Shown piece by piece: positions 1 through 64,000 of a stretch of 64,000 nt of DNA; position 1 is the stretch's first letter; each line of letters opens with the position of its first letter. A program made the position numbers and the translations under genes. This DNA is from Oceanibaculum indicum P24. GTDB lineage: Bacteria; Pseudomonadota; Alphaproteobacteria; Oceanibaculales; Oceanibaculaceae. The notes beneath the pieces are model-generated. The model worked only from the letters and a program-made list of their open reading frames with translations. It had not been told where the DNA came from and did no database searches. The stretch is from positions 186,001-250,000 of the forward strand of contig NZ_AMRL01000001.1 of assembly GCF_000299935.1 (NCBI RefSeq), in the 5' to 3' direction.

Positions 1-1
1 C

Positions 2-844
2 ATCGTGGCGAAGCATTTCGGCACCGACCATCACCAGCTTTTCGTCGATTCCAGCCGCGCCCTGCCGGAGCTGCAGAACTGCATCGCCGCCATGGCGGAA
101 CCGATGGTCAGCCACGACGCCATCGGCTTCTACCTGCTCTCCCAGGAGGTGGCGAAGCATGTGAAGGTGGTGCAGAGCGGCCAGGGCGCCGACGAGGTGT
201 TCGCCGGCTATCACTGGTACCCGCCGCTGATGAACAGCAACGCGGCGGTGGAGGATTACGCCCGCGTCTTCTGCGACCGTACCCATGCGGAATTCGGCAA
301 GGCGGTCGATCCGCGCTTCGTGGATGGCGACCACAGCCGCGCCTTCATCGCCGAGCATTTTGGCATGGCCGGCGCCGATACGGCGGTGGACAAGGCGCTG
401 CGCCTCGACACCACCATCATGCTGGTCGATGACCCGGTGAAGCGCGTCGACAACATGACCATGGCCTGGGGTCTGGAGGCGCGCGTGCCCTTCCTGGACC
501 ATGAGCTGGTGGAGCTGGCCGCCCGCATTCCGCCGGAGATGAAGGTGGAAGGCGACGGCAAGTATGTGCTGAAGGAGGCCGCCCGCAAGGTCATCCCGAA
601 GGAGGTGATCGACCGGCCGAAGGGCTATTTCCCGGTGCCGGCGCTGAAATATCTGCGCGGACCTTTCCTGGAGATGGTGCGCGACGCGCTGACCTCGCAG
701 GCCGCGCGCGACCGCAAGCTGTTCAACCCGGACTATGTCGAGACCTTGCTTAAGGACCCCGACGCGCATCTGACGCCGCTGCGTGGCTCCAAGCTGTGGC
801 AGTGCGCGCTGCTGGAACTCTGGCTGCAGCAGAACCAGGCGTAA
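2..844 (+). CDS. asnO: N-acetylglutaminylglutamine amidotransferase, C-terminal part (5' truncated by window)
   Basis: Asparagine-synthetase-like enzyme; only the last 280 or so residues are present because the gene begins before the window. The visible part is the ATP-pyrophosphatase (synthetase) domain. It has SGQGADEVFAGY, which binds ATP, and RVDNMTMAWGLEARVPFLDHELVE, typical of the AsnB fold (read here in two pieces). The call over ordinary asparagine synthetase rests on the two genes downstream, ngg and an M42 peptidase, which form the known NAGGN osmolyte cluster. There the enzyme amidates N-acetylglutaminylglutamine in the cytoplasm. The stop lies 29 bases before the ngg start, so the genes are probably one operon. 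Confidence 0.88.
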   Translation: MVAKHFGTDHHQLFVDSSRALPELQNCIAAMAEPMVSHDAIGFYLLSQEVAKHVKVVQSGQGADEVFAGYHWYPPLMNSNAAVEDYARVFCDRTHAEFGKAVDPRFVDGDHSRAFIAEHFGMAGADTAVDKALRLDTTIMLVDDPVKRVDNMTMAWGLEARVPFLDHELVELAARIPPEMKVEGDGKYVLKEAARKVIPKEVIDRPKGYFPVPALKYLRGPFLEMVRDALTSQAARDRKLFNPDYVETLLKDPDAHLTPLRGSKLWQCALLELWLQQNQA

Positions 845-873
845 GCCCGCTTCCGCGAGGGAGGACAAGAGGA

Positions 874-2682
874 ATGACCATCATGACCGCCAGGACCAAT
901 CCCCGCCCCGCCCCGCCCCGCCGTCAGCGCGGCGGCAACGAGCGGCTGCAGCGCCACACCGCCGTCAGCCTGCGCGAGGCCACGCGCCAGGGCGACCGCA
1001 TCAAGGGCGAGGACTGGCCGCGTGACGCCGCCATCGATTGCGGCTGGGGCCGGCTGATCTTCGCCCACACCTTCACCGATGGCGACAGGCTGGTGGAGCT
1101 GCTGCGCGAGGAACCGGCGGGCCGCCGCGACATCGCCTTCTATGTGCATGAACCGCATGTCCTGCTGGCGAAGGCGCCGCAGGCGCTGTTCCTCGACCCC
1201 TCGCACACCTACCGGCTTCAGATGTCAGCCTATCGGCCGGCACGCCGCCGCCCCAAGGGCTTCGCCGTGCGCCGCTTGCGCACCATTGCCGATGCCCAGG
1301 CGGTGAACGACATCTATGCCGGGCGCGGCATGGTGCAGGTCGATCCGGCCTTCTTCTGGACCAACCGGATGAAGAAGCATCTGACCTTCCTGGTGGCCGA
1401 AGATCTGGCGACCGGCAAGGTGCTGGCCGCGGTCACCGGCATCGACCATGTGAATGCCTTCAGGGACCCGGAAAACGGCAGCAGCCTGTGGAGCCTGGCG
1501 GTCGATCCGCAGGCGCCCTATCCCGGCATCGGCGAGGCGATGGTGCGCCATCTGGCGGAGCATTTCGCGGCGCGCGGGCGGGCCTATATGGACCTGTCGG
1601 TGATGCACGATAATGACCAGGCCATCGGCCTCTACGAGAAGCTGGGCTTCCAGCGCGTGCCGGTGTTCGCGGTGAAGACCAAGAACACGATCAACGAGAA
1701 GCTGTTCGCCGGCCCGCCGGTCGAGGAAAATCTGAACCCCTACGCCATGCTGCTGGTGAACGAGGCACGGCGGCGCGGCATCGGCGTCGAGGTGCTGGAC
1801 GCCGAGGGCGGCTTCTTCAAGCTGACCCATGGCGGGCGGTCAATAACCTGCCGCGAGAGCCTGTCGGAGCTGACCACTGCCGTCGCCATGAGCCGCTGTG
1901 ACGACAAGGCGGTGACCCGCCGCCTGATGGAGAAGGAAGGGCTGCGCGTGCCGGCCCAGCGCACCGCCGGCGACACCAAGGCCGATATCGCCTTCCTGAA
2001 GGAATACAAGTCGGTGGTGGTGAAGCCCGCGCGCGGCGAGCAGGGGCGCGGCATCAGCGTCGATGTGCGCGGCGTAGAGGAGCTGAAGACCGCCATCGAG
2101 ACGGCGCGCCGCACCTGCGACACGGTGCTGATCGAAGAGCTGGTACAGGGCGAGGATCTGCGCCTGATTGTCATCGGCTTCAAGCTGGTGGCCGCCGCTG
2201 TGCGCCGACCGCCCTCGATCACCGGTACCGGCCATCATACGGTGGAGCAGCTGATCGAAAAGCTGAGCCGCCGCCGTGCCGCCGCGACCGGCGGGGAAAG
2301 CCGCATTCCGATGGATGTGGAGACCGAGCGCTGCGTCGCCATGGGCGGCTATGAGCTGGACAGCATCCTGCCGGAGAACGAGACGCTGCTGGTGCGCAAG
2401 ACCGCCAACCTGCACACTGGCGGTACCATCCATGATGTAACCGACCAGTTGCATCCGGCGCTGGTCGATGCGGCGGTGAAGGCGGCGCGGGCCATCGACA
2501 TTCCGGTGGTCGGGCTGGATTTCATCGTCCCCAGCGCGGCCCGGCCCGATTACGCAATCATCGAGGCGAACGAGCGGCCCGGCCTCGCCAATCACGAGCC
2601 GCAGCCGACGGCGGAACGCTTCATCGACCTGTTGTTCCCGCAGACCGCCATCGACCGCTGGCCGCCAAAGGACATGCGCTAA
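874..2682 (+). CDS. ngg: N-acetylglutaminylglutamine synthetase (GNAT + ATP-grasp)
   Basis: 602-residue two-domain enzyme that makes the dipeptide N-acetylglutaminylglutamine, precursor of the osmoprotectant NAGGN. A GNAT acetyltransferase domain lies at about residues 130-275, with an acetyl-CoA-binding stretch around PYPGIGEAMVRHLAEHF and a YEKLGF end motif. An ATP-grasp ligase domain follows from about residue 330 to the C terminus (KSVVVKPARGEQGRGISV, and IEANERPGLANHEP near the end). I chose the ATG at 874 because GAGGACAAGAGG lies just upstream; the frame is open earlier but inside asnO. The domain order matches the NAGGN family known in Pseudomonas and Sinorhizobium. Confidence 0.9.
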   Translation: MTIMTARTNPRPAPPRRQRGGNERLQRHTAVSLREATRQGDRIKGEDWPRDAAIDCGWGRLIFAHTFTDGDRLVELLREEPAGRRDIAFYVHEPHVLLAKAPQALFLDPSHTYRLQMSAYRPARRRPKGFAVRRLRTIADAQAVNDIYAGRGMVQVDPAFFWTNRMKKHLTFLVAEDLATGKVLAAVTGIDHVNAFRDPENGSSLWSLAVDPQAPYPGIGEAMVRHLAEHFAARGRAYMDLSVMHDNDQAIGLYEKLGFQRVPVFAVKTKNTINEKLFAGPPVEENLNPYAMLLVNEARRRGIGVEVLDAEGGFFKLTHGGRSITCRESLSELTTAVAMSRCDDKAVTRRLMEKEGLRVPAQRTAGDTKADIAFLKEYKSVVVKPARGEQGRGISVDVRGVEELKTAIETARRTCDTVLIEELVQGEDLRLIVIGFKLVAAAVRRPPSITGTGHHTVEQLIEKLSRRRAAATGGESRIPMDVETERCVAMGGYELDSILPENETLLVRKTANLHTGGTIHDVTDQLHPALVDAAVKAARAIDIPVVGLDFIVPSAARPDYAIIEANERPGLANHEPQPTAERFIDLLFPQTAIDRWPPKDMR

Positions 2683-2749
2683 CGGGAACAGGAAAGACGG
2701 AGAACCGTCGCAAACCCAACGTCAGGGAACCGAAACCACAGGGGATATC

Positions 2750-3919
2750 ATGCACAAGCCGACCATCGACATGGCCTATCTGAAGGGGGTACTCAGCGAG
2801 CTGTTGTGCATTCCCAGCCCGAGCGGCTTCACCGATCAGGTCGTGCTGTTCGTCAGCCGCGAACTGGAGCGGCTCGGCATCGCCTACGAGCTGACACGGC
2901 GCGGCGCCATCCGCGCCGACCTGCCGGGCCGGCAATACAGCCCCGACCGCGCCGTGGTCAGCCATCTCGATACGCTGGGTGCCATGGTGAAGAACCTTAA
3001 GCCGAATGGCCGGCTGGAGCTGGTGATGATCGGCCACTGGTCGGCCCGTTTCGCTGAGGGCGCGCGCGTCACCCTGTTCACCGACGACAGCGCCTATCGC
3101 GGCACCATCCTGCCGCTGAAGGCTTCCGGCCATACCTTCAACCGCGAGATCGATACCCAGCCGGTCGGCTGGGACCATGTCGAGCTGCGCATCGACGCGC
3201 AGGCGGAAAGTCGCGCGGACCTGGAGAAGCTGGGTGTGAATATCGGCGACTATGTCGCCATCGATCCTCAGCCGGAATTCCTGGAGACCGGCTACATCGT
3301 CTCGCGCCATCTCGACAACAAGGCGGGTGCTGCCGTCATGCTGGCCGCCGCCAAGGCGGTGAAGGAAGCGGAGATGGAGCTGCCGATGGACTGCCATCTG
3401 CTGTTCACCATCTCCGAGGAGGTGGGATCGGGTGCCTCCGCCGTGCTGCATGGCGACGTGGCGGAGCTGGTCAGCATCGACAATGGCACCACCGCCCCCG
3501 GCCAGAATTCGCGCGAGACCGGCGTGACCATCGCGATGAAGGACCAGACCGGCCCGTTCGACTATCACCTGACGCACAAGCTGATCGGGCTGGCGAAGGA
3601 TCATCGCATCCCGCACCAGCGCGACGTGTTCCGCTATTACCGCTGCGACGGCGCCTCGGCGGTGGAGGCCGGCAATGACATCCGCACAGCGCTGCTGACC
3701 TTCGGCATCGACGCCTCGCACGGCTATGAGCGGGTGCATGAAAGCGCGCTGGAGAATCTGGCGGAGCTGATCACGCTCTACATGCAGAGCCCGGCGACAG
3801 CGAAGCGCGATTCGACGCGGCTCGGCGGCGTCGAGGGCTTCCCGGAGACCCAGGGCGCCGATATCGACCCCAACCTGCTGCCGCACGCCTTCGGCGCCGG
3901 CAGGTCGGACGACGACTGA
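2750..3919 (+). CDS. NAGGN-system M42 family peptidase
   Basis: 389-residue M42-type dinuclear zinc aminopeptidase of the kind found in NAGGN operons, where its exact role (turnover or processing of the osmolyte) is not settled. Visible metal-site motifs are SHLDT near residue 73, SRHLDNKAG near 185, the catalytic pair in TISEEVGSG near 223, SIDNGTT near 245 and DASHGYERVH near 325. The ATG at 2750 follows AGGGGAT at good distance. It lies 67 bases after ngg on the same strand and is probably co-transcribed. The length is normal for the family. Confidence 0.88.
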   Translation: MHKPTIDMAYLKGVLSELLCIPSPSGFTDQVVLFVSRELERLGIAYELTRRGAIRADLPGRQYSPDRAVVSHLDTLGAMVKNLKPNGRLELVMIGHWSARFAEGARVTLFTDDSAYRGTILPLKASGHTFNREIDTQPVGWDHVELRIDAQAESRADLEKLGVNIGDYVAIDPQPEFLETGYIVSRHLDNKAGAAVMLAAAKAVKEAEMELPMDCHLLFTISEEVGSGASAVLHGDVAELVSIDNGTTAPGQNSRETGVTIAMKDQTGPFDYHLTHKLIGLAKDHRIPHQRDVFRYYRCDGASAVEAGNDIRTALLTFGIDASHGYERVHESALENLAELITLYMQSPATAKRDSTRLGGVEGFPETQGADIDPNLLPHAFGAGRSDDD

Positions 3920-3931
3920 TGGGTTGAGGGA

Positions 3932-4498
3932 TCAGCGCGGCTGCGGGTAGCGGACCGTCGGCCCCAGCTGTTCGATCACGGTGCGGGCATCGTAGGATTT
4001 CGGATCGTCCTTCGGTGTCCGCCCCTTGAAGATCAGGATATCGGCATAGGCGCGGTACCGGTTCTGCGCGTAGCTGTTGGTGTTCCAGCCCATGCCATAG
4101 CCATAGCTGCCGGGCCAGCGGCTGCCATAGACGCTGTAGCCGCCCGGCCAGCCGGCATTGCCGTGATAATCGGTGATGCGCTCGATATCCTTCTCGACCA
4201 GCACGAAATGGTCGCCATCACGCTGCAGCGTCAGCTCGGCGGCGCGGTAGAGCAGGTAATTCTCCACCGTCTCGCGCGGCGTCACGTCATTGCCGTAGAA
4301 GGTCACGCGGAACCGGTTGCCCTCGATCTGCTGCTCGGAAAAGCCCGTCGAGCTGTCCAGCCGCGGCTTGTAGGGCGTCGGCTGCGCGCAGGCGGCGACC
4401 AGCAGCGCCAGCCCGGTAACCATTGCCAGCTTGGTCAGCGCCAGCTTCGTCACGGTGCCTTTGGTGCCGGCGGCAGAAAGAAATGTGCCAGCGCTCAT
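3932..4498 (-). CDS. CC0125/CC1285-type lipoprotein
   Basis: 188-residue predicted lipoprotein. The N terminus has a hydrophobic signal segment ending in a lipobox (LLVAAC), so the mature protein should be lipidated at Cys. The body (GFSEQQIEGNRFRVTFYGND, then a VENYLLYRAAELTL stretch) is typical of a small alphaproteobacterial family known from Caulobacter; no enzymatic function is established. A Gly/Tyr-rich loop (about residues 125-150) precedes the C-terminal segment. The ATG at 4498 is preferred over an upstream ATG at 4558 because GGGAGAGC precedes it and the signal peptide then sits at a reasonable position. It is convergent with the M42 gene, with a 12-base gap. Confidence 0.78.
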   Translation of the reverse strand: MSAGTFLSAAGTKGTVTKLALTKLAMVTGLALLVAACAQPTPYKPRLDSSTGFSEQQIEGNRFRVTFYGNDVTPRETVENYLLYRAAELTLQRDGDHFVLVEKDIERITDYHGNAGWPGGYSVYGSRWPGSYGYGMGWNTNSYAQNRYRAYADILIFKGRTPKDDPKSYDARTVIEQLGPTVRYPQPR

Positions 4499-4645
4499 GC
4501 TTGCTCTCCCGGTAAACAAATGCTGCGAGCCGTTCTTAACACACAATGTAGGCGGCAACTAAGGCATTCCAAGGGCGATGCCTTTTCCCTTGTACGCGGC
4601 AGCGGGAGAAATCCGTCGTGGGAAGTAGTTTCCTTCCCCTTCTTA

Positions 4646-4668
4646 CCCTCTCCCCTGGCGGGAGAGGG
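4646..4668. repeat. Hairpin CCCTCTCCC/GGGAGAGGG
   Basis: Perfect 9-bp stem with a 5-base loop (CTGGC). No T-run follows on either strand, so it is more like a dispersed intergenic hairpin than a classical terminator. A similar CCTTCTCC...GGAGAGGG core occurs at 47077-47115. Confidence 0.7.
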
Positions 4669-4685
4669 GAGCCAGCCGCCTTATG

Positions 4686-4793
4686 CTTCGAGACGCCTGC
4701 TGTGCAGGCTCCTCAGCATGAGGTCACCAGGTGGCGCCACCGGTAATCCAATGCTCCCCTCGTCCTGAGGAGGCCCGCAGGGCCGTCTCGAAG
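4686..4793. repeat. Dispersed inverted repeat (CTTCGAGACG ... CGTCTCGAAG)
   Basis: The left arm starts CTTCGAGACGCC and runs to CCTCAGCATGAGG; the right arm runs from CGTCCTGAGGAGG to GCCGTCTCGAAG. The arms are imperfectly complementary over roughly 35 bases. This composition (CCTGAGGAG...CGTCTCGAAG) is a common dispersed intergenic element in alphaproteobacterial genomes. Only one copy is in this window. Confidence 0.7.
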
Positions 4794-4812
4794 TACATGG
4801 GGTGAGCGCCCC

Positions 4813-5604
4813 TCACCCCTCCAGGAAGCCGGTCAGCACCTCGCGGAAGCGCTCCGGGTGGACGGCCGGGTAAAAATGTCCGCCATGCGGCAGGATGACC
4901 GTCTCGGCGTTGGGGATCAGGCGGCCCAGTTCCTCGCTGAGATAGGCCGGCGTCACCATGTCGTCGCGCGCGCCGAACACCAGCGTCCTGTGCTGGATCG
5001 TCGGCACATCCTTGCGCCGGTCGTGCGCCATGATGGCGGCGATGCGCGACTTCACGATCTCCGGCACCGGCACCTGCTTCGCCGCCGCCTCGTCGGTGAT
5101 CAGCCCGGCATCCGGATTGTCGCGCAGATGGTCGCTGGGCAGCATGAACAGGATGTTGGCGCGCAGATAGGCCCCCGGCCCCATGCTGTCGAGGATTTCC
5201 GTGCGCACCCGGAACAGCTGCTGGAAATAACCGTCGAAGCCGGCCCAGGTGGCGCTCAGCACCAGCCGGTCGATGCGTTCCGGATGTTCAAGCGCAATAT
5301 GCTGGCCCATCGCCCCGCCGGTCGAATGGCCGGCAAAATGCGCCTTGTCGATGCCGAGATGGTCCATCAGCGCCAGCACGTCATCGGCCATCTGCGGCAC
5401 CGAATACTCAATCCGGTCCAGGCTGCTGCGCCCGGTGCCGCGATGATCGTGCAGCACGACCTTGTAGTGCTTCGACAGTTCCGGCACATGGACGTTCCAG
5501 AAGGTGGCGCTGCCCGACAGTCCGGCGGCGAGCACCAGCGGCGGCCCGTCGCCATGCACCTCGTAATAGAGCTTGGCACCGTTGGAGAGCGTCAGTTCGG
5601 CCAT
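4813..5604 (-). CDS. Alpha/beta-fold hydrolase
   Basis: 263-residue single-domain alpha/beta hydrolase of the 3-oxoadipate enol-lactonase / RutD-like type. The nucleophile elbow is GHSTGG (Ser near residue 97). An HGGHFYPAVHP stretch near the C terminus supplies the catalytic His, and the oxyanion-side motif is HDHRGTGRS. The ATG at 5604 is chosen because AGAGGAAC precedes it and MAELTLSNGAKLYYEVHG is the usual family start; the frame is open further upstream without support. It sits 31 bases downstream of the M81 peptidase gene on the same strand, so the two probably form an operon. The substrate cannot be read from sequence. Confidence 0.82.
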   Translation of the reverse strand: MAELTLSNGAKLYYEVHGDGPPLVLAAGLSGSATFWNVHVPELSKHYKVVLHDHRGTGRSSLDRIEYSVPQMADDVLALMDHLGIDKAHFAGHSTGGAMGQHIALEHPERIDRLVLSATWAGFDGYFQQLFRVRTEILDSMGPGAYLRANILFMLPSDHLRDNPDAGLITDEAAAKQVPVPEIVKSRIAAIMAHDRRKDVPTIQHRTLVFGARDDMVTPAYLSEELGRLIPNAETVILPHGGHFYPAVHPERFREVLTGFLEG

Positions 5605-5635
5605 TTCTGTTCCTCTTGTCGTGCCAGGTTGGGAC

Positions 5636-7132
5636 TTAGAAAACCACTTCGTCGAGCGGCCAGATCGGCCGCCGCAGCTTCTTGAAGTCGAAGCGCGACC
5701 AGTCGTGCGAGCACAGCGAGCCGGAATCAACCGCGATGACCTTACGGGAGATCGGCTCGAAGGCGGCACGGAAATGATGCGCGCTCTTCACCACGATGAC
5801 GCTCTTCTTCAACGGATCGATGCCGTTGGTCAGGAAGGCCTGATGGTCGGTGGTCTGCTGCCGGTTGCTGGTGACGACGATCTCGATGCCGCCAACCTCC
5901 AGCACCATGGTCGGGCCCATCTGCATGACCACGCCCTTCCACATCGGCCCGTCATGCACAAAGCGGCCATCGCCCAGATGCTTTACCACGCCGGTGCACT
6001 TGATCGGCGCACCGAAGGCCGGATCGGTATGGCCGCCCAGTTCGACCGTGATGCTGGCGCCAACACCGGCCTTCTGGCCGGCCTGCACCGCCGCCGGATC
6101 GGTGATCGGGCAGAAGCAGGCATTCTTCACCCCGGCATCGAGCAGCGCGCGCAGCAGGTTCGTCGTGTCGCCATAGCCGCCACCGCCCGGATTGTCCGTC
6201 GGGTCGGCGATGACCAGCGGCTTGCCGGTGCCGTCATCGCCCTTCAACGCCTCGGCCACCGCGACGTCCAGCGTCTGGTAATGCACGGTCTGCTTGTCGC
6301 GTGTGTCCCAGATCTCGCGGATCAGCGTATCCAGAATATCCTTCGCGCGCCGCGTCACCGCCGGATTATGGCTGATCGACACGGACGGGCCGGCCATGTG
6401 GATGTCCGACCACTGGAAGCCGGCATGGATGGAGATGGCGTGAATGCCGGTCTCCTTCTCATATTCCGCGGCCCTGGCCAGCAGATCGACCATCGGGCCA
6501 ACGCCGGCGCTGGTGCGGCCATGGTCGCAGCCATCCAGCGAGGGCGGGCGGCCGACGATGCAGCCAAGCTCCAGCCGGCCCTCCATCATCTCATTCACCA
6601 GGTCGGCGGCCTGCACCGCGCGCTCGAACTGGTCGATATGCGGATAGGTGCGGTAGGCGATGATGGCATTGGCATTCTCCGCCATCGCATCGCTGACATT
6701 GGCATGCAGATCCAGCGTGATGGCGATCGGCACGCGCGGGCCAAGCCGGCGGCGCAGCGCCTCCAGCAGCGCGCCTTCCGCATCATCCTCCGTTTCCGTC
6801 ACCATCGCGCCATGCAGGGCGAGGCAGATGCCGTCCACCGGTCCCTGCTTGTCCAGCGCATCCAGCACGGCGCCCTTCAGCATCGCCCAGCAATCCGCCG
6901 TCACCTTGCCAGACGGGGTGGCGTTGGCGGCGACCGCGTTCACCGTGGTCCAGCCGAAGCGCTCGGCGGCGTCGATGAAGCCGCCAAGCTCCGTGCGGGT
7001 GCCGCGGAACTGCCCGACAATCTCGTCACCGATGCCCAGATAGCGGCGGCGATAGGCCCCCTCATCTGTCGGCAGCAGGCTGAAAGTGTTCGTCTCGTGC
7101 ATGATCTGGGCAATGAGCACACGCTTGGACAT
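5636..7132 (-). CDS. M81 family metallopeptidase (MlrC-like)
   Basis: 498-residue protein of the M81 (microcystinase C) family, normal length. It begins MSKRVLIAQIMHETNTFS, the family's HETNTF signature. Probable zinc ligands are in LDLHANVS (Asp, His) and YRTYPHID (His), and the C-terminal domain carries DPTDNPGGGGYGDTT. Characterised relatives cleave small or linear peptides; many environmental members lie near transporters or amidohydrolases and act on unknown small amides. The start is supported by AGGGATCG upstream. It probably heads a two-gene operon with the hydrolase downstream. Confidence 0.87.
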   Translation of the reverse strand: MSKRVLIAQIMHETNTFSLLPTDEGAYRRRYLGIGDEIVGQFRGTRTELGGFIDAAERFGWTTVNAVAANATPSGKVTADCWAMLKGAVLDALDKQGPVDGICLALHGAMVTETEDDAEGALLEALRRRLGPRVPIAITLDLHANVSDAMAENANAIIAYRTYPHIDQFERAVQAADLVNEMMEGRLELGCIVGRPPSLDGCDHGRTSAGVGPMVDLLARAAEYEKETGIHAISIHAGFQWSDIHMAGPSVSISHNPAVTRRAKDILDTLIREIWDTRDKQTVHYQTLDVAVAEALKGDDGTGKPLVIADPTDNPGGGGYGDTTNLLRALLDAGVKNACFCPITDPAAVQAGQKAGVGASITVELGGHTDPAFGAPIKCTGVVKHLGDGRFVHDGPMWKGVVMQMGPTMVLEVGGIEIVVTSNRQQTTDHQAFLTNGIDPLKKSVIVVKSAHHFRAAFEPISRKVIAVDSGSLCSHDWSRFDFKKLRRPIWPLDEVVF

Positions 7133-7294
7133 GGCGATCCCTGGATTTGGTGTTTGTGTACCGGCCTTTGCGCCTTGACGCCGGCCCGGCGCTTGCGGGC
7201 ATCATGCTACCGACAGAAAACAAAGTCGTCAGCAAACTTTACAACTAAGTGACGGCAAATCTTTACGCCCGCAGGGCGGAACAGGGAGGAAGCA

Positions 7295-8017
7295 ATGTCG
7301 AAACCCATCACCCTCATCACCGGCGCCAGCCGGGGCATCGGCCTGGCGCTGGCGAAAGACATGGCGGCGCGCGGCCATCATGTGATCGGCCTGTCGCGCA
7401 GCGCGCCGAAGGAGGGCTTTCCCGGCGACTATGTGACCGGCGATCTGTCGGATGCTGCTGACACCGCCCGCGCGCTGGCGGAGATCGCGAAGACCTATCA
7501 GGTCGATAATCTGGTGAACAATGCCGGCCTGATCACCGTGGAGCGGCTGGAGCAGGCCAGCCTGCCGGCCTTCGAGCAGATGATCGCGGTGAACATGCGC
7601 GCGCTGCTGCAATGCAGCCAGGCCGTGCTGCCGGCGATGAAGGCAAAGCGGCGCGGGCGCATCGTGAATATCGGCAGCCGCGCCGCGCTGGGCAAGGAAG
7701 GGCGCGGCATCTACGGCGGCACCAAGGCTGCCGTTGTCGGCTTCACCCGCAGCTGGGCGCTGGAGCTGGCGCGCGACGGCATCACCGTGAACTGCGTCGC
7801 CCCCGGCCCCATCGAGACCGAGCTGTTCCGCGATGCCAACCCGCCGGGCAGCCCACAGGCCGAGGCGCTGATCGCCACCGTGCCGGTCGGCCGCATCGGC
7901 CAGCCTTCCGAAGTGGCGGCGGCCTGCGCCTATTTCATGTCCGACGGGGCCGGCTTCGTCACCGGCCAGGTGCTGAATGTCTGCGGCGGCCTGACCGTCG
8001 GCCAAGTGGTGATGTAG
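7295..8017 (+). CDS. Short-chain dehydrogenase/reductase (SDR)
   Basis: 240-residue classical SDR that uses NAD(P). Cofactor motif TGASRGIG is at residues 8-15, NNAG near 72, and the catalytic Ser and Tyr-x-x-x-Lys are in NIGSRAALG and YGGTK (near 127 and 140). The PGPIETEL stretch follows. The ATG at 7295 has a strong GGAGG eight bases upstream. It is divergent from the M81 gene (162-base gap) and stands alone on its strand. The substrate is unknown; FabG-like reductases and sugar or steroid dehydrogenases share these features. Confidence 0.88.
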   Translation: MSKPITLITGASRGIGLALAKDMAARGHHVIGLSRSAPKEGFPGDYVTGDLSDAADTARALAEIAKTYQVDNLVNNAGLITVERLEQASLPAFEQMIAVNMRALLQCSQAVLPAMKAKRRGRIVNIGSRAALGKEGRGIYGGTKAAVVGFTRSWALELARDGITVNCVAPGPIETELFRDANPPGSPQAEALIATVPVGRIGQPSEVAAACAYFMSDGAGFVTGQVLNVCGGLTVGQVVM

Positions 8018-8048
8018 GGGGGACTTCCCCTCTCCCCTCTTCTTTCTC

Positions 8049-8131
8049 GTCACCCTCGGGCTTGACCCGAGGGTCCAGCGGTCAGTGCGGTTCGCTCGGT
8101 CAATGGATGGTCGGATCAAGTCCGACCATGA
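8049..8131. repeat. Dispersed GTCA...TGAC hairpin repeat, copy 1
   Basis: The left arm is a perfect hairpin, ACCCTCGGG-CTTGA-CCCGAGGGT (8052-8074). The right arm is ATGGTCGGA-TCAAG-TCCGACCAT (8107-8129). The element opens with GTCA and closes with TGAC. Same layout as the elements at 11123, 13026, 40459 and 47129. Confidence 0.85.
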
Positions 8132-8219
8132 CGAAAGAGAAAGCGGTTCTTCCGCGGAGAGAGTTCAGCCCCCATTGTGCGTTGCAAAAAATTCAGCCCC
8201 CTCCTGCGCACATTTCCGC

Positions 8220-8247
8220 TTGACGGAAAAACCGCCATCCCTATCTT
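8220..8247 (+). promoter_or_regulatory. Candidate sigma-70-type promoter for metNIQ
   Basis: TTGACG (8220-8225), a 16-base spacer, then TATCTT (8242-8247). Transcription from about 8254 would place the SAM-II aptamer right at the 5' end of the mRNA, as expected. This is a motif match only. Confidence 0.5.
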
Positions 8248-8254
8248 CACCAGC

Positions 8255-8322
8255 AGACAGGGAAACTTGTCTCGCGGTGATTTGAGGGAGCAGCTTGCGC
8301 CGCGTCAACAAACGCTAAAGCG
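8255..8322 (+). promoter_or_regulatory. SAM-II riboswitch
   Basis: The segment contains the conserved SAM-II pieces in order: GGTGATTTGA (8276-8285), GCTTGC (8293-8298), CGCGTCAACAAACGCTAAAG (8301-8320). A preceding hairpin AGACAGG-GAAA-CTTGTCT (8255-8272) has a GNRA loop. SAM-II aptamers are found mainly in Alphaproteobacteria ahead of methionine genes and lower expression when S-adenosylmethionine binds. Here it lies ahead of metNIQ, which fits. It is unusual in being about 250 bases from the metN start, whereas SAM-II normally sits next to the RBS it hides. Confidence 0.85.
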
Positions 8323-8368
8323 CCACGGAGCGTATTCGTGGTTTTCCCGTCTGTTGATGGAGTGAGCC

Positions 8369-8449
8369 ATGTGTGCGCTTTTTTTATTGCCTGATTTCCC
8401 GGCCTCCGGCGCCACCCGCCGAATGTGCCGCTGCCGCTGTCGAACCTGA
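8369..8449 (+). CDS. Upstream ORF / possible Cys-rich leader peptide
   Basis: A 26-codon ORF with GGAG six bases before its ATG. The peptide starts MCALFLLPDF and ends MCRCRCRT, with three Cys codons alternating with Arg just before the stop. The last Cys codons and the stop lie in a 6-bp hairpin GCTGTC-GAACCT-GACAGC (8436-8453). A GC hairpin with a T-run follows at once. This resembles a translated leader peptide that senses Cys-tRNA, but translation is not shown. It could also be chance coding in a GC-rich leader. Confidence 0.4.
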   Translation: MCALFLLPDFPASGATRRMCRCRCRT

Positions 8450-8454
8450 CAGCC

Positions 8455-8497
8455 GGCCTGGCCCGGCCCTCTTCCGCAAGAGCGCCCGGCCCTTTTT
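8455..8497 (+). terminator. Possible attenuator hairpin in metN leader
   Basis: An inner stem CTCTT-CCGC-AAGAG (8469-8482) lies within a GC-rich outer stem. GGCCTGGC (8455-8462) can pair with GCCCGGCC (8484-8491) with one mismatch, and TTTTT follows at 8493-8497. Its left arm shares bases 8455-8457 with the hairpin over the Cys codons, so the two folds compete. This would be a plausible expression platform. Confidence 0.45.
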
Positions 8498-8570
8498 CCC
8501 TTTTCCAGAACGATTGAACCCGCCCGCCAGCGGGGACATTCCGTCATCCTTACGTCAGGAGTCCCAGGAC

Positions 8571-9632
8571 ATGATCCAGCTCGATCAGGTCTCCAAACAT
8601 TACCCGCCGCCCAAGCGCGGTGGACCTGCTGTTACCGCCCTGAACGAGGTCAGCCTGACCATCGGGGCCGGTGAGATCTACGGCATCATCGGCCGGTCGG
8701 GTGCCGGCAAATCGACGCTGATCCGCGTCATCAACCGGCTTGAGGCCCCCACCTCCGGCCGCGTGCTGGTGGACGGTGTGGAGATATCCGCCCTGTCCGG
8801 CGCCGCCCTGCGCCGGGAACGCCGGGGCATCGGCATGATCTTCCAGCATTTCAACCTGCTGTCCTCGCGCAGCGTGTTCGACAATGTGGCACTGCCACTG
8901 GAACTGGCCGGCCTGCCGAAAGCCGCGATCAAAGCCAGGGTCGAGCCGCTGCTGGAACTGGTCGGCCTTACCGACAAGCGCGACCGCTACCCCGCCGAAC
9001 TGTCCGGCGGGCAGAAGCAGCGCGTCGGCATCGCCCGCGCGCTGGCGACCGAGCCGAAGGTGCTGCTGTGTGACGAGGCGACCAGCGCGCTGGACCCGGA
9101 AACCACACGCGACGTGCTGCGGCTGATCGCCGAGATCAACCGCAAGCTGGGGCTGACGGTCGTCCTCATCACCCACGAGATGCATGTCATCAAGGAAATC
9201 TGCCACAAGGTGGCGGTGCTGGAGGCCGGCAGGGTGATCGAACAGGGCAGCGTGTTCGAGGTATTCACCCGGCCGCAGCACCCGACCACGCGCTCCTTCA
9301 TCGGCATAGTGACCGGCATTGACCTGCCGCCGTCGCTGGCCAACCAGTTGCAGGCCGAGGCGCAGCCGGGCGGCGAGGCGGTGCTGCTGATCCGCTTCAC
9401 CGGCGACAGCGCCGACCAGCCGATCCTCAGCCGACTGGCCCGGCATCACGGCATCGACGCCAACATCCTGTCGGGCCGCATCGACCATATCCAGGGCCGG
9501 CCCTTCGGCACGCTGGTGGTCTCCCTGCCCAATGGCGAGACGCTGGGCACAGCACTCGCCTTCTTCCAGTCCCATCAACTTTCCGTGGAGGTCCTGGGCC
9601 ATGTCGCACCAGCTCTTCTTGCTGCTGGCTGA
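8571..9632 (+). CDS. metN: Methionine ABC transporter ATP-binding protein MetN
   Basis: 353-residue ATPase of the D/L-methionine importer. Walker A is GRSGAGKST (near residue 43), signature LSGGQKQRVGIARAL (near 143), Walker B VLLCDEATSALDP, and a switch His in ITHEMHV. The C-terminal ~95 residues form the NIL/ACT-like domain that in MetN binds methionine and inhibits transport. The ATG at 8571 follows AGGAG. A frame open from 8373 has no support as coding. It overlaps metI by 32 bases and is controlled by the SAM-II leader. Confidence 0.93.
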   Translation: MIQLDQVSKHYPPPKRGGPAVTALNEVSLTIGAGEIYGIIGRSGAGKSTLIRVINRLEAPTSGRVLVDGVEISALSGAALRRERRGIGMIFQHFNLLSSRSVFDNVALPLELAGLPKAAIKARVEPLLELVGLTDKRDRYPAELSGGQKQRVGIARALATEPKVLLCDEATSALDPETTRDVLRLIAEINRKLGLTVVLITHEMHVIKEICHKVAVLEAGRVIEQGSVFEVFTRPQHPTTRSFIGIVTGIDLPPSLANQLQAEAQPGGEAVLLIRFTGDSADQPILSRLARHHGIDANILSGRIDHIQGRPFGTLVVSLPNGETLGTALAFFQSHQLSVEVLGHVAPALLAAG

Positions 9633-10266
9633 AGCCACGCTCGACACGCTCTACATGGTCGCGCTGTCCGGCGCCATCGGCACGGCGCTGGGCCTGCCGC
9701 TCGGTGTCTGGCTGGCGACCTCCGGCCAGGGCGAACTGCTGGCCGCCCCGCTGTTCAACCGCATCGGCGGGGTGCTGGTGAATGCCACCCGCTCGACGCC
9801 CTTCATCATCCTGGTGGTGGCGATCATCCCGTTCACGCGGCTGGTCGCCGGCACTTCCATCGGCACCAGTGCGGCCATCGTACCGCTGACCGTGGCCGCC
9901 ACGCCCTTCATCGCGCGCATCGTCGAGACGGCAATCCGCGAGGTGGATCGCGGGCTGGTCGAGGCGGCGGAGACGATGGGCGCCACCCCCTTGCAGATCA
10001 TCGCCAAGGTGCTGGTGCCGGAAGCCCTGCCCGGCATCCTGCTGGGCCTCACTTTGGCCATCGTCAGCCTGATCGGCTACTCGGCCATGGTCGGCGCGGT
10101 CGGCGGCGGCGGGCTGGGCGATCTTGGCATCCGCTATGGCTACCAGCGTTTCATGCCGGAGGTGATGGCCGCCGTCGTCCTCCTCCTCATCGTGCTTGTG
10201 CAGGGCATCCAGTCGCTGGGCGAACGCCTCGCCCGGCGGGTGAACAAGCGCCTGCGCACCGCCTGA
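9601..10266 (+). CDS. metI: Methionine ABC transporter permease MetI
   Basis: 221-residue inner-membrane permease with about five transmembrane segments. The coupling (EAA) loop reads EAAETMGATPLQIIAKVLVPEALPG near residues 120-145 (quoted here as EAAETMGATPLQ and LVPEALPG in the family). The start at 9601 lies inside the end of metN and has GGAGG upstream within metN, suggesting translational coupling. A glycine run MVGAVGGGGLGDLGIRYGY follows, typical of MetI. It works with MetN and MetQ. Confidence 0.93.
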   Translation: MSHQLFLLLAEATLDTLYMVALSGAIGTALGLPLGVWLATSGQGELLAAPLFNRIGGVLVNATRSTPFIILVVAIIPFTRLVAGTSIGTSAAIVPLTVAATPFIARIVETAIREVDRGLVEAAETMGATPLQIIAKVLVPEALPGILLGLTLAIVSLIGYSAMVGAVGGGGLGDLGIRYGYQRFMPEVMAAVVLLLIVLVQGIQSLGERLARRVNKRLRTA

Positions 10267-10298
10267 TTTTCCAAGTCAAAACCAAAGGAGTATCTCTC

Positions 10299-11087
10299 AT
10301 GAACAAGCGTATCCTCGGCGGCCTCGCCGCCCTGCTGCTCACCGCCGGTCTCGCCGGTGCCGCCTCGGCGGAGACCATCCGCGTCGGCGTCTCCGCTGGC
10401 CCGCACGCCGAAATCCTGGAGCAGGTGAAGAAGGTCGCGGCACAGGACGGGCTCGACATCAAGATCATCGAGTTCACCGACTATGTCGTGCCGAACACCG
10501 CGCTGGCGTCCGGCGATATCGAGGCCAATTCCTTCCAGCACCTGCCCTATCTGGACAATCAGGTGAAAGATCGCGGCTTCAAGCTGGTGTCGGTCGGCCA
10601 GACCGTGGTGTTCCCGATGGGCTTCTATTCGAAGAAGGTGAAGTCCTTCGACGCGCTGCCCGAGGGCGCCACCGTGGCGATCCAGAACGACCCGACCAAT
10701 GGCGGCCGCTCGCTGCTGCTGCTGCAGGCCAAGGGCGTCATCAAGCTGCGCGACGGCGTCGGCCTGAAGCCGACCCTGCTGGACATCGCGGAGAACCCCA
10801 AGAAGCTGCGCCTGATCGAGCTGGACGCGGCGCAGCTGCCGCGCTCCCTGGATGACGTCACGGCAGCGGCGGTGAACACCAACTACGCCGTCGAGGCCGG
10901 CCTCGACCCGGTGAAGGACGCCATCGCGCGGGAGACTGCCGAGTCGCCCTACACCAACATCATCGCCGTACGCGAGCAGGACAAGGGCAAGCCCTGGGTT
11001 GCCGCCCTGCTGAAGGCCTATCACACCCAGCCGGTGAAGGAATTCATCCAGACCCGCTTCAAGGGCGCGGTCGTCACCAGCTGGTAA
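10299..11087 (+). CDS. metQ: Methionine-binding protein MetQ
   Basis: 262-residue NlpA/MetQ-family substrate-binding protein. The N-terminal signal peptide (MNKRILGGLAALLLTAGLAG) ends in AASA before ETIRVGVSAGPHAEILE, so cleavage by signal peptidase I is predicted; there is no lipobox Cys, unlike E. coli MetQ. NSFQHLPYLDNQ and MGFYSKK are family landmarks. AAAGGAG precedes the ATG. Third gene of metNIQ. Confidence 0.93.
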   Translation: MNKRILGGLAALLLTAGLAGAASAETIRVGVSAGPHAEILEQVKKVAAQDGLDIKIIEFTDYVVPNTALASGDIEANSFQHLPYLDNQVKDRGFKLVSVGQTVVFPMGFYSKKVKSFDALPEGATVAIQNDPTNGGRSLLLLQAKGVIKLRDGVGLKPTLLDIAENPKKLRLIELDAAQLPRSLDDVTAAAVNTNYAVEAGLDPVKDAIARETAESPYTNIIAVREQDKGKPWVAALLKAYHTQPVKEFIQTRFKGAVVTSW

Positions 11088-11122
11088 GGCTTACCTCTCC
11101 GACCTGTCACCCGCTCCGACCT

Positions 11123-11220
11123 GTCACCCTCGGGCTTGACCCGGGGGTCCAGGGGCGGTGCCTTGCCTGTAGCGTTACAGAACATGGCCCCTGGATTGCC
11201 GGGTCAAGCCCGGGAATGAC
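11123..11220. repeat. Dispersed GTCA...TGAC hairpin repeat, copy 2
   Basis: The left arm GTCACCCTCGGGCTTGACCC continues GGGGGTCCAGGG. The right arm is CCCCTGGATTGCCGGGTCAA then GCCCGGGAATGAC. It lies between the convergent metQ and enoyl-CoA hydratase genes and may help end transcription from both sides. Confidence 0.85.
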
Positions 11221-11241
11221 AAAGGCGAAGCAACCAGCCCC

Positions 11242-12042
11242 CTACTTCGCCTTGCGGCGTTCCTCGCGTGCCTTCAGGAAATCATCCATCATGCGGCGCG
11301 GCTCCTCGCCCTTCCAGGCGGTGGCGAAACTGTCGATGCCGGCAGCCACGGCGGCGCGCAGCGGCAGGTCCTCCCAGTCGCGGATCAGCTTCTTCTGCAA
11401 TCGGATCGAGACCGGCCCGCATTCCACGAGGCTCGCCAGCCAGTCATCGACCGCCGCATCGAGATCGGCGGCCGGCACCAGCTTCTCGACGAATCCCCAT
11501 TTCTCGGCCTCGGCGGCGCTGAAATTCTCGCCCAGCAGCAGGATCTGACGGGTGCGGCCCCAGCCGATCAACCCCGGCAGCAAGGCGGCTTCCACCACGG
11601 AGGGGATGCCCAGCTTCACCTCCGGCATGCCGAAGACGGCGCTGTCCACGGCGATGCGCAGATCGCAGGCCGCCGCCAGCTCCAGCCCCGCGCCCAGCGT
11701 ATAGCCGTTGATCCGCGCGATCACCGGCACCGGCACCTGCCGCACCGCGTTGCAGCAGCCATGCACGCGGGTGATGAAGGCGCGCGCCTTGTGCTCGTCC
11801 AGCCCGGCCATCTCATCGATATTCGCCCCGCCGACAAAGGCCTTCTCGCCCTCGCCGGTCAGCACAACGGCCAGCAGGCTGTCGTCGCGCGCCAGCTCGG
11901 CGAAAATGGCGGTGAACTCCTCCATCAGCGGCGTGCTCATGGTGTTCAGCTTGCGCGCATTGGCGATGGTCACGCGCGCGACGCGGCCCTTCTTCCCGTG
12001 ATCGTCATAGCGCAGCTGGATGTAGCTCGGCTGGTCGGTCAT
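11242..12042 (-). CDS. Enoyl-CoA hydratase/isomerase family protein
   Basis: 266-residue crotonase-fold protein. The oxyanion-hole segment is AFVGGANIDEM. Both catalytic glutamates of hydratases can be placed, in GAGLELAAACD and in FGMPEVKLGIPSVVEA. The VVEAALLPGLIGWGRTRQIL stretch is typical of a subgroup annotated only as enoyl-CoA hydratase-related. The start is ATG at 12042 (a second ATG directly before it at 12045 is equally possible); GAGGGGGG is upstream. The AraC gene ends 83 bases upstream on the same strand. It probably acts in acyl-CoA degradation; the substrate is not known. Confidence 0.85.
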   Translation of the reverse strand: MTDQPSYIQLRYDDHGKKGRVARVTIANARKLNTMSTPLMEEFTAIFAELARDDSLLAVVLTGEGEKAFVGGANIDEMAGLDEHKARAFITRVHGCCNAVRQVPVPVIARINGYTLGAGLELAAACDLRIAVDSAVFGMPEVKLGIPSVVEAALLPGLIGWGRTRQILLLGENFSAAEAEKWGFVEKLVPAADLDAAVDDWLASLVECGPVSIRLQKKLIRDWEDLPLRAAVAAGIDSFATAWKGEEPRRMMDDFLKAREERRKAK

Positions 12043-12125
12043 CATTTCCCCCCTCAATTTCGTTATCCGATGTCTCGGCCAGCAAGGCGGCAGGGTCAAG
12101 GGGCGATGGCGCAGACCTGTCCCGC

Positions 12126-12941
12126 TCATTCCCGGAAATAGCGCGAGGGCGGCACGCCGAAGGCACGGCGGAACATGGCGATGAAGGCGCTGACACTGTC
12201 ATAGCCTAGGTCGAGCGCCACCTGCGTGACCGGATGGCCGGCGGCAAGCAGCTCCAGCGCCCGTACGAGGCGCGCCTGCTGGCGCCAGGCGGCGAAGCCC
12301 ATGCCGGTCTCGCGGCGGAACAGCCGGGCGAGCGTGCTGACGCTGGCGCCGGCCTGCCGGCCCCACTCCTCCAGCGGGCGGTTGTCGGCAAGGTCGGCCA
12401 GCAGCGCCCGGCAGATCGCGGCCAGCCGGCGGTCCGCCGGCATCGGCAGGTGCAGCGGCATGATCGGCAGCACATGCAGCTGGTCCAGCACCACCGCCAT
12501 CAGCCGCCCGTCCGGCCCCTGCTCGTCATAGAGCGGTGGGATGTCCATCGCCCGCAGGATCAGCTCGCGCAGAAGCGGCGGGACGGCAACTACGCGGCAA
12601 TCCGGCGGCAGGCGCGATGCCGCCGCCCCACTCAGATAGAGCGTCCGCATCTCGACAGCACCGGTCATGCGGATGGAATGGGCGATCCCGCCCGGCATCC
12701 ACAGCGCGCGCTGCGGCGGAATCACCCAGAGACCGCCGCCCGCCGCTGGCACGGAGACGGTCATCACCCCGCGCGCCGCATAGATCAGCTGCGCGCGCCG
12801 GTGCACATGCGGCGGGATGGTGTGCCCGTCGGGAAAATCGATGGCCAGTGGCACCACCGGGCGCGGCACATCCTCCAGCCCTTTCACTTCCAGGCTGGGG
12901 CGATAGGTTTGACTGGTTTGCGATATCTCTTGGCTAACCAT
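12126..12941 (-). CDS. AraC family transcriptional regulator
   Basis: 271-residue regulator. The N-terminal cupin-like sensing domain (about residues 25-160) contains HTIPPHVHRRAQLIYA and WVIPPQRALWMP, the AraC_binding pattern. The C-terminal pair of helix-turn-helix motifs (about 170-270) ends in the usual LGYDSVSAFIAMFRRAFGVPPSRYFRE. It is divergent from the MFS gene at 13194, whose family often responds to toxic compounds, so control of that gene is a reasonable guess. A perfect inverted repeat overlaps its start codon, suggesting autoregulation. Confidence 0.88.
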   Translation of the reverse strand: MVSQEISQTSQTYRPSLEVKGLEDVPRPVVPLAIDFPDGHTIPPHVHRRAQLIYAARGVMTVSVPAAGGGLWVIPPQRALWMPGGIAHSIRMTGAVEMRTLYLSGAAASRLPPDCRVVAVPPLLRELILRAMDIPPLYDEQGPDGRLMAVVLDQLHVLPIMPLHLPMPADRRLAAICRALLADLADNRPLEEWGRQAGASVSTLARLFRRETGMGFAAWRQQARLVRALELLAAGHPVTQVALDLGYDSVSAFIAMFRRAFGVPPSRYFRE

Positions 12942-12952
12942 CGCAAGATGGT
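12937..12952. promoter_or_regulatory. Inverted repeat ACCATC-GCAA-GATGGT at regulator start
   Basis: Perfect 6-bp arms with a 4-base spacer, overlapping the AraC-family start codon (12939-12941). It could be an operator or an mRNA hairpin hiding the start. Confidence 0.4.
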
Positions 12953-13025
12953 CGCACCGGCGCGGCCTAGAGTCGAGGAGAGATGAGTATGGATAGGAAC
13001 GCGTTGTCAGTTTCTTAATCCAACC

Positions 13026-13124
13026 GTCATTCCCGGGCTTGTCCCGGGAATCCAGGCTTCAGCTTGCTTCGGCATCGCCCGTGCGGGCTGGACCCTGGAT
13101 TCCCGCAACAAGTGCGGGGGTGAC
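13026..13124. repeat. Dispersed GTCA...TGAC hairpin repeat, copy 3
   Basis: The left arm is TTCCCGGG-CTTGT-CCCGGGAA (13030-13050) followed by TCCAGG. The right arm is CCTGGATTCCCGCAACAAGT then GCGGGGGTGAC. It lies in the divergent space between the AraC and MFS genes, so it is not only a downstream element. Confidence 0.85.
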
Positions 13125-13193
13125 GGATGGAGAGAATCGCTGCGTGGCAGCGAACCCGCTCCATACGGCACTGAAAGGCGAACGAGGACACCC

Positions 13194-14405
13194 ATGAGCG
13201 TGCATCGCGACCGGACCGGCTTCCTGTTCCTGAATGTCGGCCATTTCTACGACCATCTGTTCATGTTGCTGTTCCCGACGGCGGTGCTTGCGATGGCGGC
13301 CGACCCGGTGTTCGGCGGCTCCTACGCCGATGTCTTGTCACTGTCCGTGTTCGGCTTCGTCGCCTTCGGCGCGGCCTCGATCCCCGCCGGCTGGCTGGGC
13401 GACCGCTGGAGCAAGACCGGCATGATGTCGGTGTTTTTCATCGGCATCGGCATGGCCTCGATCCTGACCGGCTTCGCCCGCTCGCCGCTGGAACTGGCGG
13501 CCGGGCTGACGCTGATCGGCCTGTTCGCCGCGATCTATCACCCGGTCGGCATCGCCATGGTGGCCGCCGACGCGGAGAAGCTGGGCAAGGCGCTGGGCAT
13601 CAACGGCGTGTGGGGCAATCTGGGCGTCGCCGCCGCCGGTATCACAGCGGGCGCGCTGGCCGACCAGTGGGGCTGGCGCGCGGTGTTCATCCTGCCGGGC
13701 CTGGTCTCCATCGCCACCGGCATCGCCTATATGGTCTTCGCCCGCCGGCAGGCCGCGAAGGGTGCGGCGAAGAAGCCGGCGCGCGTGCATATCGCGCTGA
13801 CAGCCTCGCAGATGAAGCTGCTGTTCGGCGTGGTGATCGTGGCCACCCTGTGCGGCGGCATCATCTTCCACGCCACCACGGTCGGCCTGCCGAAGCTGAT
13901 CGCCGAGCGCACCGCCAGCTTTGCCGGCACCACCACGCAGATCGGCGCGCTGGTCACCGCGATCTATGTCATCGCGGCCTGCGCGCAGATCGTCGTCGGC
14001 CATCTGATCGACCGCTACCCGCTGAAGCTGATCTATGTCGGCGTCATCATCCTGCAGGTGCCGCTGTTCCTCATCGCCGCCAATGCGGAGGGCGCGCTGA
14101 TGGTCGCGGCCGCCATCGGCATGATGCTGCTGGTGTTCGGCGCGATCCCGATCAACGACGCCATCGTCGCGCGCTATGGCGCGGCAGAGTGGCGCTCGCG
14201 CATGTATGCGGCGAAATATGTGCTGTCACTGGGCGTCAGCGCCGCCGCCGTGCCGATGATCGCCGGGCTGCACCAGGGCGGTGGCGGATTCGCCACGCTG
14301 ATGCTGGTGCTGGCCGTGCTGGCGGCGATCATCACGCTGGCCGCAGCCCTGATGCCAACCGGCGCGTCGGAGAAGAAGATGCCTGCCCCGGCAGCGGCCG
14401 AGTAG
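13194..14405 (+). CDS. MFS transporter (Fsr-like)
   Basis: 403-residue major facilitator with about twelve hydrophobic segments. The loop between helices 2 and 3 reads GWLGDRWSKTGMM, matching the MFS GxLaDrxGrr motif. NVGHFYDHLFMLLFPTAV at the N terminus and LGINGVWGNLGVAAAG in the middle resemble fosmidomycin-resistance (Fsr) type exporters. ATG is at 13194. It is divergent from the AraC regulator and ends 15 bases before the convergent hutF stop. The substrate is unknown. Confidence 0.85.
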   Translation: MSVHRDRTGFLFLNVGHFYDHLFMLLFPTAVLAMAADPVFGGSYADVLSLSVFGFVAFGAASIPAGWLGDRWSKTGMMSVFFIGIGMASILTGFARSPLELAAGLTLIGLFAAIYHPVGIAMVAADAEKLGKALGINGVWGNLGVAAAGITAGALADQWGWRAVFILPGLVSIATGIAYMVFARRQAAKGAAKKPARVHIALTASQMKLLFGVVIVATLCGGIIFHATTVGLPKLIAERTASFAGTTTQIGALVTAIYVIAACAQIVVGHLIDRYPLKLIYVGVIILQVPLFLIAANAEGALMVAAAIGMMLLVFGAIPINDAIVARYGAAEWRSRMYAAKYVLSLGVSAAAVPMIAGLHQGGGGFATLMLVLAVLAAIITLAAALMPTGASEKKMPAPAAAE

Positions 14406-14420
14406 GCTTGGGCGAATAGC

Positions 14421-15779
14421 TCAGCCCCGCAAGCCGTCCAGCGCGGCGCGGTAGCGCGCTGCCAGCGCGTCGCGGGCGCGGTGCCGGCCGCCCTCCACCA
14501 GAATCTCGCCGCCGACGATGACCCTGTCGATGGCCGACTTGCCGGCAACGAAGATATAGGAATCCAGCCAGCGGTCGCCGCGCGCCAGCGCGATATCGGG
14601 ATGATTGGCATCCAGCACCACGATATCGGCGCGGTGGCCGGCCGCCAGCGCGCCGATCCGGCGGCCCAGCGCCTGCGCCCCGCCATCCAGCGCCGCATCG
14701 TAAAGGGCGCGGCCGGTGGAGGCGCCTTCCTGTCCGCGCACCATCAGATTGCGTCCCCGGTCGCGCAGGCGCTGGCTGTATTCCAGCATCTTCAGTTCTC
14801 CGGGGGCATCCAGTTCGATATTGGAATCGCTGCCGATGCCGTAACGCCCGCCCTGCGCCAGGTAATTCACCCCGTCAAAGATGCCGTCTCCCAGATTGGC
14901 CTCGGTCAGCGGACACAGGCCGGCGACCGCGCCGGATGCGGCCATTGCGGTGGTTTCCGCCGGCAGCAGGTGCGTCGCATGCACCAGGCACCAGCGCCCG
15001 TCCACCTGCTGGTTCTCCAGCAGCCATTCGACCGGCCGGCGGCCCGACCAGGCGAGGCAGGACTCGACCTCCTGCATCTGCTCGGCGATGTGGATATGGA
15101 CCGGCCCGTCCGGGACCATCCCGGCCAGTGCGGTGATCTCCTCCGGCGTTGCCGCGCGCAGGCTGTGCGGCGCGAGGCCCAGCCGCGCATCCGGCAGGGC
15201 GGTAAGTGCCTTCCCGGCGCCTTCCAGCAGCCGCGCAAAGCCATCGAGATCGTTCACGAAGCGGCGCTGTCCCTCGGTCGGCGGCAACCCGCCAAAGCCG
15301 CCATGGGCATAGAACACCGGCAGCAGGGTCAGGCCAATGCCGCTGGCCTGCGCCGCCGCCGCGATGCGGGCCGACAGTTCCGCCCGGTCGGCATAGGGCT
15401 GCCCGTCCGGACCGTGATGCAGATAGTGGAATTCGGCCAGCGCGGTAAAGCCGCCCTCCACCATCTGCATCATCGCATAGGCGCTGATCGCCTCCACGCT
15501 TTCGGGCGTCAGCCGATCCAGGAAGCGGTACATGACCTGCCGCCAGGTCCAGAAGGAATCGGAGGCCGGTCCGCGCGTCTCGGCCAGCCCTGCCATGCCA
15601 CGCTGGAAGGCGTGGCTGTGCAGGTCCGGCATGCCGGGCAGGGCAATGCCGGCGATGCGCTCGCCATCGCCCGTGGCATCCGGCTCGATCTTCTCGATCC
15701 AGCCATCGGCAATCGTGAGGGCGACCCGGTCGGCCCAGCCATCGGGCAGCAGGGCATGGTCGAAAATCAGCCGGCGCAT
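14421..15779 (-). CDS. hutF: Formimidoylglutamate deiminase HutF
   Basis: 452-residue amidohydrolase that converts N-formimino-L-glutamate to N-formyl-L-glutamate and ammonia in the five-step histidine pathway. Metal-site motifs are DLHSHAFQRGMAGL near residue 55, HIHIAEQ near 230, LVHATHL near 265 and GIGSDSN near 320. Start ATG at 15779, with GGAGTAGG upstream; the frame is open to 15860 but crosses the operator. It is divergent from hutG, whose product handles the next step. The central hutU/hutH genes are not in the window. Confidence 0.93.
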   Translation of the reverse strand: MRRLIFDHALLPDGWADRVALTIADGWIEKIEPDATGDGERIAGIALPGMPDLHSHAFQRGMAGLAETRGPASDSFWTWRQVMYRFLDRLTPESVEAISAYAMMQMVEGGFTALAEFHYLHHGPDGQPYADRAELSARIAAAAQASGIGLTLLPVFYAHGGFGGLPPTEGQRRFVNDLDGFARLLEGAGKALTALPDARLGLAPHSLRAATPEEITALAGMVPDGPVHIHIAEQMQEVESCLAWSGRRPVEWLLENQQVDGRWCLVHATHLLPAETTAMAASGAVAGLCPLTEANLGDGIFDGVNYLAQGGRYGIGSDSNIELDAPGELKMLEYSQRLRDRGRNLMVRGQEGASTGRALYDAALDGGAQALGRRIGALAAGHRADIVVLDANHPDIALARGDRWLDSYIFVAGKSAIDRVIVGGEILVEGGRHRARDALAARYRAALDGLRG

Positions 15780-15824
15780 CGTGCCTACTCCATAATTCGC
15801 GCGCATCATTCCTCGGCTGCGAAA

Positions 15825-15842
15825 ATTATGTCTAGACATAAT
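15825..15842. promoter_or_regulatory. HutC-type operator palindrome
   Basis: ATTATGTCTAGACATAAT is a perfect 18-base palindrome. Its core TGTCTAGACA fits the GntR/HutC half-site consensus GTMTAKAC. It sits between the divergent hutF and hutG genes, exactly where a HutC repressor (which responds to urocanate) would control both. No hutC gene is in the window. Confidence 0.82.
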
Positions 15843-15924
15843 CCGCAGGCGGGGCTTCATCTTCGCACAATCGACCTCCGGCCTTCCAAGGCGCCCTCAT
15901 GCCCGCGACCAACAGAGATTACCG

Positions 15925-16761
15925 ATGACCAACTGGCTGACCATCCGCCGGGGCGATGCGCCCCTCGTGCTGAGCTTCCCGCATACCGGCACGGATATTC
16001 CGGCGGCGTTCGAGAACCGGCTGGTCTCGCCCTGGCTGGCGCGCAAGGATGCCGACTGGTGGATCGAGAAGCTGTACGACTTCGCCGCCGATATGGGCGC
16101 CACCCTGGTGCGCACCGGTATCTCGCGCACCATCATCGATGTGAATCGCGATCCGTCCGGCGTGTCGCTCTACCCCGGCCAGGCGACCACCGGCCTGTGC
16201 CCGCTCACCAGCTTCGATGGCGAGCCGCTGTACAAGGACGGCGAGGAGCCGGACGAGGCGGAGATCGCGGCGCGCCGTACGACCTATTTCCAGCCCTATC
16301 ACGATGCGCTGGCGGCGGAGATCGCGCGGCTGCGGGAAAGCCATCCGGCCGTGGTGCTGTATGACTGCCACTCCATCCGCTCGGTCATTCCGCGCCTGTT
16401 CGAGGACACGCTGCCGGTGTTCAACATCGGCACCAATTCCGGCGCCTCCTGCGCCCCGGAACTGGCCGAGGCGGTGCACGCGCAGTGCGCGCAAAGTGAT
16501 TTCCCCGCCGTGCTGAACGGCCGCTTCAAGGGCGGCTATATCACCCGCCACTATGGCAAGCCGGCGGACGGCGTGCATGCCGTGCAGATGGAACTGGGCT
16601 GCCGTGGCTATATGCAGGAGCCCCTTGGGCCGGTCAACGAGGATAACTGGCCGACACCCTATGACCCCGCCTATGCCGCGCCGATCCGCACGGTGCTGAC
16701 CGCGATCATGGAAGAGTGCCTGGATTTCGCCAACGCCGAGAAGAAGAAGGCCGCACGATGA
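15925..16761 (+). CDS. hutG: N-formylglutamate deformylase HutG
   Basis: 278-residue amidohydrolase that releases formate and glutamate from N-formylglutamate, the last step of the HutF branch. Family motifs are LSFPHTGTDIP near residue 16, DVNRDPSGVSLYP near 72 and LYDCHSIRSVIPRLFED near 148, holding the probable zinc ligands. Its stop overlaps the start of the next gene (ATGA), so the two are translationally coupled. Confidence 0.93.
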   Translation: MTNWLTIRRGDAPLVLSFPHTGTDIPAAFENRLVSPWLARKDADWWIEKLYDFAADMGATLVRTGISRTIIDVNRDPSGVSLYPGQATTGLCPLTSFDGEPLYKDGEEPDEAEIAARRTTYFQPYHDALAAEIARLRESHPAVVLYDCHSIRSVIPRLFEDTLPVFNIGTNSGASCAPELAEAVHAQCAQSDFPAVLNGRFKGGYITRHYGKPADGVHAVQMELGCRGYMQEPLGPVNEDNWPTPYDPAYAAPIRTVLTAIMEECLDFANAEKKKAAR

Positions 16762-17945
16762 GCAAGAGTTACGATGTCGCTGTGATTGGCGGTGGCGCCA
16801 TCGGCACTGCCGTTGCCTTCCACCTGACCCGCCTGGGGGCGGGCCGTGTCGCGCTTTTCGAGCGTCAGCAGATCGCCAACGGCACCACGGCGCAGTCCAG
16901 CGGCCTGCTGCGCGCGCATTATTCCGTACCGGCCAATATGGCGCTGGCCAAGGCCTCGCTGGAAATGTTCGAGGGCTTCGGCGAGATGATCGGCGATGAG
17001 GAGGCCTCCGCCGGCTTCATCCGCTGCGGCTATATTATCGTGGCGCCCGAGGGGGAGTCGTCGCAGGCGGTGCGCGGCGCCATCGCGCATCAGGCCGGCA
17101 TCGGTATCGAGGCGCGGCTGATCGACAGGGCCGAGGCGCTGGAACTGCATCCCTGGCTGAACCTGGACGACATCGACGCCATCGGCTATGAGCCGGGCGC
17201 GGGCTTTGCCGACCCCTACCTGACGGCCAGCTGGTTCGCCCGCGCCGCCAAGCGCGCCGGGGCCGATATCCGCCAGGGTGTCTCGGTCGAGGGGCTGCTG
17301 ATGGACGGCAACCGGGTCACAGGGCTGAAGACCTCCGAGGGCGATGTGCAGGCCGGCGCTGTGGTGGCGGCGATGAATGTGTGGAGCCATGACCTCACGC
17401 GCTGGACTGGCGTCACACTGCCGATGAGCATCACACGGCATGACGTGCTGGCCTTCGAGGTGGATGAGCCCTATACGCCGCGCTTCCCGATCCTGAAGGA
17501 TCTGGCCTCGCCCAGCCTGCTCTATACCCGCTCCACCTCCGGCAGCCAGATTCTGGTCGGCACAGGCGACGAAGGCGTGGAGACCGACTCGACGGAAACC
17601 GTGGATGCCGATATCCCGCTGGACTGGATCGTCGAGCAGGGCGAGGCGCTGGCCCACCGCATGCCGAAATTCGAGGAGGCGCGGTTCGTGACCTCCTGGT
17701 CGGGCCTCTATGACACCACGCCGGACTGGAACCCGGTGCTGGGGCCGCTGCCCGGCATCGAGGGGCTGAACGTCGCCTTCGGCTTGTCCGGCCATGGCTT
17801 CAAGCTGTCGCCGATGATCGGCCGGCTGCTGGCGCAGGCGGCGCTCGGCCTGCCCACCGACCAGCCGCTGGAGCCCTATCGCTTCAGCCGCTTCGCCGAG
17901 GGCCAGCCGCTGCGCGGCACCTATGGCGCGGGGGCCGTGTCCTAA
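16758..17945 (+). CDS. FAD-dependent oxidoreductase (DadA/sarcosine-oxidase family)
   Basis: 395-residue flavoprotein of the glycine/D-amino acid oxidase (DAO) family. The N-terminal Rossmann motif is VAVIGGGAIGTAVAFHL, followed by FERQQIANGTTAQSSG. The C-terminal FAD contact is LSGHGFKLSPMIG. It starts with ATGA overlap on hutG, so it is part of the hutG operon; it may oxidise an N-substituted or D-amino acid entering the same nitrogen pathway. The substrate is not determinable. Its stop overlaps by 4 bases that of the convergent TRAP permease. Confidence 0.85.
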   Translation: MSKSYDVAVIGGGAIGTAVAFHLTRLGAGRVALFERQQIANGTTAQSSGLLRAHYSVPANMALAKASLEMFEGFGEMIGDEEASAGFIRCGYIIVAPEGESSQAVRGAIAHQAGIGIEARLIDRAEALELHPWLNLDDIDAIGYEPGAGFADPYLTASWFARAAKRAGADIRQGVSVEGLLMDGNRVTGLKTSEGDVQAGAVVAAMNVWSHDLTRWTGVTLPMSITRHDVLAFEVDEPYTPRFPILKDLASPSLLYTRSTSGSQILVGTGDEGVETDSTETVDADIPLDWIVEQGEALAHRMPKFEEARFVTSWSGLYDTTPDWNPVLGPLPGIEGLNVAFGLSGHGFKLSPMIGRLLAQAALGLPTDQPLEPYRFSRFAEGQPLRGTYGAGAVS

Positions 17946-20167
17946 GCTGACGAAAGACGCCGCGCCGCCAGCCAGTTGCCGCCCAGCGCCAGGGCGGCGA
18001 TAGCGGCGCCGACCAGGATGCCGCGCAGATCGTTGAAGATCAGCAGCAGCCCGGCAACGCTGAGCGCCAGCTTCGTCCAGCCCGACACGGCGGCGCGGAA
18101 ATGGCCGATATAGGCGACCGACAGGCACAGCACAGACAAGAGGCCGCTCAGCATCGCCTGAGCGAATTCCAGCCAGGTGAAATCCACCAGCAGCATGCTG
18201 GGCGCATAGACGAACATGAAGGGCACCAGCGCCTTGCCCATCGACAGCCGGAAGGCGGTGGTGCCGGTGCGCATCGGCTCCGACCCGGCAATGCCGGCCC
18301 CGGCATAGGCGGCCAGCGCCACCGGCGGCGTCACATCGGCCAGAACCCCATAATAGAACACGAAGAAATGCGTCACCAGCAGCGGCACGCCCAGATCGTG
18401 CAGCGCCGGCGCAGCGATGGACGCCAGAATGATATAGGTCGGCGTCGTCGGGATACCGGCGCCCATCAGGATGCAGGCGATGGCGATGAACACCAGCGCG
18501 AAGAACAGCGTCACGCCCTGCTGGCCGATCCAGCCGGTAAAGTCGAAGGCCAGCACCGTCTCCGCCGCCGAGGAGGCAAGCTGCAGCACGGCGCCGGAGA
18601 ATTTGAAGCCGATGCCCGACAGGGTGGCGATGCCGAGGATGAAGCCGACGCAGGCACAAGCGGCACCGATGCCCAGCGCATATTTCGCCCCCAGCTCGAA
18701 CCCCTCGATGAGCTGGCGCGGCTTCAGCGCGGAGGACGGGTCCAGCGACTTGAAGCCCAGCGGCCGCAGGATCAGCGGCAGGTAGCCGCACAGGATGGTC
18801 AGGATGATGCCCCAGAAGGCCGCCAGGAACGGCGTGTACTGCATCAGCAGCAGCGTCACCATCGCCAGCAGCGGGATCAGCAGATGCCAGGACCGGGCCA
18901 TCACCTCCAGGAAGATCGGGATGTGGCGGCGGTCCATGCCGGACAGGCCGAGGCGCTTGGCCTCCAGATGCACCATCAGCAGCATGGCGAAATAGTGGAA
19001 GATCGCCGGGAAGATCGCGATCAGGATCAGGTGGTTGTAGGGCACGCCCAGCATCTCGGCCATGACGAAGGCCGACGCCCCCATGATCGGCGGCGTGATC
19101 TGCCCGCCGCACGAGGCCGAGGCCTCTACCCCGCCCGCAAAACGCGGCGAGAAGCCGCTGCGCTTCATCAACGGGATGGTCAGCGCGCCGGTCGTCACCG
19201 TGTTGGCGATGGAGGAGCCGGAGATCATGCCGAACAGGCCGGAGGAAACCACCGAGACCTTGGCGGCACCACCGGAATAACGCCCGGCGACGATGGTGGC
19301 GAGGTTCATGAAGAGCTGGCCGAGGCCGGTCAGCTGCATCAGCACGCCGAACAGCACGAAGTGGAACACATAGGTTGCCACAACGCCGACCGCGATGCCG
19401 TAGATACCCTCGGTGCCGATATAGATGTGGTTGACGATGCGCAGGATGCTGTAGCCCCGATGCCCCAGCACGCCCGGCAGATACGGCCCCAGCATGCCGT
19501 AGAGCAGGCAGGCGACGCCGATGATCGGCAGCGACAGCCCCATGGTGCGGCGCGTCGCCTCCACCACCATGATGATGGCCAGAACGCCCATCATGTAGTC
19601 CTGGCCGATCGGATCGCCGACCCGGTTGATGAAGATATCCTCGAAGAAGACGACGAAATACAGCGACACCGAGGCGGCGACGGCGGCCATGATCCAGTCG
19701 CGCCAGGCAATGCGGTTGCGCTCCGTCCCCAGGAACTTGAAGGGCAGCGTCAGGAAGGACACGCCGGCGATCAGCAGCACGAAGATCCACGTCCCCTCGC
19801 CCTCGCCACGGCCTTCCAGCGCTCGCGCCATGTCGTAGGCAAGGTAGAGGTAGAAGGCGACGAACCCCAGGCTGACCGGCCATTCCACCGCCGGGCGGGC
19901 GCGCCGCTGCTCCGGGAACACCAGATAGATCAGCGCCAGCACGAAGGCGAGATGGATGGACCGGTGGGCAATCTCGTTCAGCAGGCCGAAGCCCGCCGTG
20001 TAGACATGGAACAGCGACAGCAGCACGCCCATCACAGTGACGATGATGGCCGCCCCGCCAATCAGCTGACGGAAATTCGATTCCGGATCGTACTCCTCGA
20101 CCAGCCGGTCGATCTGGTCTTTTGACAGCGCCTCTTCCGGCTGCGCGTGCGTCTCGCGATCCGTCAC
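17942..20167 (-). CDS. TRAP transporter fused permease (DctQM-type)
   Basis: 741-residue inner-membrane protein that fuses the small (four-helix) and large (twelve-helix) TRAP subunits, as usual for TAXI-type TRAP systems. The large-domain signatures include GLFGMISGSSIANTVTTGAL and ASASCGGQITPPIMGASAF. GTG start at 20167 with GAGGGGGG upstream. It lies downstream of the TAXI binding protein and the DUF1850 gene on the same strand; these three are the standard TAXI-TRAP set. Such systems import organic acids or amino acids such as glutamate using ion gradients. Confidence 0.9.
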   Translation of the reverse strand: MTDRETHAQPEEALSKDQIDRLVEEYDPESNFRQLIGGAAIIVTVMGVLLSLFHVYTAGFGLLNEIAHRSIHLAFVLALIYLVFPEQRRARPAVEWPVSLGFVAFYLYLAYDMARALEGRGEGEGTWIFVLLIAGVSFLTLPFKFLGTERNRIAWRDWIMAAVAASVSLYFVVFFEDIFINRVGDPIGQDYMMGVLAIIMVVEATRRTMGLSLPIIGVACLLYGMLGPYLPGVLGHRGYSILRIVNHIYIGTEGIYGIAVGVVATYVFHFVLFGVLMQLTGLGQLFMNLATIVAGRYSGGAAKVSVVSSGLFGMISGSSIANTVTTGALTIPLMKRSGFSPRFAGGVEASASCGGQITPPIMGASAFVMAEMLGVPYNHLILIAIFPAIFHYFAMLLMVHLEAKRLGLSGMDRRHIPIFLEVMARSWHLLIPLLAMVTLLLMQYTPFLAAFWGIILTILCGYLPLILRPLGFKSLDPSSALKPRQLIEGFELGAKYALGIGAACACVGFILGIATLSGIGFKFSGAVLQLASSAAETVLAFDFTGWIGQQGVTLFFALVFIAIACILMGAGIPTTPTYIILASIAAPALHDLGVPLLVTHFFVFYYGVLADVTPPVALAAYAGAGIAGSEPMRTGTTAFRLSMGKALVPFMFVYAPSMLLVDFTWLEFAQAMLSGLLSVLCLSVAYIGHFRAAVSGWTKLALSVAGLLLIFNDLRGILVGAAIAALALGGNWLAARRLSSA

Positions 20168-20190
20168 CTTAATCCCCCCTCGTCAAAACC

Positions 20191-20676
20191 TTATCCGCAG
20201 GGCAGCGGCACCAGTTCCAGCCGGCGCGCACCCCACTGCGTCAGATCCAGGCTTTCCGCCCCGTCCAGCCGGTTGCCATAGGGCGCACTGACCCGGACAT
20301 AGAGCGGTCCCATCGCGCGGTGCATATGCAACACGAAGCGCCCGTCGCGCAACTCCAACCTTTCGCCCGGCCGGTCGGCGCCATAGGGCAGGCCGAAACC
20401 ATGCTGGTCGAATTCCTCCGCGGTCTGGACGATGTGCCCGTCTTCCAACCGGTAGCGGCTGACCACCGGGGTCAGCGCGACGGAATGGATGTAGCGCAGG
20501 GCGAAGCCGCCATCGGGGCCGGCCGTCATCTCCGCCAGCTTCGTGCCGTCCGGATGGCCCTGGATGCCGATGCGCGGCACGCAGGCACTCCCGTCCGGCG
20601 TTCCGGCACAACCGGCAAGCACAAGCAGAAACAGGGCGACCGAAGCCGCCCTGCCTGTGGTAACGGGCCGGCTTAT
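20191..20676 (-). CDS. DUF1850 lipoprotein of TAXI-TRAP operon, no standard start codon
   Basis: The frame encodes a DUF1850-type protein of about 161 residues. It opens with a lipoprotein signal (hydrophobic ALFLLVLAGC, lipobox Cys), then GGFALRYIHSVALTPVVSRY and EEFDQHGFGLPYGADRPGE, all family-typical. DUF1850 proteins normally sit between TAXI and the fused permease, as here. No ATG, GTG or TTG lies between the end of the TAXI gene and the signal peptide in this frame. The best placed start is ATA at 20674-20676, overlapping the TAXI stop (ATAA), with AAAAGGG nine bases upstream. A GTG inside the hydrophobic segment would destroy the signal. Confidence 0.72.
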   Translation of the reverse strand: MSRPVTTGRAASVALFLLVLAGCAGTPDGSACVPRIGIQGHPDGTKLAEMTAGPDGGFALRYIHSVALTPVVSRYRLEDGHIVQTAEEFDQHGFGLPYGADRPGERLELRDGRFVLHMHRAMGPLYVRVSAPYGNRLDGAESLDLTQWGARRLELVPLPCG

Positions 20677-21638
20677 TTCAGTACGCCCTTTTCGCGGTAG
20701 AACTTCTCCGCGCCCGGATGCAGCGGGATGGAAACCGACTGCAGCGCCGTCGCCAGGGTGATGTTCTTGCCTTGGGTGTGCACCTTGGCAAGCGTCTCGG
20801 TGTTCTCGTAGGCGGCCTTCACCACGGCGTAGGCGACCTCGTCCGACACATCGGCATGGCTGGCCCAGATCGCCATCACCGCCAGCGTCTCGACCGCCGC
20901 GGTCTGGCCCTTGTAGGTGTCCGCCGCCAGGGTGACGGAGGCGTAGTAGGGCTGCTTCTTCTTCAGCGCCTCGACCTCCGGGCCGGCCAGCGGCACGACG
21001 CTGATCGGGTGGCCATTGGCGAGATCCAGCACCGAGGAGGTCGGCGTGCCGGCAGTGATCAGGCTGGCGACGAGGTTGCCGTCCTTGATCTTGTCCACCG
21101 ACTGCGCGAAGGAGGAGAAATCTTCCTTCACATCCTCGCGCTTCATGCCGTGCACTTCCAGCAGGTCGCCCAGCAGCTGCCACTGGCCAGAGCCCGGCGA
21201 GCCGGAGGACACCGACTTGCCCTTCAGGTCAGCGAACTTCTTCACGCCGGAATCGGCGCGCACGATGAGCTGCACGGTTTCCGGATAGAGCGCACCCAGC
21301 GCCCGGATGTTCTTCACCGCGCCGTCCTTGAACTGGTTCTCGCCCTTGTAGGCGGCGTCCAGAATGTCGGCGGCGATGAAGGCGCTCTCGATCTCGCCAC
21401 GGCCCAGCAGCTTGGCGTTGGCGACCGAGGCATTGCCGGTCTCGGCGGTCGCGGCCAGCTTCTTGCCATCGATGACGGTATTGTTCGACAGCACCTGGGC
21501 CAGCATGCCGCCCAGCGGGTAATAGGTGCCGCCGGTGCCGCCGGTCGCGATGCCGAAGAAGACGCGCTGCTGCGCGTCGGCCTGGCTGGAAAGTGCGAGG
21601 CCGGCGGCGAGGGCCAGCGATGCGAATTTCAGTTTCAT
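20673..21638 (-). CDS. TAXI family TRAP transporter solute-binding protein
   Basis: 321-residue periplasmic binding protein. A signal peptide (MKLKFASLALAAGLALSSQA) ends at ADAQ. The mature N terminus FFGIATGGTGGTYYPLGG is the TAXI signature. KGKSVSSGSPGSGQ and YYASVTLAADTYKGQTAAVETL fit the two-lobe fold. It starts the three-gene TAXI-DUF1850-permease operon. Divergent from the ABC binding protein, with 418 bases between. Confidence 0.92.
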   Translation of the reverse strand: MKLKFASLALAAGLALSSQADAQQRVFFGIATGGTGGTYYPLGGMLAQVLSNNTVIDGKKLAATAETGNASVANAKLLGRGEIESAFIAADILDAAYKGENQFKDGAVKNIRALGALYPETVQLIVRADSGVKKFADLKGKSVSSGSPGSGQWQLLGDLLEVHGMKREDVKEDFSSFAQSVDKIKDGNLVASLITAGTPTSSVLDLANGHPISVVPLAGPEVEALKKKQPYYASVTLAADTYKGQTAAVETLAVMAIWASHADVSDEVAYAVVKAAYENTETLAKVHTQGKNITLATALQSVSIPLHPGAEKFYREKGVLK

Positions 21639-22056
21639 GGAAACATCCCCTGTTCAAGACTAAGGACACGGCAAGCGCCCTGAGCAGCGCTGCACACCGT
21701 CCTGGCGCGATCCTAGCCGCTCGCCTTTCAGGACGCCAGCGGCGAAGCGCAGGTCGCGGCGCTGCCGGCAAGTGCGGCACGTCGTCGCTGCACGGTTTCG
21801 CGCCATTCGCCGTCATCAAACGACTAAACATTAGCCAATTCCGCCTGCCGCTCCGCCGCCCCGGACAATTAGTTGCTATTGAAACTATTGGCGTTACGGC
21901 TTTTGGCATGAGGCTTGCGGTGACTCATATTCGGCTATGCCGGGGCAAGCGCCGGACAGGCACGGGACGGACAGGGCGTCCCCACCCTGCCGGGTAAAGC
22001 AGCGCCCTGGCGTGCGGCCGACCGCAACAACCATGGCAAACGCTAGGGGTCGCAAC
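21639..22056. other. Divergent control region between TAXI-TRAP and ABC transporter
   Basis: 418 bases with promoters expected on both strands. A sigma-54 site faces the ABC genes (21903-21920). No convincing small gene seen. The 130 bases between that promoter and the ATG at 22057 contain an upstream in-frame ATG at 22033 with no RBS. Confidence 0.6.
21903..21920 (+). promoter_or_regulatory. Sigma-54 promoter for the ABC transporter operon
   Basis: TTGGCATGAGGCTTGCGG matches the -24/-12 consensus TGGCAC-N5-TTGC with one change (T for C). The invariant GG (21905-21906) and GC (21917-21918) are separated by exactly 10 bases. It points to the binding-protein gene at 22057. Confidence 0.78.
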
Positions 22057-23271
22057 ATGTTTGGGAAATTCAAGGACACAGCCTTCGTCGCGGCGGCAGC
22101 CGTCGCTCTCGTCTCGACTGCCAGCCTTCCTTCCGCGGCTAATGCCGCCGACGTGCTGCGCATCGGCGCGCCGCTGGCGCTGACCGGCGGCCTGGCCGAC
22201 GAGGGAAAGAAGCAGGAAGGCGTCTGGCAGCTCTGGCTGGACAAGGTGAATGCCAATGGCGGCATCAAGGTCGGCGGCAAGACCATGAAGGTCGAGTTGG
22301 TGAAGTACGACTACCAGACCGACGGCAAGCGCGCCGGCCAGCTGGCCGAGAAGCTGGTGACCGACGACAAGGTGGACGTGCTGATGGCGCCGTTCGGCTC
22401 CGGCCATACCAAGATCGTCGCCGCCGTCGCGGAACGCTATCAGGTGCCGCTGCTGGCCTGCGTCGCCTCCTCCGAATCGGTCTATGACCAGGGCTTCAAG
22501 TACCTGTTCGGCACGCTGGCGCCGAATGGCGGCATGACCGATGCGATGGCCGTGATGTTCAAGGAGAAGATGCCCTCCACCGCGAAGATCGCCGTCTATG
22601 GCCGCGACGACGTGTTCCCGAAATCGATGGCGACCGCTATGGCGAAGTCCGCCGAGTCCGCCGGGCTGAAGGTCGTCTATAACGAGCTGTATGCCGTCGG
22701 CACCATGGATCATTCCGCCGCCCTGTCGGCGATCAAAGCCGCCTCGCCGGACTGGATCTACATGACCGGCTATACCCAGGACCTGATCCTGGGCCGCAAG
22801 CAGATGAAGGATCTGGGCATCGAGGCGCCGATCATCACCATGGTCACCGGCCCGGCCTATCGTGAGTTCACCGAAGGCCTGGGCGATCTGGCCGATGGCG
22901 TCACCAGCTCGACCTGGTGGCACCATGCCACCGCCTATACCGGCGCCACCGGCGTCTGGGACACCACGGCGGGTTTCTACAAGGACTTCACCGCCGCCTT
23001 CAAGACCGACCCGGACTATGTCCACGCTTCCTGCGCGGCGGCCGCCGATGTGCTGGTGAATGCGGTGCAGAAGGCCGGCTCCACCGATAAGACGAAGGTG
23101 CGCGACGCGCTGGCCGCGACCGACATGCTGACCTTCTACGGCCCGATCAAGTTCGGCGCCAACGGCATGAACCAGGGCCGCGAGATGCCGGTGATCCAGG
23201 TGCAGGGCAAGGACATCAAGGTCCTGTACCCGGCCGGCATCGCCAATGCCGACATGATCGCGGTGAAGTAA
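22057..23271 (+). CDS. ABC transporter substrate-binding protein 1 (LivK/amide type)
   Basis: 404-residue periplasmic binding protein of the type I (Leu/Ile/Val-like) fold. The signal peptide ends at SAANA before ADVLRIGAPLALTGG. Landmarks are YDYQTDGKRAGQLAEKLV, MAPFGSGHTKIVAAV and GRDDVFPKSMA. The ATG at 22057 has AGGGG seven bases upstream, better than the ATG at 22033. It heads the operon with livHMGF and is closely similar along its whole length to the protein at 26848. The ligand is unknown; a sigma-54 promoter suggests a nitrogen compound. Confidence 0.9.
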   Translation: MFGKFKDTAFVAAAAVALVSTASLPSAANAADVLRIGAPLALTGGLADEGKKQEGVWQLWLDKVNANGGIKVGGKTMKVELVKYDYQTDGKRAGQLAEKLVTDDKVDVLMAPFGSGHTKIVAAVAERYQVPLLACVASSESVYDQGFKYLFGTLAPNGGMTDAMAVMFKEKMPSTAKIAVYGRDDVFPKSMATAMAKSAESAGLKVVYNELYAVGTMDHSAALSAIKAASPDWIYMTGYTQDLILGRKQMKDLGIEAPIITMVTGPAYREFTEGLGDLADGVTSSTWWHHATAYTGATGVWDTTAGFYKDFTAAFKTDPDYVHASCAAAADVLVNAVQKAGSTDKTKVRDALAATDMLTFYGPIKFGANGMNQGREMPVIQVQGKDIKVLYPAGIANADMIAVK

Positions 23272-23287
23272 GCGATCTACCGACCTG

Positions 23288-23312
23288 ACCGGGGGAGGCT
23301 CCCTCCCCCGGT
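23288..23312 (+). repeat. Intercistronic hairpin between binding protein and livH
   Basis: A perfect 11-bp stem ACCGGGGGAGG-CTC-CCTCCCCCGGT with no following T-run. Such hairpins after binding-protein genes protect the upstream message from 3' decay and let the binding protein be made in excess over the permeases. That role is inferred here. Confidence 0.75.
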
Positions 23313-23353
23313 TCCCTCCTTGTCCGTCCGGCACCGCAAAAGGGAACCCGGCC

Positions 23354-24214
23354 GTGGATTTCATGCAAATACTCGTCAACGGCATCGTGCTGGGGGCGCT
23401 CTACGCCTGCATCGCTGTCGGTTTCTCGCTGGTCTGGGGCGTGCTGAATGTCATCAACATGCTGCACGGCTCCTTCATCATTCTGGGCGGCTATCTCACC
23501 TTCTTCGCCTGGTTCCACCTGAAGATCGACCCGGTGCTGGCGCTGCCCGTCGTCGCCCTCATCCTCTATGGCGTGGGCTTCGCGCTGCAGTACCTGTTCA
23601 TCAACAAGGTGGTGACGGCGCCGGTGCTGACGACGCTGACGCTGACCTTCGGCCTCGACATGATCCTCTATAACCTGATGACGGTGTTCTTCACCGCCAC
23701 GCCGCGCCGCGTGACACTGGATCTGGGCAGCGCCGAGGTGCTGGGCGTGGTCATGCCGATGGACCGGCTGCTGGGCATGGCGCTGGCCTTCGTGCTGACC
23801 GGCATCCTGTATCTCGTCATGCGCGGCTCGCGCATCGGCCGCGCCATCGTCGCCGTGCGCATGGACCGCCAGGCCGCCGCCCTGATGGGCATCCAGGTGA
23901 ACCGCATCTACGCCATCACCTTCGGCATCGGCGCGCTGATGGCCGGCGCCGCCGGCGCGGTCTTCGCCATGGTGTTCCCGGTGACAACGAACCTGACCGG
24001 CGCCTTCCTCGGCAAGGCCTTCGTGATCTGCGTCATTGGCGGGCTCGGCAGCGTGCCCGGCGCGCTGGTCGGCGGCATCGCGCTCGGCATCATCGAGAGC
24101 TTCGCCGGCTATCTGATCGGCCCGCAGCACGCCATTACGCTGGGCTTCGTGATCATGCTGGTGCTGCTGATCGTCCGCCCGACCGGCCTGGTCGGCGTGA
24201 AGGGGTACGAATGA
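23354..24214 (+). CDS. livH: Branched-chain-type ABC transporter permease LivH
   Basis: 286-residue inner-membrane permease with about eight hydrophobic segments. It shows the LivH start FMQILVNGIVLGALYACIAV and the coupling region VRMDRQAAALMGIQVNRIY near residue 170. GTG at 23354 is preferred over ATG at 23363 because AAGGGA lies nine bases before the GTG. Its stop overlaps livM (ATGA). Confidence 0.9.
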   Translation: MDFMQILVNGIVLGALYACIAVGFSLVWGVLNVINMLHGSFIILGGYLTFFAWFHLKIDPVLALPVVALILYGVGFALQYLFINKVVTAPVLTTLTLTFGLDMILYNLMTVFFTATPRRVTLDLGSAEVLGVVMPMDRLLGMALAFVLTGILYLVMRGSRIGRAIVAVRMDRQAAALMGIQVNRIYAITFGIGALMAGAAGAVFAMVFPVTTNLTGAFLGKAFVICVIGGLGSVPGALVGGIALGIIESFAGYLIGPQHAITLGFVIMLVLLIVRPTGLVGVKGYE

Positions 24215-25176
24215 TGACCGGCTCTCGCATGCGCTACGCTCTGCTGGCGGCCTGGATCGTGCTGCTGGCGGCCACCCCGCTGTTCGCCGACAATTACACC
24301 GTGCGCATCGCCATCACGGTGGCGATGTATTCTGCGATGGCGCTGTCCTGGAACTTCATCGGCGGCTTTGCCGGCTATCCCTCCTTCTCCACCGCCGCCT
24401 TCTTCGGGCTGGGCTGCTATGTCGGCGCGCTGGCGCAGCGCAACGGCGTGCCGCTGGTGCTGGCCTGGACGCTGGCGACGATCTTCGTCACCGCCTTCGC
24501 GGTGGCGCTGGGCGCGATCATCCTGCGCCTGAAGGGCCATTACTTCGCCATCGGCTCGATCGCCGTGGTCGAGGTGGTGCGCCTCGTCATCTCCTCCTGG
24601 GGCAGCCTGACCGGCGGCGGCGACGGGCTGAACGTGCCGCTGCTCTCCGGCGGGCCGGACCGGGTGGCGGCCACCGTGCTGTATGTCATGCTGGCGGTCA
24701 TGCTGGCCGCCTTCGTGGCGACCGTGCTGGTGGACCGCGCGCGGCTGGGCTTCGGGCTGCGCTGCATCAACCAGAATGAGGATGCTGCCGACATGGTGGG
24801 CATCGACACCACGCGCTACAAGATCATGGGCTATGCGCTGTCTGCCCTGTTCTGCGGCACGGTGGGGGCGATCTACGCCTCTTGGGTCGGCTATATCGAC
24901 CCGACCGACAGCTTCTCCATCCTGCTCACCGTGAAGGTGCCGGTGATGGTGCTGCTGGGCGGAGCTGGCACGGTGTTCGGTCCTGTCGTCGGGGCCGGCC
25001 TGTTCGTGCTGCTGGAGGAGTTCTTCTGGGCGAACTTCCTGGAATGGAACCGCGCCATCCTGGGCGGCATCATCGTGTTCCTGATCTTCTTCCTGCCGGG
25101 CGGCTTCCTGAAGCTGGACTACCGCAAGCTGCTGCGCCGCATCGGCATCCCGGCCAAGCAGGGAGGCGCGGCATGA
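24211..25176 (+). CDS. livM: Branched-chain-type ABC transporter permease LivM
   Basis: 321-residue permease, about nine hydrophobic segments. Typical LivM stretches are GGFAGYPSFSTAAFFGLGCY near residue 50, RLKGHYFAIGSIAVVEVVR near 108 and INQNEDAADMVGIDTTRYK near 190, the ATPase-contact loop. It overlaps livH at its start and livG at its end by 4 bases each, so all are coupled in one operon. Confidence 0.9.
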   Translation: MMTGSRMRYALLAAWIVLLAATPLFADNYTVRIAITVAMYSAMALSWNFIGGFAGYPSFSTAAFFGLGCYVGALAQRNGVPLVLAWTLATIFVTAFAVALGAIILRLKGHYFAIGSIAVVEVVRLVISSWGSLTGGGDGLNVPLLSGGPDRVAATVLYVMLAVMLAAFVATVLVDRARLGFGLRCINQNEDAADMVGIDTTRYKIMGYALSALFCGTVGAIYASWVGYIDPTDSFSILLTVKVPVMVLLGGAGTVFGPVVGAGLFVLLEEFFWANFLEWNRAILGGIIVFLIFFLPGGFLKLDYRKLLRRIGIPAKQGGAA

Positions 25177-25943
25177 CCGAGATCCTGCGTCTTGAGAATG
25201 TCTCCAAGGCCTTTGGCGGCATCCATGCCGTGAACGATGTCTCGTTCACCTTGCAGGAAGGGGAGATCGTCGGGCTGATCGGCCCGAACGGTGCCGGCAA
25301 GACGACGCTGGTGAACCTGATCACCGGGGTGCATCCGCTGACCTCCGGCAAGGTGGTGTTCGCCGGCACCGATGTCAGCCGGCAGAAGCCGTTCCAGGCG
25401 GCCCGGCGCGGCCTCGCCCGCACCTTCCAGATCGTCCAGCCCTTCCCGGAGATGAGCGTTCTGGAGAATGTCGCCGCCGGGTCGCTGTTCGGCGGCGGGC
25501 GCGGCGGCATGGCGGAGGCGATGCAGGCCGCCCGCGACGAGCTGGAATTCGTCGGGTTGGGCCATGTCGCGGAGCAGCCGGCGGCTCTCTTGAGCCTGCC
25601 CAACCGCAAGCGGCTGGAACTGGCCAAGAGCCTGGCCATGAAACCCAAGGTGCTGCTGCTGGACGAGGTGAATGCCGGGCTGAACGCGGCGGAGATCGAC
25701 GGCGCGCTGGAGCTGATCCGCAAGATCGCCGCGCGCGGCATCACCATCATCCTGATCGAGCATCTGATGAAGGTCGTGCTGTCGATCTCCCAGCGCATCC
25801 TGGTGCTGCATCATGGCGAGCTGATCGCGCAGGGCGATCCGCAGGCTGTCGTCAATGATCCGCGTGTGGTGGAGGCCTATCTGGGCGCCAAGTTCGCCGC
25901 GCGCTTTGCAACGCCAATCGCCGAAGGGGCAAGCAATGGCTGA
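25173..25943 (+). CDS. livG: Branched-chain-type ABC transporter ATP-binding protein LivG
   Basis: 256-residue ABC ATPase. Walker A is GPNGAGKTT near residue 38. The LivG-specific segment LARTFQIVQPFPEMSVLENV follows. The signature is altered to LSLPNRKRLELAKSLA in place of LSGGQ, as is common in one LivG subgroup, and Walker B is VLLLDEVNAGLN. The start overlaps the livM stop (ATGA), and it overlaps livF by 8 bases. Confidence 0.9.
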   Translation: MTEILRLENVSKAFGGIHAVNDVSFTLQEGEIVGLIGPNGAGKTTLVNLITGVHPLTSGKVVFAGTDVSRQKPFQAARRGLARTFQIVQPFPEMSVLENVAAGSLFGGGRGGMAEAMQAARDELEFVGLGHVAEQPAALLSLPNRKRLELAKSLAMKPKVLLLDEVNAGLNAAEIDGALELIRKIAARGITIILIEHLMKVVLSISQRILVLHHGELIAQGDPQAVVNDPRVVEAYLGAKFAARFATPIAEGASNG

Positions 25944-26652
25944 CGCCTTCCTGACCATCGACAAGCTGCAGTCCGGCTATGGCGACGTGCAGGTGCTGTG
26001 GGACATCTCGGTCGCTGTCGAACGCGGCGGCATCACCTGCATCGTGGGCTCCAACGGCGCCGGCAAGACCACCCTGCTGCGCACCATCTCGGGCCTGCTG
26101 AAGCCGCGCGGCGGCAGCATCAAGCTGGACGGGGAGGAGATCGGCGGCCTCGCCCCCGACGGCATCCTGACGCGCGGCGTTGCCCATGTGCCGGAGGGCA
26201 GGCGCCTGTTCAAGGGGCTGACCGTGCAGGACAATCTTCTGCTCGGCGCCTATCTGCGGCGCGACCGGCCGGAGATCGAGTCGGACCTAAACTTCGTCTA
26301 TGACATGTTCCCGATCCTGAAGGAGCGCCGCAAGCAGGACGCCACCACCCTGTCCGGTGGTGAGCAGCAGATGTGCGCCATCGGCCGGGGATTGCTGTCG
26401 CGCCCGAAGCTGCTGATGATCGACGAGCTGTCGCTCGGCCTCGCCCCCCGGCTGGTCGAGAAGCTGGGCGAGGCGCTGATCGAGATCAACCGCACCGGCC
26501 TCACCATCCTGCTGGTCGAGCAGGACGTGCTGACCGCCTTCGAGATCGCCCGCCACGCCTTCGTCATCGAAACCGGCCGGGTCTCGATGGCCGGCACCAC
26601 GGCGGAGCTGGGCGAGAACCCGAAGATCCGCGAAGCCTATATGGGCATGTGA
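25936..26652 (+). CDS. livF: Branched-chain-type ABC transporter ATP-binding protein LivF
   Basis: 238-residue ABC ATPase. Walker A is GSNGAGKTT near residue 38, followed by the RGVAHVPEGRRLFKGLTV loop typical of LivF. The signature is TLSGGEQQMCAIGRGLLSRP and Walker B LLMIDELSLGLAP. Last gene of the livHMGF set; 195 bases separate it from the second binding-protein gene. Confidence 0.9.
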   Translation: MADAFLTIDKLQSGYGDVQVLWDISVAVERGGITCIVGSNGAGKTTLLRTISGLLKPRGGSIKLDGEEIGGLAPDGILTRGVAHVPEGRRLFKGLTVQDNLLLGAYLRRDRPEIESDLNFVYDMFPILKERRKQDATTLSGGEQQMCAIGRGLLSRPKLLMIDELSLGLAPRLVEKLGEALIEINRTGLTILLVEQDVLTAFEIARHAFVIETGRVSMAGTTAELGENPKIREAYMGM

Positions 26653-26780
26653 GGCACCTGCCCTTTTCCTGGGCGGCCGCTGCCGAATTTCGCGGCGGCC
26701 AGCCTGCTCCAGATGCTCTGGAAATAAGGTCATAGCGCATATAACTGTTGTAATTACTACATCTTCTCTAATTGAATAAT

Positions 26781-26798
26781 TTGGCATGCATATTGCTG
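26781..26798 (+). promoter_or_regulatory. Sigma-54 promoter for second binding-protein gene
   Basis: TTGGCATGCATATTGCTG matches TGGCAC-N5-TTGC with the same T-for-C change as the site at 21903. GG (26783-26784) and GC (26795-26796) are 10 bases apart. It lies 50 bases before the ATG at 26848. The surrounding 26740-26800 is distinctly AT-rich. Confidence 0.8.
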
Positions 26799-26847
26799 AT
26801 TTCTCCCTACCGCGATCCCGCGGCCACTCTGGAGAAAGGCACGCACG

Positions 26848-28068
26848 ATGCACGCACGCGCAGCACACCCGATCCGCAGGGGCGCCGCCCTCTTCCGCAC
26901 TCTTGCCCTGACTGGCGCCCTGACCGTTGCGCTTGCCAGTGCTGCCGTGGCCGCGGACACCATCCGCATCGGCTCGCCGCTGGCGCTGACCGGGGCGCTG
27001 GCCGCCGAGGGCAGCAAGCAGAAGCTGGCCTACGATCTGTGGCTGGAGCGCGTGAACGCCGCCGGCGGCATCCAGGTTGGCGGCAAGAAGATGCCGGTCG
27101 AACTCGTGACCTATGACTACCAGACCGACGGCAAGCGCGCCGGGCAGCTCGCCGAGAAGCTGATCACCGATGACAAGGTGGACTTCCTGACGGCACCCTT
27201 CGGGTCGGGCCACACCAAGATCACCGCCGCCGTCGCCGAACGCTATGGCGTGCCGATCATCGCGGTCGCCTCGTCCGAGCCGGTGCACGACCAGGGTTTC
27301 AAATACCTGTTCGGCACGCTGGCCCCGTCCAGCGGGCTGATCGACGGCATGCTGTCGCTGTTCAAACAGACCAAGCCGGACCTGAAGAGCATCGCCATCC
27401 TGGGCCGCGATGACGTGTTCCCGAAGATCATGGCCAGCCTGATGGCCAAGGGGGCGGAGAAGGCCGGGTTGAAAGTCGCCTATAACGAGCTGTATCCCGT
27501 CGGCACCATGGACCATGCCACGGCGCTGACCAGCATGAAGTCGGCCGCGCCCGACTGGATCTACGTTACTGGCTACACCGCCGATCTGATCCTGGTAACC
27601 AAGCAGATGAACGATCTGGGCGTGAAGGCGCCGATCGTGACCATGATCACCGGCCCCGCCTACAAGGAATATGCCGAGACGCTGGGCCCGCTGGCGGAGA
27701 ATGTGACCAGTGCCTCCTGGTGGCACTATTCCGCCGTCTATGAGGGCGATGATATGTTCGGTTCGACCAAGGCCTTCTACGACGCCGTGGTCAAGGCCTC
27801 CGGGCAGGAGCCCGACTATGTCCATGCCTCCTCCGCCGCCGCGCTGATCGTGCTGCAGAAAGCCATCGAGAAGGCCGGCACGCTGGACCGCGAGGCCGTT
27901 CGCAAGGCGCTCAGCGAGATCGACATCAAGACCTTCTACGGGCCGATCAAGTTCCGCGCCGATGGGCTGAACGATAACCGCAACCTGCCGATCATCCAGA
28001 TCCAGGATGGCAAGCCGGTGGTTCTTGCCCCCGCCGACATCGCCTCAGCCAAGATGAAGCTGAACTGA
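26848..28068 (+). CDS. ABC transporter substrate-binding protein 2 (LivK/amide type)
   Basis: 406-residue periplasmic binding protein, a paralogue of the one at 22057. Signal peptide cleavage is likely after AAVAA, before DTIRIGSPLALTGAL. It shares YDYQTDGKRAGQLAEKL, APFGSGHTKI, FKYLFGTLAP and GRDDVFPK with protein 1. GAGAAAGG precedes the ATG. It has its own sigma-54 promoter and no permeases of its own after it, so it probably feeds the livHMGF channel with a second ligand. The next gene, a PhyH dioxygenase, follows after 20 bases. Confidence 0.9.
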   Translation: MHARAAHPIRRGAALFRTLALTGALTVALASAAVAADTIRIGSPLALTGALAAEGSKQKLAYDLWLERVNAAGGIQVGGKKMPVELVTYDYQTDGKRAGQLAEKLITDDKVDFLTAPFGSGHTKITAAVAERYGVPIIAVASSEPVHDQGFKYLFGTLAPSSGLIDGMLSLFKQTKPDLKSIAILGRDDVFPKIMASLMAKGAEKAGLKVAYNELYPVGTMDHATALTSMKSAAPDWIYVTGYTADLILVTKQMNDLGVKAPIVTMITGPAYKEYAETLGPLAENVTSASWWHYSAVYEGDDMFGSTKAFYDAVVKASGQEPDYVHASSAAALIVLQKAIEKAGTLDREAVRKALSEIDIKTFYGPIKFRADGLNDNRNLPIIQIQDGKPVVLAPADIASAKMKLN

Positions 28069-28088
28069 GCGCCGGAAAGGAAACGATC

Positions 28089-28916
28089 ATGTCCGGCAAA
28101 CTGACCGAAGCCGAAGTTGAGCATTTCAACACCCAGGGCTATTTCGTGAAGAAGCGCGCCATCTCCGCGGCCCACGCTGCGGACTGCCGTGCGCGCATCG
28201 AGGCCTTTGAGGAAGCGCTCGGCGAGGACTGCAATGTCCGCATGAAGATCAAGGCGCATCTGGTATCGCCCTGGATGACCGATCTCGCACGCCACCCGCT
28301 GATCCTGGATGCAGTGGAATCCCTGCTGGGGCCGGACATATTGCTGTTCGGCTCCTCCATGTTCGCCAAGGCGGCGAAGAGCAGCAAGTTCGTGTCCTGG
28401 CATCAGGATTCCGCCTATTACGGGCTGGAACCGAACGATTCGGTAACGGTCTGGCTGGCCTTCACGCCCAGCAACAAGGCGAATGGCTGCCTGCGCGTGC
28501 TGCCCGGCTCCCATCTCGGCCCCCAGTATGAGCATGAAGAGACCTACGATCCGCAGAACCTGCTTGCGCGCGGCCAGACCATCCACGGGCTGGACGACGA
28601 CAAGGCTGCCTATCTGGAGCTGGAGCCCGGCGAATTCTCCATCCACCATGTGCGCACCGCCCATGGCAGCCTGGGCAATTTCACCGGCGACCGCCGGATC
28701 GGGCTCGCCTTCTTCTATATCGGCGCGCATGTCGCCTCGACCCTGGGCCGGCGCACGGCGCTGAAGGTGCGCGGCGAGGACCGCCATAATCACTGGGACG
28801 ACGATCCGGTGCCGCGCATCGACCTCGATCCGCGCTCGCTGCAGTTCCTCACCGATATGTGGAGCCGCTATCAGAGCAAGGACATCCAGCAGGCCGCCAA
28901 GGCCGACCGGGTCTAG
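28089..28916 (+). CDS. Phytanoyl-CoA dioxygenase (PhyH) family protein
   Basis: 275-residue Fe(II)/2-oxoglutarate-dependent oxygenase. The iron-binding HxD is in SWHQDSAYYG near residue 105 and the distal His is in FSIHHVRTAHGSLGN near 185-200. An Arg for 2-oxoglutarate follows in GDRRIGLAF. Members hydroxylate many small molecules (ectoine, lipids, phosphonates, antibiotics). Position directly behind a sigma-54-driven binding-protein gene suggests it starts breakdown of the imported compound. AAAGGAAACG precedes the ATG. Confidence 0.88.
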   Translation: MSGKLTEAEVEHFNTQGYFVKKRAISAAHAADCRARIEAFEEALGEDCNVRMKIKAHLVSPWMTDLARHPLILDAVESLLGPDILLFGSSMFAKAAKSSKFVSWHQDSAYYGLEPNDSVTVWLAFTPSNKANGCLRVLPGSHLGPQYEHEETYDPQNLLARGQTIHGLDDDKAAYLELEPGEFSIHHVRTAHGSLGNFTGDRRIGLAFFYIGAHVASTLGRRTALKVRGEDRHNHWDDDPVPRIDLDPRSLQFLTDMWSRYQSKDIQQAAKADRV

Positions 28917-28923
28917 GCTAGGC

Positions 28924-29658
28924 CTACTCTGCCAGCGTGCCGGGGATGGGCGCCCAGCCGCCCTCCACCCGCTCGAACACCGGGGCGGAAAAGGCACTGT
29001 GCACCATGCCGGCAAGGGCCGGGTCGCGCTCGTTCAGACGGGCGCGCCAGGCCACGCCCTGCTTCATCGCCACAACAATCCCGGCAATCGTGCAGTCCAG
29101 CCGTTCCAGCAGCGACAGTACCGACAGCAGCGTGGTGCCGCTGGACACCGCATCATCCACCACAGCGACCCGCCGGCCCTTCAGGCGCGGCAGCATGTTG
29201 GGGTCGATGAAGACGGATTTGCGGCCGCCCGGGCTGGTGATGGAATGCACCGGCTCCGACAGCTCGTCGCGGTACCAGAATTTCCGCGAATAGCCGAGCG
29301 GCACGAAATTGGGATGACCCAGCAGCCGCGCCACGGTAGGTGCGAAGACCAGACCCAGCGTCGGCACGCCGATGACGAGGTCGGCCCCGATGGCGCGCGC
29401 CTTGTCCGCCATGTGGCCGGCCAGCACCTCGGTCACCGCGAAGCTGGCCTGATTGGCGATCAGTGAGGCAACGGCCCGGCCGCCATCCGGCAGCCGGCGC
29501 AGCGGCAGCACCAGGATGCGCCCATCCGGCAATAGCGCCGGATAGCCATAGCGGTAAGGCGCAACCACCTGCCCTGCCGGATCATCTGCTGGCAGGATTT
29601 CCTGCCAGAAACCGGTGGTCGGCTTGACGTAATCGTCCTGCTCGGGCGGGATGCTCAT
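28924..29658 (-). CDS. Phosphoribosyltransferase family protein
   Basis: 244-residue type I PRTase. The PRPP-binding motif is VAVVDDAVSSGTTLLSVL near residue 170, and DLVIGVPTLGLVFAPTVARLLG supplies the preceding loop. An N-terminal extension of ~85 residues precedes the core. Related proteins act on purine or pyrimidine bases, or serve as regulators. It is convergent with the PhyH gene (7-base gap) and divergent from the Rieske gene, with 29 bases between starts. The substrate base is not determinable. Confidence 0.82.
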   Translation of the reverse strand: MSIPPEQDDYVKPTTGFWQEILPADDPAGQVVAPYRYGYPALLPDGRILVLPLRRLPDGGRAVASLIANQASFAVTEVLAGHMADKARAIGADLVIGVPTLGLVFAPTVARLLGHPNFVPLGYSRKFWYRDELSEPVHSITSPGGRKSVFIDPNMLPRLKGRRVAVVDDAVSSGTTLLSVLSLLERLDCTIAGIVVAMKQGVAWRARLNERDPALAGMVHSAFSAPVFERVEGGWAPIPGTLAE

Positions 29659-29687
29659 GATGGTTTTCCGGAAGAGGTGAAAAGTCG

Positions 29688-30023
29688 ATGCAGGTGCCGG
29701 CAGGCTGGCAGGTTGCGGCGCGGCTGGAGGCGCTGGAGGACGGCGTGGCGAAGGATGTGCTGATCGCCCGGCAGCTCGTGCTGCTGCTGCGCGAGGGCGG
29801 CGAGGTGCTGGCGCTGCAAGGGTCCTGCCCGCACCAGTTCGCCCGGCTGGCGCAGGGGCAGATCGTCAAGGGCTGGATCGAATGCCCGCATCACCGCGCG
29901 CGCTTCCGCCTGAGCGACGGGGTCTGCGGGTCCGGCTGGAAATTGCCGCCGCTGAAGCGCTATGCGACGAAACTGCATGAGGGGGTGGTCCTGCTGCCCG
30001 ATCCGCTGGTGCCGCTCAGCTAG
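29688..30023 (+). CDS. Small Rieske [2Fe-2S] protein
   Basis: 111-residue stand-alone Rieske domain. Cluster ligands are in SCPHQFARL (Cys, His near residues 45-47) and ECPHHRARF (Cys, His near 65-68). No signal peptide. Such proteins carry electrons to oxygenases; one candidate partner, PhyH, does not usually need one, and the molybdenum hydroxylase nearby has its own FeS subunit, so the partner is unknown. RBS AGAGGTGA upstream. Confidence 0.83.
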   Translation: MQVPAGWQVAARLEALEDGVAKDVLIARQLVLLLREGGEVLALQGSCPHQFARLAQGQIVKGWIECPHHRARFRLSDGVCGSGWKLPPLKRYATKLHEGVVLLPDPLVPLS

Positions 30024-30034
30024 CCTGTTGGCCC

Positions 30035-31171
30035 CTAACTTGCTGGCCAGGGTGCCACGCCGCGCCCGACCAGCCCCTCCGTCCCGCTGGCCCCGACCAT
30101 GCCGAGCATGATGCCGAGGCAGGCGCGTGAGCGGGCGAGGTCCAGCCCCAGCTTCAGCCCCGGGAAAGGCAGCGCCGGATGCAGGCCGATGAAGGCATCA
30201 TGCGCGGCCTCGGTGAAATAGGCATCGTCCACATGGCCCTTCAGCCCGGCGAGGTCAGGCGCGAAACGCAGGCAGGCGGCGCCGAAGCCGGCGGCATCGA
30301 TCACCGCGCTGTCGCCGATGGCGGGCAGCGCCTCCGCACTTTCCTGCATCTTCGGGCCGATGGGGCGGTTTGCCGGCCGGATGATCCAGCGTTCCGGTTC
30401 CGAGGCCAGCTTGTAGCCATGGTCGATGCCGTTGCCGCCGCTGGCCACCACCATGCTGCTGCCCGGCACGCCGGCGCCCGCGCCGATCATCAGCGCAGTC
30501 GCCGCCATGATCACGTTCAGCACGAACTGGTTGGCCTTCACCAGATAGGCCGCACTCTCCGCCGACAAGGCCGGCCCGAAGAAGCCGCGTACCGTTTCCT
30601 GCGCGGCGCTGACCCTGCCATGCAGATCATCCCCGCCCTTCAGCCCGGCCGCCAGCACCGGCAGCAATGGAGTGGGCTTCAGATTTGCAGCCAGGTCGGC
30701 GCCGATGCCGCCGGTCAGGCCCCGCAACAGATCGAGGCCGGCGGCCCGCCCGGTACCGAAGCGCAGGCAGTCCGGCAGCGGCCCGTCATTCAGCGGCGAC
30801 AGGCGCATTGCCTTCGGGTTCTTCGCATCGGTGACGGCAAGGCAGTACATGGACGGGCCGACGACAAAGGCCAGCGGCGTGACGAGGCCGATATCCTGCG
30901 CCGGGGCCAGGCTGACCGCGCCCGATTCCAGCGCCGCCTGTGCCTCCTGCGCCGTGTCCGCCCAACCTTCATGCTGGATCGCGGCCAGCACGCTGTTCAG
31001 GACCGGTGCCGGCAGCTTCCTGCCGGGTGTGAAGGGCGGGCCGGCATGGAACAGCGTCGCCGGCGGCAGGTCGGAGACCAGATCGCGCAAGGGGGCGATG
31101 CGGGACAGCACCGGTTCGACGGCCAGAAGCCTTGCATGGGATTCCTGGGTAGCTGGGGACGAACCGGTCAC
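30035..31171 (-). CDS. DUF1116 family protein (AllG/YlbE-like)
   Basis: 378-residue protein that lines up well with E. coli YlbE. Shared landmarks are FHAGPPF near residue 40, EGWA near 68, the GGDDLHGR stretch near 175, VKANQFVLNVIMAATALM, SSMVVASGGNGIDHGYKLASEP and GDSAVIDAAGFGAA, with a C-terminal GASGTEGLVGRGVAP. YlbE is reported as the AllG subunit of oxamate carbamoyltransferase acting with FdrA/AllF and AllH; neither partner is nearby, and this protein is somewhat shorter. It ends a five-gene minus-strand run (coxL-like to DUF1116). Confidence 0.75.
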   Translation of the reverse strand: MTGSSPATQESHARLLAVEPVLSRIAPLRDLVSDLPPATLFHAGPPFTPGRKLPAPVLNSVLAAIQHEGWADTAQEAQAALESGAVSLAPAQDIGLVTPLAFVVGPSMYCLAVTDAKNPKAMRLSPLNDGPLPDCLRFGTGRAAGLDLLRGLTGGIGADLAANLKPTPLLPVLAAGLKGGDDLHGRVSAAQETVRGFFGPALSAESAAYLVKANQFVLNVIMAATALMIGAGAGVPGSSMVVASGGNGIDHGYKLASEPERWIIRPANRPIGPKMQESAEALPAIGDSAVIDAAGFGAACLRFAPDLAGLKGHVDDAYFTEAAHDAFIGLHPALPFPGLKLGLDLARSRACLGIMLGMVGASGTEGLVGRGVAPWPAS

Positions 31172-31195
31172 ATCTGCCTCTCGGGTTGGGGTGGA

Positions 31196-31732
31196 TCAGT
31201 CGGTGGCGGCGTCTCCGTCACCGGTGGGCTCGGTGGCGGAATCCTTGGCCTCAACCAGCCGCGTCATCAGATCGACAAGCTGCGCCTGCTCCGCCGGCGG
31301 CAGATCCTCCAGCGTGCGCTGATGCGCGCGTTCGGCCTTGTCGTCGATGCGGTCGAGAAGCGCCCTGCCCTCGTCGGTCAGGCCGGTCAGCCGCACGCGC
31401 CGGTCCTTGGTCGAGGTGCGGCGGCGGATCAGCCCGCGCTTGCGCAGCCGTTCCAGGATGTCGGCCATGTTGGTCTTATCGATGGCCACCGCCTTCGCCA
31501 ACGTGGTCTGATCCACCGGGCCGGTCTGCGACAGAGCGGAGAGCACCGAATACATGATCGGGGTGATCTTCTCCTCGCCGCATTCCTGCAGGAACAGCGC
31601 GGTGTGAATCTGGTGCAGCCGGCGGATCAGGAATCCGGGGCGGCGCTGCAGCGCGCCACCGCGCCAGCCGGGCTGCTGAATATCGGTCGGGGTGGCGGAC
31701 TCCTCCGTCCGCGCTGTCTTGGCGACAGTCAT
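31196..31732 (-). CDS. MarR family transcriptional regulator
   Basis: 178-residue winged-helix regulator. The DNA-binding region reads VDQTTLAKAVAIDKTNMADILERL then RKRGLIRRRTSTKDRRVRLTGLT, the classical MarR helix-turn-helix and wing (residues about 70-125). ATG at 31732 is chosen because AGGAAG precedes it; an in-frame ATG at 31777 lacks support. It lies within the hydroxylase operon, 48 bases after the FeS gene and 24 bases before DUF1116, so it is likely the local regulator. Confidence 0.88.
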   Translation of the reverse strand: MTVAKTARTEESATPTDIQQPGWRGGALQRRPGFLIRRLHQIHTALFLQECGEEKITPIMYSVLSALSQTGPVDQTTLAKAVAIDKTNMADILERLRKRGLIRRRTSTKDRRVRLTGLTDEGRALLDRIDDKAERAHQRTLEDLPPAEQAQLVDLMTRLVEAKDSATEPTGDGDAATD

Positions 31733-31780
31733 GTTGCTTCCTGCCCTATGGGTGATCGGGCCCACACCATCGGTCACGGA

Positions 31781-32914
31781 TCAGCCCAGCCGCAAGAGGC
31801 GTTTCACCGCCGCGACCAAAAGCGCCAGCCCGTTCAGCGGCTTTGACTCCTCTGGCGCGGCCTGTCCGCTGGCGCGCGCGGCGATGTTGGCCGCCACCTC
31901 AGACAGGATGCGGTCGGCGATTTCCGCCACCAGCGCCGGCCTACCGAACTGCGCCAGCGGCCCTTTCAACCGGTAGCGCATGGAGAGCTTCAGGCGGGCG
32001 GCGGCTTCCCCCTCCGCTGTCAGCGCGAAACGCAGCACCCCGTCCAGGCTGGAGCGGCTGAGCCGGTCACGGCCGCTGCCGGCCACGGTGCCGGCCTGCG
32101 CCGCCGCGTCCAGCGTCACCTTTGCCGTGCCGGCGAAGCTGGCCCGCATCGGCCCCAGCGCGACCACACAGCGGCCGCGCACGATGCCGTCCTCCACAGC
32201 TCCATCCAGCGAAGCACCGGGAATGCAGGCGACCACGGCGGGAATATCGCTCATAACCGCCCAGACATTGCCGGCAGGGGCGTCCAGCGCGATCTCGCGT
32301 GACAATTCCACCCCATCGGCCAGCGCCGCCTCGTCCAGCGGTGGAAGATCGGCAGCAGCTTCATCGGACGGGGCCGTTGTCGGGGCGACCGCGCTACCCG
32401 TCGCAGTGCGGCGCTGGCGCGCCAAAGGCTGGAGCGCAGCCTGCGGCGGATCATTGGCCAGCACGTCGCGGATCGCCTCGACGATGCCGGCATAGCCGGT
32501 GCAGCGGCAGATATTCCCGGACAATTCCTGGCGGATGCGAGTCTCGTCGGCATTGGGCAGGCGGCGCACGATATCGTAGGCGGTGGCCAGCATGCCCGGC
32601 GTGCAATAGCCGCATTGCAGCGCGTGGTGCGCCGTGAAGGCTGCCCGCAGCCGCGCCATCAGCGGATCGGCCTCGAACCCTTCGATGCTGCGCACATCGG
32701 CGCCATCGCAGGATGTGGCGAAGGTAATGCAGGACCGCACCGGCCTTCCATCGACATAGAGCGTGCAGGCGCCGCACACGCCCTGCTCGCAGCCCAGATG
32801 GGTGCCGGTCAGCAGATGCTCTTCGCGCAGGAAATCGGCGAGATGGGTGCGCGGCTCCGCTGGTTTCGTGACCGTCTCGCCATTCAGCGTCAGGGTGATT
32901 TCTTGCAGGCTCAT
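31781..32914 (-). CDS. Fused [2Fe-2S] subunit and CoxG-like domain of a molybdenum hydroxylase
   Basis: 377-residue fusion. Residues 1-160 are a xanthine dehydrogenase/CoxS-type protein with a plant-type cluster (GCEQGVCGACTLYVDG ... SC) and a second cluster (QCGYCTPG, NICRCTGY): eight cysteines in all. After a linker of about 45 residues, residues about 205-360 are an SRPBCC/CoxG domain (LDAPAGNVWAVMSDIPAVVACIPG), which in CO dehydrogenase operons is a separate membrane-recruiting protein. The fusion ties enzyme to maturation or membrane function. Start at 32914 one base after the FAD subunit stop. Confidence 0.87.
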   Translation of the reverse strand: MSLQEITLTLNGETVTKPAEPRTHLADFLREEHLLTGTHLGCEQGVCGACTLYVDGRPVRSCITFATSCDGADVRSIEGFEADPLMARLRAAFTAHHALQCGYCTPGMLATAYDIVRRLPNADETRIRQELSGNICRCTGYAGIVEAIRDVLANDPPQAALQPLARQRRTATGSAVAPTTAPSDEAAADLPPLDEAALADGVELSREIALDAPAGNVWAVMSDIPAVVACIPGASLDGAVEDGIVRGRCVVALGPMRASFAGTAKVTLDAAAQAGTVAGSGRDRLSRSSLDGVLRFALTAEGEAAARLKLSMRYRLKGPLAQFGRPALVAEIADRILSEVAANIAARASGQAAPEESKPLNGLALLVAAVKRLLRLG

Positions 32915-32915
32915 C

Positions 32916-33719
32916 TCACTTCTCGCCTTTCGCCTGGGCAAGCGCGCGGGTCAGCGCCGTGGCATGCAGCGTCAGTTCCGCTGGCGCGCGGTCCGGCAGT
33001 GCCTTGGCCAATGCTTCCATCGGACTCGTCCGCCCCTCGATCAGCGCCGCCGGATCGTCCAGCAACAATGGCTGGCGGCCCAGCGCGCCGACGGCGCAGC
33101 GCAGGCCCAGCCCGTCCTGGTCGATCAGTACGGCCGCACTGGCCTTGGCGAATTCCCCGACCTGGCGGCAGAATTTCCAGTAGCCCCACCGTGCCCCCTT
33201 CGACGGGCGCGGCAGGATGATCGCAGTCAGCAGCTCGTCGGGTTTCAGCGCGGTCGAGAACGGCCCGGTCAGGAAATCCGCCATCGGCATCTCGCGCGTT
33301 CCTGCCGGGCCAGCCAGACGAACGCTGGCGCCCAGCCCGGTCAGCACGATGGGCCAGTCGGCGGCGGGGTCGGCATGAGCGAGGCTGCCGCCGATGGTGC
33401 CGCGATTGCGCACCGCGCGGTGGGCGATATTCGCCGCCGCCGCGCGAAGCCAGCCGCCGCTCGGGTCCGGCACCTCGCCATCCTCGATCTCGGCATGAGT
33501 GATCGCCGCGCCCAGCACGACGGCTTCTGGCGTCTCCTCAACCGCGCGCAGCTCCGGCAGCAGGGCGATATCGGCCAGATGGCCCGGACGGGCGAGCCGC
33601 AGATTCAGCATCGGCCCCAGCGACTGGTTGCCGGCCATCGGCTTGGCGCCTTCCGCCAGCAGCGAGAGCGTGCCGGCGAGGTCGGCGGCGGACAGGTAGT
33701 CGAACCGGGCGGGCTTCAT
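32916..33719 (-). CDS. FAD-binding subunit of a molybdenum hydroxylase (CoxM-like)
   Basis: 267-residue protein. The FAD pyrophosphate loops are PMAGNQSLGPMLNLRLARP near residue 28 and RNRGTIGGSLAHADPAADWP near 105. It passes electrons from the 2Fe-2S subunit to the final acceptor. The ATG overlaps the large-subunit stop (ATGA at 33716-33719) and the gene abuts the FeS gene, so the three subunits are one operon. Confidence 0.9.
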   Translation of the reverse strand: MKPARFDYLSAADLAGTLSLLAEGAKPMAGNQSLGPMLNLRLARPGHLADIALLPELRAVEETPEAVVLGAAITHAEIEDGEVPDPSGGWLRAAAANIAHRAVRNRGTIGGSLAHADPAADWPIVLTGLGASVRLAGPAGTREMPMADFLTGPFSTALKPDELLTAIILPRPSKGARWGYWKFCRQVGEFAKASAAVLIDQDGLGLRCAVGALGRQPLLLDDPAALIEGRTSPMEALAKALPDRAPAELTLHATALTRALAQAKGEK

Positions 33720-36082
33720 TCGGCGGCCATCTTCGGCTGCGCCTCGGCCAGCGCGCGCAGCACACGCTCCGGCGTCAGCGGAATTTCGTTCACGGCAGCA
33801 CCCAGCGGGGCCAGCGCGTCATTCACGGCGTTCGCAATGGCCGCTGGCGGGCCGATGGCGCCGCTCTCGCCGATGCCCTTCTGGCCGAAGCGGCTGATCG
33901 GCGACGGGGTTTCCATATGCAGGATGCGAATCGGCGGGATGTCGGCCGCCACCGGCAAATGGTAATCCGCCAGGGTGGAGGCCAGCGGCTGGCCGGCCGC
34001 GTCGAACGGCATCTCTTCGAACAAGGCGGTGCCGATGCCCTGGACCGTGCCGCCATAGACCTGGCCGTCCACGATCATCGGGTTCAGCATGGTGCCGGCA
34101 TCCTCGACGATCACATAATCCAGCAGCTGGATATGGCCGAGCGAAAGGTCGACGCTGACCACCACGGCGTGGCAGGCATAGGAGAAGGTGCCGGTGTCGC
34201 GCACCGTCTTGTAGCCCTCCGTCGCCTCCAGCCCGCGCGGATCGACATCGTCGGGCAGCAATTGCGGCTTGCGGTACCAGGTCGCCGCCACCTCCTCAAT
34301 GGAAATCTGGCTTGACCCGGCGCGCGCGAATCCGTCCGCCAGCACCACCTCCTCCGGCTTTGCCTGCATCAGATGCGCGGCGATCTTGCGCATCCGCTCG
34401 CCCAGTGCGGCGCAGGCGGTGCCGGTGGCGCCGCCGGCCATGACGGCGCAGCGCGACCCCCAGGTACCGGTGGAATAGGGCGTGTAGGCGGTATCGCCAT
34501 GCACCAGTTTCACCTTCGCCGGATCGACGCCGATCTCGTCAAAAGCGATCTGCGCCAGCGTGGTTTCCAGCCCCTGCCCGTGGCTGTGCACGCCGACGCG
34601 CAGCTCCAGCCCGCCATCGGGGGTGAGCCGCGCCGTCGCCTGCTCGAAGCCCGGCACCATCGGGATGCCCCAGCCGTGATAGACCGAGGTGCCGTGCGCG
34701 CCCTGCTCGCAGAACAGCGCGAAGCCGAGGCCGATGCGCGTGTTGCCGGCGGCCTCTGCCTGGCGCTTGCGCACGGCGGGAATGTCGATGGCCTCCACCG
34801 CGCGGCGCAGCGCTTCGGGATAGTCGCCGCTGTCGAAATATTTGTTGGTGATGTTGGTGAAGGGCATCTGGTCCGGCCGCACCAGATTGCGCCGCCGGAT
34901 CTCCTCCTGGCTGATACCCAGTTCGCGGGCCAGCCCGTCCAGCGTCAGCTCCAGCGCGAAGCACACACCGGTGCGCGCCACGCCGCGGAACGGCAGGATC
35001 GGCGGCTTGTTGGTCGCCGCCGCCATGGTGGTGCAGCGGAAGCCGCGCATCTGGTAGGGGCCGGGCAGGATGCTGGGCACCTGCGCCGCCTCCAGGCAGG
35101 CCGAGAAGGGGTAGATCGAATAGGCGCCGGAATCGACGATGGCCTTGCAATCGACCGCCAGCAGCTCGCCATCGGCGGCGGCATAGCCGGTGATCTCGTA
35201 GGAATGTTCGCGGCAATTGGCATTGCCGGTCAGATGTTCGCGGCGGTCCTCCAGCCAGCGGATCGGCCGGTCCAGTTTCATCGCCAGATAGCCGGCGCAC
35301 ACCTCCTCCGCCAGCAGGATCCCCTTGTAGCCGAAGCCGCCACCGACATCGGGGGCGACGATGCGCACCTGCCCCTGATCGAGGCCCAGACATTCGGCGA
35401 GGCCGGTGCGCACCACATGCGGCATCTGCGTCGCCGAATGCAGCGTCAGCATCTCCAGATTGCGGTCCCAGACCGCCAGCACGCCGCGCCCTTCCAGCGG
35501 CGCCATGCATTGCCGCGCGGTGCGGTAGCGCCGCGTGACCACGGCGGCGGCATCCTTCACCGCTGCCTCGAAGCCGATATCGACGGCGGATTCAAGGAAG
35601 GCATTGCGGTCCCAGTGCTCGTGCAGCAGCGGCGCGTCGGCATCGCACGCCCTGGTCATGTCGTGGACCGCCGGAAGCTCCTCGAAATCCACCTCGACCA
35701 GCTCCGCCAGATCCTCGGCCAGCGCGCGCGTCTCGGCCAGGCAGGCGGCAATCGGCTCGCCGACATGGCGTACCTTGCCCTCCGCCAGGATCGGCTGCAC
35801 CGATCCCCGGAAACCGGGCAGGCCGGAATCGGCGCGCATGCCCTTCACGCCGATCAGATCGGCAACGGTATAGATGTGCTGGGCGCCGTCTTCAGGCTTG
35901 TCGATGCGGCGGATGCGGGCATGCGCCAGCGGGCTGCGCAGGAAGGCCATCTCCAGCATGCCGGGCAGCTTCATGTCGCCGACATAGCGGCCCCGCCCCC
36001 TCAGGAAGCGGTCATCCTCCCGCCGCGCCAGCCGCGCGCCGATGCCTTTTCCGATCCCGCTCTTCCCGGACTCCGTCCCCAT
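33716..36082 (-). CDS. Molybdopterin-binding large subunit, xanthine dehydrogenase/CoxL family
   Basis: 788-residue catalytic subunit holding the molybdopterin cytosine dinucleotide cofactor. The N-terminal aldehyde oxidase a/b hammerhead domain begins IGARLARREDDRFLRGRGRY. Cofactor-region motifs are VAPDVGGGFGYKG, and GQKGIGESGAIGPPAAIANAV with the catalytic Glu near the C terminus. The active-site loop reads PFRGVAR near residue 365, unlike the AYRCSFR of true CO dehydrogenase, so the substrate is probably an N-heterocycle, aldehyde or similar. ATG at 36082 with AAAGGGGG upstream; an in-frame ATG at 36157 is less likely. Confidence 0.88.
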   Translation of the reverse strand: MGTESGKSGIGKGIGARLARREDDRFLRGRGRYVGDMKLPGMLEMAFLRSPLAHARIRRIDKPEDGAQHIYTVADLIGVKGMRADSGLPGFRGSVQPILAEGKVRHVGEPIAACLAETRALAEDLAELVEVDFEELPAVHDMTRACDADAPLLHEHWDRNAFLESAVDIGFEAAVKDAAAVVTRRYRTARQCMAPLEGRGVLAVWDRNLEMLTLHSATQMPHVVRTGLAECLGLDQGQVRIVAPDVGGGFGYKGILLAEEVCAGYLAMKLDRPIRWLEDRREHLTGNANCREHSYEITGYAAADGELLAVDCKAIVDSGAYSIYPFSACLEAAQVPSILPGPYQMRGFRCTTMAAATNKPPILPFRGVARTGVCFALELTLDGLARELGISQEEIRRRNLVRPDQMPFTNITNKYFDSGDYPEALRRAVEAIDIPAVRKRQAEAAGNTRIGLGFALFCEQGAHGTSVYHGWGIPMVPGFEQATARLTPDGGLELRVGVHSHGQGLETTLAQIAFDEIGVDPAKVKLVHGDTAYTPYSTGTWGSRCAVMAGGATGTACAALGERMRKIAAHLMQAKPEEVVLADGFARAGSSQISIEEVAATWYRKPQLLPDDVDPRGLEATEGYKTVRDTGTFSYACHAVVVSVDLSLGHIQLLDYVIVEDAGTMLNPMIVDGQVYGGTVQGIGTALFEEMPFDAAGQPLASTLADYHLPVAADIPPIRILHMETPSPISRFGQKGIGESGAIGPPAAIANAVNDALAPLGAAVNEIPLTPERVLRALAEAQPKMAAE

Positions 36083-36329
36083 CGCGGCCCCCTTTCGGCC
36101 CCAATCCAGAATCGATCCATCCGGCCTGGCGCGGCTGTCGCCGCATCCCTGTCCCATAGTCTTTTTTCAAGCTGTTTCGCCTTGACAGCACAGGACTGCT
36201 GGCACAGCTTTTGAGAAAGAGTTTAAGTACAACGATCCGTATTACAACTTTTTTCCGAAGCGCCGGCTTACCGGGCCATCAGAAAGGTCCGCCCCCGTGC
36301 CTTCGCCCGCAGCCAGCGAGGAGATTTCG
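36083..36329. promoter_or_regulatory. Divergent control region, hydroxylase operon / amidohydrolase
   Basis: 247 bases. A sigma-54-like element TGGCAC-AGCTT-TTGA (36200-36214) faces the amidohydrolase, but its -12 GC is GA. TTGACA occurs at 36182-36187 without a clear -10. Motifs for the MarR protein were not found. Confidence 0.35.
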
Positions 36330-37595
36330 ATGAGCGAGCAGCCGGTGTACGACACGCTGATCCTGAACGGCACGGTGATCGACCCCGCCGCCGGCCGCAA
36401 TGGCCGTTACGATATCGCCGTGCAGGATGGAAAGATCGCCGCCATCGCCCCCGACCTCTCCAAGGCGCGGGCCAAGGAGACGATCAGCGCCGCCGGCCTG
36501 CTGGTGCTGCCCGGCATGATCGACACCCACGCCCATGTCTATCAGCATGTGACAGGCAAGTTCGGCCTGAACCCGGACATGGTCGGCGTGCGCTCCGGCG
36601 TGACCACGCTGATCGACCAGGGCGGCCCCAGCTGCATGACCATCGGCGGCTTCCGCCATTATGTGTCGGAGCCGGCGGCCAGCCGCGTGCTGTGCTTCAT
36701 CTCCGCCTATCTGGTGGGTGGGCTGGAAGGCCATCTCTACCCGGACCTCTACGGCCCGAACGGCGTGAATGTCGAGCATACGGTGCGGGTAGCGCAGCAG
36801 AACCCGGACCTGGTGAAGGGCATCAAGGCGCATGCCGAAATCGGCGGCCAGTCGCGCTGGGGCATCGAGGTCATCAAGCTGGGCAAGCAGATTTCCAGCC
36901 GGCTGGACCTGCCGCTCTACATCCATCTGGGCCAGCTCTGGCCGACCGCTGACTCAGCCCCCATCCCTGACCCGGACGAGCTGATCCGCGAGCTGGTGCC
37001 GATCATGCAGCCGGGTGACATCCTGGCCCACCCCTTCACGCGGCATCCGGGCGGCTTCGTCTCGGAGAGCGGCGAGGTGCATCCGATTCTGCTGGAGGCG
37101 GTAAATAATTGCGGCGTGCGCGTCGATGTCGGCCATGGCTCGCATTTCAGCTTCGCCGCCGCGCGCAAGGTGCTGGAGGCCGGCGTGGTGCCCTTCACGC
37201 TGGGTGCGGACATGCATGGCTATAACGTGCAGGTACCGAACTCGAACGAGGATAGCGACCGCACCAGCAACCCGTTCTTCGGCGTCGCCCCCTTCAACCT
37301 GACCATCGCCATGACGGAGCTGCTGCATCTGGGCCTGTCGCTCGAACAGGTGGTGGCGATGGTGACGGCCAATCCGGCGACGATGCTGCGCATGGAGGAC
37401 AGCCTGGGCACGCTGCAGCCGGGCCGCGAGGCCGATATCAGCGTGCTGAAGATGGAGACCGGCCGCTTCCGCCTGTCCGACAATACCGGCGAGGAAGTGG
37501 TGAGCGAGAAGCTGCTGCGCCCAATCTTCTGCCTGCGCGCCGGCACGCGCTATGACGCCAATTCCTTCTTCGTGCCGGACGCCATCGCGGCGTAG
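36330..37595 (+). CDS. Dihydroorotase/deacetylase-like amidohydrolase
   Basis: 421-residue cytoplasmic amidohydrolase. Metal motifs are GMIDTHAHVYQH near residue 60, the probable carboxylated Lys in VKGIKAHAEI near 170, YIHLGQL near 197, DVGHGSHFSF and the catalytic Asp in TLGADMHGYN near 295. Relatives include dihydroorotase-like and N-acyl-amino-acid deacetylase-like enzymes that open cyclic or linear amides. ATG at 36330 with GAGGAG six bases upstream. Divergent from the molybdenum hydroxylase operon with a 247-base shared control region, suggesting one pathway. Confidence 0.85.
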   Translation: MSEQPVYDTLILNGTVIDPAAGRNGRYDIAVQDGKIAAIAPDLSKARAKETISAAGLLVLPGMIDTHAHVYQHVTGKFGLNPDMVGVRSGVTTLIDQGGPSCMTIGGFRHYVSEPAASRVLCFISAYLVGGLEGHLYPDLYGPNGVNVEHTVRVAQQNPDLVKGIKAHAEIGGQSRWGIEVIKLGKQISSRLDLPLYIHLGQLWPTADSAPIPDPDELIRELVPIMQPGDILAHPFTRHPGGFVSESGEVHPILLEAVNNCGVRVDVGHGSHFSFAAARKVLEAGVVPFTLGADMHGYNVQVPNSNEDSDRTSNPFFGVAPFNLTIAMTELLHLGLSLEQVVAMVTANPATMLRMEDSLGTLQPGREADISVLKMETGRFRLSDNTGEEVVSEKLLRPIFCLRAGTRYDANSFFVPDAIAA

Positions 37596-37647
37596 GGGAT
37601 AAGCGCATAGACGCTGTAATCCTTGCGCGCAATCGGGCAGTTTGCGC

Positions 37648-37950
37648 TTACCGATATGTCCAGAGGCCGGTCCGGTTCCAGCCGCCGGGCGTGGTGGCGA
37701 AGACTGGCAAACCACCCGAGACGCTATCCAGCGCGCCGTCTGATAGTTCCCGGTTGCGCTGGAGAACCGCCGTAAGGTAGCGCTGCATCTCGTCCGGCGT
37801 TGCGGCAAAGCCATTCGCAGCCGCGAAGCCCACTGCCGCTGCAACTGTACCGCCTTCCGGCGCTGCCTGGAGACAGGTCACGAATTGCCCGGCCAGCGCC
37901 TGATCGGCATCCAGCCGTGCCGCGAAATCCTCGATTGTCTGTGTTGCCAT
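37648..37950 (-). CDS. Nif11-like leader peptide family RiPP precursor (orphan)
   Basis: 100-residue protein with the build of a Nif11/NHLP-type precursor. The leader shows DFAARLDADQALAGQF near residue 8, AVGFAAANGFAATPDEMQRY near 40 and ends ELSDGALDSVSGG at residues 68-80, a double-glycine cleavage site. A 20-residue tail (begins LPVFATTPGG, ends GLWTYR) would be the core peptide; it has three Thr but no Cys or Ser. GGAGA lies seven bases before the ATG. No modifying enzyme, peptidase-transporter or sibling precursor lies in the window, so the maturation machinery, if any, is elsewhere. Confidence 0.83.
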   Translation of the reverse strand: MATQTIEDFAARLDADQALAGQFVTCLQAAPEGGTVAAAVGFAAANGFAATPDEMQRYLTAVLQRNRELSDGALDSVSGGLPVFATTPGGWNRTGLWTYR

Positions 37951-38063
37951 GGTGCTGTCTCCATCCGGTTATGATGGAGGCAGTCTGTGGGAGCAGCGGG
38001 GCTTCCGCCCCTCAGGACATCCCGCATCGACTGGCGTTTCGTCCAACCTGCCGTGCGTAGGAC

Positions 38064-38096
38064 AAAAAAATGCCGGCAATCAGGAGATTGCCGGCA
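38064..38096 (-). terminator. Strong intrinsic terminator
   Basis: Perfect 11-bp GC-rich stem with a 4-base loop followed by seven T on the minus strand. It would stop the transcript from the LysR gene or the sRNA before the Nif11-like gene, implying that the latter has its own promoter in 37951-38063. Confidence 0.9.
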
Positions 38097-38160
38097 AGTT
38101 GAACAGGGAGGCTTCACGTCTGGGAGACGCGGGTTCCGGAGAACCCTGATGCTGCAACGC
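38064..38160 (-). ncRNA. Candidate trans-acting sRNA with three stem-loops
   Basis: Read on the minus strand, three hairpins follow one another: GGGTTC-TCCG-GAACCC (38146-38131), CGTCT-CCC-AGACG (38129-38117) and TGCCGGCAATC-TCCT-GATTGCCGGCA (38096-38071) followed by T7. The C/T-rich loops (CTCCC, TCTCCT) could pair with ribosome-binding sites. This is the layout of alphaproteobacterial sRNAs of the alpha-r14 kind. The 5' end is not known; no clear promoter was found. It could instead be the 3' UTR of the LysR gene. Confidence 0.5.
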
Positions 38161-38383
38161 AACATCGAAGTGACTAAGATTTATGCTCTCGGGTGCCGAA
38201 ATTCCATGCATAAATTGTCACTCCCGTCATGCAATGCACGCATGACCCTGCCTTAAGTGTTGCAAAAACATTAATACGAAATGCTTCCAAACCTGAGGCA
38301 GGCGATACCGCGTCACCGGCATCTGAAAAGGAAAACGGCAGGATCGGCGTTCCGTTCCCACCGTTTTGCGACTTTCCGCGATG

Positions 38384-39277
38384 CTAGAATTGCTGGTTGG
38401 CGACGTTCTGCAGCAGGAACTCGCGCAGCACGGTGATGCGCTTGGAATTGCGCAGCTCCTCCGGATAGACGAAATAGGCCGGCACCTGCGGCCCCTCGAC
38501 CTCCGGCAGCACCTGCTTCAGCTCGGTATCGTCGCGCACCATGTAGTCCGGCAATGCTGCGATGCCGATGCCGGTCAGGCAGGCGCGGTAGATCGCATAG
38601 TAATTGTTCACCGTCAGCGCCGGCAGGGTGGCCACGCCGCTCTCGCGCCGCGTCAGATGCAGCAGCCAGTTGGCATCCGGGAAGGGCAGCTGGCTGCGCT
38701 CGCCATAGATGATCAGCCTGTGCTTGCCCAGCTCCGCCGCCGTCTTGGGCTCGCCGAACTGCTCCAGATAGGCCGGGGCGGCGTAGAGGTGGAAGTGGAT
38801 GTTCATCAGATGCCGCTGGATCAGGTCCGGCTGGCGCGGCGGCGCCATGCGGATCGCCACATCGGCCTCGCGCATCGACAGGTCCAGCTCGTTATCGTCC
38901 ACCAGCAGGGTGACGGCGATTTCCGGATAGGCGTCGATGAAGCTCTTGATGTTCGGCGTCAGCCAGGTCGAGCCGAAGGCCACCGTGGTGGTGATCTTCA
39001 GCGGGCCCTTGGGCTTCTCCCGCCCCTCCGCCAGCATCGCCTCGGTCATCGCCAGCTTGGAGAAGATCTCCCGCGTGGTGCGGTAGAGGATCTCGCCCTG
39101 CTCGGTCAGGATCAGGCCACGCGCATGGCGGTGGAACAGCGGCACGCGCAGCCGCTCCTCCAGCCCGCTGATCTGGCGGCTGACGGCCGACTGGCTCAAA
39201 TTCAGTGTTTCTCCGGCATGCGTGAAGCTGCCGGCTTCCGCTACCGCGTGGAAGACGCGCAGTTTATCCCAATCCAT
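38384..39277 (-). CDS. LysR family transcriptional regulator
   Basis: 297-residue LysR regulator. The winged helix-turn-helix covers residues 1-60 (AVAEAGSFTHAGETLNLSQS then AVSRQISGLEERL). The substrate-binding domain from about residue 90 has SMREADVAIRMAPP and GIGIAALPDYMV. It lies 87 bases downstream of trxB on the same strand, an arrangement that recurs in Rhodospirillales and hints at a redox or thiol link, though the target genes are not known. Confidence 0.9.
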   Translation of the reverse strand: MDWDKLRVFHAVAEAGSFTHAGETLNLSQSAVSRQISGLEERLRVPLFHRHARGLILTEQGEILYRTTREIFSKLAMTEAMLAEGREKPKGPLKITTTVAFGSTWLTPNIKSFIDAYPEIAVTLLVDDNELDLSMREADVAIRMAPPRQPDLIQRHLMNIHFHLYAAPAYLEQFGEPKTAAELGKHRLIIYGERSQLPFPDANWLLHLTRRESGVATLPALTVNNYYAIYRACLTGIGIAALPDYMVRDDTELKQVLPEVEGPQVPAYFVYPEELRNSKRITVLREFLLQNVANQQF

Positions 39278-39364
39278 AATCGGATGATGACGACCTGATT
39301 ACAGGAACGCAACAGAATCCGTTGCGCCCCAAGGGGTTGGCGGGATGGCCGCGCGCGCTTTTGG

Positions 39365-40348
39365 CTATTGCGCGGCCACGGTGGCTGCCGGTTCGACGGA
39401 ACCGTCTTCATGGGCCGCCAGGAAGCGTTCCGCCTCCAGCGCCGCCATGCATCCCATCCCGGCCGCTGTCACGGCCTGGCGGAACACCTTGTCCTTCACA
39501 TCGCCCGCCGCGAACACGCCGGGAATGCTGGTTGCCGTCGAATCAGGCCGGGTGATGATATAGCCTTCAGAATCCATGTCCAGCTTGCCCTTGAACAGGC
39601 TGGTCGCCGGGTCATGGCCGATGGCGACGAAGAAGCCGTCGGCGGAAAGCGTTCGCTCGGTCCCGTCCACCGTGCTCTTCAGGCGCAGGCCGGTAACCTG
39701 GTTCGGATTCTCGGTGCCCAGCACCTCCTCCACCGTGTGGTTCCAGATCACCTCGACCTTGGGATTGCGGAACAGCCGGTCCTGCATGATCTTCTCGGCG
39801 CGCAAGGAATCGCGGCGATGGATCAGCGTCACCTTGCTGGCGTGGTTGGTGAGGTAGATCGCCTCCTCCACCGCCGTATTGCCGCCGCCGACGATGGCGA
39901 CCTCCTTGCCGCGGAAGAAGAAGCCGTCGCAGGTGGCACAGGCGGACACGCCGCCGCCCTGGAACTTCTTCTCCGACTCAAGGCCCAGCCAGCGCGCCTG
40001 CGCGCCGGTCGCGATCACCAGCGTCTCGGCGAAATAGACATCGCCGGAGTCCGCCGTGGCGCGGAATGGCCGGCGGCTGAAATCCACATCGGTGATGATG
40101 TCGAAGATGATCTCGGTGCCGACATGGCGCGCCTGCGCCTCCATCTGTTCCATCAGCCAGGGGCCCTGGATGACATCGGCAAAGCCTGGGTAATTCTCCA
40201 CATCGGTGGTGATGGTCAGCTGCCCGCCCGGCTGCAGCCCCTGCACCATGATCGGGCTGATATTGGCGCGCGCGGCATAGATGGCGGCGGTGTATCCGGC
40301 CGGGCCGGACCCGATGATGAGGAGCTTCGTGTGCTTTTCCGTGGGCAT
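39365..40348 (-). CDS. trxB: Thioredoxin reductase TrxB
   Basis: 327-residue NADPH-dependent flavoenzyme that reduces thioredoxin. FAD motif IIGSGPAGYTAAIYAAR is near residue 10, the redox-active pair in CATCDGFFFRG near 142, NADPH motif GGGNTAVEEA near 160, and the C-terminal FAD motif GVFAAGDVKDKVFRQAVTA. Length and layout match low-molecular-weight TrxB. The C-terminal tail is slightly long, ending in a PAATVAAQ sequence. Confidence 0.96.
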   Translation of the reverse strand: MPTEKHTKLLIIGSGPAGYTAAIYAARANISPIMVQGLQPGGQLTITTDVENYPGFADVIQGPWLMEQMEAQARHVGTEIIFDIITDVDFSRRPFRATADSGDVYFAETLVIATGAQARWLGLESEKKFQGGGVSACATCDGFFFRGKEVAIVGGGNTAVEEAIYLTNHASKVTLIHRRDSLRAEKIMQDRLFRNPKVEVIWNHTVEEVLGTENPNQVTGLRLKSTVDGTERTLSADGFFVAIGHDPATSLFKGKLDMDSEGYIITRPDSTATSIPGVFAAGDVKDKVFRQAVTAAGMGCMAALEAERFLAAHEDGSVEPAATVAAQ

Positions 40349-40458
40349 GTTCGCAACCTTGATGGGGGATTACCCCCAACATAGGCGGACTGGCCGCGGG
40401 AGACAACAAGGCGGGGGTATGTTCCGACCAGGAATCAGTGCCGCTCGCTTACAGATAT

Positions 40459-40555
40459 GTCATTGCCGGGCTTGACCCGGCAATCCAGAGCCACGGACTG
40501 AAACACTTCAGGCAAAGCGCCGCCCCTGGCCCCCCGGGTCAAGCCCGGGGGTGAC
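40459..40555. repeat. Dispersed GTCA...TGAC hairpin repeat, copy 4
   Basis: The left arm is ATTGCCGGG-CTTGA-CCCGGCAAT (40462-40484). The right arm is CCCCCGGG-TCAAG-CCCGGGGG (40531-40551). Between trxB and the metalloprotease gene, both on the minus strand. Confidence 0.85.
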
Positions 40556-40588
40556 AGAAGGGCAAGGATCGCTTCACAGAAACAGTAA

Positions 40589-42085
40589 TCACACGAACAG
40601 GTTGCCTGCCAGGAAATCGCCGGTATCGAGCGCCGAGACGCCAAGCACCGTAACGATCGCACCGGTAATCGTGAACTGCACGCCGCCGTCGATTGCCTGC
40701 TGGCTGGCCAGTGCTGTCTCGACCTCCGCCAGCGTCACATTCTGCACGGCGATGCGGTCGAACCCATCCTCGAAATCCTCGATACGCGGTCGCAGCAATG
40801 CGCCGGGATAGCGCGCATCAAAGCCGCGCACGACGAACACGTCCGAGCCGCTGCCGCCGATCATGGTATCGGTGCCGAGGCCGGCGTAGATCGTGTCGTT
40901 GCCGGCACCGCCATCGATGGAATCGAGCCCCTTGCCGGCGCGCAGCTCGTCATTGCCGGCGCCGCCCAGGATGGTGTCGCCCTGGTTGCCGCCATTCACG
41001 TAATTGTTCCCGCCGCCGGTCACGTCGATATAGTCGCCGCCCAGCCCGGCGACGATGGAATCGTTGCCTGCCCCGCCGATGATGACGTTGTCCGCGTCAT
41101 TGCCGGTGATGGTGTCGTTGCCGCTGCCGCCGGTCGCGTTCTCGATCAGAACGCCTTCCGCGATACGAACGGTTTCACGCTGGGAAAGCTGATCGCCCTC
41201 CCCGGTATAAATTGTCCGTGGGCTGCCAAGTTCGCTCCATGCACCGGCGCGCAGATCGATGACCGCCGCACTGGTCCCGGTGAAGACGATGGTATCCGAC
41301 CCGCCGCCATCCCAGATCGTCTCGTAGTAATTCTGGCCGGCCGCGTAGCTGTAGGTCGTGGCGCCGGCATTGAAGCCCATGTTCGCGCCGTAGAGATACT
41401 GGATCGCCAGAATGTCGTAATACATCGGCGTCGTGGCTTCGAAATCGATCTGGCTGCTCTGATCGCCATTCCAGGCACTGTAGGACATTACGCTATTGCC
41501 GTAATAATCCTCCCCCGCCGCCAGCACCGTGCCGCTGCCACTATCGTCGAAGGGATGCTTCAGCCCCAGCGCATGGCCAATCTCATGCACCAGCGTCTGG
41601 AAATTGAAGCTGCCGGGCGACCACTGGGTGCTGGTCAGATCGTTGGAACTGATCCAGACATCGCCGCCATAGGGCGCGGTGCTCGGCAGATAGGCATAGG
41701 CAGCCGAACTCTCCATTTCATGGCCGGTGAAGGCGAAGCGCAGCGTGCCGACATTGCTGGTGGTCTCGGTGACCTCCACAAACGCGATGTTGGCGACGTT
41801 GCTCCACAATTCCAGCGCATCGCGCACGGCGGATTTCTGCTGGTCGTTCAGCTCCGCGAATTCGGCGTCCCAGGGCGAGTCAGCCCCGGTGGCAGGCCCG
41901 TAGCCCCCATTGGTGCTGGTTGACCAATAGGCCGCCTGGTTCGAAAACGGAAAGGAGTAGCTGATGGTGATCGTGCCGGTGCTTGTGCCGCTGCCCCAGA
42001 CCGGCCCTTCGAGCAGGCTGTTTATGCGGTAATCGTCGCTGAACGCAACTGTCGCGCTTGTTGTGCCTTCGCTTGGTGCCGGCAT
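40589..42085 (-). CDS. Serralysin-like M10 metalloprotease with RTX repeats
   Basis: 498-residue secreted zinc protease. The zinc site HEIGHALGLKHP is at residues 167-178 and the Met-turn is SVMSYSAW near 209. The Peptidase_M10_C/RTX region (about residues 305-415) has a run of GGAGND-type nonapeptides that bind calcium. The C-terminal ~85 residues resemble the end of the RTX protein at 57145 and should be the type I secretion signal. No N-terminal signal peptide. GGGGGG precedes the ATG. No secretion genes are nearby. Residues beyond the zinc site are regular; it looks active. Confidence 0.92.
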   Translation of the reverse strand: MPAPSEGTTSATVAFSDDYRINSLLEGPVWGSGTSTGTITISYSFPFSNQAAYWSTSTNGGYGPATGADSPWDAEFAELNDQQKSAVRDALELWSNVANIAFVEVTETTSNVGTLRFAFTGHEMESSAAYAYLPSTAPYGGDVWISSNDLTSTQWSPGSFNFQTLVHEIGHALGLKHPFDDSGSGTVLAAGEDYYGNSVMSYSAWNGDQSSQIDFEATTPMYYDILAIQYLYGANMGFNAGATTYSYAAGQNYYETIWDGGGSDTIVFTGTSAAVIDLRAGAWSELGSPRTIYTGEGDQLSQRETVRIAEGVLIENATGGSGNDTITGNDADNVIIGGAGNDSIVAGLGGDYIDVTGGGNNYVNGGNQGDTILGGAGNDELRAGKGLDSIDGGAGNDTIYAGLGTDTMIGGSGSDVFVVRGFDARYPGALLRPRIEDFEDGFDRIAVQNVTLAEVETALASQQAIDGGVQFTITGAIVTVLGVSALDTGDFLAGNLFV

Positions 42086-42163
42086 GATCGCCCCCCTGAG
42101 AAAACGAATCCCTGAATAAGCCTATACACCAAGCCGGGAATCGTAACGATAGGGAAGAAGCCC

Positions 42164-42799
42164 TCAGCCTTCCTTGCTGAGCAGGAAAAGCCCCTGCTCG
42201 CCGAACAGGTTGGCGCGCCAGCCGGTGCCGGAAATGCCGGGCAGCGGCCGACCGCCGATATCGAGCGCCAGCCCGCGTTCGATGCGGATGCCGAGGTCCC
42301 CGCACAGCTCCACGAAATCGCCGATGGTGCACAGATGGATGTTCGGCGTGTCGAACCAGGCATGCGACAGCGCACCGGTCACCGGCATGCGGCCATGCGT
42401 CAGCAGGTGGCGGCGCACCCGCCAGTGCCCGAAATTCGGGAAGGAGACGATGGCATGCTTGCCGATGCGCACCAGCTCCGACAGCACGTGCCGGGGATTG
42501 TAGGTCGCCTGCAGCGTCTGGCTGAGAATCGCATAATCGAAGATGCCGGCCGGATAATCGGCAAGGTCGGTATCGGCATTGCCCTGGATCACCGACAGGC
42601 CGCGCGTCACGCAGGCATTCACGCCGGCCTGGCTGATCTCGATGCCGCGGCCATCCACCTGCTTCTCGCGCCACAGGAAATCCAGCAGGTCGCCATCGCC
42701 GCAGCCGATATCCAGCACGCGGCTGCCCGGCACCACCATGTCGGCGATGAGTTGCAGATCGACGCGCAGGGGCGCGGTCCGGGCGGGCGCCTGCATCAT
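42164..42799 (-). CDS. metW: Methionine biosynthesis protein MetW
   Basis: 211-residue SAM-dependent methyltransferase-fold protein. The motif is [15 protein letters not shown] near residue 28, then [19 protein letters not shown] and [18 protein letters not shown]. MetW works with MetX in homoserine activation in many proteobacteria; its precise role is not fully settled. The ATG overlaps the metX stop (ATGA). Confidence 0.93.
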
Positions 42800-44004
42800 G
42801 CCGGTTCCCCCGTGGCCAAGCCCCTGTGCTCGGCGCAGCCCTTCAGGAAGCCACCCAGCACGGCGAACATCTCGGGCTCGTCCAGCAGGAAGGCGTCATG
42901 CCCCTTGTCGCTTTCGATCTCGCAGAAGCTGACATTGGCGGCCACCGCGTTCAGCGCGTGCACCACGGCGCGGCTCTCCGCCGTCGGGAACAGCCAGTCG
43001 GAGGTGAAGGAGACAATGCAGAAGCGCGTCTTCGTGTTCTTGAAGGCGTTGCCCAGCACGCCGCCATGCTCATAGGCGAGATCGAAATAATCCATCGCCC
43101 GCGTCAGGTAGAGGTAGGAGTTGGCGTCGAACCGGTCCACGAAGCTGGAGCCCTGATAGCGCAGATAGCTCTCCACCTGGAAATCGGCATCGAAGCCGTA
43201 GGTGATCGCCTGCCGGTCCTGCAGGTTGCGGCCGAACTTGCGGTGCAGCGCCGGCTCCGACAGGTAGGTGATGTGCGCCGCCATGCGCGCCACCGCCAGC
43301 CCACGGACCGGCTTCACCTGATGGCTGGCATAGTCGCCGCCGCGCCAGTCCGGATCGGCGATGATCGCCTGCCGGCCGACCTCGTGGAAGGCGATATTCT
43401 GCGCCGAATGACGCGCAGCCCCGGCAATCGGGATGGCGCAGAACACGCGCTCCGAATAGCTCGACGCCCATTCCAGCACCTGCATCGCGCCCATCGAGCC
43501 GCCGATGACGCAGAACAGCGTATCGATGCCCAGATGGTCGATCAGCCGGGCCTGCGCGCGCACCATATCGCCCACGGTGATGACCGGCAGGGTCAGGCCA
43601 TAGGCCTTGCCGGTCGAAGGATCGATGGAGGCCGGGCCGGTCGAGCCCATGCATCCACCCAGCACGTTGGAGCAGATGATGAAGTGGCGCGCCGGGTCGA
43701 GCGGCTTGCCCGGCCCGATCATGCTGGTCCACCAGCCTTCCTTGCCAGTCACCGGGTGCGGTTCGGCACAGAACTGGTCCCCGGTCAGCGCATGGCAGAC
43801 CAGCACCGCGTTGGACCGGTCGGCGTTCAGCGTGCCATAGGTCTGGTAGGCGATGGTGACGGGGGCGAGATCGACGCCGCACTCCAACTTCAGCGGTGCG
43901 TCAGGACCGATGACGAAGCTGTGCCCCGGCAAGGCGCGGCCCTCGGCGCTGACCGGACCGGCCAGCGTATCAGGGGAAGTTTCGGCATTGGTGGCGTTGG
44001 CCAT
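42796..44004 (-). CDS. metX: Homoserine O-acyltransferase MetX
   Basis: 402-residue alpha/beta-hydrolase-fold enzyme that acylates homoserine at the start of methionine synthesis. The nucleophile is in [14 protein letters not shown], the acid in FTSDWLFP and the His in [12 protein letters not shown]. The characteristic [17 protein letters not shown] stretch is present. ATG at 44004; the frame is open far upstream into the divergent gene and that part is not coding. No SAM-II aptamer sits before it, unlike metNIQ. Coupled to metW. Confidence 0.94.
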
Positions 44005-44166
44005 GATCCGCTGCACCCGCGAGCCTTGCGAAACAAAAATGCCGATTGCTACGGACCGCCGGCACTCTCTGTCAATGTTTTCTTTGATTTTGGGTAAGCT
44101 GCGGACTAAATCTAGCCGCTTGTCGCAAGCACCCCTATCACCCTGTGAGTCGCCTCGCGAGTTATA

Positions 44167-44994
44167 ATGACCGTCACCGCCCCGACCATCGACCAGAACG
44201 AACTGGAATCGCTGCGCCGCGAGATCGATGCGCTCGACCGCGAGATGCACACGCTGCTGATGCGCCGGTTCGAGGTGACGGGCCGTGTCGCGGCGCTGAA
44301 GCGCAGCCAGCAGAGCGCCAACAACTGGCGGCCCGGCCGGCAGGCGCAGCTGCTGCGCGCGCTGGTCAGCCGCCACAATGGCAGCTGCCCGGATGCGGCA
44401 CTGGTGCGTGTCTGGCAGGAGATCATGGGTGCTTCGCTGGCGCTGCAGGGCAGCTTCTCGGTCGGCATCTTCGCCGACAAGGCCGGCGAGCTGTGGAACC
44501 TGGCGCGCGACCATTTCGGCAGCTACATCGTCATGAGCGAGCAGGACAGCACGGAGGCGCTGGTCGGTGCCGTGGCTGCCGGCGATCTGTCGGTTGCCGT
44601 GGTCCCGGCACCGGGGAACGGTGAGGCGTCGCCCTGGTGGCTGGCCATTACCGAACAGCCGGGCCTCCGCGCGGTCGCCCGGCTGCCGCTGTTCGACACG
44701 CCGAACCGCCGCGATTCGCAGGGCGGCGATGCCTTCGCCCTGGCCCGCCTGGACGCGGAGGAGACCGGCGACGATTGCACGCTGCTGGCCGTGCTGGGCG
44801 ATGCGGATGAGGGCGCGCTCCTGGCGGCCCTTGGCGGCGAAGGCCGTGTGCTGGCCGCCGCCGATACGCAGGACGGGCGATGGCGACTGGTCGAGATCGA
44901 CCGGTTCCTCTCGCCTGACACCAGCCTTTCCCTGCCTGCCTCCCTCCATCGATATTGCCATCTCGGCTGCTATGCGGCGCCCTATCGGGGCTGA
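44167..44994 (+). CDS. Chorismate mutase
   Basis: 275-residue protein. The N-terminal AroQ-type domain (about residues 8-95) has [20 protein letters not shown] and [12 protein letters not shown], with the key Arg, Lys and Glu of the helical active site. The C-terminal ~175 residues resemble a degenerate prephenate dehydratase-like region without its clear catalytic motif. It converts chorismate to prephenate. Next genes on the strand, hisC and a prephenate dehydrogenase, make this an aromatic amino acid operon (76-base gap to hisC). Divergent from metX. Confidence 0.85.
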
Positions 44995-45070
44995 CACGCA
45001 CCTTCGCGCCTAGAGATTTTCTTTCCTTGCGTCCCGTTCGTTACCTCAACCAGCAACCATCAGGTGTCCC

Positions 45071-46156
45071 ATGTCGCTGCCTCAGCCGCGTCCCGGTGTC
45101 CTTACCCTGAAGCCCTACGTCGCCACGCACGGCAAGACGACGCAGCAGCGCGTCATCAAGCTGTCGGCGAACGAAGGCGCGCTCGGCCCCAGCCCGAAGG
45201 CGGTCGAGGCCTATAAGGCGATGGCGGGCAACCTGCACCGATATCCCGAGGGCGGTTCCGGCACCCTTGCCCATGCCATCGCGAAGAAGCACGGCCTCGA
45301 TGAGGCGCGCGTCATCTGCGGCAATGGCTCGGACGAGCTGATCGAGGTCATCGTGAAGGCCTTCGCCGGTGTCGGCGATGAGGTGATCTACACCCAGTAC
45401 GGCTTCCGCATGTTCCCGATCACCACCCAGTCGCTGGGGGCAACCCCGGTGATGGCGCCGGAGAAGGACTTCAAGGTCGATATCGACGCCATCCTGGAAA
45501 AGGTGACGGAGCGCACAAGGATCGTGTTCCTGGCGAACCCGAACAACCCGACCGGCAGCTATAACAGCATCGAGGAAATCCGCAGCCTGCACGCAAGGCT
45601 GCCGGAGAACATCGTGCTGGTGCTGGACGCGGCCTATGCCGAATTCGTCAGCAAGAACGATTATTCCGCCGGCATCGACATTGTGGAAGGCGCGCAGAAC
45701 GTCATCATGCTGCGCACCTTCTCCAAGCTATATGCGCTGGCCGGCCTACGGCTCGGCTGGTGCTACGGCTCGGCCTATCTGATCGACATCCTCAACCGGG
45801 TGCGCGGCCCCTTCAACGTGAACCTGGCGGCGCAGGCCGCCGGCATCGCGGCGCTGGAGGACACGGCCTTCCAGGAGAAGGCCCGCGCGCATAACGAGAA
45901 GATGGTGCCCTGGACCCTCGATGCCTTTGCCAGGCTGGGGCTGGAGTGCGTGCCGACGGTCGCCAACTTCTTTCTGGTCCGCTTCCCGTCCGACCCGGCG
46001 AAGAATGCCGACGCCGCGCTGGCCTTCATGAACAGCCGCGGCATCCTGGTGCGCGAAATGCGCAGCTATAACCTGCCCGACTATCTGCGCTTCTCGGTGG
46101 GTACCGAGGAGGAAATGAAGATCGTCGTGGATACGCTGGCAGAGTTTTTGACATGA
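45071..46156 (+). CDS. hisC: Histidinol-phosphate aminotransferase HisC-type
   Basis: 361-residue PLP-dependent class II aminotransferase. ICGNGSDELIEVIVKAF near residue 90, LANPNNPTGSYN near 155 and the PLP Lys in TFSKLYALAGLRLGWCYG near 220. In this setting, between chorismate mutase and prephenate dehydrogenase, HisC-type enzymes often serve as the aromatic aminotransferase as well as, or in place of, histidine synthesis. Overlaps the next gene by 4 bases. Confidence 0.92.
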   Translation: MSLPQPRPGVLTLKPYVATHGKTTQQRVIKLSANEGALGPSPKAVEAYKAMAGNLHRYPEGGSGTLAHAIAKKHGLDEARVICGNGSDELIEVIVKAFAGVGDEVIYTQYGFRMFPITTQSLGATPVMAPEKDFKVDIDAILEKVTERTRIVFLANPNNPTGSYNSIEEIRSLHARLPENIVLVLDAAYAEFVSKNDYSAGIDIVEGAQNVIMLRTFSKLYALAGLRLGWCYGSAYLIDILNRVRGPFNVNLAAQAAGIAALEDTAFQEKARAHNEKMVPWTLDAFARLGLECVPTVANFFLVRFPSDPAKNADAALAFMNSRGILVREMRSYNLPDYLRFSVGTEEEMKIVVDTLAEFLT

Positions 46157-47061
46157 GCACGCAAGAGATTACCCCCAATAATGACCCCGTCTTCGAGCGC
46201 GTCGCCCTGGTCGGCGCCGGGCTCATCGGGTCTTCCCTCGCCTGGGTCTCGCGCAAGAAGGGCCTCGCCCGGCATGTCGCCGTCACCTCGCGCAGCGATG
46301 CGACGCGCAAGCGGGTGGCGGAGCTGGGCTTCGCCGATTCCCTGCATGCCGAGGCGAAGGACGCGGTGACCGATGCCGACCTCGTCATCGTCTGCACCCC
46401 GGTCGGCGCCTGCGGCGCGGCGGCGGAGGCGATTGCCCCCTATCTGAAGCCCGGCGCCATCGTCAGCGATGTCGGCTCGGTGAAGATGGCCGTGGTGCGC
46501 GACATGGGCCCGCATATCCCCGAGGGCGTGCATTTCGTGCCCGGCCATCCGATTGCCGGTACCGAGCATTCCGGCCCGGATGCCGGCTTCGCGGAACTGT
46601 TCGAGGGGCGCTGGTGCATCCTCACCCCGCTGCCCGGCGGCGATCCGGCGGCGACGGCGAAGCTGCGGCTGTTCTGGGAGCGGGCCGGCAGCATGATCGA
46701 GGAGATGGATGCCGAGCATCACGACAAGGTGCTGGCCATCACCTCGCACCTGCCGCACCTGATCGCCTACACCATCGTCTCCACGGCGGTCGATCTGGAG
46801 GAAAGCACGAAGAACGAGGTGATCAAGTTCTCCGCCTCGGGCTTCCGCGACTTCACCCGCATCGCCGCCTCCGACCCGGTGATGTGGCGCGACATCTTCC
46901 TGAACAACCGGGAAGCCGTGCTGGAGATGCTGCAACGCTTCTCCGAGGATCTCAGCTATCTGCAGCGCGCGATCCGCTGGGGCGAGGGCGACAAGCTGCA
47001 GGAGCTGTTCACCCGCACCCGCACGATCCGCCGCGGCATCATCGAAGCCAAGCAGGCATAG
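46153..47061 (+). CDS. Prephenate/arogenate dehydrogenase
   Basis: 302-residue NAD(P)-dependent oxidoreductase (TyrA/TyrC type). Rossmann motif ALVGAGLIGSSLAWVSRKKG near residue 15, then SDVGSVKMAVV near 108 and the catalytic His region PGHPIAGTEHSGPDAG near 130. It makes 4-hydroxyphenylpyruvate or tyrosine. Start overlaps the hisC stop (ATGA). Confidence 0.93.
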   Translation: MSTQEITPNNDPVFERVALVGAGLIGSSLAWVSRKKGLARHVAVTSRSDATRKRVAELGFADSLHAEAKDAVTDADLVIVCTPVGACGAAAEAIAPYLKPGAIVSDVGSVKMAVVRDMGPHIPEGVHFVPGHPIAGTEHSGPDAGFAELFEGRWCILTPLPGGDPAATAKLRLFWERAGSMIEEMDAEHHDKVLAITSHLPHLIAYTIVSTAVDLEESTKNEVIKFSASGFRDFTRIAASDPVMWRDIFLNNREAVLEMLQRFSEDLSYLQRAIRWGEGDKLQELFTRTRTIRRGIIEAKQA

Positions 47062-47076
47062 TAAGGGCAGGCGTAA

Positions 47077-47115
47077 GAGAAAACCCTTCTCCCGGCATTG
47101 GAGAGGGGTTTTCTC
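47077..47115. terminator. Long hairpin between convergent genes
   Basis: A perfect 10-bp outer stem GAGAAAACCC/GGGTTTTCTC (47077-47086 with 47106-47115) encloses a second pairing block CCTTCTCC/GGAGAGGG. T-rich on both strands next to the stem, so it may end transcription from both sides, the dehydrogenase (+) and fumarase (-). Confidence 0.75.
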
Positions 47116-47128
47116 GTAGTTCTCGCCC

Positions 47129-47239
47129 GTCACCCCCGCACTTGTTGCGGGGGGCCAGGCTTCCGCTCGCTGGATCGTCGGTCGAGTAAGCTGAACCCTG
47201 GATTCCCCGGACGCCCATGGGGACAAGCCCGGGAATGAC
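47129..47239. repeat. Dispersed GTCA...TGAC hairpin repeat, copy 5
   Basis: The left arm is ACCCCCGCA-CTTGT-TGCGGGGGG (47131-47153). The right arm is CCTGGATTCCCCGGACGCCC then ATGGGGACAAGCCCGGGAATGAC, carrying extra bases inside. Between the convergent dehydrogenase and fumarase genes, just after the hairpin at 47077. Confidence 0.8.
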
Positions 47240-47273
47240 GGCTGGTGAAATGGCGCGGCCTGCGCCTATCCCC

Positions 47274-48893
47274 CTACTCCGGCAGCAGGTCGGCGAAGAA
47301 GTCGTTGCCCTTGTCGTCCATGATGACGAAGGCCGGGAAATCGACCACCTCGATGCGCCAGACCGCCTCCATGCCCAGTTCCGGATATTCCAGCACCTCG
47401 ACCTTGGTGATGCAGTCCTGCGCCAGCCGCGCAGCCGAACCGCCGATGGAGCCCAGATAGAAGCCGCCATAGGTCTTGCAGGCATTCTTCACCTGCGCCG
47501 AGCGGTTGCCCTTGGCCAGCGAGATGAAGCTGCCGCCATTCTTCATCATCACCTCGGCATAGGAGTCCATGCGCCCCGCCGTGGTCGGGCCGAAGGAGCC
47601 GGAGGCATAGCCTTCGGGCGTCTTGGACGGGCCGGCATAATAGACGATGTGCTGCTTGAAGTAATCCGGCAGCCCCTCGCCGCTGTCGATCCGCTCCTTC
47701 AGCTTGGCGTGGGCGATGTCGCGCGCCACGATCATCGGCCCAGAGAGCGACAGGCGGGTCTTGATGGGATACTGCGACAGCTGCTTGCGGATCTCGTCCA
47801 TCGGCCGGTTCAGATCGACCTTCACCACATCGCCGCCGAGCTTGTCGTCGGTCACTTCCGGCAGGTACTTCTCCGGATGGCGCTCCAGCGCCTCCAGGAA
47901 CACGCCTTCCTTGGTGATCTTGCCGACGGCCTGGCGGTCGGCCGAGCAGGAAACGCCAAGCCCGATCGGCACCGAGGCGCCGTGGCGCGGCAGGCGGATG
48001 ACGCGCACATCATGGCAGAAATACTTGCCGCCGAACTGCGCGCCGATGCCCATCTGCCGGGTCATCTCCAGAATCTTCTGCTCCGCCTCCACATCGCGGA
48101 AGGCGTGGCCGGTCTCGCTGCCCTGGGTCGGCAGCCCGTCGAGATAACGCGCCGAGGCCAGCTTCACCGTCTTCAGGTTGATCTCCGCCGAGGTGCCGCC
48201 GATCACGATGGCCAGGTGGTAGGGCGGACAGGCCGCCGTGCCCAACGTCTTGATCTTCTCCTCCAGGAAGCCATAGAGCTTCTCCGGGTTCAGCACCGCC
48301 GGGGTCTGCTGGAACAGGAAGGCCTTGTTGGCCGACCCGCCGCCCTTGGCCATGAACAGGAACTTGTAAGCGTTGCCCTCGGTCGCATAGATCTCGATCT
48401 GCGCCGGCAGGTTGGAGCCGGTATTCTTCTCCTTGAACATGCTCAAGGGCGCCAACTGGCTGTAGCGCAGATTGGTCTCGGTATAGGTCTTGAACACGCC
48501 GCGCGCGATGGCTTGCTCGTCACCGCCGCCGGTCCAGATATTCTGGCCCTTCTTGCCCATCACGATGGCGGTGCCGGTGTCCTGGCACATCGGCAGCACG
48601 CCGCCGGCCGAGATGTTCGCTGTCTTCAGCAGGTCGAAGGCGACATATTTGTCGTTGGGCGAGGCCTCCGGATCGTCGAGGATCGCCTTCAGCTGCGCCA
48701 GATGGCCGGGGCGCAGCAGGTGGGAGATATCGCGGAAGGCCTGGTCAGTCAGCAGGGTGATCGCTTCCGGCGCGACCTTCACGATGTCGGCGCCGTCGAG
48801 CTTCACGGTGGAGACGAAATCGCTGGTGAGCTTGCGATAGGGGGTCTTGTCCTCCCCCAGCGGAAACATGTCCTGATAGACGAAATCGACCAT
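47274..48893 (-). CDS. fumA: Class I fumarate hydratase
   Basis: 539-residue iron-sulfur fumarase that interconverts fumarate and malate. The three cluster cysteines lie in [10 protein letters not shown] near residue 105, a conserved [13 protein letters not shown] near 220 and [13 protein letters not shown] near 320. The C-terminal beta domain has [18 protein letters not shown] and [19 protein letters not shown] at 48893. The frame is open well upstream but only as antisense to the metal transporter. Length is normal for one-subunit class I fumarase. Confidence 0.95.
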
Positions 48894-49024
48894 GGGGCGC
48901 TGCCTCGATCTGCGGTTGCTGGGCCGCACAGCCACGCGGGCCGCCAGCCGGGCTTGTTCTGGATTCCGCCGAGACTGGTAGCAGGCGGCAGGCGCAAAAT
49001 CCAGTACCCCCGACGACTTGGCAC

Positions 49025-49675
49025 CTACCCGGCCTGCACCGCCGCGCTGCGCAGCTCGCCCCGCGCCTGCCGGATGATGCGGAAGGCGGAGTTCAGGAAC
49101 AGCGCCGCCATCAGCGAGGCCACGATCAGGTCCGGCAGCGCGCTGCCGGTGCCGAACACGCCGACCGCCGCCAGCACCACCAGCACATTGCCGATGGCGT
49201 CGTTGCGCGTGCATTGCCAGACCGAGGCGACATTGGCGTCGCCATCGCGCCAGCGGAACAGCAGTACCGCGCTGATGACATTGGCGGCCAGCGCCAGCAG
49301 GCCGATGGCGCCCATGGTGATCGGCTCCGGCGGCGCCCCACTGTACAGCCGCCACAGCGCCATCCCCAGCACCGCCGTGCCGATGACGCCGAGGCTGCCG
49401 CCTTTCAGCAGGGCAACGCGGGCGCGTGTCTCCGCCGCCCGGCCGATCGCCCAGAAGGACAGGCCATAGGTCGCGGCATCCATCGCGAAATCCACCGAGT
49501 CGGCGTAAAGCGCCAACGACCCGGCGATAGCACCAGCCGCTACCTCCACCACGAACATCGCAGCGTTGATCGCCAGCACGATCAGCAGTACCCGGCGATA
49601 GGCCGGCGAGGCGCCATCAAAAGCCGAACCGTGATCGTGCCCATGATCATGTGAAGGGCCGCAGCAGCCACTCAT
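49025..49675 (-). CDS. Cation diffusion facilitator-type metal transporter, short form
   Basis: 216-residue membrane protein. The N terminus is His-rich (HDHGHDHG). Helix 2 has [18 protein letters not shown], and helix 5 has [12 protein letters not shown]; these acidic and polar residues form the CDF metal site. It lacks the C-terminal cytoplasmic domain of full-length CDF proteins (about 300 residues), as in a common alphaproteobacterial subgroup. It faces a MerR regulator, which probably switches it on in the presence of zinc or a similar metal. Confidence 0.87.
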
Positions 49676-49716
49676 CTTTCCATCCTCTTGCAGACAGGCA
49701 ATCGCCTTCGCACATA

Positions 49717-49747
49717 AAGATGAGAGCTACAGTCGTTTGAGCTTCAA
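49717..49747 (-). promoter_or_regulatory. MerR-type promoter of the CDF gene
   Basis: On the minus strand TTGAAG (49747-49742), 19-base spacer, CATCTT (49722-49717). The long spacer contains the dyad AGCT-N11-AGCT, as expected for a promoter twisted open by a MerR activator. Motif match only. Confidence 0.5.
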
Positions 49748-49758
49748 GAGGAAAAATC

Positions 49759-50202
49759 ATGGCGAGCTACGGCATCCGCGATATGGCCCGCGAGGCCGGC
49801 TGCAACGAGCAGACGGTGCGCTGGTACGAGGAACAGGGGTTGCTGCCGCCCGTGCCCCGCACAGCAGGCGGCCAGCGCCGCTATGACGAGCGCCACCGCC
49901 GGCATCTCAACTTCCTGCGCCATGCGCGGGAGTTGGGCTTCTCGCTGGACTCGATCCGCGAGTTGCTGACGCTCTATCGCACGCCGGAGGAATCCTGCGC
50001 CGCCGCCGACCGGATCGCCGACCGGCATCTTGCCGATGTGCGGCACAAGATCGCCCGGCTGCAGGCGCTGGAGGCGGAGCTGGTGCGCATGGTGGCGGCC
50101 TGCGATGGCGGCAGCGTCGCAGACTGCCGGGTCATCGAAACACTGGCCGACCACAGCCACAGCCATTGCCTGGCGCCGAATCACCAGGCTGCGACTGTAT
50201 AG
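49759..50202 (+). CDS. MerR family regulator (ZntR/CadR/PbrR-like)
   Basis: 147-residue regulator. The winged helix-turn-helix starts YGIRDMAREAGCNEQTVRWY and continues EEQGLLPPVPRTAGGQRRYDE. The dimerisation helix and C-terminal metal-binding region follow. Cys and His residues near the end (CDGGSVADC, HSHSHC) suit a Zn/Cd/Pb sensor. AAGAGG precedes the ATG. Divergent from the CDF transporter gene. Confidence 0.88.
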   Translation: MASYGIRDMAREAGCNEQTVRWYEEQGLLPPVPRTAGGQRRYDERHRRHLNFLRHARELGFSLDSIRELLTLYRTPEESCAAADRIADRHLADVRHKIARLQALEAELVRMVAACDGGSVADCRVIETLADHSHSHCLAPNHQAATV

Positions 50203-50203
50203 C

Positions 50204-50521
50204 TTAGTAGAAAAGGGGCTTGCGGCGCTCCGGGCCGGGCCGGCACAGCAGCGCCAGCAGCACGCCGGGAACGGCGAGCACCACAAAGGCCGGCAGCAGC
50301 AGCACCGAGACGATGCCGGGGTCCCAGATCGATGGCGCCAGATAGCGCTGCACAACGGCCTGCATCAGGTTGAGGCTGCCAGGGTCGAGCTGGAACCAGA
50401 GCTGGCCCATCGGCCGGGGGGCGAACTGGCCGGAATCGAGGGCCGCCAGCGCATCGGCACCGAGCACGGCGACCGCGGCCAATATCAGCACCCACCCCAG
50501 GACTCGACCGAAGATACGCAT
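50204..50521 (-). CDS. Small conserved membrane protein, function unknown
   Basis: 105-residue protein with an N-terminal hydrophobic helix (RVLGWVLILAAVAVLGADALAAL, residues 5-27) and a second near 72-93 (VSVLLLPAFVVLAVPGVLLALL), joined by a soluble loop with FAPRPMGQLWFQLDPGSLNL. The loop is of a type seen in other alphaproteobacteria. The stop lies 2 bases past the MerR stop, convergent. No function can be assigned. Confidence 0.7.
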   Translation of the reverse strand: MRIFGRVLGWVLILAAVAVLGADALAALDSGQFAPRPMGQLWFQLDPGSLNLMQAVVQRYLAPSIWDPGIVSVLLLPAFVVLAVPGVLLALLCRPGPERRKPLFY

Positions 50522-50715
50522 GATTTCCCAATCGCGTAGGACCGGGGTAGTGTGCCGTTAACCCCCTGCTTCGGCAATGATTCATTACCGCACGGCCGTT
50601 CCCTTGACGGTTTCGTGACGGCCTGTGACCCGCACCGCCCAACTTCCATTGCATGCTGATATCCTGCCCGTACCGCATGCCCGCGCTGCCGGAAACGGAA
50701 GATTGTTTACGGCGT

Positions 50716-50744
50716 GCATCGGGCATTGCATCGGGCATTGCATC
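50716..50744. repeat. Short tandem repeat, 12-bp unit
   Basis: GCATCGGGCATT repeated twice in full (50716-50739), then GCATC. Non-coding, upstream of the tRNA. It may be a slippage site. Confidence 0.7.
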
Positions 50745-50811
50745 CGGGGGCGCTCTCGGCTAGGTTGCGGCGCTTCCAAACGGGGCCGCTCTGGCAGGCA
50801 CCCGTCAGGCC

Positions 50812-50902
50812 GGAGGGATGGCCGAGTGGTTGAAGGCGCACGCCTGGAAAGTGTGTAAGGGTTAATAGCTCTTCGCGGGTTCGAATCCCGCTCCCTCCGC
50901 CA
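50812..50902 (+). tRNA. tRNA-Ser (anticodon GGA)
   Basis: A full type II tRNA. The acceptor stem GGAGGGA (50812-50818) pairs with TCCCTCC (50892-50898) and CCA is encoded. The anticodon loop CTGGAAA gives GGA, reading TCC/TCT serine codons. The long variable arm (GTTAATAGCTCTTC region) is usual for serine. The T arm reads GCGGGTTCGAATCCCGC. Confidence 0.95.
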
Positions 50903-50965
50903 GTTTCTTGCTTGAAAAATCAGCAGCTTCTGATGCCGTTAGCGGCGGGGCTATCCACGTGCGGA

Positions 50966-51862
50966 TCAGCTTCCCCCGTCCTGCTTCGGACCGAGCACTT
51001 CCGTGAGCAGCGGGTTGGGATAGCGGCGCTGTAGGGTGACGGCGAAAAAGGGTTCGCTGATGCCGTCCAGGCGGGCGGCCTCGACCAGGGTGCCCGCCGC
51101 CAGCTCGTCCCTAACGACAATGGGCGGGATGATGGCGAGGCCGGCATCGGCGCGCGCCAGCAGGCGGATCATCGCCATGTCATCCACCTCCGCGGCAAAG
51201 ACCGGCGTCACACCCAGCCGTGACGCCAGCGCGTCAAAGGCGGCGCGCAGCCCCGTTTCCGGCGTCGGCACGATCAGCGGCTCCGACGCCAGCAAATCCT
51301 TCAAGGGGCGCGTGCACCTTTCGGCAGCAAGCCGCGCCGGGGTGCCGATCAGCCCGACGGGCTGCTCATCCAGCCGGTGCACCAGCCACGGGCTGGCAGC
51401 ATCCCGCGCCGGGGCGAGGTTCGTCAGCACAACATCGAGCGACAGCCCCTCCAGCCCGCGCAGCAGCTGATCCTGCGCGCCCGAGCGCAGGATCACCTCG
51501 ACATCAGCCCGCCCGATGAGGGGCTGCAGGAAGCGCAGCTGAAAATTGCGCGACAGGGTGGCAAGCGCCCCGATGCGCAGGGCGCGCCTCGCCCGCCCGG
51601 TCTCCCGCAGGGTCGCGGTCAGGTCGTCGGCCGTGCGGAAGATCGCCTCGGCATGATCGAGCGCGATGCGCCCGGCCTCCGTCAGCACAAGGCTACGGCC
51701 CCGGCGTTCGAAGAGATCCTGGCCCAGCGACGCCTCCAGCGCGCGCAGCTGTGTGGACAGCGCGGATTGCGACAGGTTCAGCGTCCGTGCAGCCCCGGTG
51801 AGGGTGCCATCGCTCGCAACCGCCCGGAACAGGCGGAGATGATGCAGGTTCAGATGCGCCAT
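50966..51862 (-). CDS. LysR family regulator beside DAB genes
   Basis: 298-residue LysR regulator. The DNA-binding region covers residues 1-62 (TLTGAARTLNLSQSALSTQL, RALEASLGQDLFERRG), close to the NhaR/CysB-like group. The substrate domain contains LDVVLTNLAPARD. It is divergent from dabB, with 98 AT-rich bases between the starts that should hold the LysR binding sites; it probably controls the DAB pump, perhaps by CO2/bicarbonate status. Confidence 0.9.
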   Translation of the reverse strand: MAHLNLHHLRLFRAVASDGTLTGAARTLNLSQSALSTQLRALEASLGQDLFERRGRSLVLTEAGRIALDHAEAIFRTADDLTATLRETGRARRALRIGALATLSRNFQLRFLQPLIGRADVEVILRSGAQDQLLRGLEGLSLDVVLTNLAPARDAASPWLVHRLDEQPVGLIGTPARLAAERCTRPLKDLLASEPLIVPTPETGLRAAFDALASRLGVTPVFAAEVDDMAMIRLLARADAGLAIIPPIVVRDELAAGTLVEAARLDGISEPFFAVTLQRRYPNPLLTEVLGPKQDGGS

Positions 51863-51960
51863 TGTTCGATATTATAGAACTAAATGGCACAATATATGTA
51901 ATTTTCTGAATTAACAGCAAGCTGTACATGGCTCCCCATTCACCCTTCACGGAGCCAGCG
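51863..51960. promoter_or_regulatory. Divergent LysR/dabB control region
   Basis: 98 bases, clearly richer in A and T than the flanks (ATATTATAGAACTAAATGGC and CACAATATATGTAATTTTC). No unique T-N11-A palindrome stands out. Regulatory role inferred from position. Confidence 0.45.
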
Positions 51961-53508
51961 ATGACCAGCCTCCTCTCTACGGCCTTTCCGCTCACGGCCC
52001 TGGCGCCGCTGGTGCTCCTGGCGACGGCCCTGCCCTTTGCCTTCCGTTGCGGACGCCGCCCCGGGCGGCTGCCCCTGCTAGCCGAGGCGGCAAGCCTGGC
52101 GAGCCTGCTGCTGATACTGGGCGGTCTGGGGCAGCTGCTGGCCGACGGTCCGATAGAAGGGCTGGCGCTGGTCCGCCTCGATGCGATCAGCGTGACGCTG
52201 GCGCTTCTGGTCGCCTTCGTCGGCTGGGTCGTCATCCGCTATTCCCGCCGCTATCTCGATGGCGAGGCACGCGAGGGCCGGTTCCACGGGCTGGTGCTGG
52301 CCGCCATCGCGGCTGTCCTGCTGCTGGTGCAGGCCGCCAGCCTGTGGGTGCTGGCCGTATGCTTTATCGCTACCGGCCTCATCCTGCGTCAGCTGTTGCT
52401 GTTCTATCCGGAACGGGCGGAGGCACGGCGCGCCGCCGCCAAGTTCATCCGGGTCTGGAGCGCCGGCGATGCGGCGCTGGTGCTGGCGACGCTCCTGCTC
52501 TGGCTAAGCTTCGGCACGGCCGACATCGCCGTGCTGACGGCGGCCACCAACCTATCGACGCCTTCGGTCATCGCCGTGGGCCTGCTGGTGCTCGCGGCGG
52601 TGCTGAAGACGGCCGCCCTGCCGGTGCATGGCTGGCTGACCGAAGTGATGGAGGCACCGACGCCGGTTTCCGCGCTGCTGCATGCCGGCATCATCAATTC
52701 CGGCGGGGTGCTGCTGATCACCCTGTCCGGCCTGATGCAGGCCAGCCCCGGCGCGATGGCGGCGCTGGTGCTGATCGGCGGGGTCACTGCCCTGTTCGGG
52801 GCGCTGGTGATGTTGACGCAAAGCGCGGTGAAGACGGCGCTGGCCTGGTCCACCGTGGCGCAGATGGGCTTCATGCTGCTGCAATGCGGGCTGGGGCTCT
52901 GGCCGCTGGCGCTGCTGCATATCGTGGCGCATTCGCTGTACAAGGCGCATGCCTTCCTGTCCTCGGGCGGCGCGGTGCAGGCGGTGAATGCAATCCGCAA
53001 GCCCGGCCCGGTCGCCGTGCCGAATCTCGCGGCCGTCGCCCGGTCCTTCGCGCTGGCGCTGGTGCTGTATGTCGCGGTGGCGGCCGGGTTCACCCTGCTG
53101 CTGGGCGAGAAGTCGCCGCAGGCGCTGGCGCTTGGGGCGATGCTGATCTTCGGCGTGTCCTACCTGATCGCCCAGGGGCTGGCCGATGCCGCCCCCTGGT
53201 CGCTGACGCTGCGGACGGCCACCGCCTCGCTGGTAACCGCACTGGCCTATTTCGGCTTCCAGGTCGCCGCCCAGGCCGTGTGGGGGCCATGGCTGCCGCA
53301 AGCACCGGTCGCCGGGTCGCTGGAATGGGCGCTGATCGTGCTGGCGGTGCTGTCCTTCGGCCTTGTCGCCTTCGCGCAGGCGCTGTTCCCGCTCTGGGCG
53401 CATCACCCCTCGACCGCCGGGCTCCGGGTGCATCTGGCGAACGGGCTTTACCTGAATGCGCTTCTGGACCGCATGATCGGCGGCTTCCGGACCTCCAGCA
53501 ACGCCTGA
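51961..53508 (+). CDS. dabB: DAB inorganic carbon pump membrane subunit DabB
   Basis: 515-residue membrane protein of the NuoL/MrpA proton-channel superfamily, with about 13-14 hydrophobic helices. HGWLTEVMEAPTPVSALLHAG near residue 228 and STVAQMGFMLLQCG near 305 are core channel motifs. Taken alone it looks like complex I subunit L, but direct pairing with dabA identifies it as DabB. It uses the proton gradient to drive CO2 hydration by DabA. ATG at 51961 (GGAG six bases upstream) is preferred to the ATG at 51928. 15 bases from dabA. Confidence 0.9.
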   Translation: MTSLLSTAFPLTALAPLVLLATALPFAFRCGRRPGRLPLLAEAASLASLLLILGGLGQLLADGPIEGLALVRLDAISVTLALLVAFVGWVVIRYSRRYLDGEAREGRFHGLVLAAIAAVLLLVQAASLWVLAVCFIATGLILRQLLLFYPERAEARRAAAKFIRVWSAGDAALVLATLLLWLSFGTADIAVLTAATNLSTPSVIAVGLLVLAAVLKTAALPVHGWLTEVMEAPTPVSALLHAGIINSGGVLLITLSGLMQASPGAMAALVLIGGVTALFGALVMLTQSAVKTALAWSTVAQMGFMLLQCGLGLWPLALLHIVAHSLYKAHAFLSSGGAVQAVNAIRKPGPVAVPNLAAVARSFALALVLYVAVAAGFTLLLGEKSPQALALGAMLIFGVSYLIAQGLADAAPWSLTLRTATASLVTALAYFGFQVAAQAVWGPWLPQAPVAGSLEWALIVLAVLSFGLVAFAQALFPLWAHHPSTAGLRVHLANGLYLNALLDRMIGGFRTSSNA

Positions 53509-53523
53509 ACCGGGAGAGTTCCG

Positions 53524-55902
53524 ATGTTCCTGAAGCATCACCAGATCGCCCCCTCGCGGGCCGCGCAGCTCCTTGGGGCTGCCGAGGCGGCGGCACGCGC
53601 CATCCCGCCGGCCTTTCCGCTGGATGCGACCGTGGCGGTGAACCCCTTTCTCGGCCAGACGGGCGAGGATCTGGGGCAGGCCTCGGCCCGGCTCGCCCGC
53701 ACCGCCGGGATCAGCCTGACCCAGCCGCGCGCGGAACTGGCCCAGAAGGTGACGGCGGGCGAGATCACCGACGCAGACCTTTCGGCTGCGCTGGCCGCCT
53801 GCCCGGCGCCCGCGAAGCCGCGCGACCTGGCGGCGCTGAAGGCGGCGATGCGGGAGGCGGCCCCTGCCCCCGAGGCACTGCCGACCGTGGCGATGCTGGC
53901 CGCCCGTGCGACCGGAACCGACTGGCCCGCGATCATCGCCCGCAGCATCGGGCTCTGGGCGGCTGGCCATTTCGACCGGGGGCAGGCGCTCTGGTCGCCG
54001 CGTCCGGGCCATGGTGCCTTCGCCGCCTGGCGGGAATGGGCGACCCATGACCTGACGCCGGAGATTGCCGGGCTGGAAGGCTTCTGCGCCCATGTGGCCG
54101 AGGCGCCCGACAGCGCCGACCGGGCCATCCTGCGGGCCGCCGAGCGGCTGGACCTGCCGGCGGAAGCGGCGGAGACGGCCTTCCACCGGCTGCTGCTCGA
54201 TCTGGGCGGCTGGCCCCAGCATGCGCGCTGGCTGCTGTGGCAGGCCGAGTTGAAGGGCGGCACCGACACCACCCTGACCGACCTGCTGGCGATCCGGCTG
54301 GTCTGGGAAGAAGCGCTGCTGGCCCAAATTCCGGCGGTCGCCACCGACTGGCAGGCGACCGTGACGGCGCATGCCGCGCCACTGGTTCCGGCGCCGGATC
54401 AGCTGCTGGACGCCATCCTGCAGGACGCCGCCGAGCGCGCGCATCAGCGCCGGCTTGCCGGGCTGCTCTCCGGCCCGACGGCACAGCCGGGGCGCGCCAC
54501 GCTGCAGGCGGCCTTCTGCATCGATGTCCGCTCCGAAATCATCCGCCGGGCGCTGGAAAGCCAGGATCAGGGGATCGAGACACTGGGTTTCGCCGGCTTC
54601 TTCGGCCTGCCGGTCGCGCATCGGCCGGAAGGGACGGATGAGGCGCAGGCCCATCTGCCGGCCCTGCTGAACCCGGCGCTGACGACGACCAGCCATGGCG
54701 ACACGCAGCAGGAAACGGCAACGCGGATCGCGGCACGCGCGCGGCGGGCCTGGGGTCGGTTCCGGCAGGCGGCAGTCTCCTCCTTCGCCTTCGTCGAGGC
54801 GGCGGGCCCGGCCTATGGCGGCAAGCTGATCCGCGATGCGCTGGGGCTGGGCGGACAGCCCACCTCCCCGCAGCGGCTGCCACGGTTCGAGGATGGGCTG
54901 ACGGCAGCGCAGAAGGCGCAGACGGCCGCCGCTGTTCTGCGCGCGATGAGCCTGACCGAAGACCATGCAAGGCTGGTGCTGCTGGTCGGCCACGGCGCCA
55001 CTGTGACCAACAATCCGCACCAGAGCGCCTATCATTGCGGTGCCTGCAGCGGCCAGACCGGCGAGGTTTCCGCGCGCCTGCTCGCCGCCTTGCTGAATGA
55101 CCCGGAGACCAGGGCCAGCCTGCCCGCGCTGGGGATTACGCTGCCGCAGGACACTTTGTTCGTCGCCGGCCTGCACGACACGGTGACGGACAGCGTCACG
55201 CTGTACCGCGACAGCGAGGCGCCCGGCCATGCGGACCTCCTGAAGCAGGCGGAAGCCTGGCTCGCCGCCGCCGGACGGCAGGCCCGGGCCGAGCGTGCCC
55301 TGCGGCTGCCCGGTGCTGCCGGCGAAAACCTTGCCGGTCGCGCGGCGGACTGGGCCGAGGTACGGCCGGAATGGGGCCTTGCCGGCTGCGGCGCCTTCAT
55401 CGCCGCGCCCCGGACCGTGACGGCGGGGCGTGACCTTGAAGGCCGGGCCTTCCTGCACAGCTATGACTGGCGGCAGGACAGGGGCTTCGCGACGCTGGAA
55501 CTGATCCTGACCGCGCCGGTCGTGGTGGCCAGCTGGATCAGCCTGCAATATTACGGCTCGACCGTCGCGCCAGAGACCTTCGGCGGCGGCAACAAGCTGA
55601 TCCACAATGTCGTCAGCGGCATCGGTGTCGTCGAGGGCAATGGCGGGCTGCTGCGCCCCGGGCTGCCGGTCCAGACCGTGCATGATGGCGAGAAGCCCGC
55701 GCATGAGGCGCTGCGCCTGTCAGTGCTGGTCGAGGCACCCGCCGAGGCGATCACCGACATCCTGCGCCGGCATGACGGGGTACGGCAGCTGTTCGACAAT
55801 GGCTGGCTGCACCTGCTGGCGCTGGAGGACGGCCGGATCACGAGACGCTATCGCCCCGGCCTCACCTGGGAGGCTTTTGCGGGCCAGCCGGCGCGGCCTT
55901 AG
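53524..55902 (+). CDS. dabA: DAB inorganic carbon pump subunit DabA (DUF2309)
   Basis: 792-residue cytoplasmic, membrane-attached protein. It is a beta-carbonic-anhydrase-like enzyme that converts CO2 to bicarbonate one way. Expected zinc residues can be placed: Cys332 and Asp334 in [10 protein letters not shown], His490 in [16 protein letters not shown] and Cys505 in [12 protein letters not shown]. The N-terminal [20 protein letters not shown] is family-typical. GAGAGTT precedes the ATG. With DabB it concentrates dissolved inorganic carbon. Stop overlaps by 3-4 bases that of the convergent gene. Confidence 0.93.
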
Positions 55903-56795
55903 GCCTGCGAATAGGCGCTGGCGATCAGCGGCGCCAGTTCGGACGGCGTCACGTTGATCAAGCCGGGCTCACCGGCATTCAGGAATACATGCGCCTTCGC
56001 GCCGAAGATCGCCGCCTGCTCAGCGGCAAGCCCGGCAGTCAGGGCCATGCCCCCTATCGCTTCCGGACTGTTGGGATGATAGCCGCTGACCTCCCGCAGC
56101 GTATCGAAGGGCACGGCATCGGCGCGCAGGGCGATCAGCTTGCAGGAAGACGGGCGCATTTCCAGATCCTGGACCGCCGCACCGCTCAGGATGCCATAGA
56201 GCATGCGGGCAGGCGCCGGCGGAATCTGCAGGCAAAAATCGATGAAAATCTCGTCCTCTTCATTGATGGCCGTGACCCGCACGCTGCGGCCAATCCGCTG
56301 CATGGCCCCGGTGACCGCCAGACGGCCAGCCGGCAGATATTCCTCATAATGCACGCCGATCCCCTGCGTGGCATCTGGGGTCAAGGTCAGAATGCCCGCC
56401 AACAGGCAATCGCGCCGGCCAGGCGCCCAGGCCCTGGCAATCGCCAGGAAACGGCCCGCCAGATAGGTCGGCAGACGCAAAGCGACGCCTAGGGCCGCAG
56501 GCGCCACCTCCGCCGGCAATGGCCCCCGCCGGGCCTCTATCAGGGCGCGGAACTCGCCGATGGTGCTGTTCCGAACCGCCTCGCCGGGCACATCCAGATC
56601 CAGCAACCGGGCAATATCCTCGAACACCGACATGTCGCGCGGACTGGAGCGCCCCTGCAGCCATTTGTAGGCGCGTTGCGGATCGTAGCCGGTGTGCGGA
56701 TTCAGCGCCTTGAAACGGGCATACATTTCCTTCTGGGTCGCGCAGCCGGTGACGATCTGAATCAGGCGAAGCTTCTGCGGAAAATCGATGCTCAT
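55899..56795 (-). CDS. Uncharacterised protein with HTH-like N terminus
   Basis: 298-residue protein that I do not recognise. The first 70 residues ([60 protein letters not shown]) look like a helix-turn-helix DNA-binding domain of XRE or related kind. The rest (about 100-290) is a mixed domain without Cys clusters or membrane helices. ATG at 56795 is preferred to 56852 for position, though its RBS is weak. It faces the RTX protein gene across an AT-rich 349-base region and may regulate it. Convergent overlap with dabA. Confidence 0.6.
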
Positions 56796-57144
56796 CAGGC
56801 TTTGGCGTTGCGGGCAAGGCGCTGGCGGAACCAGCGAAACGGCAATTTCCAATTTCCATTCATTGGAAGATCAAACTTGCGGCTCATGAAGCAGAATTCA
56901 AGCGCAACCCGCCAATCGCCTTTCAGGGATAATACATAATTTGCGAAATCGCCCAGAATGAAAGGCGATTCGCATCATTTGAATATCAGACAGAAAAATC
57001 AAATTAGACGGAAATTACAGATAGGCATCATTCGGCAGATTGGAATTTTCGTCTTTTTTGGAAGTCGGGTTTCCTTATCGGGTTTCCTCCCCCATGGGTT
57101 CCGCAACCGCGCACTTAGAGCTGCGTCCAAGGAGAGGCGGAATC
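56796..57144. other. AT-rich divergent region upstream of the RTX protein gene
   Basis: 349 bases that are clearly AT-rich against GC-rich flanks. They hold a perfect 12-bp inverted repeat (listed) and the RBS GGAGAGG of the RTX gene. No convincing small ORF. Confidence 0.6.
56914..56970. repeat. Perfect 12-bp inverted repeat AATCGCCTTTCA/TGAAAGGCGATT
   Basis: Arms at 56914-56925 and 56959-56970, separated by 33 AT-rich bases. Position between an HTH-like gene and the RTX protein gene suggests a paired operator; the arm spacing is about four and a half helical turns, centre to centre. Confidence 0.7.
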
Positions 57145-59370
57145 ATGGCAGTTGTGACTGTTAGCAATGATCAGACCGGCACAAACGGTGCCAATGGGTC
57201 GAGTTTTACCGGTACAGTAGGCAACGCCGGTGCCGACGGTGACGATTCGCTCTCTATCGCGTCTAATTCCCTTCTGATTACGAGCGCTGGTGCGCGCAGC
57301 GGCGGCGATGGCGGCAATGGCCGCGGGCTGGTTGCCGGCGATGCAAAGAGCAACATCAGCACCACCTCGGGCATCAATGGCAATGTCACCGATCTAACCA
57401 CCCTTGCCGACATCAACAACGGCGACAGCTTCCAAATCACCATCGATGGCGTCGTGAAGACGATCACGATCAATACCGGTGACAACCTTTTGGACGTCGC
57501 CGCCAAGATCAAGGTCGAATTCACGAACATCGCCGCCAGCGCCACGACGACCGGCACCAACGACACGCTGACCATCGGCCAGGACACCAGTGTCATCGAA
57601 ACCATCACTTTGGCGGACGTCACTGATACGCCGCTGTCGGCGCTGGGCTTTGTCAGTCTGCCCGGCACTATCACGCCCCTGTTCGAGGATGGCGGCGCCG
57701 GCGGTGATGGAGGGGATGGGATACAATCGAGTACAGCCAACTCCACTATCGAGAATCAAGGCACAGTCCGCGGCGGCGATGGCGGCAATGGCGGCGGCAC
57801 ATTGTTTCGCGACGGCACTGGTGGAGCCGGCGGCAATGGCGGTGTGGGGTTAAACTGCGTCCCAGGCCACTCCTCGACTCCAATCACCAATTCCGGCACG
57901 ATCCAGGGTGGGGCCGGTGGCGAAGGGGGAAGCGGCGGCGTCGATGGTGATGACGGCGCGCATGGCACGGGCGGCGCCGGCATCATCTGCGCCGGCCAGG
58001 CCTTGACCAACAGCGGTACGATCATCGGCGGGCTGGGTGGTGACGGCACGACCCGCGCCAACGCCATCGAATTCACCGACGGCGTCAACAAGCTGACACT
58101 GGAATCCGGCTCGGTCATCACCGGCAATATCGCCAATGCCGGCACGCTGCAACTCTCCAGCGCTATCGCCATGACGATGGCAAATGTATTCACCGGCACC
58201 GGCTCGCTATACAAAATCGGCACCGGCACGCTGACGCTGAGCGGCGCCAACACCTATACCGGCACGACGATGATCTCGGCCGGCACGCTGGCGGTGACGG
58301 GATCGCTGGCCGCCGGCTCCGCCGTCACCGTGGCATCCGGCGGCACGCTGGGCGGTACCGGCATGGTGGCTGGCACCGTCACCGTACAGAGCGGCGGCAC
58401 CATCGCGGCGGGCAGCAGCCCCGGCACGCTGAAGACCGGCGACCTGACCCTGCTGGCCGGCGGCACCGCCAGCTTCGAGCTGGATGGCACCACCGCCGGT
58501 ACCCAGCATGACCAGATCGACGTCACCGGCACGGTCGATCTCGGCGGCGCCACCCTGTCGCTCGATCTAGGCTACACACCGACTGACGGCGACAGCTATA
58601 TCATCATCGAGAATGACGGGGTGGATGTCGTCACCGGTACCTTCTCCGGCCTCGCCGAAGGCGCCAGCCTGTCCTCCGGCGGCTACAGCTTCAAGATCAG
58701 CTATGCTGGCGGCGACGGCAATGATGTGGTGCTGACGGCCAGTGCTATTGCTGTCCCGCCGCCGCCCCCGCCGCCGCCCGATCCCGACAAGGTGACCATC
58801 CATAACGGGCCGGAGCCGATCGAACTGATTGGCGGCGGCGGCGCTGACATCCTGACCGGCAATATCGGCAATGACACGATCAGCGGCGGCGCCGGCAACG
58901 ACATCCTTTCCGGCCGCGGTGGCAACGACATCATCGATATGAGCGGCGGCGGCGACAACTGGGCGCAGGGCAATGAGGGCAGCGACACCATCATCGGCGG
59001 CCAGGGCAGCGACACGATCCGCGGCGGCAAAGGTCACGATTCCATCGCCGGCGGCGGTGGCGACGATGTGCTCTATTCCGGCATGGGCAACGACACGCTG
59101 ACCGGCGGTGCCGGCGCGGACAAATTCTTCCTGAAGGGTTTCAACCCGGCCTTCCCGAATGCCGTGCTGACGCCCACCATCACAGACTTTGAGCAGGGCG
59201 TGGATGTGCTGGCGGTGGAGAATGCGACACTGGCGGAGCTGGAGGCCGCCATCGCCAGCCAGACGGTGACCGATGCCGGCGTGGTGCTGACCGTCGCTGG
59301 TGCGACCATCACCCTGCTCGGCATCAGCCAGCTCACCGCCGCCGATATCGACGCCGGCTTCTATGGATAG
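57145..59370 (+). CDS. Large RTX / beta-strand-repeat secreted protein
   Basis: 741-residue protein, probably exported by type I secretion. In order: a Gly-rich start; residues about 85-170 with FQITIDGVVKTITINTGDNL and LDVAAKIK, similar to the IN motif of flagellins and hook proteins; Gly/Asp-rich low-complexity blocks (GGAGGDGGD) to about 320; autotransporter-type beta-strand repeat (TGTGSLYKIGTGTLTLSG, NTYTGTTMISAGTLAVTG) to about 535; an eight-proline linker near 540; RTX calcium repeats 559-662; and a C-terminal module like that of the metalloprotease at 40589. No N-terminal signal peptide and no beta-barrel. RBS GGAGAGG. Likely adhesin or surface matrix protein. Confidence 0.85.
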   Translation: MAVVTVSNDQTGTNGANGSSFTGTVGNAGADGDDSLSIASNSLLITSAGARSGGDGGNGRGLVAGDAKSNISTTSGINGNVTDLTTLADINNGDSFQITIDGVVKTITINTGDNLLDVAAKIKVEFTNIAASATTTGTNDTLTIGQDTSVIETITLADVTDTPLSALGFVSLPGTITPLFEDGGAGGDGGDGIQSSTANSTIENQGTVRGGDGGNGGGTLFRDGTGGAGGNGGVGLNCVPGHSSTPITNSGTIQGGAGGEGGSGGVDGDDGAHGTGGAGIICAGQALTNSGTIIGGLGGDGTTRANAIEFTDGVNKLTLESGSVITGNIANAGTLQLSSAIAMTMANVFTGTGSLYKIGTGTLTLSGANTYTGTTMISAGTLAVTGSLAAGSAVTVASGGTLGGTGMVAGTVTVQSGGTIAAGSSPGTLKTGDLTLLAGGTASFELDGTTAGTQHDQIDVTGTVDLGGATLSLDLGYTPTDGDSYIIIENDGVDVVTGTFSGLAEGASLSSGGYSFKISYAGGDGNDVVLTASAIAVPPPPPPPPDPDKVTIHNGPEPIELIGGGGADILTGNIGNDTISGGAGNDILSGRGGNDIIDMSGGGDNWAQGNEGSDTIIGGQGSDTIRGGKGHDSIAGGGGDDVLYSGMGNDTLTGGAGADKFFLKGFNPAFPNAVLTPTITDFEQGVDVLAVENATLAELEAAIASQTVTDAGVVLTVAGATITLLGISQLTAADIDAGFYG

Positions 59371-59373
59371 GCG

Positions 59374-59985
59374 CTAGGGTCGCTCCGCCCCGGCTGGGCC
59401 GGTCACGGTGACATCGAGATCGCGCACCAGCCCGTCCGACAGGCCATAGATCCAGCCATGGATGGCAAGGTCCTGGCCACGCTCCCAGGCATCGCGCACG
59501 GTGACGGTCGCCGCGACATTGCCGACCTGGCGGATGACATTGTACTCGCACAGCGCGTTCGCCCGGTCATCGGGGTTGCCGATGGCCTCCAGCCGCTCGG
59601 CATGCTGGCGCTGTACCTCGCGCACCGGCTCCAGCCAGTGATCGACGATGCCGTGCTTCTCGCGCTTCAGCGTGGCCCGGATGCCGCCGCAGCCATAATG
59701 GCCGCAGACGATGATGTGGCGCACCTTCAGCGCATTCACCGCAAAGGCCAGCACCGACAGGAAGTTGATGTCGGTCGGGATCGCCAGATTGGCGATGTTG
59801 CGATGCACGAACAGCTCGCCCGGGTCCAGCCCGACGATCTCGTTCGCCGGCACCCGGCTGTCGGCGCAGCCGATCCACAGGAACTCCGGCGATTGCTGCG
59901 CGGCCAGCCGGCGGAAATAGTCGGGATCGCCCTTCTGCCGGTTGACCGACCAGGCGAGGTTGTTCTGGATCAGCCGGCCGATCAC
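59374..59985 (-). CDS. can: Beta-class carbonic anhydrase
   Basis: 203-residue zinc enzyme. Zinc ligands lie in IGCADSRVP near residue 39 (Cys; Asp-Arg pair in the same motif) and CGHYGCGGI near 95 (His and Cys). VHRNIANL and WIYGLSDG are family-typical. It hydrates CO2 to bicarbonate reversibly. The DabA/DabB pump is 3.5 kb away, so the two may work on the same carbon pool. Convergent with the RTX gene, 3 bases apart. ATG at 59985. Confidence 0.95.
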   Translation of the reverse strand: MIGRLIQNNLAWSVNRQKGDPDYFRRLAAQQSPEFLWIGCADSRVPANEIVGLDPGELFVHRNIANLAIPTDINFLSVLAFAVNALKVRHIIVCGHYGCGGIRATLKREKHGIVDHWLEPVREVQRQHAERLEAIGNPDDRANALCEYNVIRQVGNVAATVTVRDAWERGQDLAIHGWIYGLSDGLVRDLDVTVTGPAGAERP

Positions 59986-60201
59986 AGCCCCTGCTCCCCG
60001 CCGGGCGTGTGAACGGCTTTGTCGGAGTCGATAGGCACCAGCACCTCACGGGCAACGCAAGCACATACCGGCAGCATGCGGCCAGCCGGTCAATGAGGCT
60101 GCACCCTACCCGCTGGCACGGAGGGCACGCCAGCATGAATTGCCCGCTGCCGCCGCCACTGGAAACACTCCTGTCGCGGCGGCAGGCAGTTTGTCAGGCC
60201 C

Positions 60202-62460
60202 TCAGAAGGTCAGCTTGGCCTTCACCAGGAAGGACCGGCCCGGCTCATAGAGCGGGACGACATTGCCGAATTCCTGGCCATAGGTGGCGCGGTCGGCATA
60301 GGTCTCGTCGAAGATGTTGTTCGCCTCCGCCCGCAAGGTCAGATACTGCATCGAGGGCGGGGTGTACTGGGCGTAGAGACCGACCGCCTCATAGCTGTCG
60401 AGCGGTCGCAGACCGGCGGCCTCCGGATCGTTATTCTTCAGCGCCGCGTCCAGCGTGCCGCCAACCATCAGCCCGATGGACTGGAAGCTGTGCGCCACCT
60501 CCAGCGCGAAGATCTGCCCGACCGGCGTGCCGAGATACTGGCCGAGATCGGAATCGCCGGGCTCGCCGTTGATCTCGAAATCCGTGTCGGTATAGGTCAG
60601 CCGCGCGAAGCCAGGGCCCCAATTGTAGCCGACCGAGAGGTTATAGCCCTCGGTCTCGAAATCGGCGGTCAGTGCTGCCCCGCCGCCATAGCTCTCATTG
60701 CGGGCATTGTCGAAGTCGCTTCGGAAGATACCGGCCCCGAAGGTGAAGCCTTTATAGTGGGTCTCGAAGCCGAGATTGACGTTCTCGGAGCGCACCGCCT
60801 CGATGCCGCCGGTATAGGTCCAGTTCTCGTTCAGGATGAAGTTCTCGGCCAGCGCCACGCCGCCGAACACGCGGGAATATCCTGCCTTCAGCGTCAGCCA
60901 GTCGGTGGCGTCATAGGCCGCCGAGGCATTGCCGCTGAGCCCGTCATTATCGGTCGTGCTGCCGTCCACGCCCTCGAACTCATGGCGGTCGGCCCGCGCG
61001 CCGAAGGACAGGCGCAGCCGGTCGATGGGGGTCAGCCGGGCCTGCGCATAGGCGCCGACATTGGTGGCGGCCTCGCGGATCGTCACTGTCGGGTCGCTGT
61101 ATTCCGCCTCGTCATCGTAGAAATCCACACCAACGGTCACGGTGTTGCCAGGGCTGAGGTTGAAGTCGTTCTCCACCTTGCCGGACAGGCTGCTGGTCAC
61201 GCCGGCACTGCCATAGGGGGTGGGTACGCCCAGCTCGGTGCGACCGAAGCCGAGGACTACCTTCGGGTCGAACAGCCCATCGGCGTGCGGGGTGGAATAG
61301 TTGAACACGAAGTTCTGGCGCTTCAAATCATAGACGCGAACGCCCTCATTGCGGTTGGTCAGCCGGCCGATATTGGCGCGGAACGGGCGCACCGCCTCGT
61401 CATGCACCTGCTCGGCCGAAACCTCGAAACGGTGGCCGGACTCGCTCTCATAGCCCAGCTTGCCCAGCACGCTCTGCAGGCCGGCACCGGTTCCCTCAAC
61501 GGAGTTGCCGTCGCCATCCTTGTAGTTGCTGCCATCGGCATCCTTGTAGAAGCCCAGCACCTCGAACCCTTCATGCCGCGCATAGGCAGAGCCGCTGAAG
61601 GCCAGCATGTCGCCATTGGTGTTGTATTCTGTACCGACGAAACCACCGACCGACTGGCCCGGCTTCAGCAGGTCACCGGCATCCACCGTCTCGTAAACAA
61701 TCGAGCCGCCCAGCGCGCCCGGCCCGGCATCGGCTGGAGCGACGCCCGGATCGACGCGCGCCAACTTCAGCAGCGCCGGGTCGATCAAATTGGTGCCATT
61801 ATGGTGGAACACCTTATTGTTCTGCCGGGCGCCGTCAATGCTGACCGCGAGGTTGGTTTCCTCAACGCCCTGGACATAAACCTTCTGGCTCATCGGCTGG
61901 CCGCCGCCGACCGATACGCTGGCCTCGCCGGCGAAGACCTGCTTCATCGAGCCAGGATTACGGCGTTCCAGCTCTTCCCGGCCGATGGTGATGGAATTGG
62001 CGCGGTCCGCGGCCCCGGCATGGGGGTCCGCCGAGGCCGCGCCCTCGACCACCACAGGGGAAAGCATGGTGGCGGAAGAGCTGCTCTCCGGCTGCGCCAG
62101 GATCACCGCCCCGCTGGTGGTCATGCGGTAGCCAAGTGCAGTACCGGCCAGCAGCCGCTGCAGCGCCGCCTCCGCCGTCATGGTGCCGCTGACGCCCTTT
62201 GTCGCGGCGCCGCGCACCACATCGCCATGGGCCGATACCTGGATGCCGGCCTGCTGGCCGAAGGCGGGCAACGCCTGCGCCAGCGGCTGGGCCGGAATGT
62301 CGAAACGGCGCTGTTCGACCTGGGCGACCGCCCCTGATGTCTGCGCCTGTGAAGCACCCGGTACCGCCAGCGCCATGCCGATGGCCGTGCTGAACGCCAG
62401 CGCCGCCAGCAGTGCCGCCCGTCCCGTCGAATTGTTCCTTGCCCGGATATGACCCGTCAT
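60202..62460 (-). CDS. TonB-dependent receptor with STN domain (heme/siderophore type)
   Basis: 752-residue outer-membrane receptor. A signal peptide (AALAFSTAIGMALAVPGASQAQ) is followed by an STN domain, about residues 50-125 (RRFDIPAQPLAQALPAFGQQ), which in FecA-type systems signals to FecR. The plug domain follows (NSITIGREELERRNPGSMKQ) and the beta-barrel ends in RSFLVKAKLTF with terminal Phe. Barrel landmarks (DGARQNNKVFHHNGTNL) resemble heme/hemoglobin receptors. GGGGGAG precedes ATG. Next genes upstream on this strand are FecR and an ECF sigma factor. Confidence 0.92.
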   Translation of the reverse strand: MTGHIRARNNSTGRAALLAALAFSTAIGMALAVPGASQAQTSGAVAQVEQRRFDIPAQPLAQALPAFGQQAGIQVSAHGDVVRGAATKGVSGTMTAEAALQRLLAGTALGYRMTTSGAVILAQPESSSSATMLSPVVVEGAASADPHAGAADRANSITIGREELERRNPGSMKQVFAGEASVSVGGGQPMSQKVYVQGVEETNLAVSIDGARQNNKVFHHNGTNLIDPALLKLARVDPGVAPADAGPGALGGSIVYETVDAGDLLKPGQSVGGFVGTEYNTNGDMLAFSGSAYARHEGFEVLGFYKDADGSNYKDGDGNSVEGTGAGLQSVLGKLGYESESGHRFEVSAEQVHDEAVRPFRANIGRLTNRNEGVRVYDLKRQNFVFNYSTPHADGLFDPKVVLGFGRTELGVPTPYGSAGVTSSLSGKVENDFNLSPGNTVTVGVDFYDDEAEYSDPTVTIREAATNVGAYAQARLTPIDRLRLSFGARADRHEFEGVDGSTTDNDGLSGNASAAYDATDWLTLKAGYSRVFGGVALAENFILNENWTYTGGIEAVRSENVNLGFETHYKGFTFGAGIFRSDFDNARNESYGGGAALTADFETEGYNLSVGYNWGPGFARLTYTDTDFEINGEPGDSDLGQYLGTPVGQIFALEVAHSFQSIGLMVGGTLDAALKNNDPEAAGLRPLDSYEAVGLYAQYTPPSMQYLTLRAEANNIFDETYADRATYGQEFGNVVPLYEPGRSFLVKAKLTF

Positions 62461-62597
62461 CGCCTTCGCTCCCCCATGAACAGCGGAAAAGCGCCGATCC
62501 GCCCCCTTTGCGAATACGACGCAATGTTAGTTTCTGACTTAAGGACGATGGCGCGCGGACCGCTGTTCAGAAAAAACTGCAGAGGTCCGGATTTTTA

Positions 62598-63563
62598 TCA
62601 GCTTCCGGAGATAATTGTGATCCAGGGGGACAGCCGGTACAGGCGTGCACCCTGCGCCTCGGCGATGGCCGCGAAGGCGGCGTCCGGGTCGGTCAGGCTG
62701 TACACGCCGGTCAGCGGCTGCCGGGCGAGGCCATCCCCACGCAGGATGACGACGCCCTTATAATAGGGGCGCAGTTCCGCCACCGCCTCTGCCACCGGCA
62801 TGTCGCGGGCGATCAGCCGCCCGTCCCGCCAGGCCGCGACTTCCTGCGGATTCATCCGGCCCTGCGCGCGCTTGCCGTCCGGTCCGACGCGTACCCAGCC
62901 GCCTGCCGTCAGCACCGCCGTCTCGGCGGCATCGGTGACGCTGACTTTGCCCTCCCGCACGGCGACGCCGATGACATCCCGCATATCGCGGACCTCGAAG
63001 GCGGTGCCGAGCACCTTCGCCTCGACCCCGCCGGCCAACACCCGGAAGGGATGCGCCGGGTCCGGCGTCACCTCGAAAAAGGCCTGTCCGGCAAGCAGCG
63101 TGACAATGCGCCGGCCGCCCGTGAAATCGAGCGCGACCGCACTTTCCGGCGCCAGCTGGGCTCGGCTGCCATCGGCCAGCGTCAGCGTCGTGACCTGACC
63201 GCGCGGGCTGATGTGATCGGCATTCAGCCGCAGCGCGGCATCGGGCAGAAGGATGACCGCAAGGCAGGCCGCCATCGCCGCCGCCATGAGGGCCAGCGCC
63301 CGGCGGCGCTGGGGAAAGGAAACGATTTTGCCCCCAGTGGCAACTGGCGCGGCCTCTTCGGGGGTGCCTCCCCTCCCCGACCACGCCGCGCGGTGCCGGG
63401 GCGTGGCGAGGCCCATCACTGCGTGGGTATGAGCGATTTCCTCCCAGTCGCGGGCATGGGCAGGATCGGCGGCCAGCCAGCGCTCGAAATCGGCGTGCAG
63501 CGCCTCATCTTCAGGCGCATCCAGCAACGCGACCATCCAGTCGCTGGCCTTCGACGGCTGCAT
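62598..63563 (-). CDS. FecR family anti-sigma/signal protein
   Basis: 321-residue inner-membrane signal protein. The N-terminal DUF4880-like region (DWMVALLDAPEDEALHADFERW then LAADPAHARDWEEI), a transmembrane helix near residue 95 (LALMAAAMAACLAVILLP), a FecR domain (RGQVTTLTLADGSRAQLAPES) and a C-terminal STN-binding domain (PYYKGVVILRGDGLARQPL). ATG at 63563 is chosen because AGGGAGG lies five bases before it; an ATG at 63620 is possible. It relays receptor status to the sigma factor. Confidence 0.9.
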   Translation of the reverse strand: MQPSKASDWMVALLDAPEDEALHADFERWLAADPAHARDWEEIAHTHAVMGLATPRHRAAWSGRGGTPEEAAPVATGGKIVSFPQRRRALALMAAAMAACLAVILLPDAALRLNADHISPRGQVTTLTLADGSRAQLAPESAVALDFTGGRRIVTLLAGQAFFEVTPDPAHPFRVLAGGVEAKVLGTAFEVRDMRDVIGVAVREGKVSVTDAAETAVLTAGGWVRVGPDGKRAQGRMNPQEVAAWRDGRLIARDMPVAEAVAELRPYYKGVVILRGDGLARQPLTGVYSLTDPDAAFAAIAEAQGARLYRLSPWITIISGS

Positions 63564-63644
63564 CCGATCCTCCCTGGCTGGCGCCGTCATTCCGGCGCGG
63601 CGGCTATCCTGCTGAGTCATAGACGTTCCAGCCCACGGCACCGT

Positions 63645-64000
63645 TCAGTCATTGCCATTTGGATCTTGCTGGCGGGCTTTCGGATAAAGCCGGGCGCGGC
63701 AATGCTCCAGCCCATCGGTGACCAGGCTGTGCGCGAGGCCGACAGAGATATCGAGGCGAGCCGCAATCTCCCGCAGGCTGCAACCACCGAAGCGATGCAT
63801 CTCCAGCGCGGTGCGCGTGCGCTCCGGCAGTTCGGCCATCGCCTGCATGACGAGCCTAAGTTCGCCGCGCGCGCCCACGACCGTTTCCGGCGACGGGCTG
63901 TCCGCGCCAAGCTGCCCCATGCTCTCCTCAGGATCGGGCGCCTGCCGGTCGCGCTCCCGGCTCAGCCGGCGGCGGAAATCGAGGGAGAGGTTGCGCACGA
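63645..64000 (-). CDS. ECF sigma factor, FecI-like (5' part outside window)
   Basis: The last ~118 residues of an ECF sigma factor whose start lies beyond the right edge. Region 4 reads LPERTRTALEMHRFGGCSLR then EIAARLDISVGLAHSLVTDG. A fragment of region 2 (LSLDFRRRLSRER) is at the left. With FecR (stop-start distance 81 bases) and the receptor it forms a cell-surface signalling set for iron or heme uptake. Confidence 0.9.
   Translation of the reverse strand, partial: VRNLSLDFRRRLSRERDRQAPDPEESMGQLGADSPSPETVVGARGELRLVMQAMAELPERTRTALEMHRFGGCSLREIAARLDISVGLAHSLVTDGLEHCRARLYPKARQQDPNGND

Follow-up and report, generated by a model that had tools for sequence, protein, structure and literature searches.

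A SAM-II riboswitch with a predicted terminator of its own and a second conserved module upstream of metNIQ in Oceanibaculum indicum P24: a possible two-stage attenuation leader

The DNA analysed in this study (the window) is a stretch of 64,000 nt from Oceanibaculum indicum P24 (GCF_000299935.1, NZ_AMRL01000001.1, positions 186,001-250,000, forward strand), in which the genes metN, metI and metQ follow a long leader. An earlier sequence-only reading of the same DNA had placed the metN start at 8571 and named the operon metNIQ; both assignments are confirmed, the former by a conserved AGGAG that precedes the start and the latter by Pfam matches to all three genes. The metN frame in the window is open upstream as far as a GTG at 8373 (8373-9632, 419 aa) and overlaps the short upstream ORF (uORF) described below out of frame. 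This GTG was considered as the metN start and rejected, since the frame reaches a stop before metN in congener G001 and an annotation beginning there would thus be wrong; the ATG at 8571 and its Shine-Dalgarno (SD) sequence are conserved. Separately, a GC-rich palindromic intergenic sequence (CGGGCTTGACCCGAGGGTCCAG ... ATCAAGTCCGACCATGACGA, window 8050-8150) resembles by eye the dispersed intergenic repeats of Alphaproteobacteria, and a similar palindromic stretch, again by eye, seems to come after metQ at approximately 11090-11150. The features of the leader and the genes are as follows.

8220..8247, + strand: sigma70-like promoter, TTGACG-16-TATCTT (1 found versus 0.0 expected in shuffles)
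8264..8338, + strand: SAM-II (SAM_alpha) riboswitch aptamer, RF00521, 36.8 bits
8304..8358, + strand: predicted antiterminator, aptamer 3' half with terminator 5' arm, -20.5 kcal/mol (window)
8329..8385, + strand: predicted SAM-II intrinsic terminator, 21-bp hairpin 8329-8379 plus T7 8379-8385, -28.0 kcal/mol, z -7.3
8359..8362, + strand: SD of the uORF, GGAG, paired in the terminator state and free in the antiterminator state (sequence and predicted folds)
8369..8449, + strand: uORF of 26 codons (27 in two congeners), ending TRRMxRCRCR(T/A) (sequence and four-species alignment)
8433..8457, + strand: hairpin 1:2, spanning Cys codons 22-24 and the stop of the uORF, -13.8 kcal/mol, z -5.0, 10/10 pairs invariant
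8452..8467, + strand: possible antiterminator 2:3, GCCGG 8452-8456 with CCGGC 8463-8467, -7.7 to -8.7 kcal/mol
8460..8497, + strand: hairpin 3:4, stem 8460-8491 plus T5 8493-8497, a weaker terminator-like element, -18.5 kcal/mol, z -1.7
8571..9632, + strand: metN (Pfam ABC_tran and NIL domains)
9601..10266, + strand: metI (Pfam BPD_transp_1)
10299..11087, + strand: metQ (Pfam NlpA lipoprotein, Lipoprotein_9)

All comparative evidence rests on four genomes of one genus (the window and three congeneric species), and distribution was surveyed in 385 alphaproteobacterial genomes (the four congeners and 381 others), among which the order is represented by this genus only. Secondary structures were folded without the SAM-II pseudoknot or ligand.

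The TTGACG hexamer of the promoter is invariant in the four species and the second hexamer is conserved as TAT.TT. Transcription is predicted to start just 5' of the aptamer, and a promoter and start site immediately before the aptamer are the usual layout for SAM-II (Corbino 2005, PMC1273637). The SAM-II consensus blocks that the sequence-only reading had noticed at 8276-8320 fall within the RF00521 match, which scores just above the gathering score of 36 in the window and between 36.8 and 41.0 bits in the congeners. P1 is formed by 8273-8278 and 8299-8304, the conserved GCTAAAG lies at 8314-8320, and 58 of the 60 columns of the core are invariant across the four species. A candidate P2 pseudoknot (GGAGC 8287-8291 with GCGCC 8320-8324) shows four of five pairs by eye and, being invariant, offers no covariation. 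The position upstream of methionine/SAM/sulfur genes, here metNIQ, is as expected for this family.

The strongest structure of the whole leader, absent from the sequence-only reading, is the hairpin at 8329-8379 with its T7 tract, which came to light when the leaders of the four species were folded to a consensus. None of 300 shuffled sequences folded as well, and the equivalent terminators of the congeners have z scores of -6.0 to -7.0. All 21 pairs are kept in the four species, with three pairs varying and one of these changed on both sides, a retention that across four sequences lends support to the structure but is not proof. The antiterminator at 8304-8358 has counterparts in the congeners (-19.5, -14.9 and -14.9 kcal/mol; 94% of cells paired), forms in nascent folds ending at 8357-8369, and disappears when the aptamer core is kept from pairing, a constraint that only roughly imitates bound SAM. 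Antiterminator and terminator are mutually exclusive, as in terminator-type SAM-II riboswitches. Because the terminator is thermodynamically the stronger of the two, this first stage would rely on co-transcriptional kinetics. On the strength of these predicted folds and their conservation, we consider it very probable that the first stage is a terminator-type SAM-II riboswitch. With SAM bound, the 3' half of the aptamer would be engaged, the antiterminator blocked, and RNA polymerase would halt at the T7 terminator; at low SAM the antiterminator would form first, transcription would continue, and the SD and AUG of the uORF would be exposed.

SAM-II terminators are already known, including that of Sinorhizobium meliloti metZ (Corbino 2005, PMC1273637; Scheuer 2022, PMC9373788), and a simple script located a terminator after the aptamer at 59 of the 75 further SAM-II loci surveyed in Alphaproteobacteria, with loci lacking a match to a short motif skipped. 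The terminator of this genus's metN leaders lies at a distance comparable to that in the surveyed loci, and its position also agrees with that at the two other SAM-II loci in the genome of the window. The suggestion that this SAM-II lies oddly far from the ribosome-binding site is consequently wrong: the intrinsic terminator and antiterminator stand at the usual place, and since the SAM-II carries its own terminator the gap between aptamer and ribosome-binding site is ordinary. A long gap between SAM-II and gene thus need not imply missing control at the ribosome-binding site, and a likely misreading of such leaders is corrected. The distance from core to gene is nevertheless the longest observed (251-253 nt here compared to no more than 185 nt elsewhere, where some starts have probably been called too late). 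It was also considered that SAM-II might act mainly by blocking translation of the uORF, whose SD and AUG lie inside the 3' arm of the terminator. At high SAM, termination would be accompanied by burial of this SD and AUG, and the effect is kept as a side effect only; the hairpin is better read as a terminator because it ends in T7.

Downstream of the terminator lies a second module, consisting of the uORF and two hairpins. The uORF (translation MCALFLLPDFPASGATRRMCRCRCRT) keeps its frame, start and stop in all four species, and its GGAG stands 6 nt from the ATG in the window and 6-7 nt across species. The sequence-only reading had described a 26-codon ORF with a good ribosome-binding site; the ORF and the site stand, with the correction that the site sits in the 3' arm of a terminator. 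Indels within the uORF are of 3 nt, compared to 1-2 nt outside it, and variable columns number 8, 2 and 6 at codon positions 1, 2 and 3, a weak signal. Hardly any change is seen among the species in the unpaired TRRMxR-coding stretch, which immediately precedes hairpin 1:2 and belongs to neither hairpin. Of the Cys codons that had led to a description of the ORF as Cys-rich, codons 22 (8432-8434) and 24 (8438-8440) are invariant in the genus and alternate with Arg, but Cys2 and Cys20 occur in the window only, and the tail holds five invariant Arg codons versus two invariant Cys codons. Among the SD-preceded short ORFs of the window, 3 of 55 have at least two Cys in their last eight codons and only this one has at least three, so that its Cys content is weakly above chance. 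The uORF matched none of the NCBIfam leader-peptide models.

The two downstream hairpins exceed chance. Hairpin 1:2 was described earlier as a hairpin over the Cys codons and stop, and its z score bears this out. The other, previously given as a competing GC hairpin with T5 at 8455-8497, is indeed a hairpin with a T5 tract, and its stem (8460-8491) and that of 1:2 are disjoint and therefore do not compete; the sole pairing that competes with both is the weak one between 8452-8456 and 8463-8467. Ten pairs of hairpin 3:4 are common to all four species and all are invariant, whereas its T-tract measures 5, 4, 4 and 3. All four species retain the 2:3 pairing, despite two substitutions that turn pairs into G-U. 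The interval from the Cys codons to the 5' arm of 3:4 has no indel in the four species, and 3:4 follows the stop codon at a distance of 10 nt. Across 1:2 and 3:4, none of the 40 paired columns varies, compared to 10 of 19 unpaired columns (Fisher p 1.5e-6, which is indicative given that the sequences are related). Because all 40 paired columns are invariant, compared to 68% of four-fold sites in metN and only 22% of the spacer columns upstream of the metN SD, the second module is, to judge from the alignment, under selection. The sequence-only reading had named loss of the ORF or of the T-run hairpin in close relatives as evidence against it; both are present in the three congeners, with the T-tract shrinking from five to three.

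Each of the four genomes of the genus retains the module, and a covariance model of it run against the 385 genomes of the class recovered the four congeners only, with no homologue in the 381 others. None of the 75 other SAM-II leaders has an ORF whose last eight codons include two or more Cys, compared to all four leaders here. Among Azospirillum and other named relatives, no SAM-II was found at the 20 metN loci scanned, and a Cys-tailed ORF of this type was found upstream of metN at none of 80 loci. Codon patterns were too permissive for this purpose: the loose pattern RCRCR-X-stop matched 206 of 385 genomes, giving too many chance matches, and a stricter version (TGA plus TTTT) matched five genomes outside the genus, which look like chance given the short strings matched. 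The module, so far seen in one genus only, looks like a second switch.

These observations suggest that the metNIQ leader may be a two-stage transcription-attenuation leader, in which a SAM-II riboswitch with its own terminator is followed by a uORF and two-hairpin module; we put the probability of this reading at roughly one half. The existence of a second stage is well supported by the four-species comparison, and its mode of action can be proposed by inference. A ribosome would translate the uORF after read-through of the first stage. If held at the Cys (or Arg) codons 20-25, it would prevent 1:2, favour 2:3 and weaken 3:4; if it reached the stop, it would cover segment 2 and let 3:4 form. 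Taking the 3' edge of the ribosome to lie about 15 nt downstream of the first base in the P site (the usual footprint, itself an assumption), a stall at Cys22 or Cys24 is predicted to free 8452-8456, and a ribosome at the stop is predicted to cover 8452-8456 and leave 8460 onward free. This modelled geometry fits leader-peptide attenuation gated by a riboswitch. The uORF module would then act as a further control point ahead of metN, and what it reads is most plausibly how fast the Cys/Arg tail is translated; full metNIQ output would be expected only if low SAM coincided with a shortage of charged Cys-tRNA.

The energetics sit less easily with this scheme. The 2:3 pairing has only 5 bp and is far weaker than 3:4 (about -8.7 versus -18.5 kcal/mol), and in equilibrium folds it failed to outcompete 3:4, which forms wherever the ribosome is placed. 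The same program gives values for 2:3 and 3:4 of -19.5 and -21.8 kcal/mol for E. coli thr and -15.0 and -14.0 kcal/mol for E. coli trp. Because of the poor 2:3 energetics and a T-tract that falls to three, the module is not filed here as a classical attenuator, but it may work like one. The sequence-only reading had proposed a composite leader sensing SAM and Cys-tRNA. Its composite nature holds, in that a SAM-II is joined by a further conserved module containing a short ORF, but its premise of a distant ribosome-binding site does not. The Cys-tRNA input is possible, against which stand the two invariant Cys codons among a larger number of Arg codons, a 2:3 pairing far weaker than in thr or trp, and occurrence in one lineage. 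A leader with two inputs, SAM and Cys-tRNA, is plausible; Cys-tRNA as the signal of the second stage is put forward tentatively, and the most specific form of the model, in which the SAM-II terminator would hold the start of a Cys-sensing leader peptide, SAM would determine both read-through and access to the cysteine-reading attenuator, and methionine import would be subject to a sequential AND gate requiring low SAM first and low Cys-tRNA second, seems rather unlikely.

There are several potential alternatives. It is possible, if doubtful, that SAM-II alone regulates and that what is conserved downstream is an RNA structure from which no leader peptide is translated, in which case the two GC hairpins might be a partial second terminator, a pause site or a stability element, and the Cys-rich ORF might be a by-product of a CGCTGC repeat and the hairpin sequence. 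All variable columns within the hairpin spans are unpaired, so that structure explains most of the conservation there, and RNA structure alone could conserve the second Cys codon because this codon sits in the stem of 1:2. Structure would also keep much of the uORF as a whole, since its start lies in the terminator arm, conserved in any case, and its end in hairpin 1:2. The modest Cys enrichment relative to other short ORFs and the weakness of 2:3 point the same way. What such a view leaves over is the near invariance of the unpaired TRRMxR stretch, together with the 3-nt indels inside the ORF as opposed to 1-2 nt outside and the maintained SD spacing of 6-7 nt. On balance, the uORF is probably translated and of consequence.

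If it is translated, the signal need not be stalling at Cys. Translation of the uORF might itself open 3:4, with the riboswitch working through access to the uORF start as well as through its own terminator, so that metNIQ would be read at low SAM provided that translation keeps pace. At the stop, the 3' edge of a ribosome would lie at about 8459, against the base of 3:4 at 8460, and a ribosome placed there with its edge set at 8460 weakens 3:4 from -18.5 to -15.4 kcal/mol in the folds; the 10-nt spacing from stop to 3:4, free of indels in four species, and the placement of SD and AUG inside a SAM-controlled hairpin are in keeping with this. However, an edge only a few bases shorter hardly affects 3:4, and the kept Cys/Arg codons and hairpin 1:2 are left unexplained, so that we regard this explanation as improbable. 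Still less probable is that the uORF senses arginine or undergoes charge-dependent arrest through its Arg tail, or senses metal or redox state through nascent Cys, rather than Cys-tRNA. The preponderance of invariant Arg over Cys codons in the tail would suit it, and a copper-responsive uORF is described in another bacterium according to PMC9426467, but metNIQ and the other target genes of SAM-II suggest sulfur supply and the operon contains no metal or redox gene.

Several known systems resemble this leader. Like S. meliloti metZ-type SAM-II leaders, this one has an aptamer at the start of the transcript, a near-consensus promoter, a sulfur/methionine gene (PMC1273637, PMC9373788) and an intrinsic terminator within approximately 60 nt of the core; it differs in having some 190 nt more between terminator and metN, with an ORF and two hairpins, and in carrying the SD and AUG of a uORF in the terminator arm. 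The S. meliloti metA leader (PMC9373788) likewise combines SAM-II, a terminator and an upstream AUG, and its riboswitch acts at a distance, but in metA the aptamer contains the SD and the upstream AUG is in frame with the gene, whereas here a separate uORF ends in Cys-Arg. Leader peptides with Cys codons are known from Actinobacteria, without conserved hairpins (Seliverstov 2005, PMC1262725; such peptides are also attributed to Canestrari 2020 in PMC13236596), and share with this uORF a short length, Cys codons near the stop and a position upstream of sulfur genes. In contrast, they have Cys runs, no riboswitch and no conserved hairpins, where the present leader has alternating Cys-Arg, a SAM-II and two hairpins. 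The E. coli thr and trp attenuators resemble it in that their control codons fall within the 5' arm of 1:2 and their stop at the 3' arm, with 3:4 further downstream, and differ in the strength of 2:3 relative to 3:4.

Leaders with two control elements, which is the likeness to the present one, include Salmonella mgtCBR (PMC3641672), Bacillus clausii metE (as reported in PMC3641672) and a tandem SAM-II/SAM-V (PMC9481103), and a riboswitch with a translated uORF is already known from the B12 riboswitch of Mycobacterium tuberculosis (PMC11260477). No report of SAM-II paired with an amino-acid leader peptide was found in the open-access literature searched. If the proposed second stage is real, a riboswitch and an amino-acid leader peptide would be wired in series, with the terminator arm doubling as the start region of the uORF, and one leader would read sulfur metabolism at both its end product (SAM) and a precursor (Cys). 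Should it not be, the leader still shows a genus-specific second module inserted after a standard SAM-II terminator.

Further SAM-II copies were observed in the genus. In congener G002, four extra copies on contigs C116, C17 and C46 (L084, L087, L090, L093) score 65-79 bits; since these scores are far above the approximately 34-41 bits of the genus's own copies, they suggest contaminating contigs or foreign DNA. The genome of the window carries two more copies on contig C8 (25936-26012 and 26648-26726; L003, L001 1501-1620), about 700 nt apart, each directly followed by a strong hairpin with a long T-run. One precedes a gene for an NMT1/SsuA-like substrate-binding protein and the other an OsmC-family gene, and a SAM-II in front of an OsmC gene may deserve attention for its own sake.
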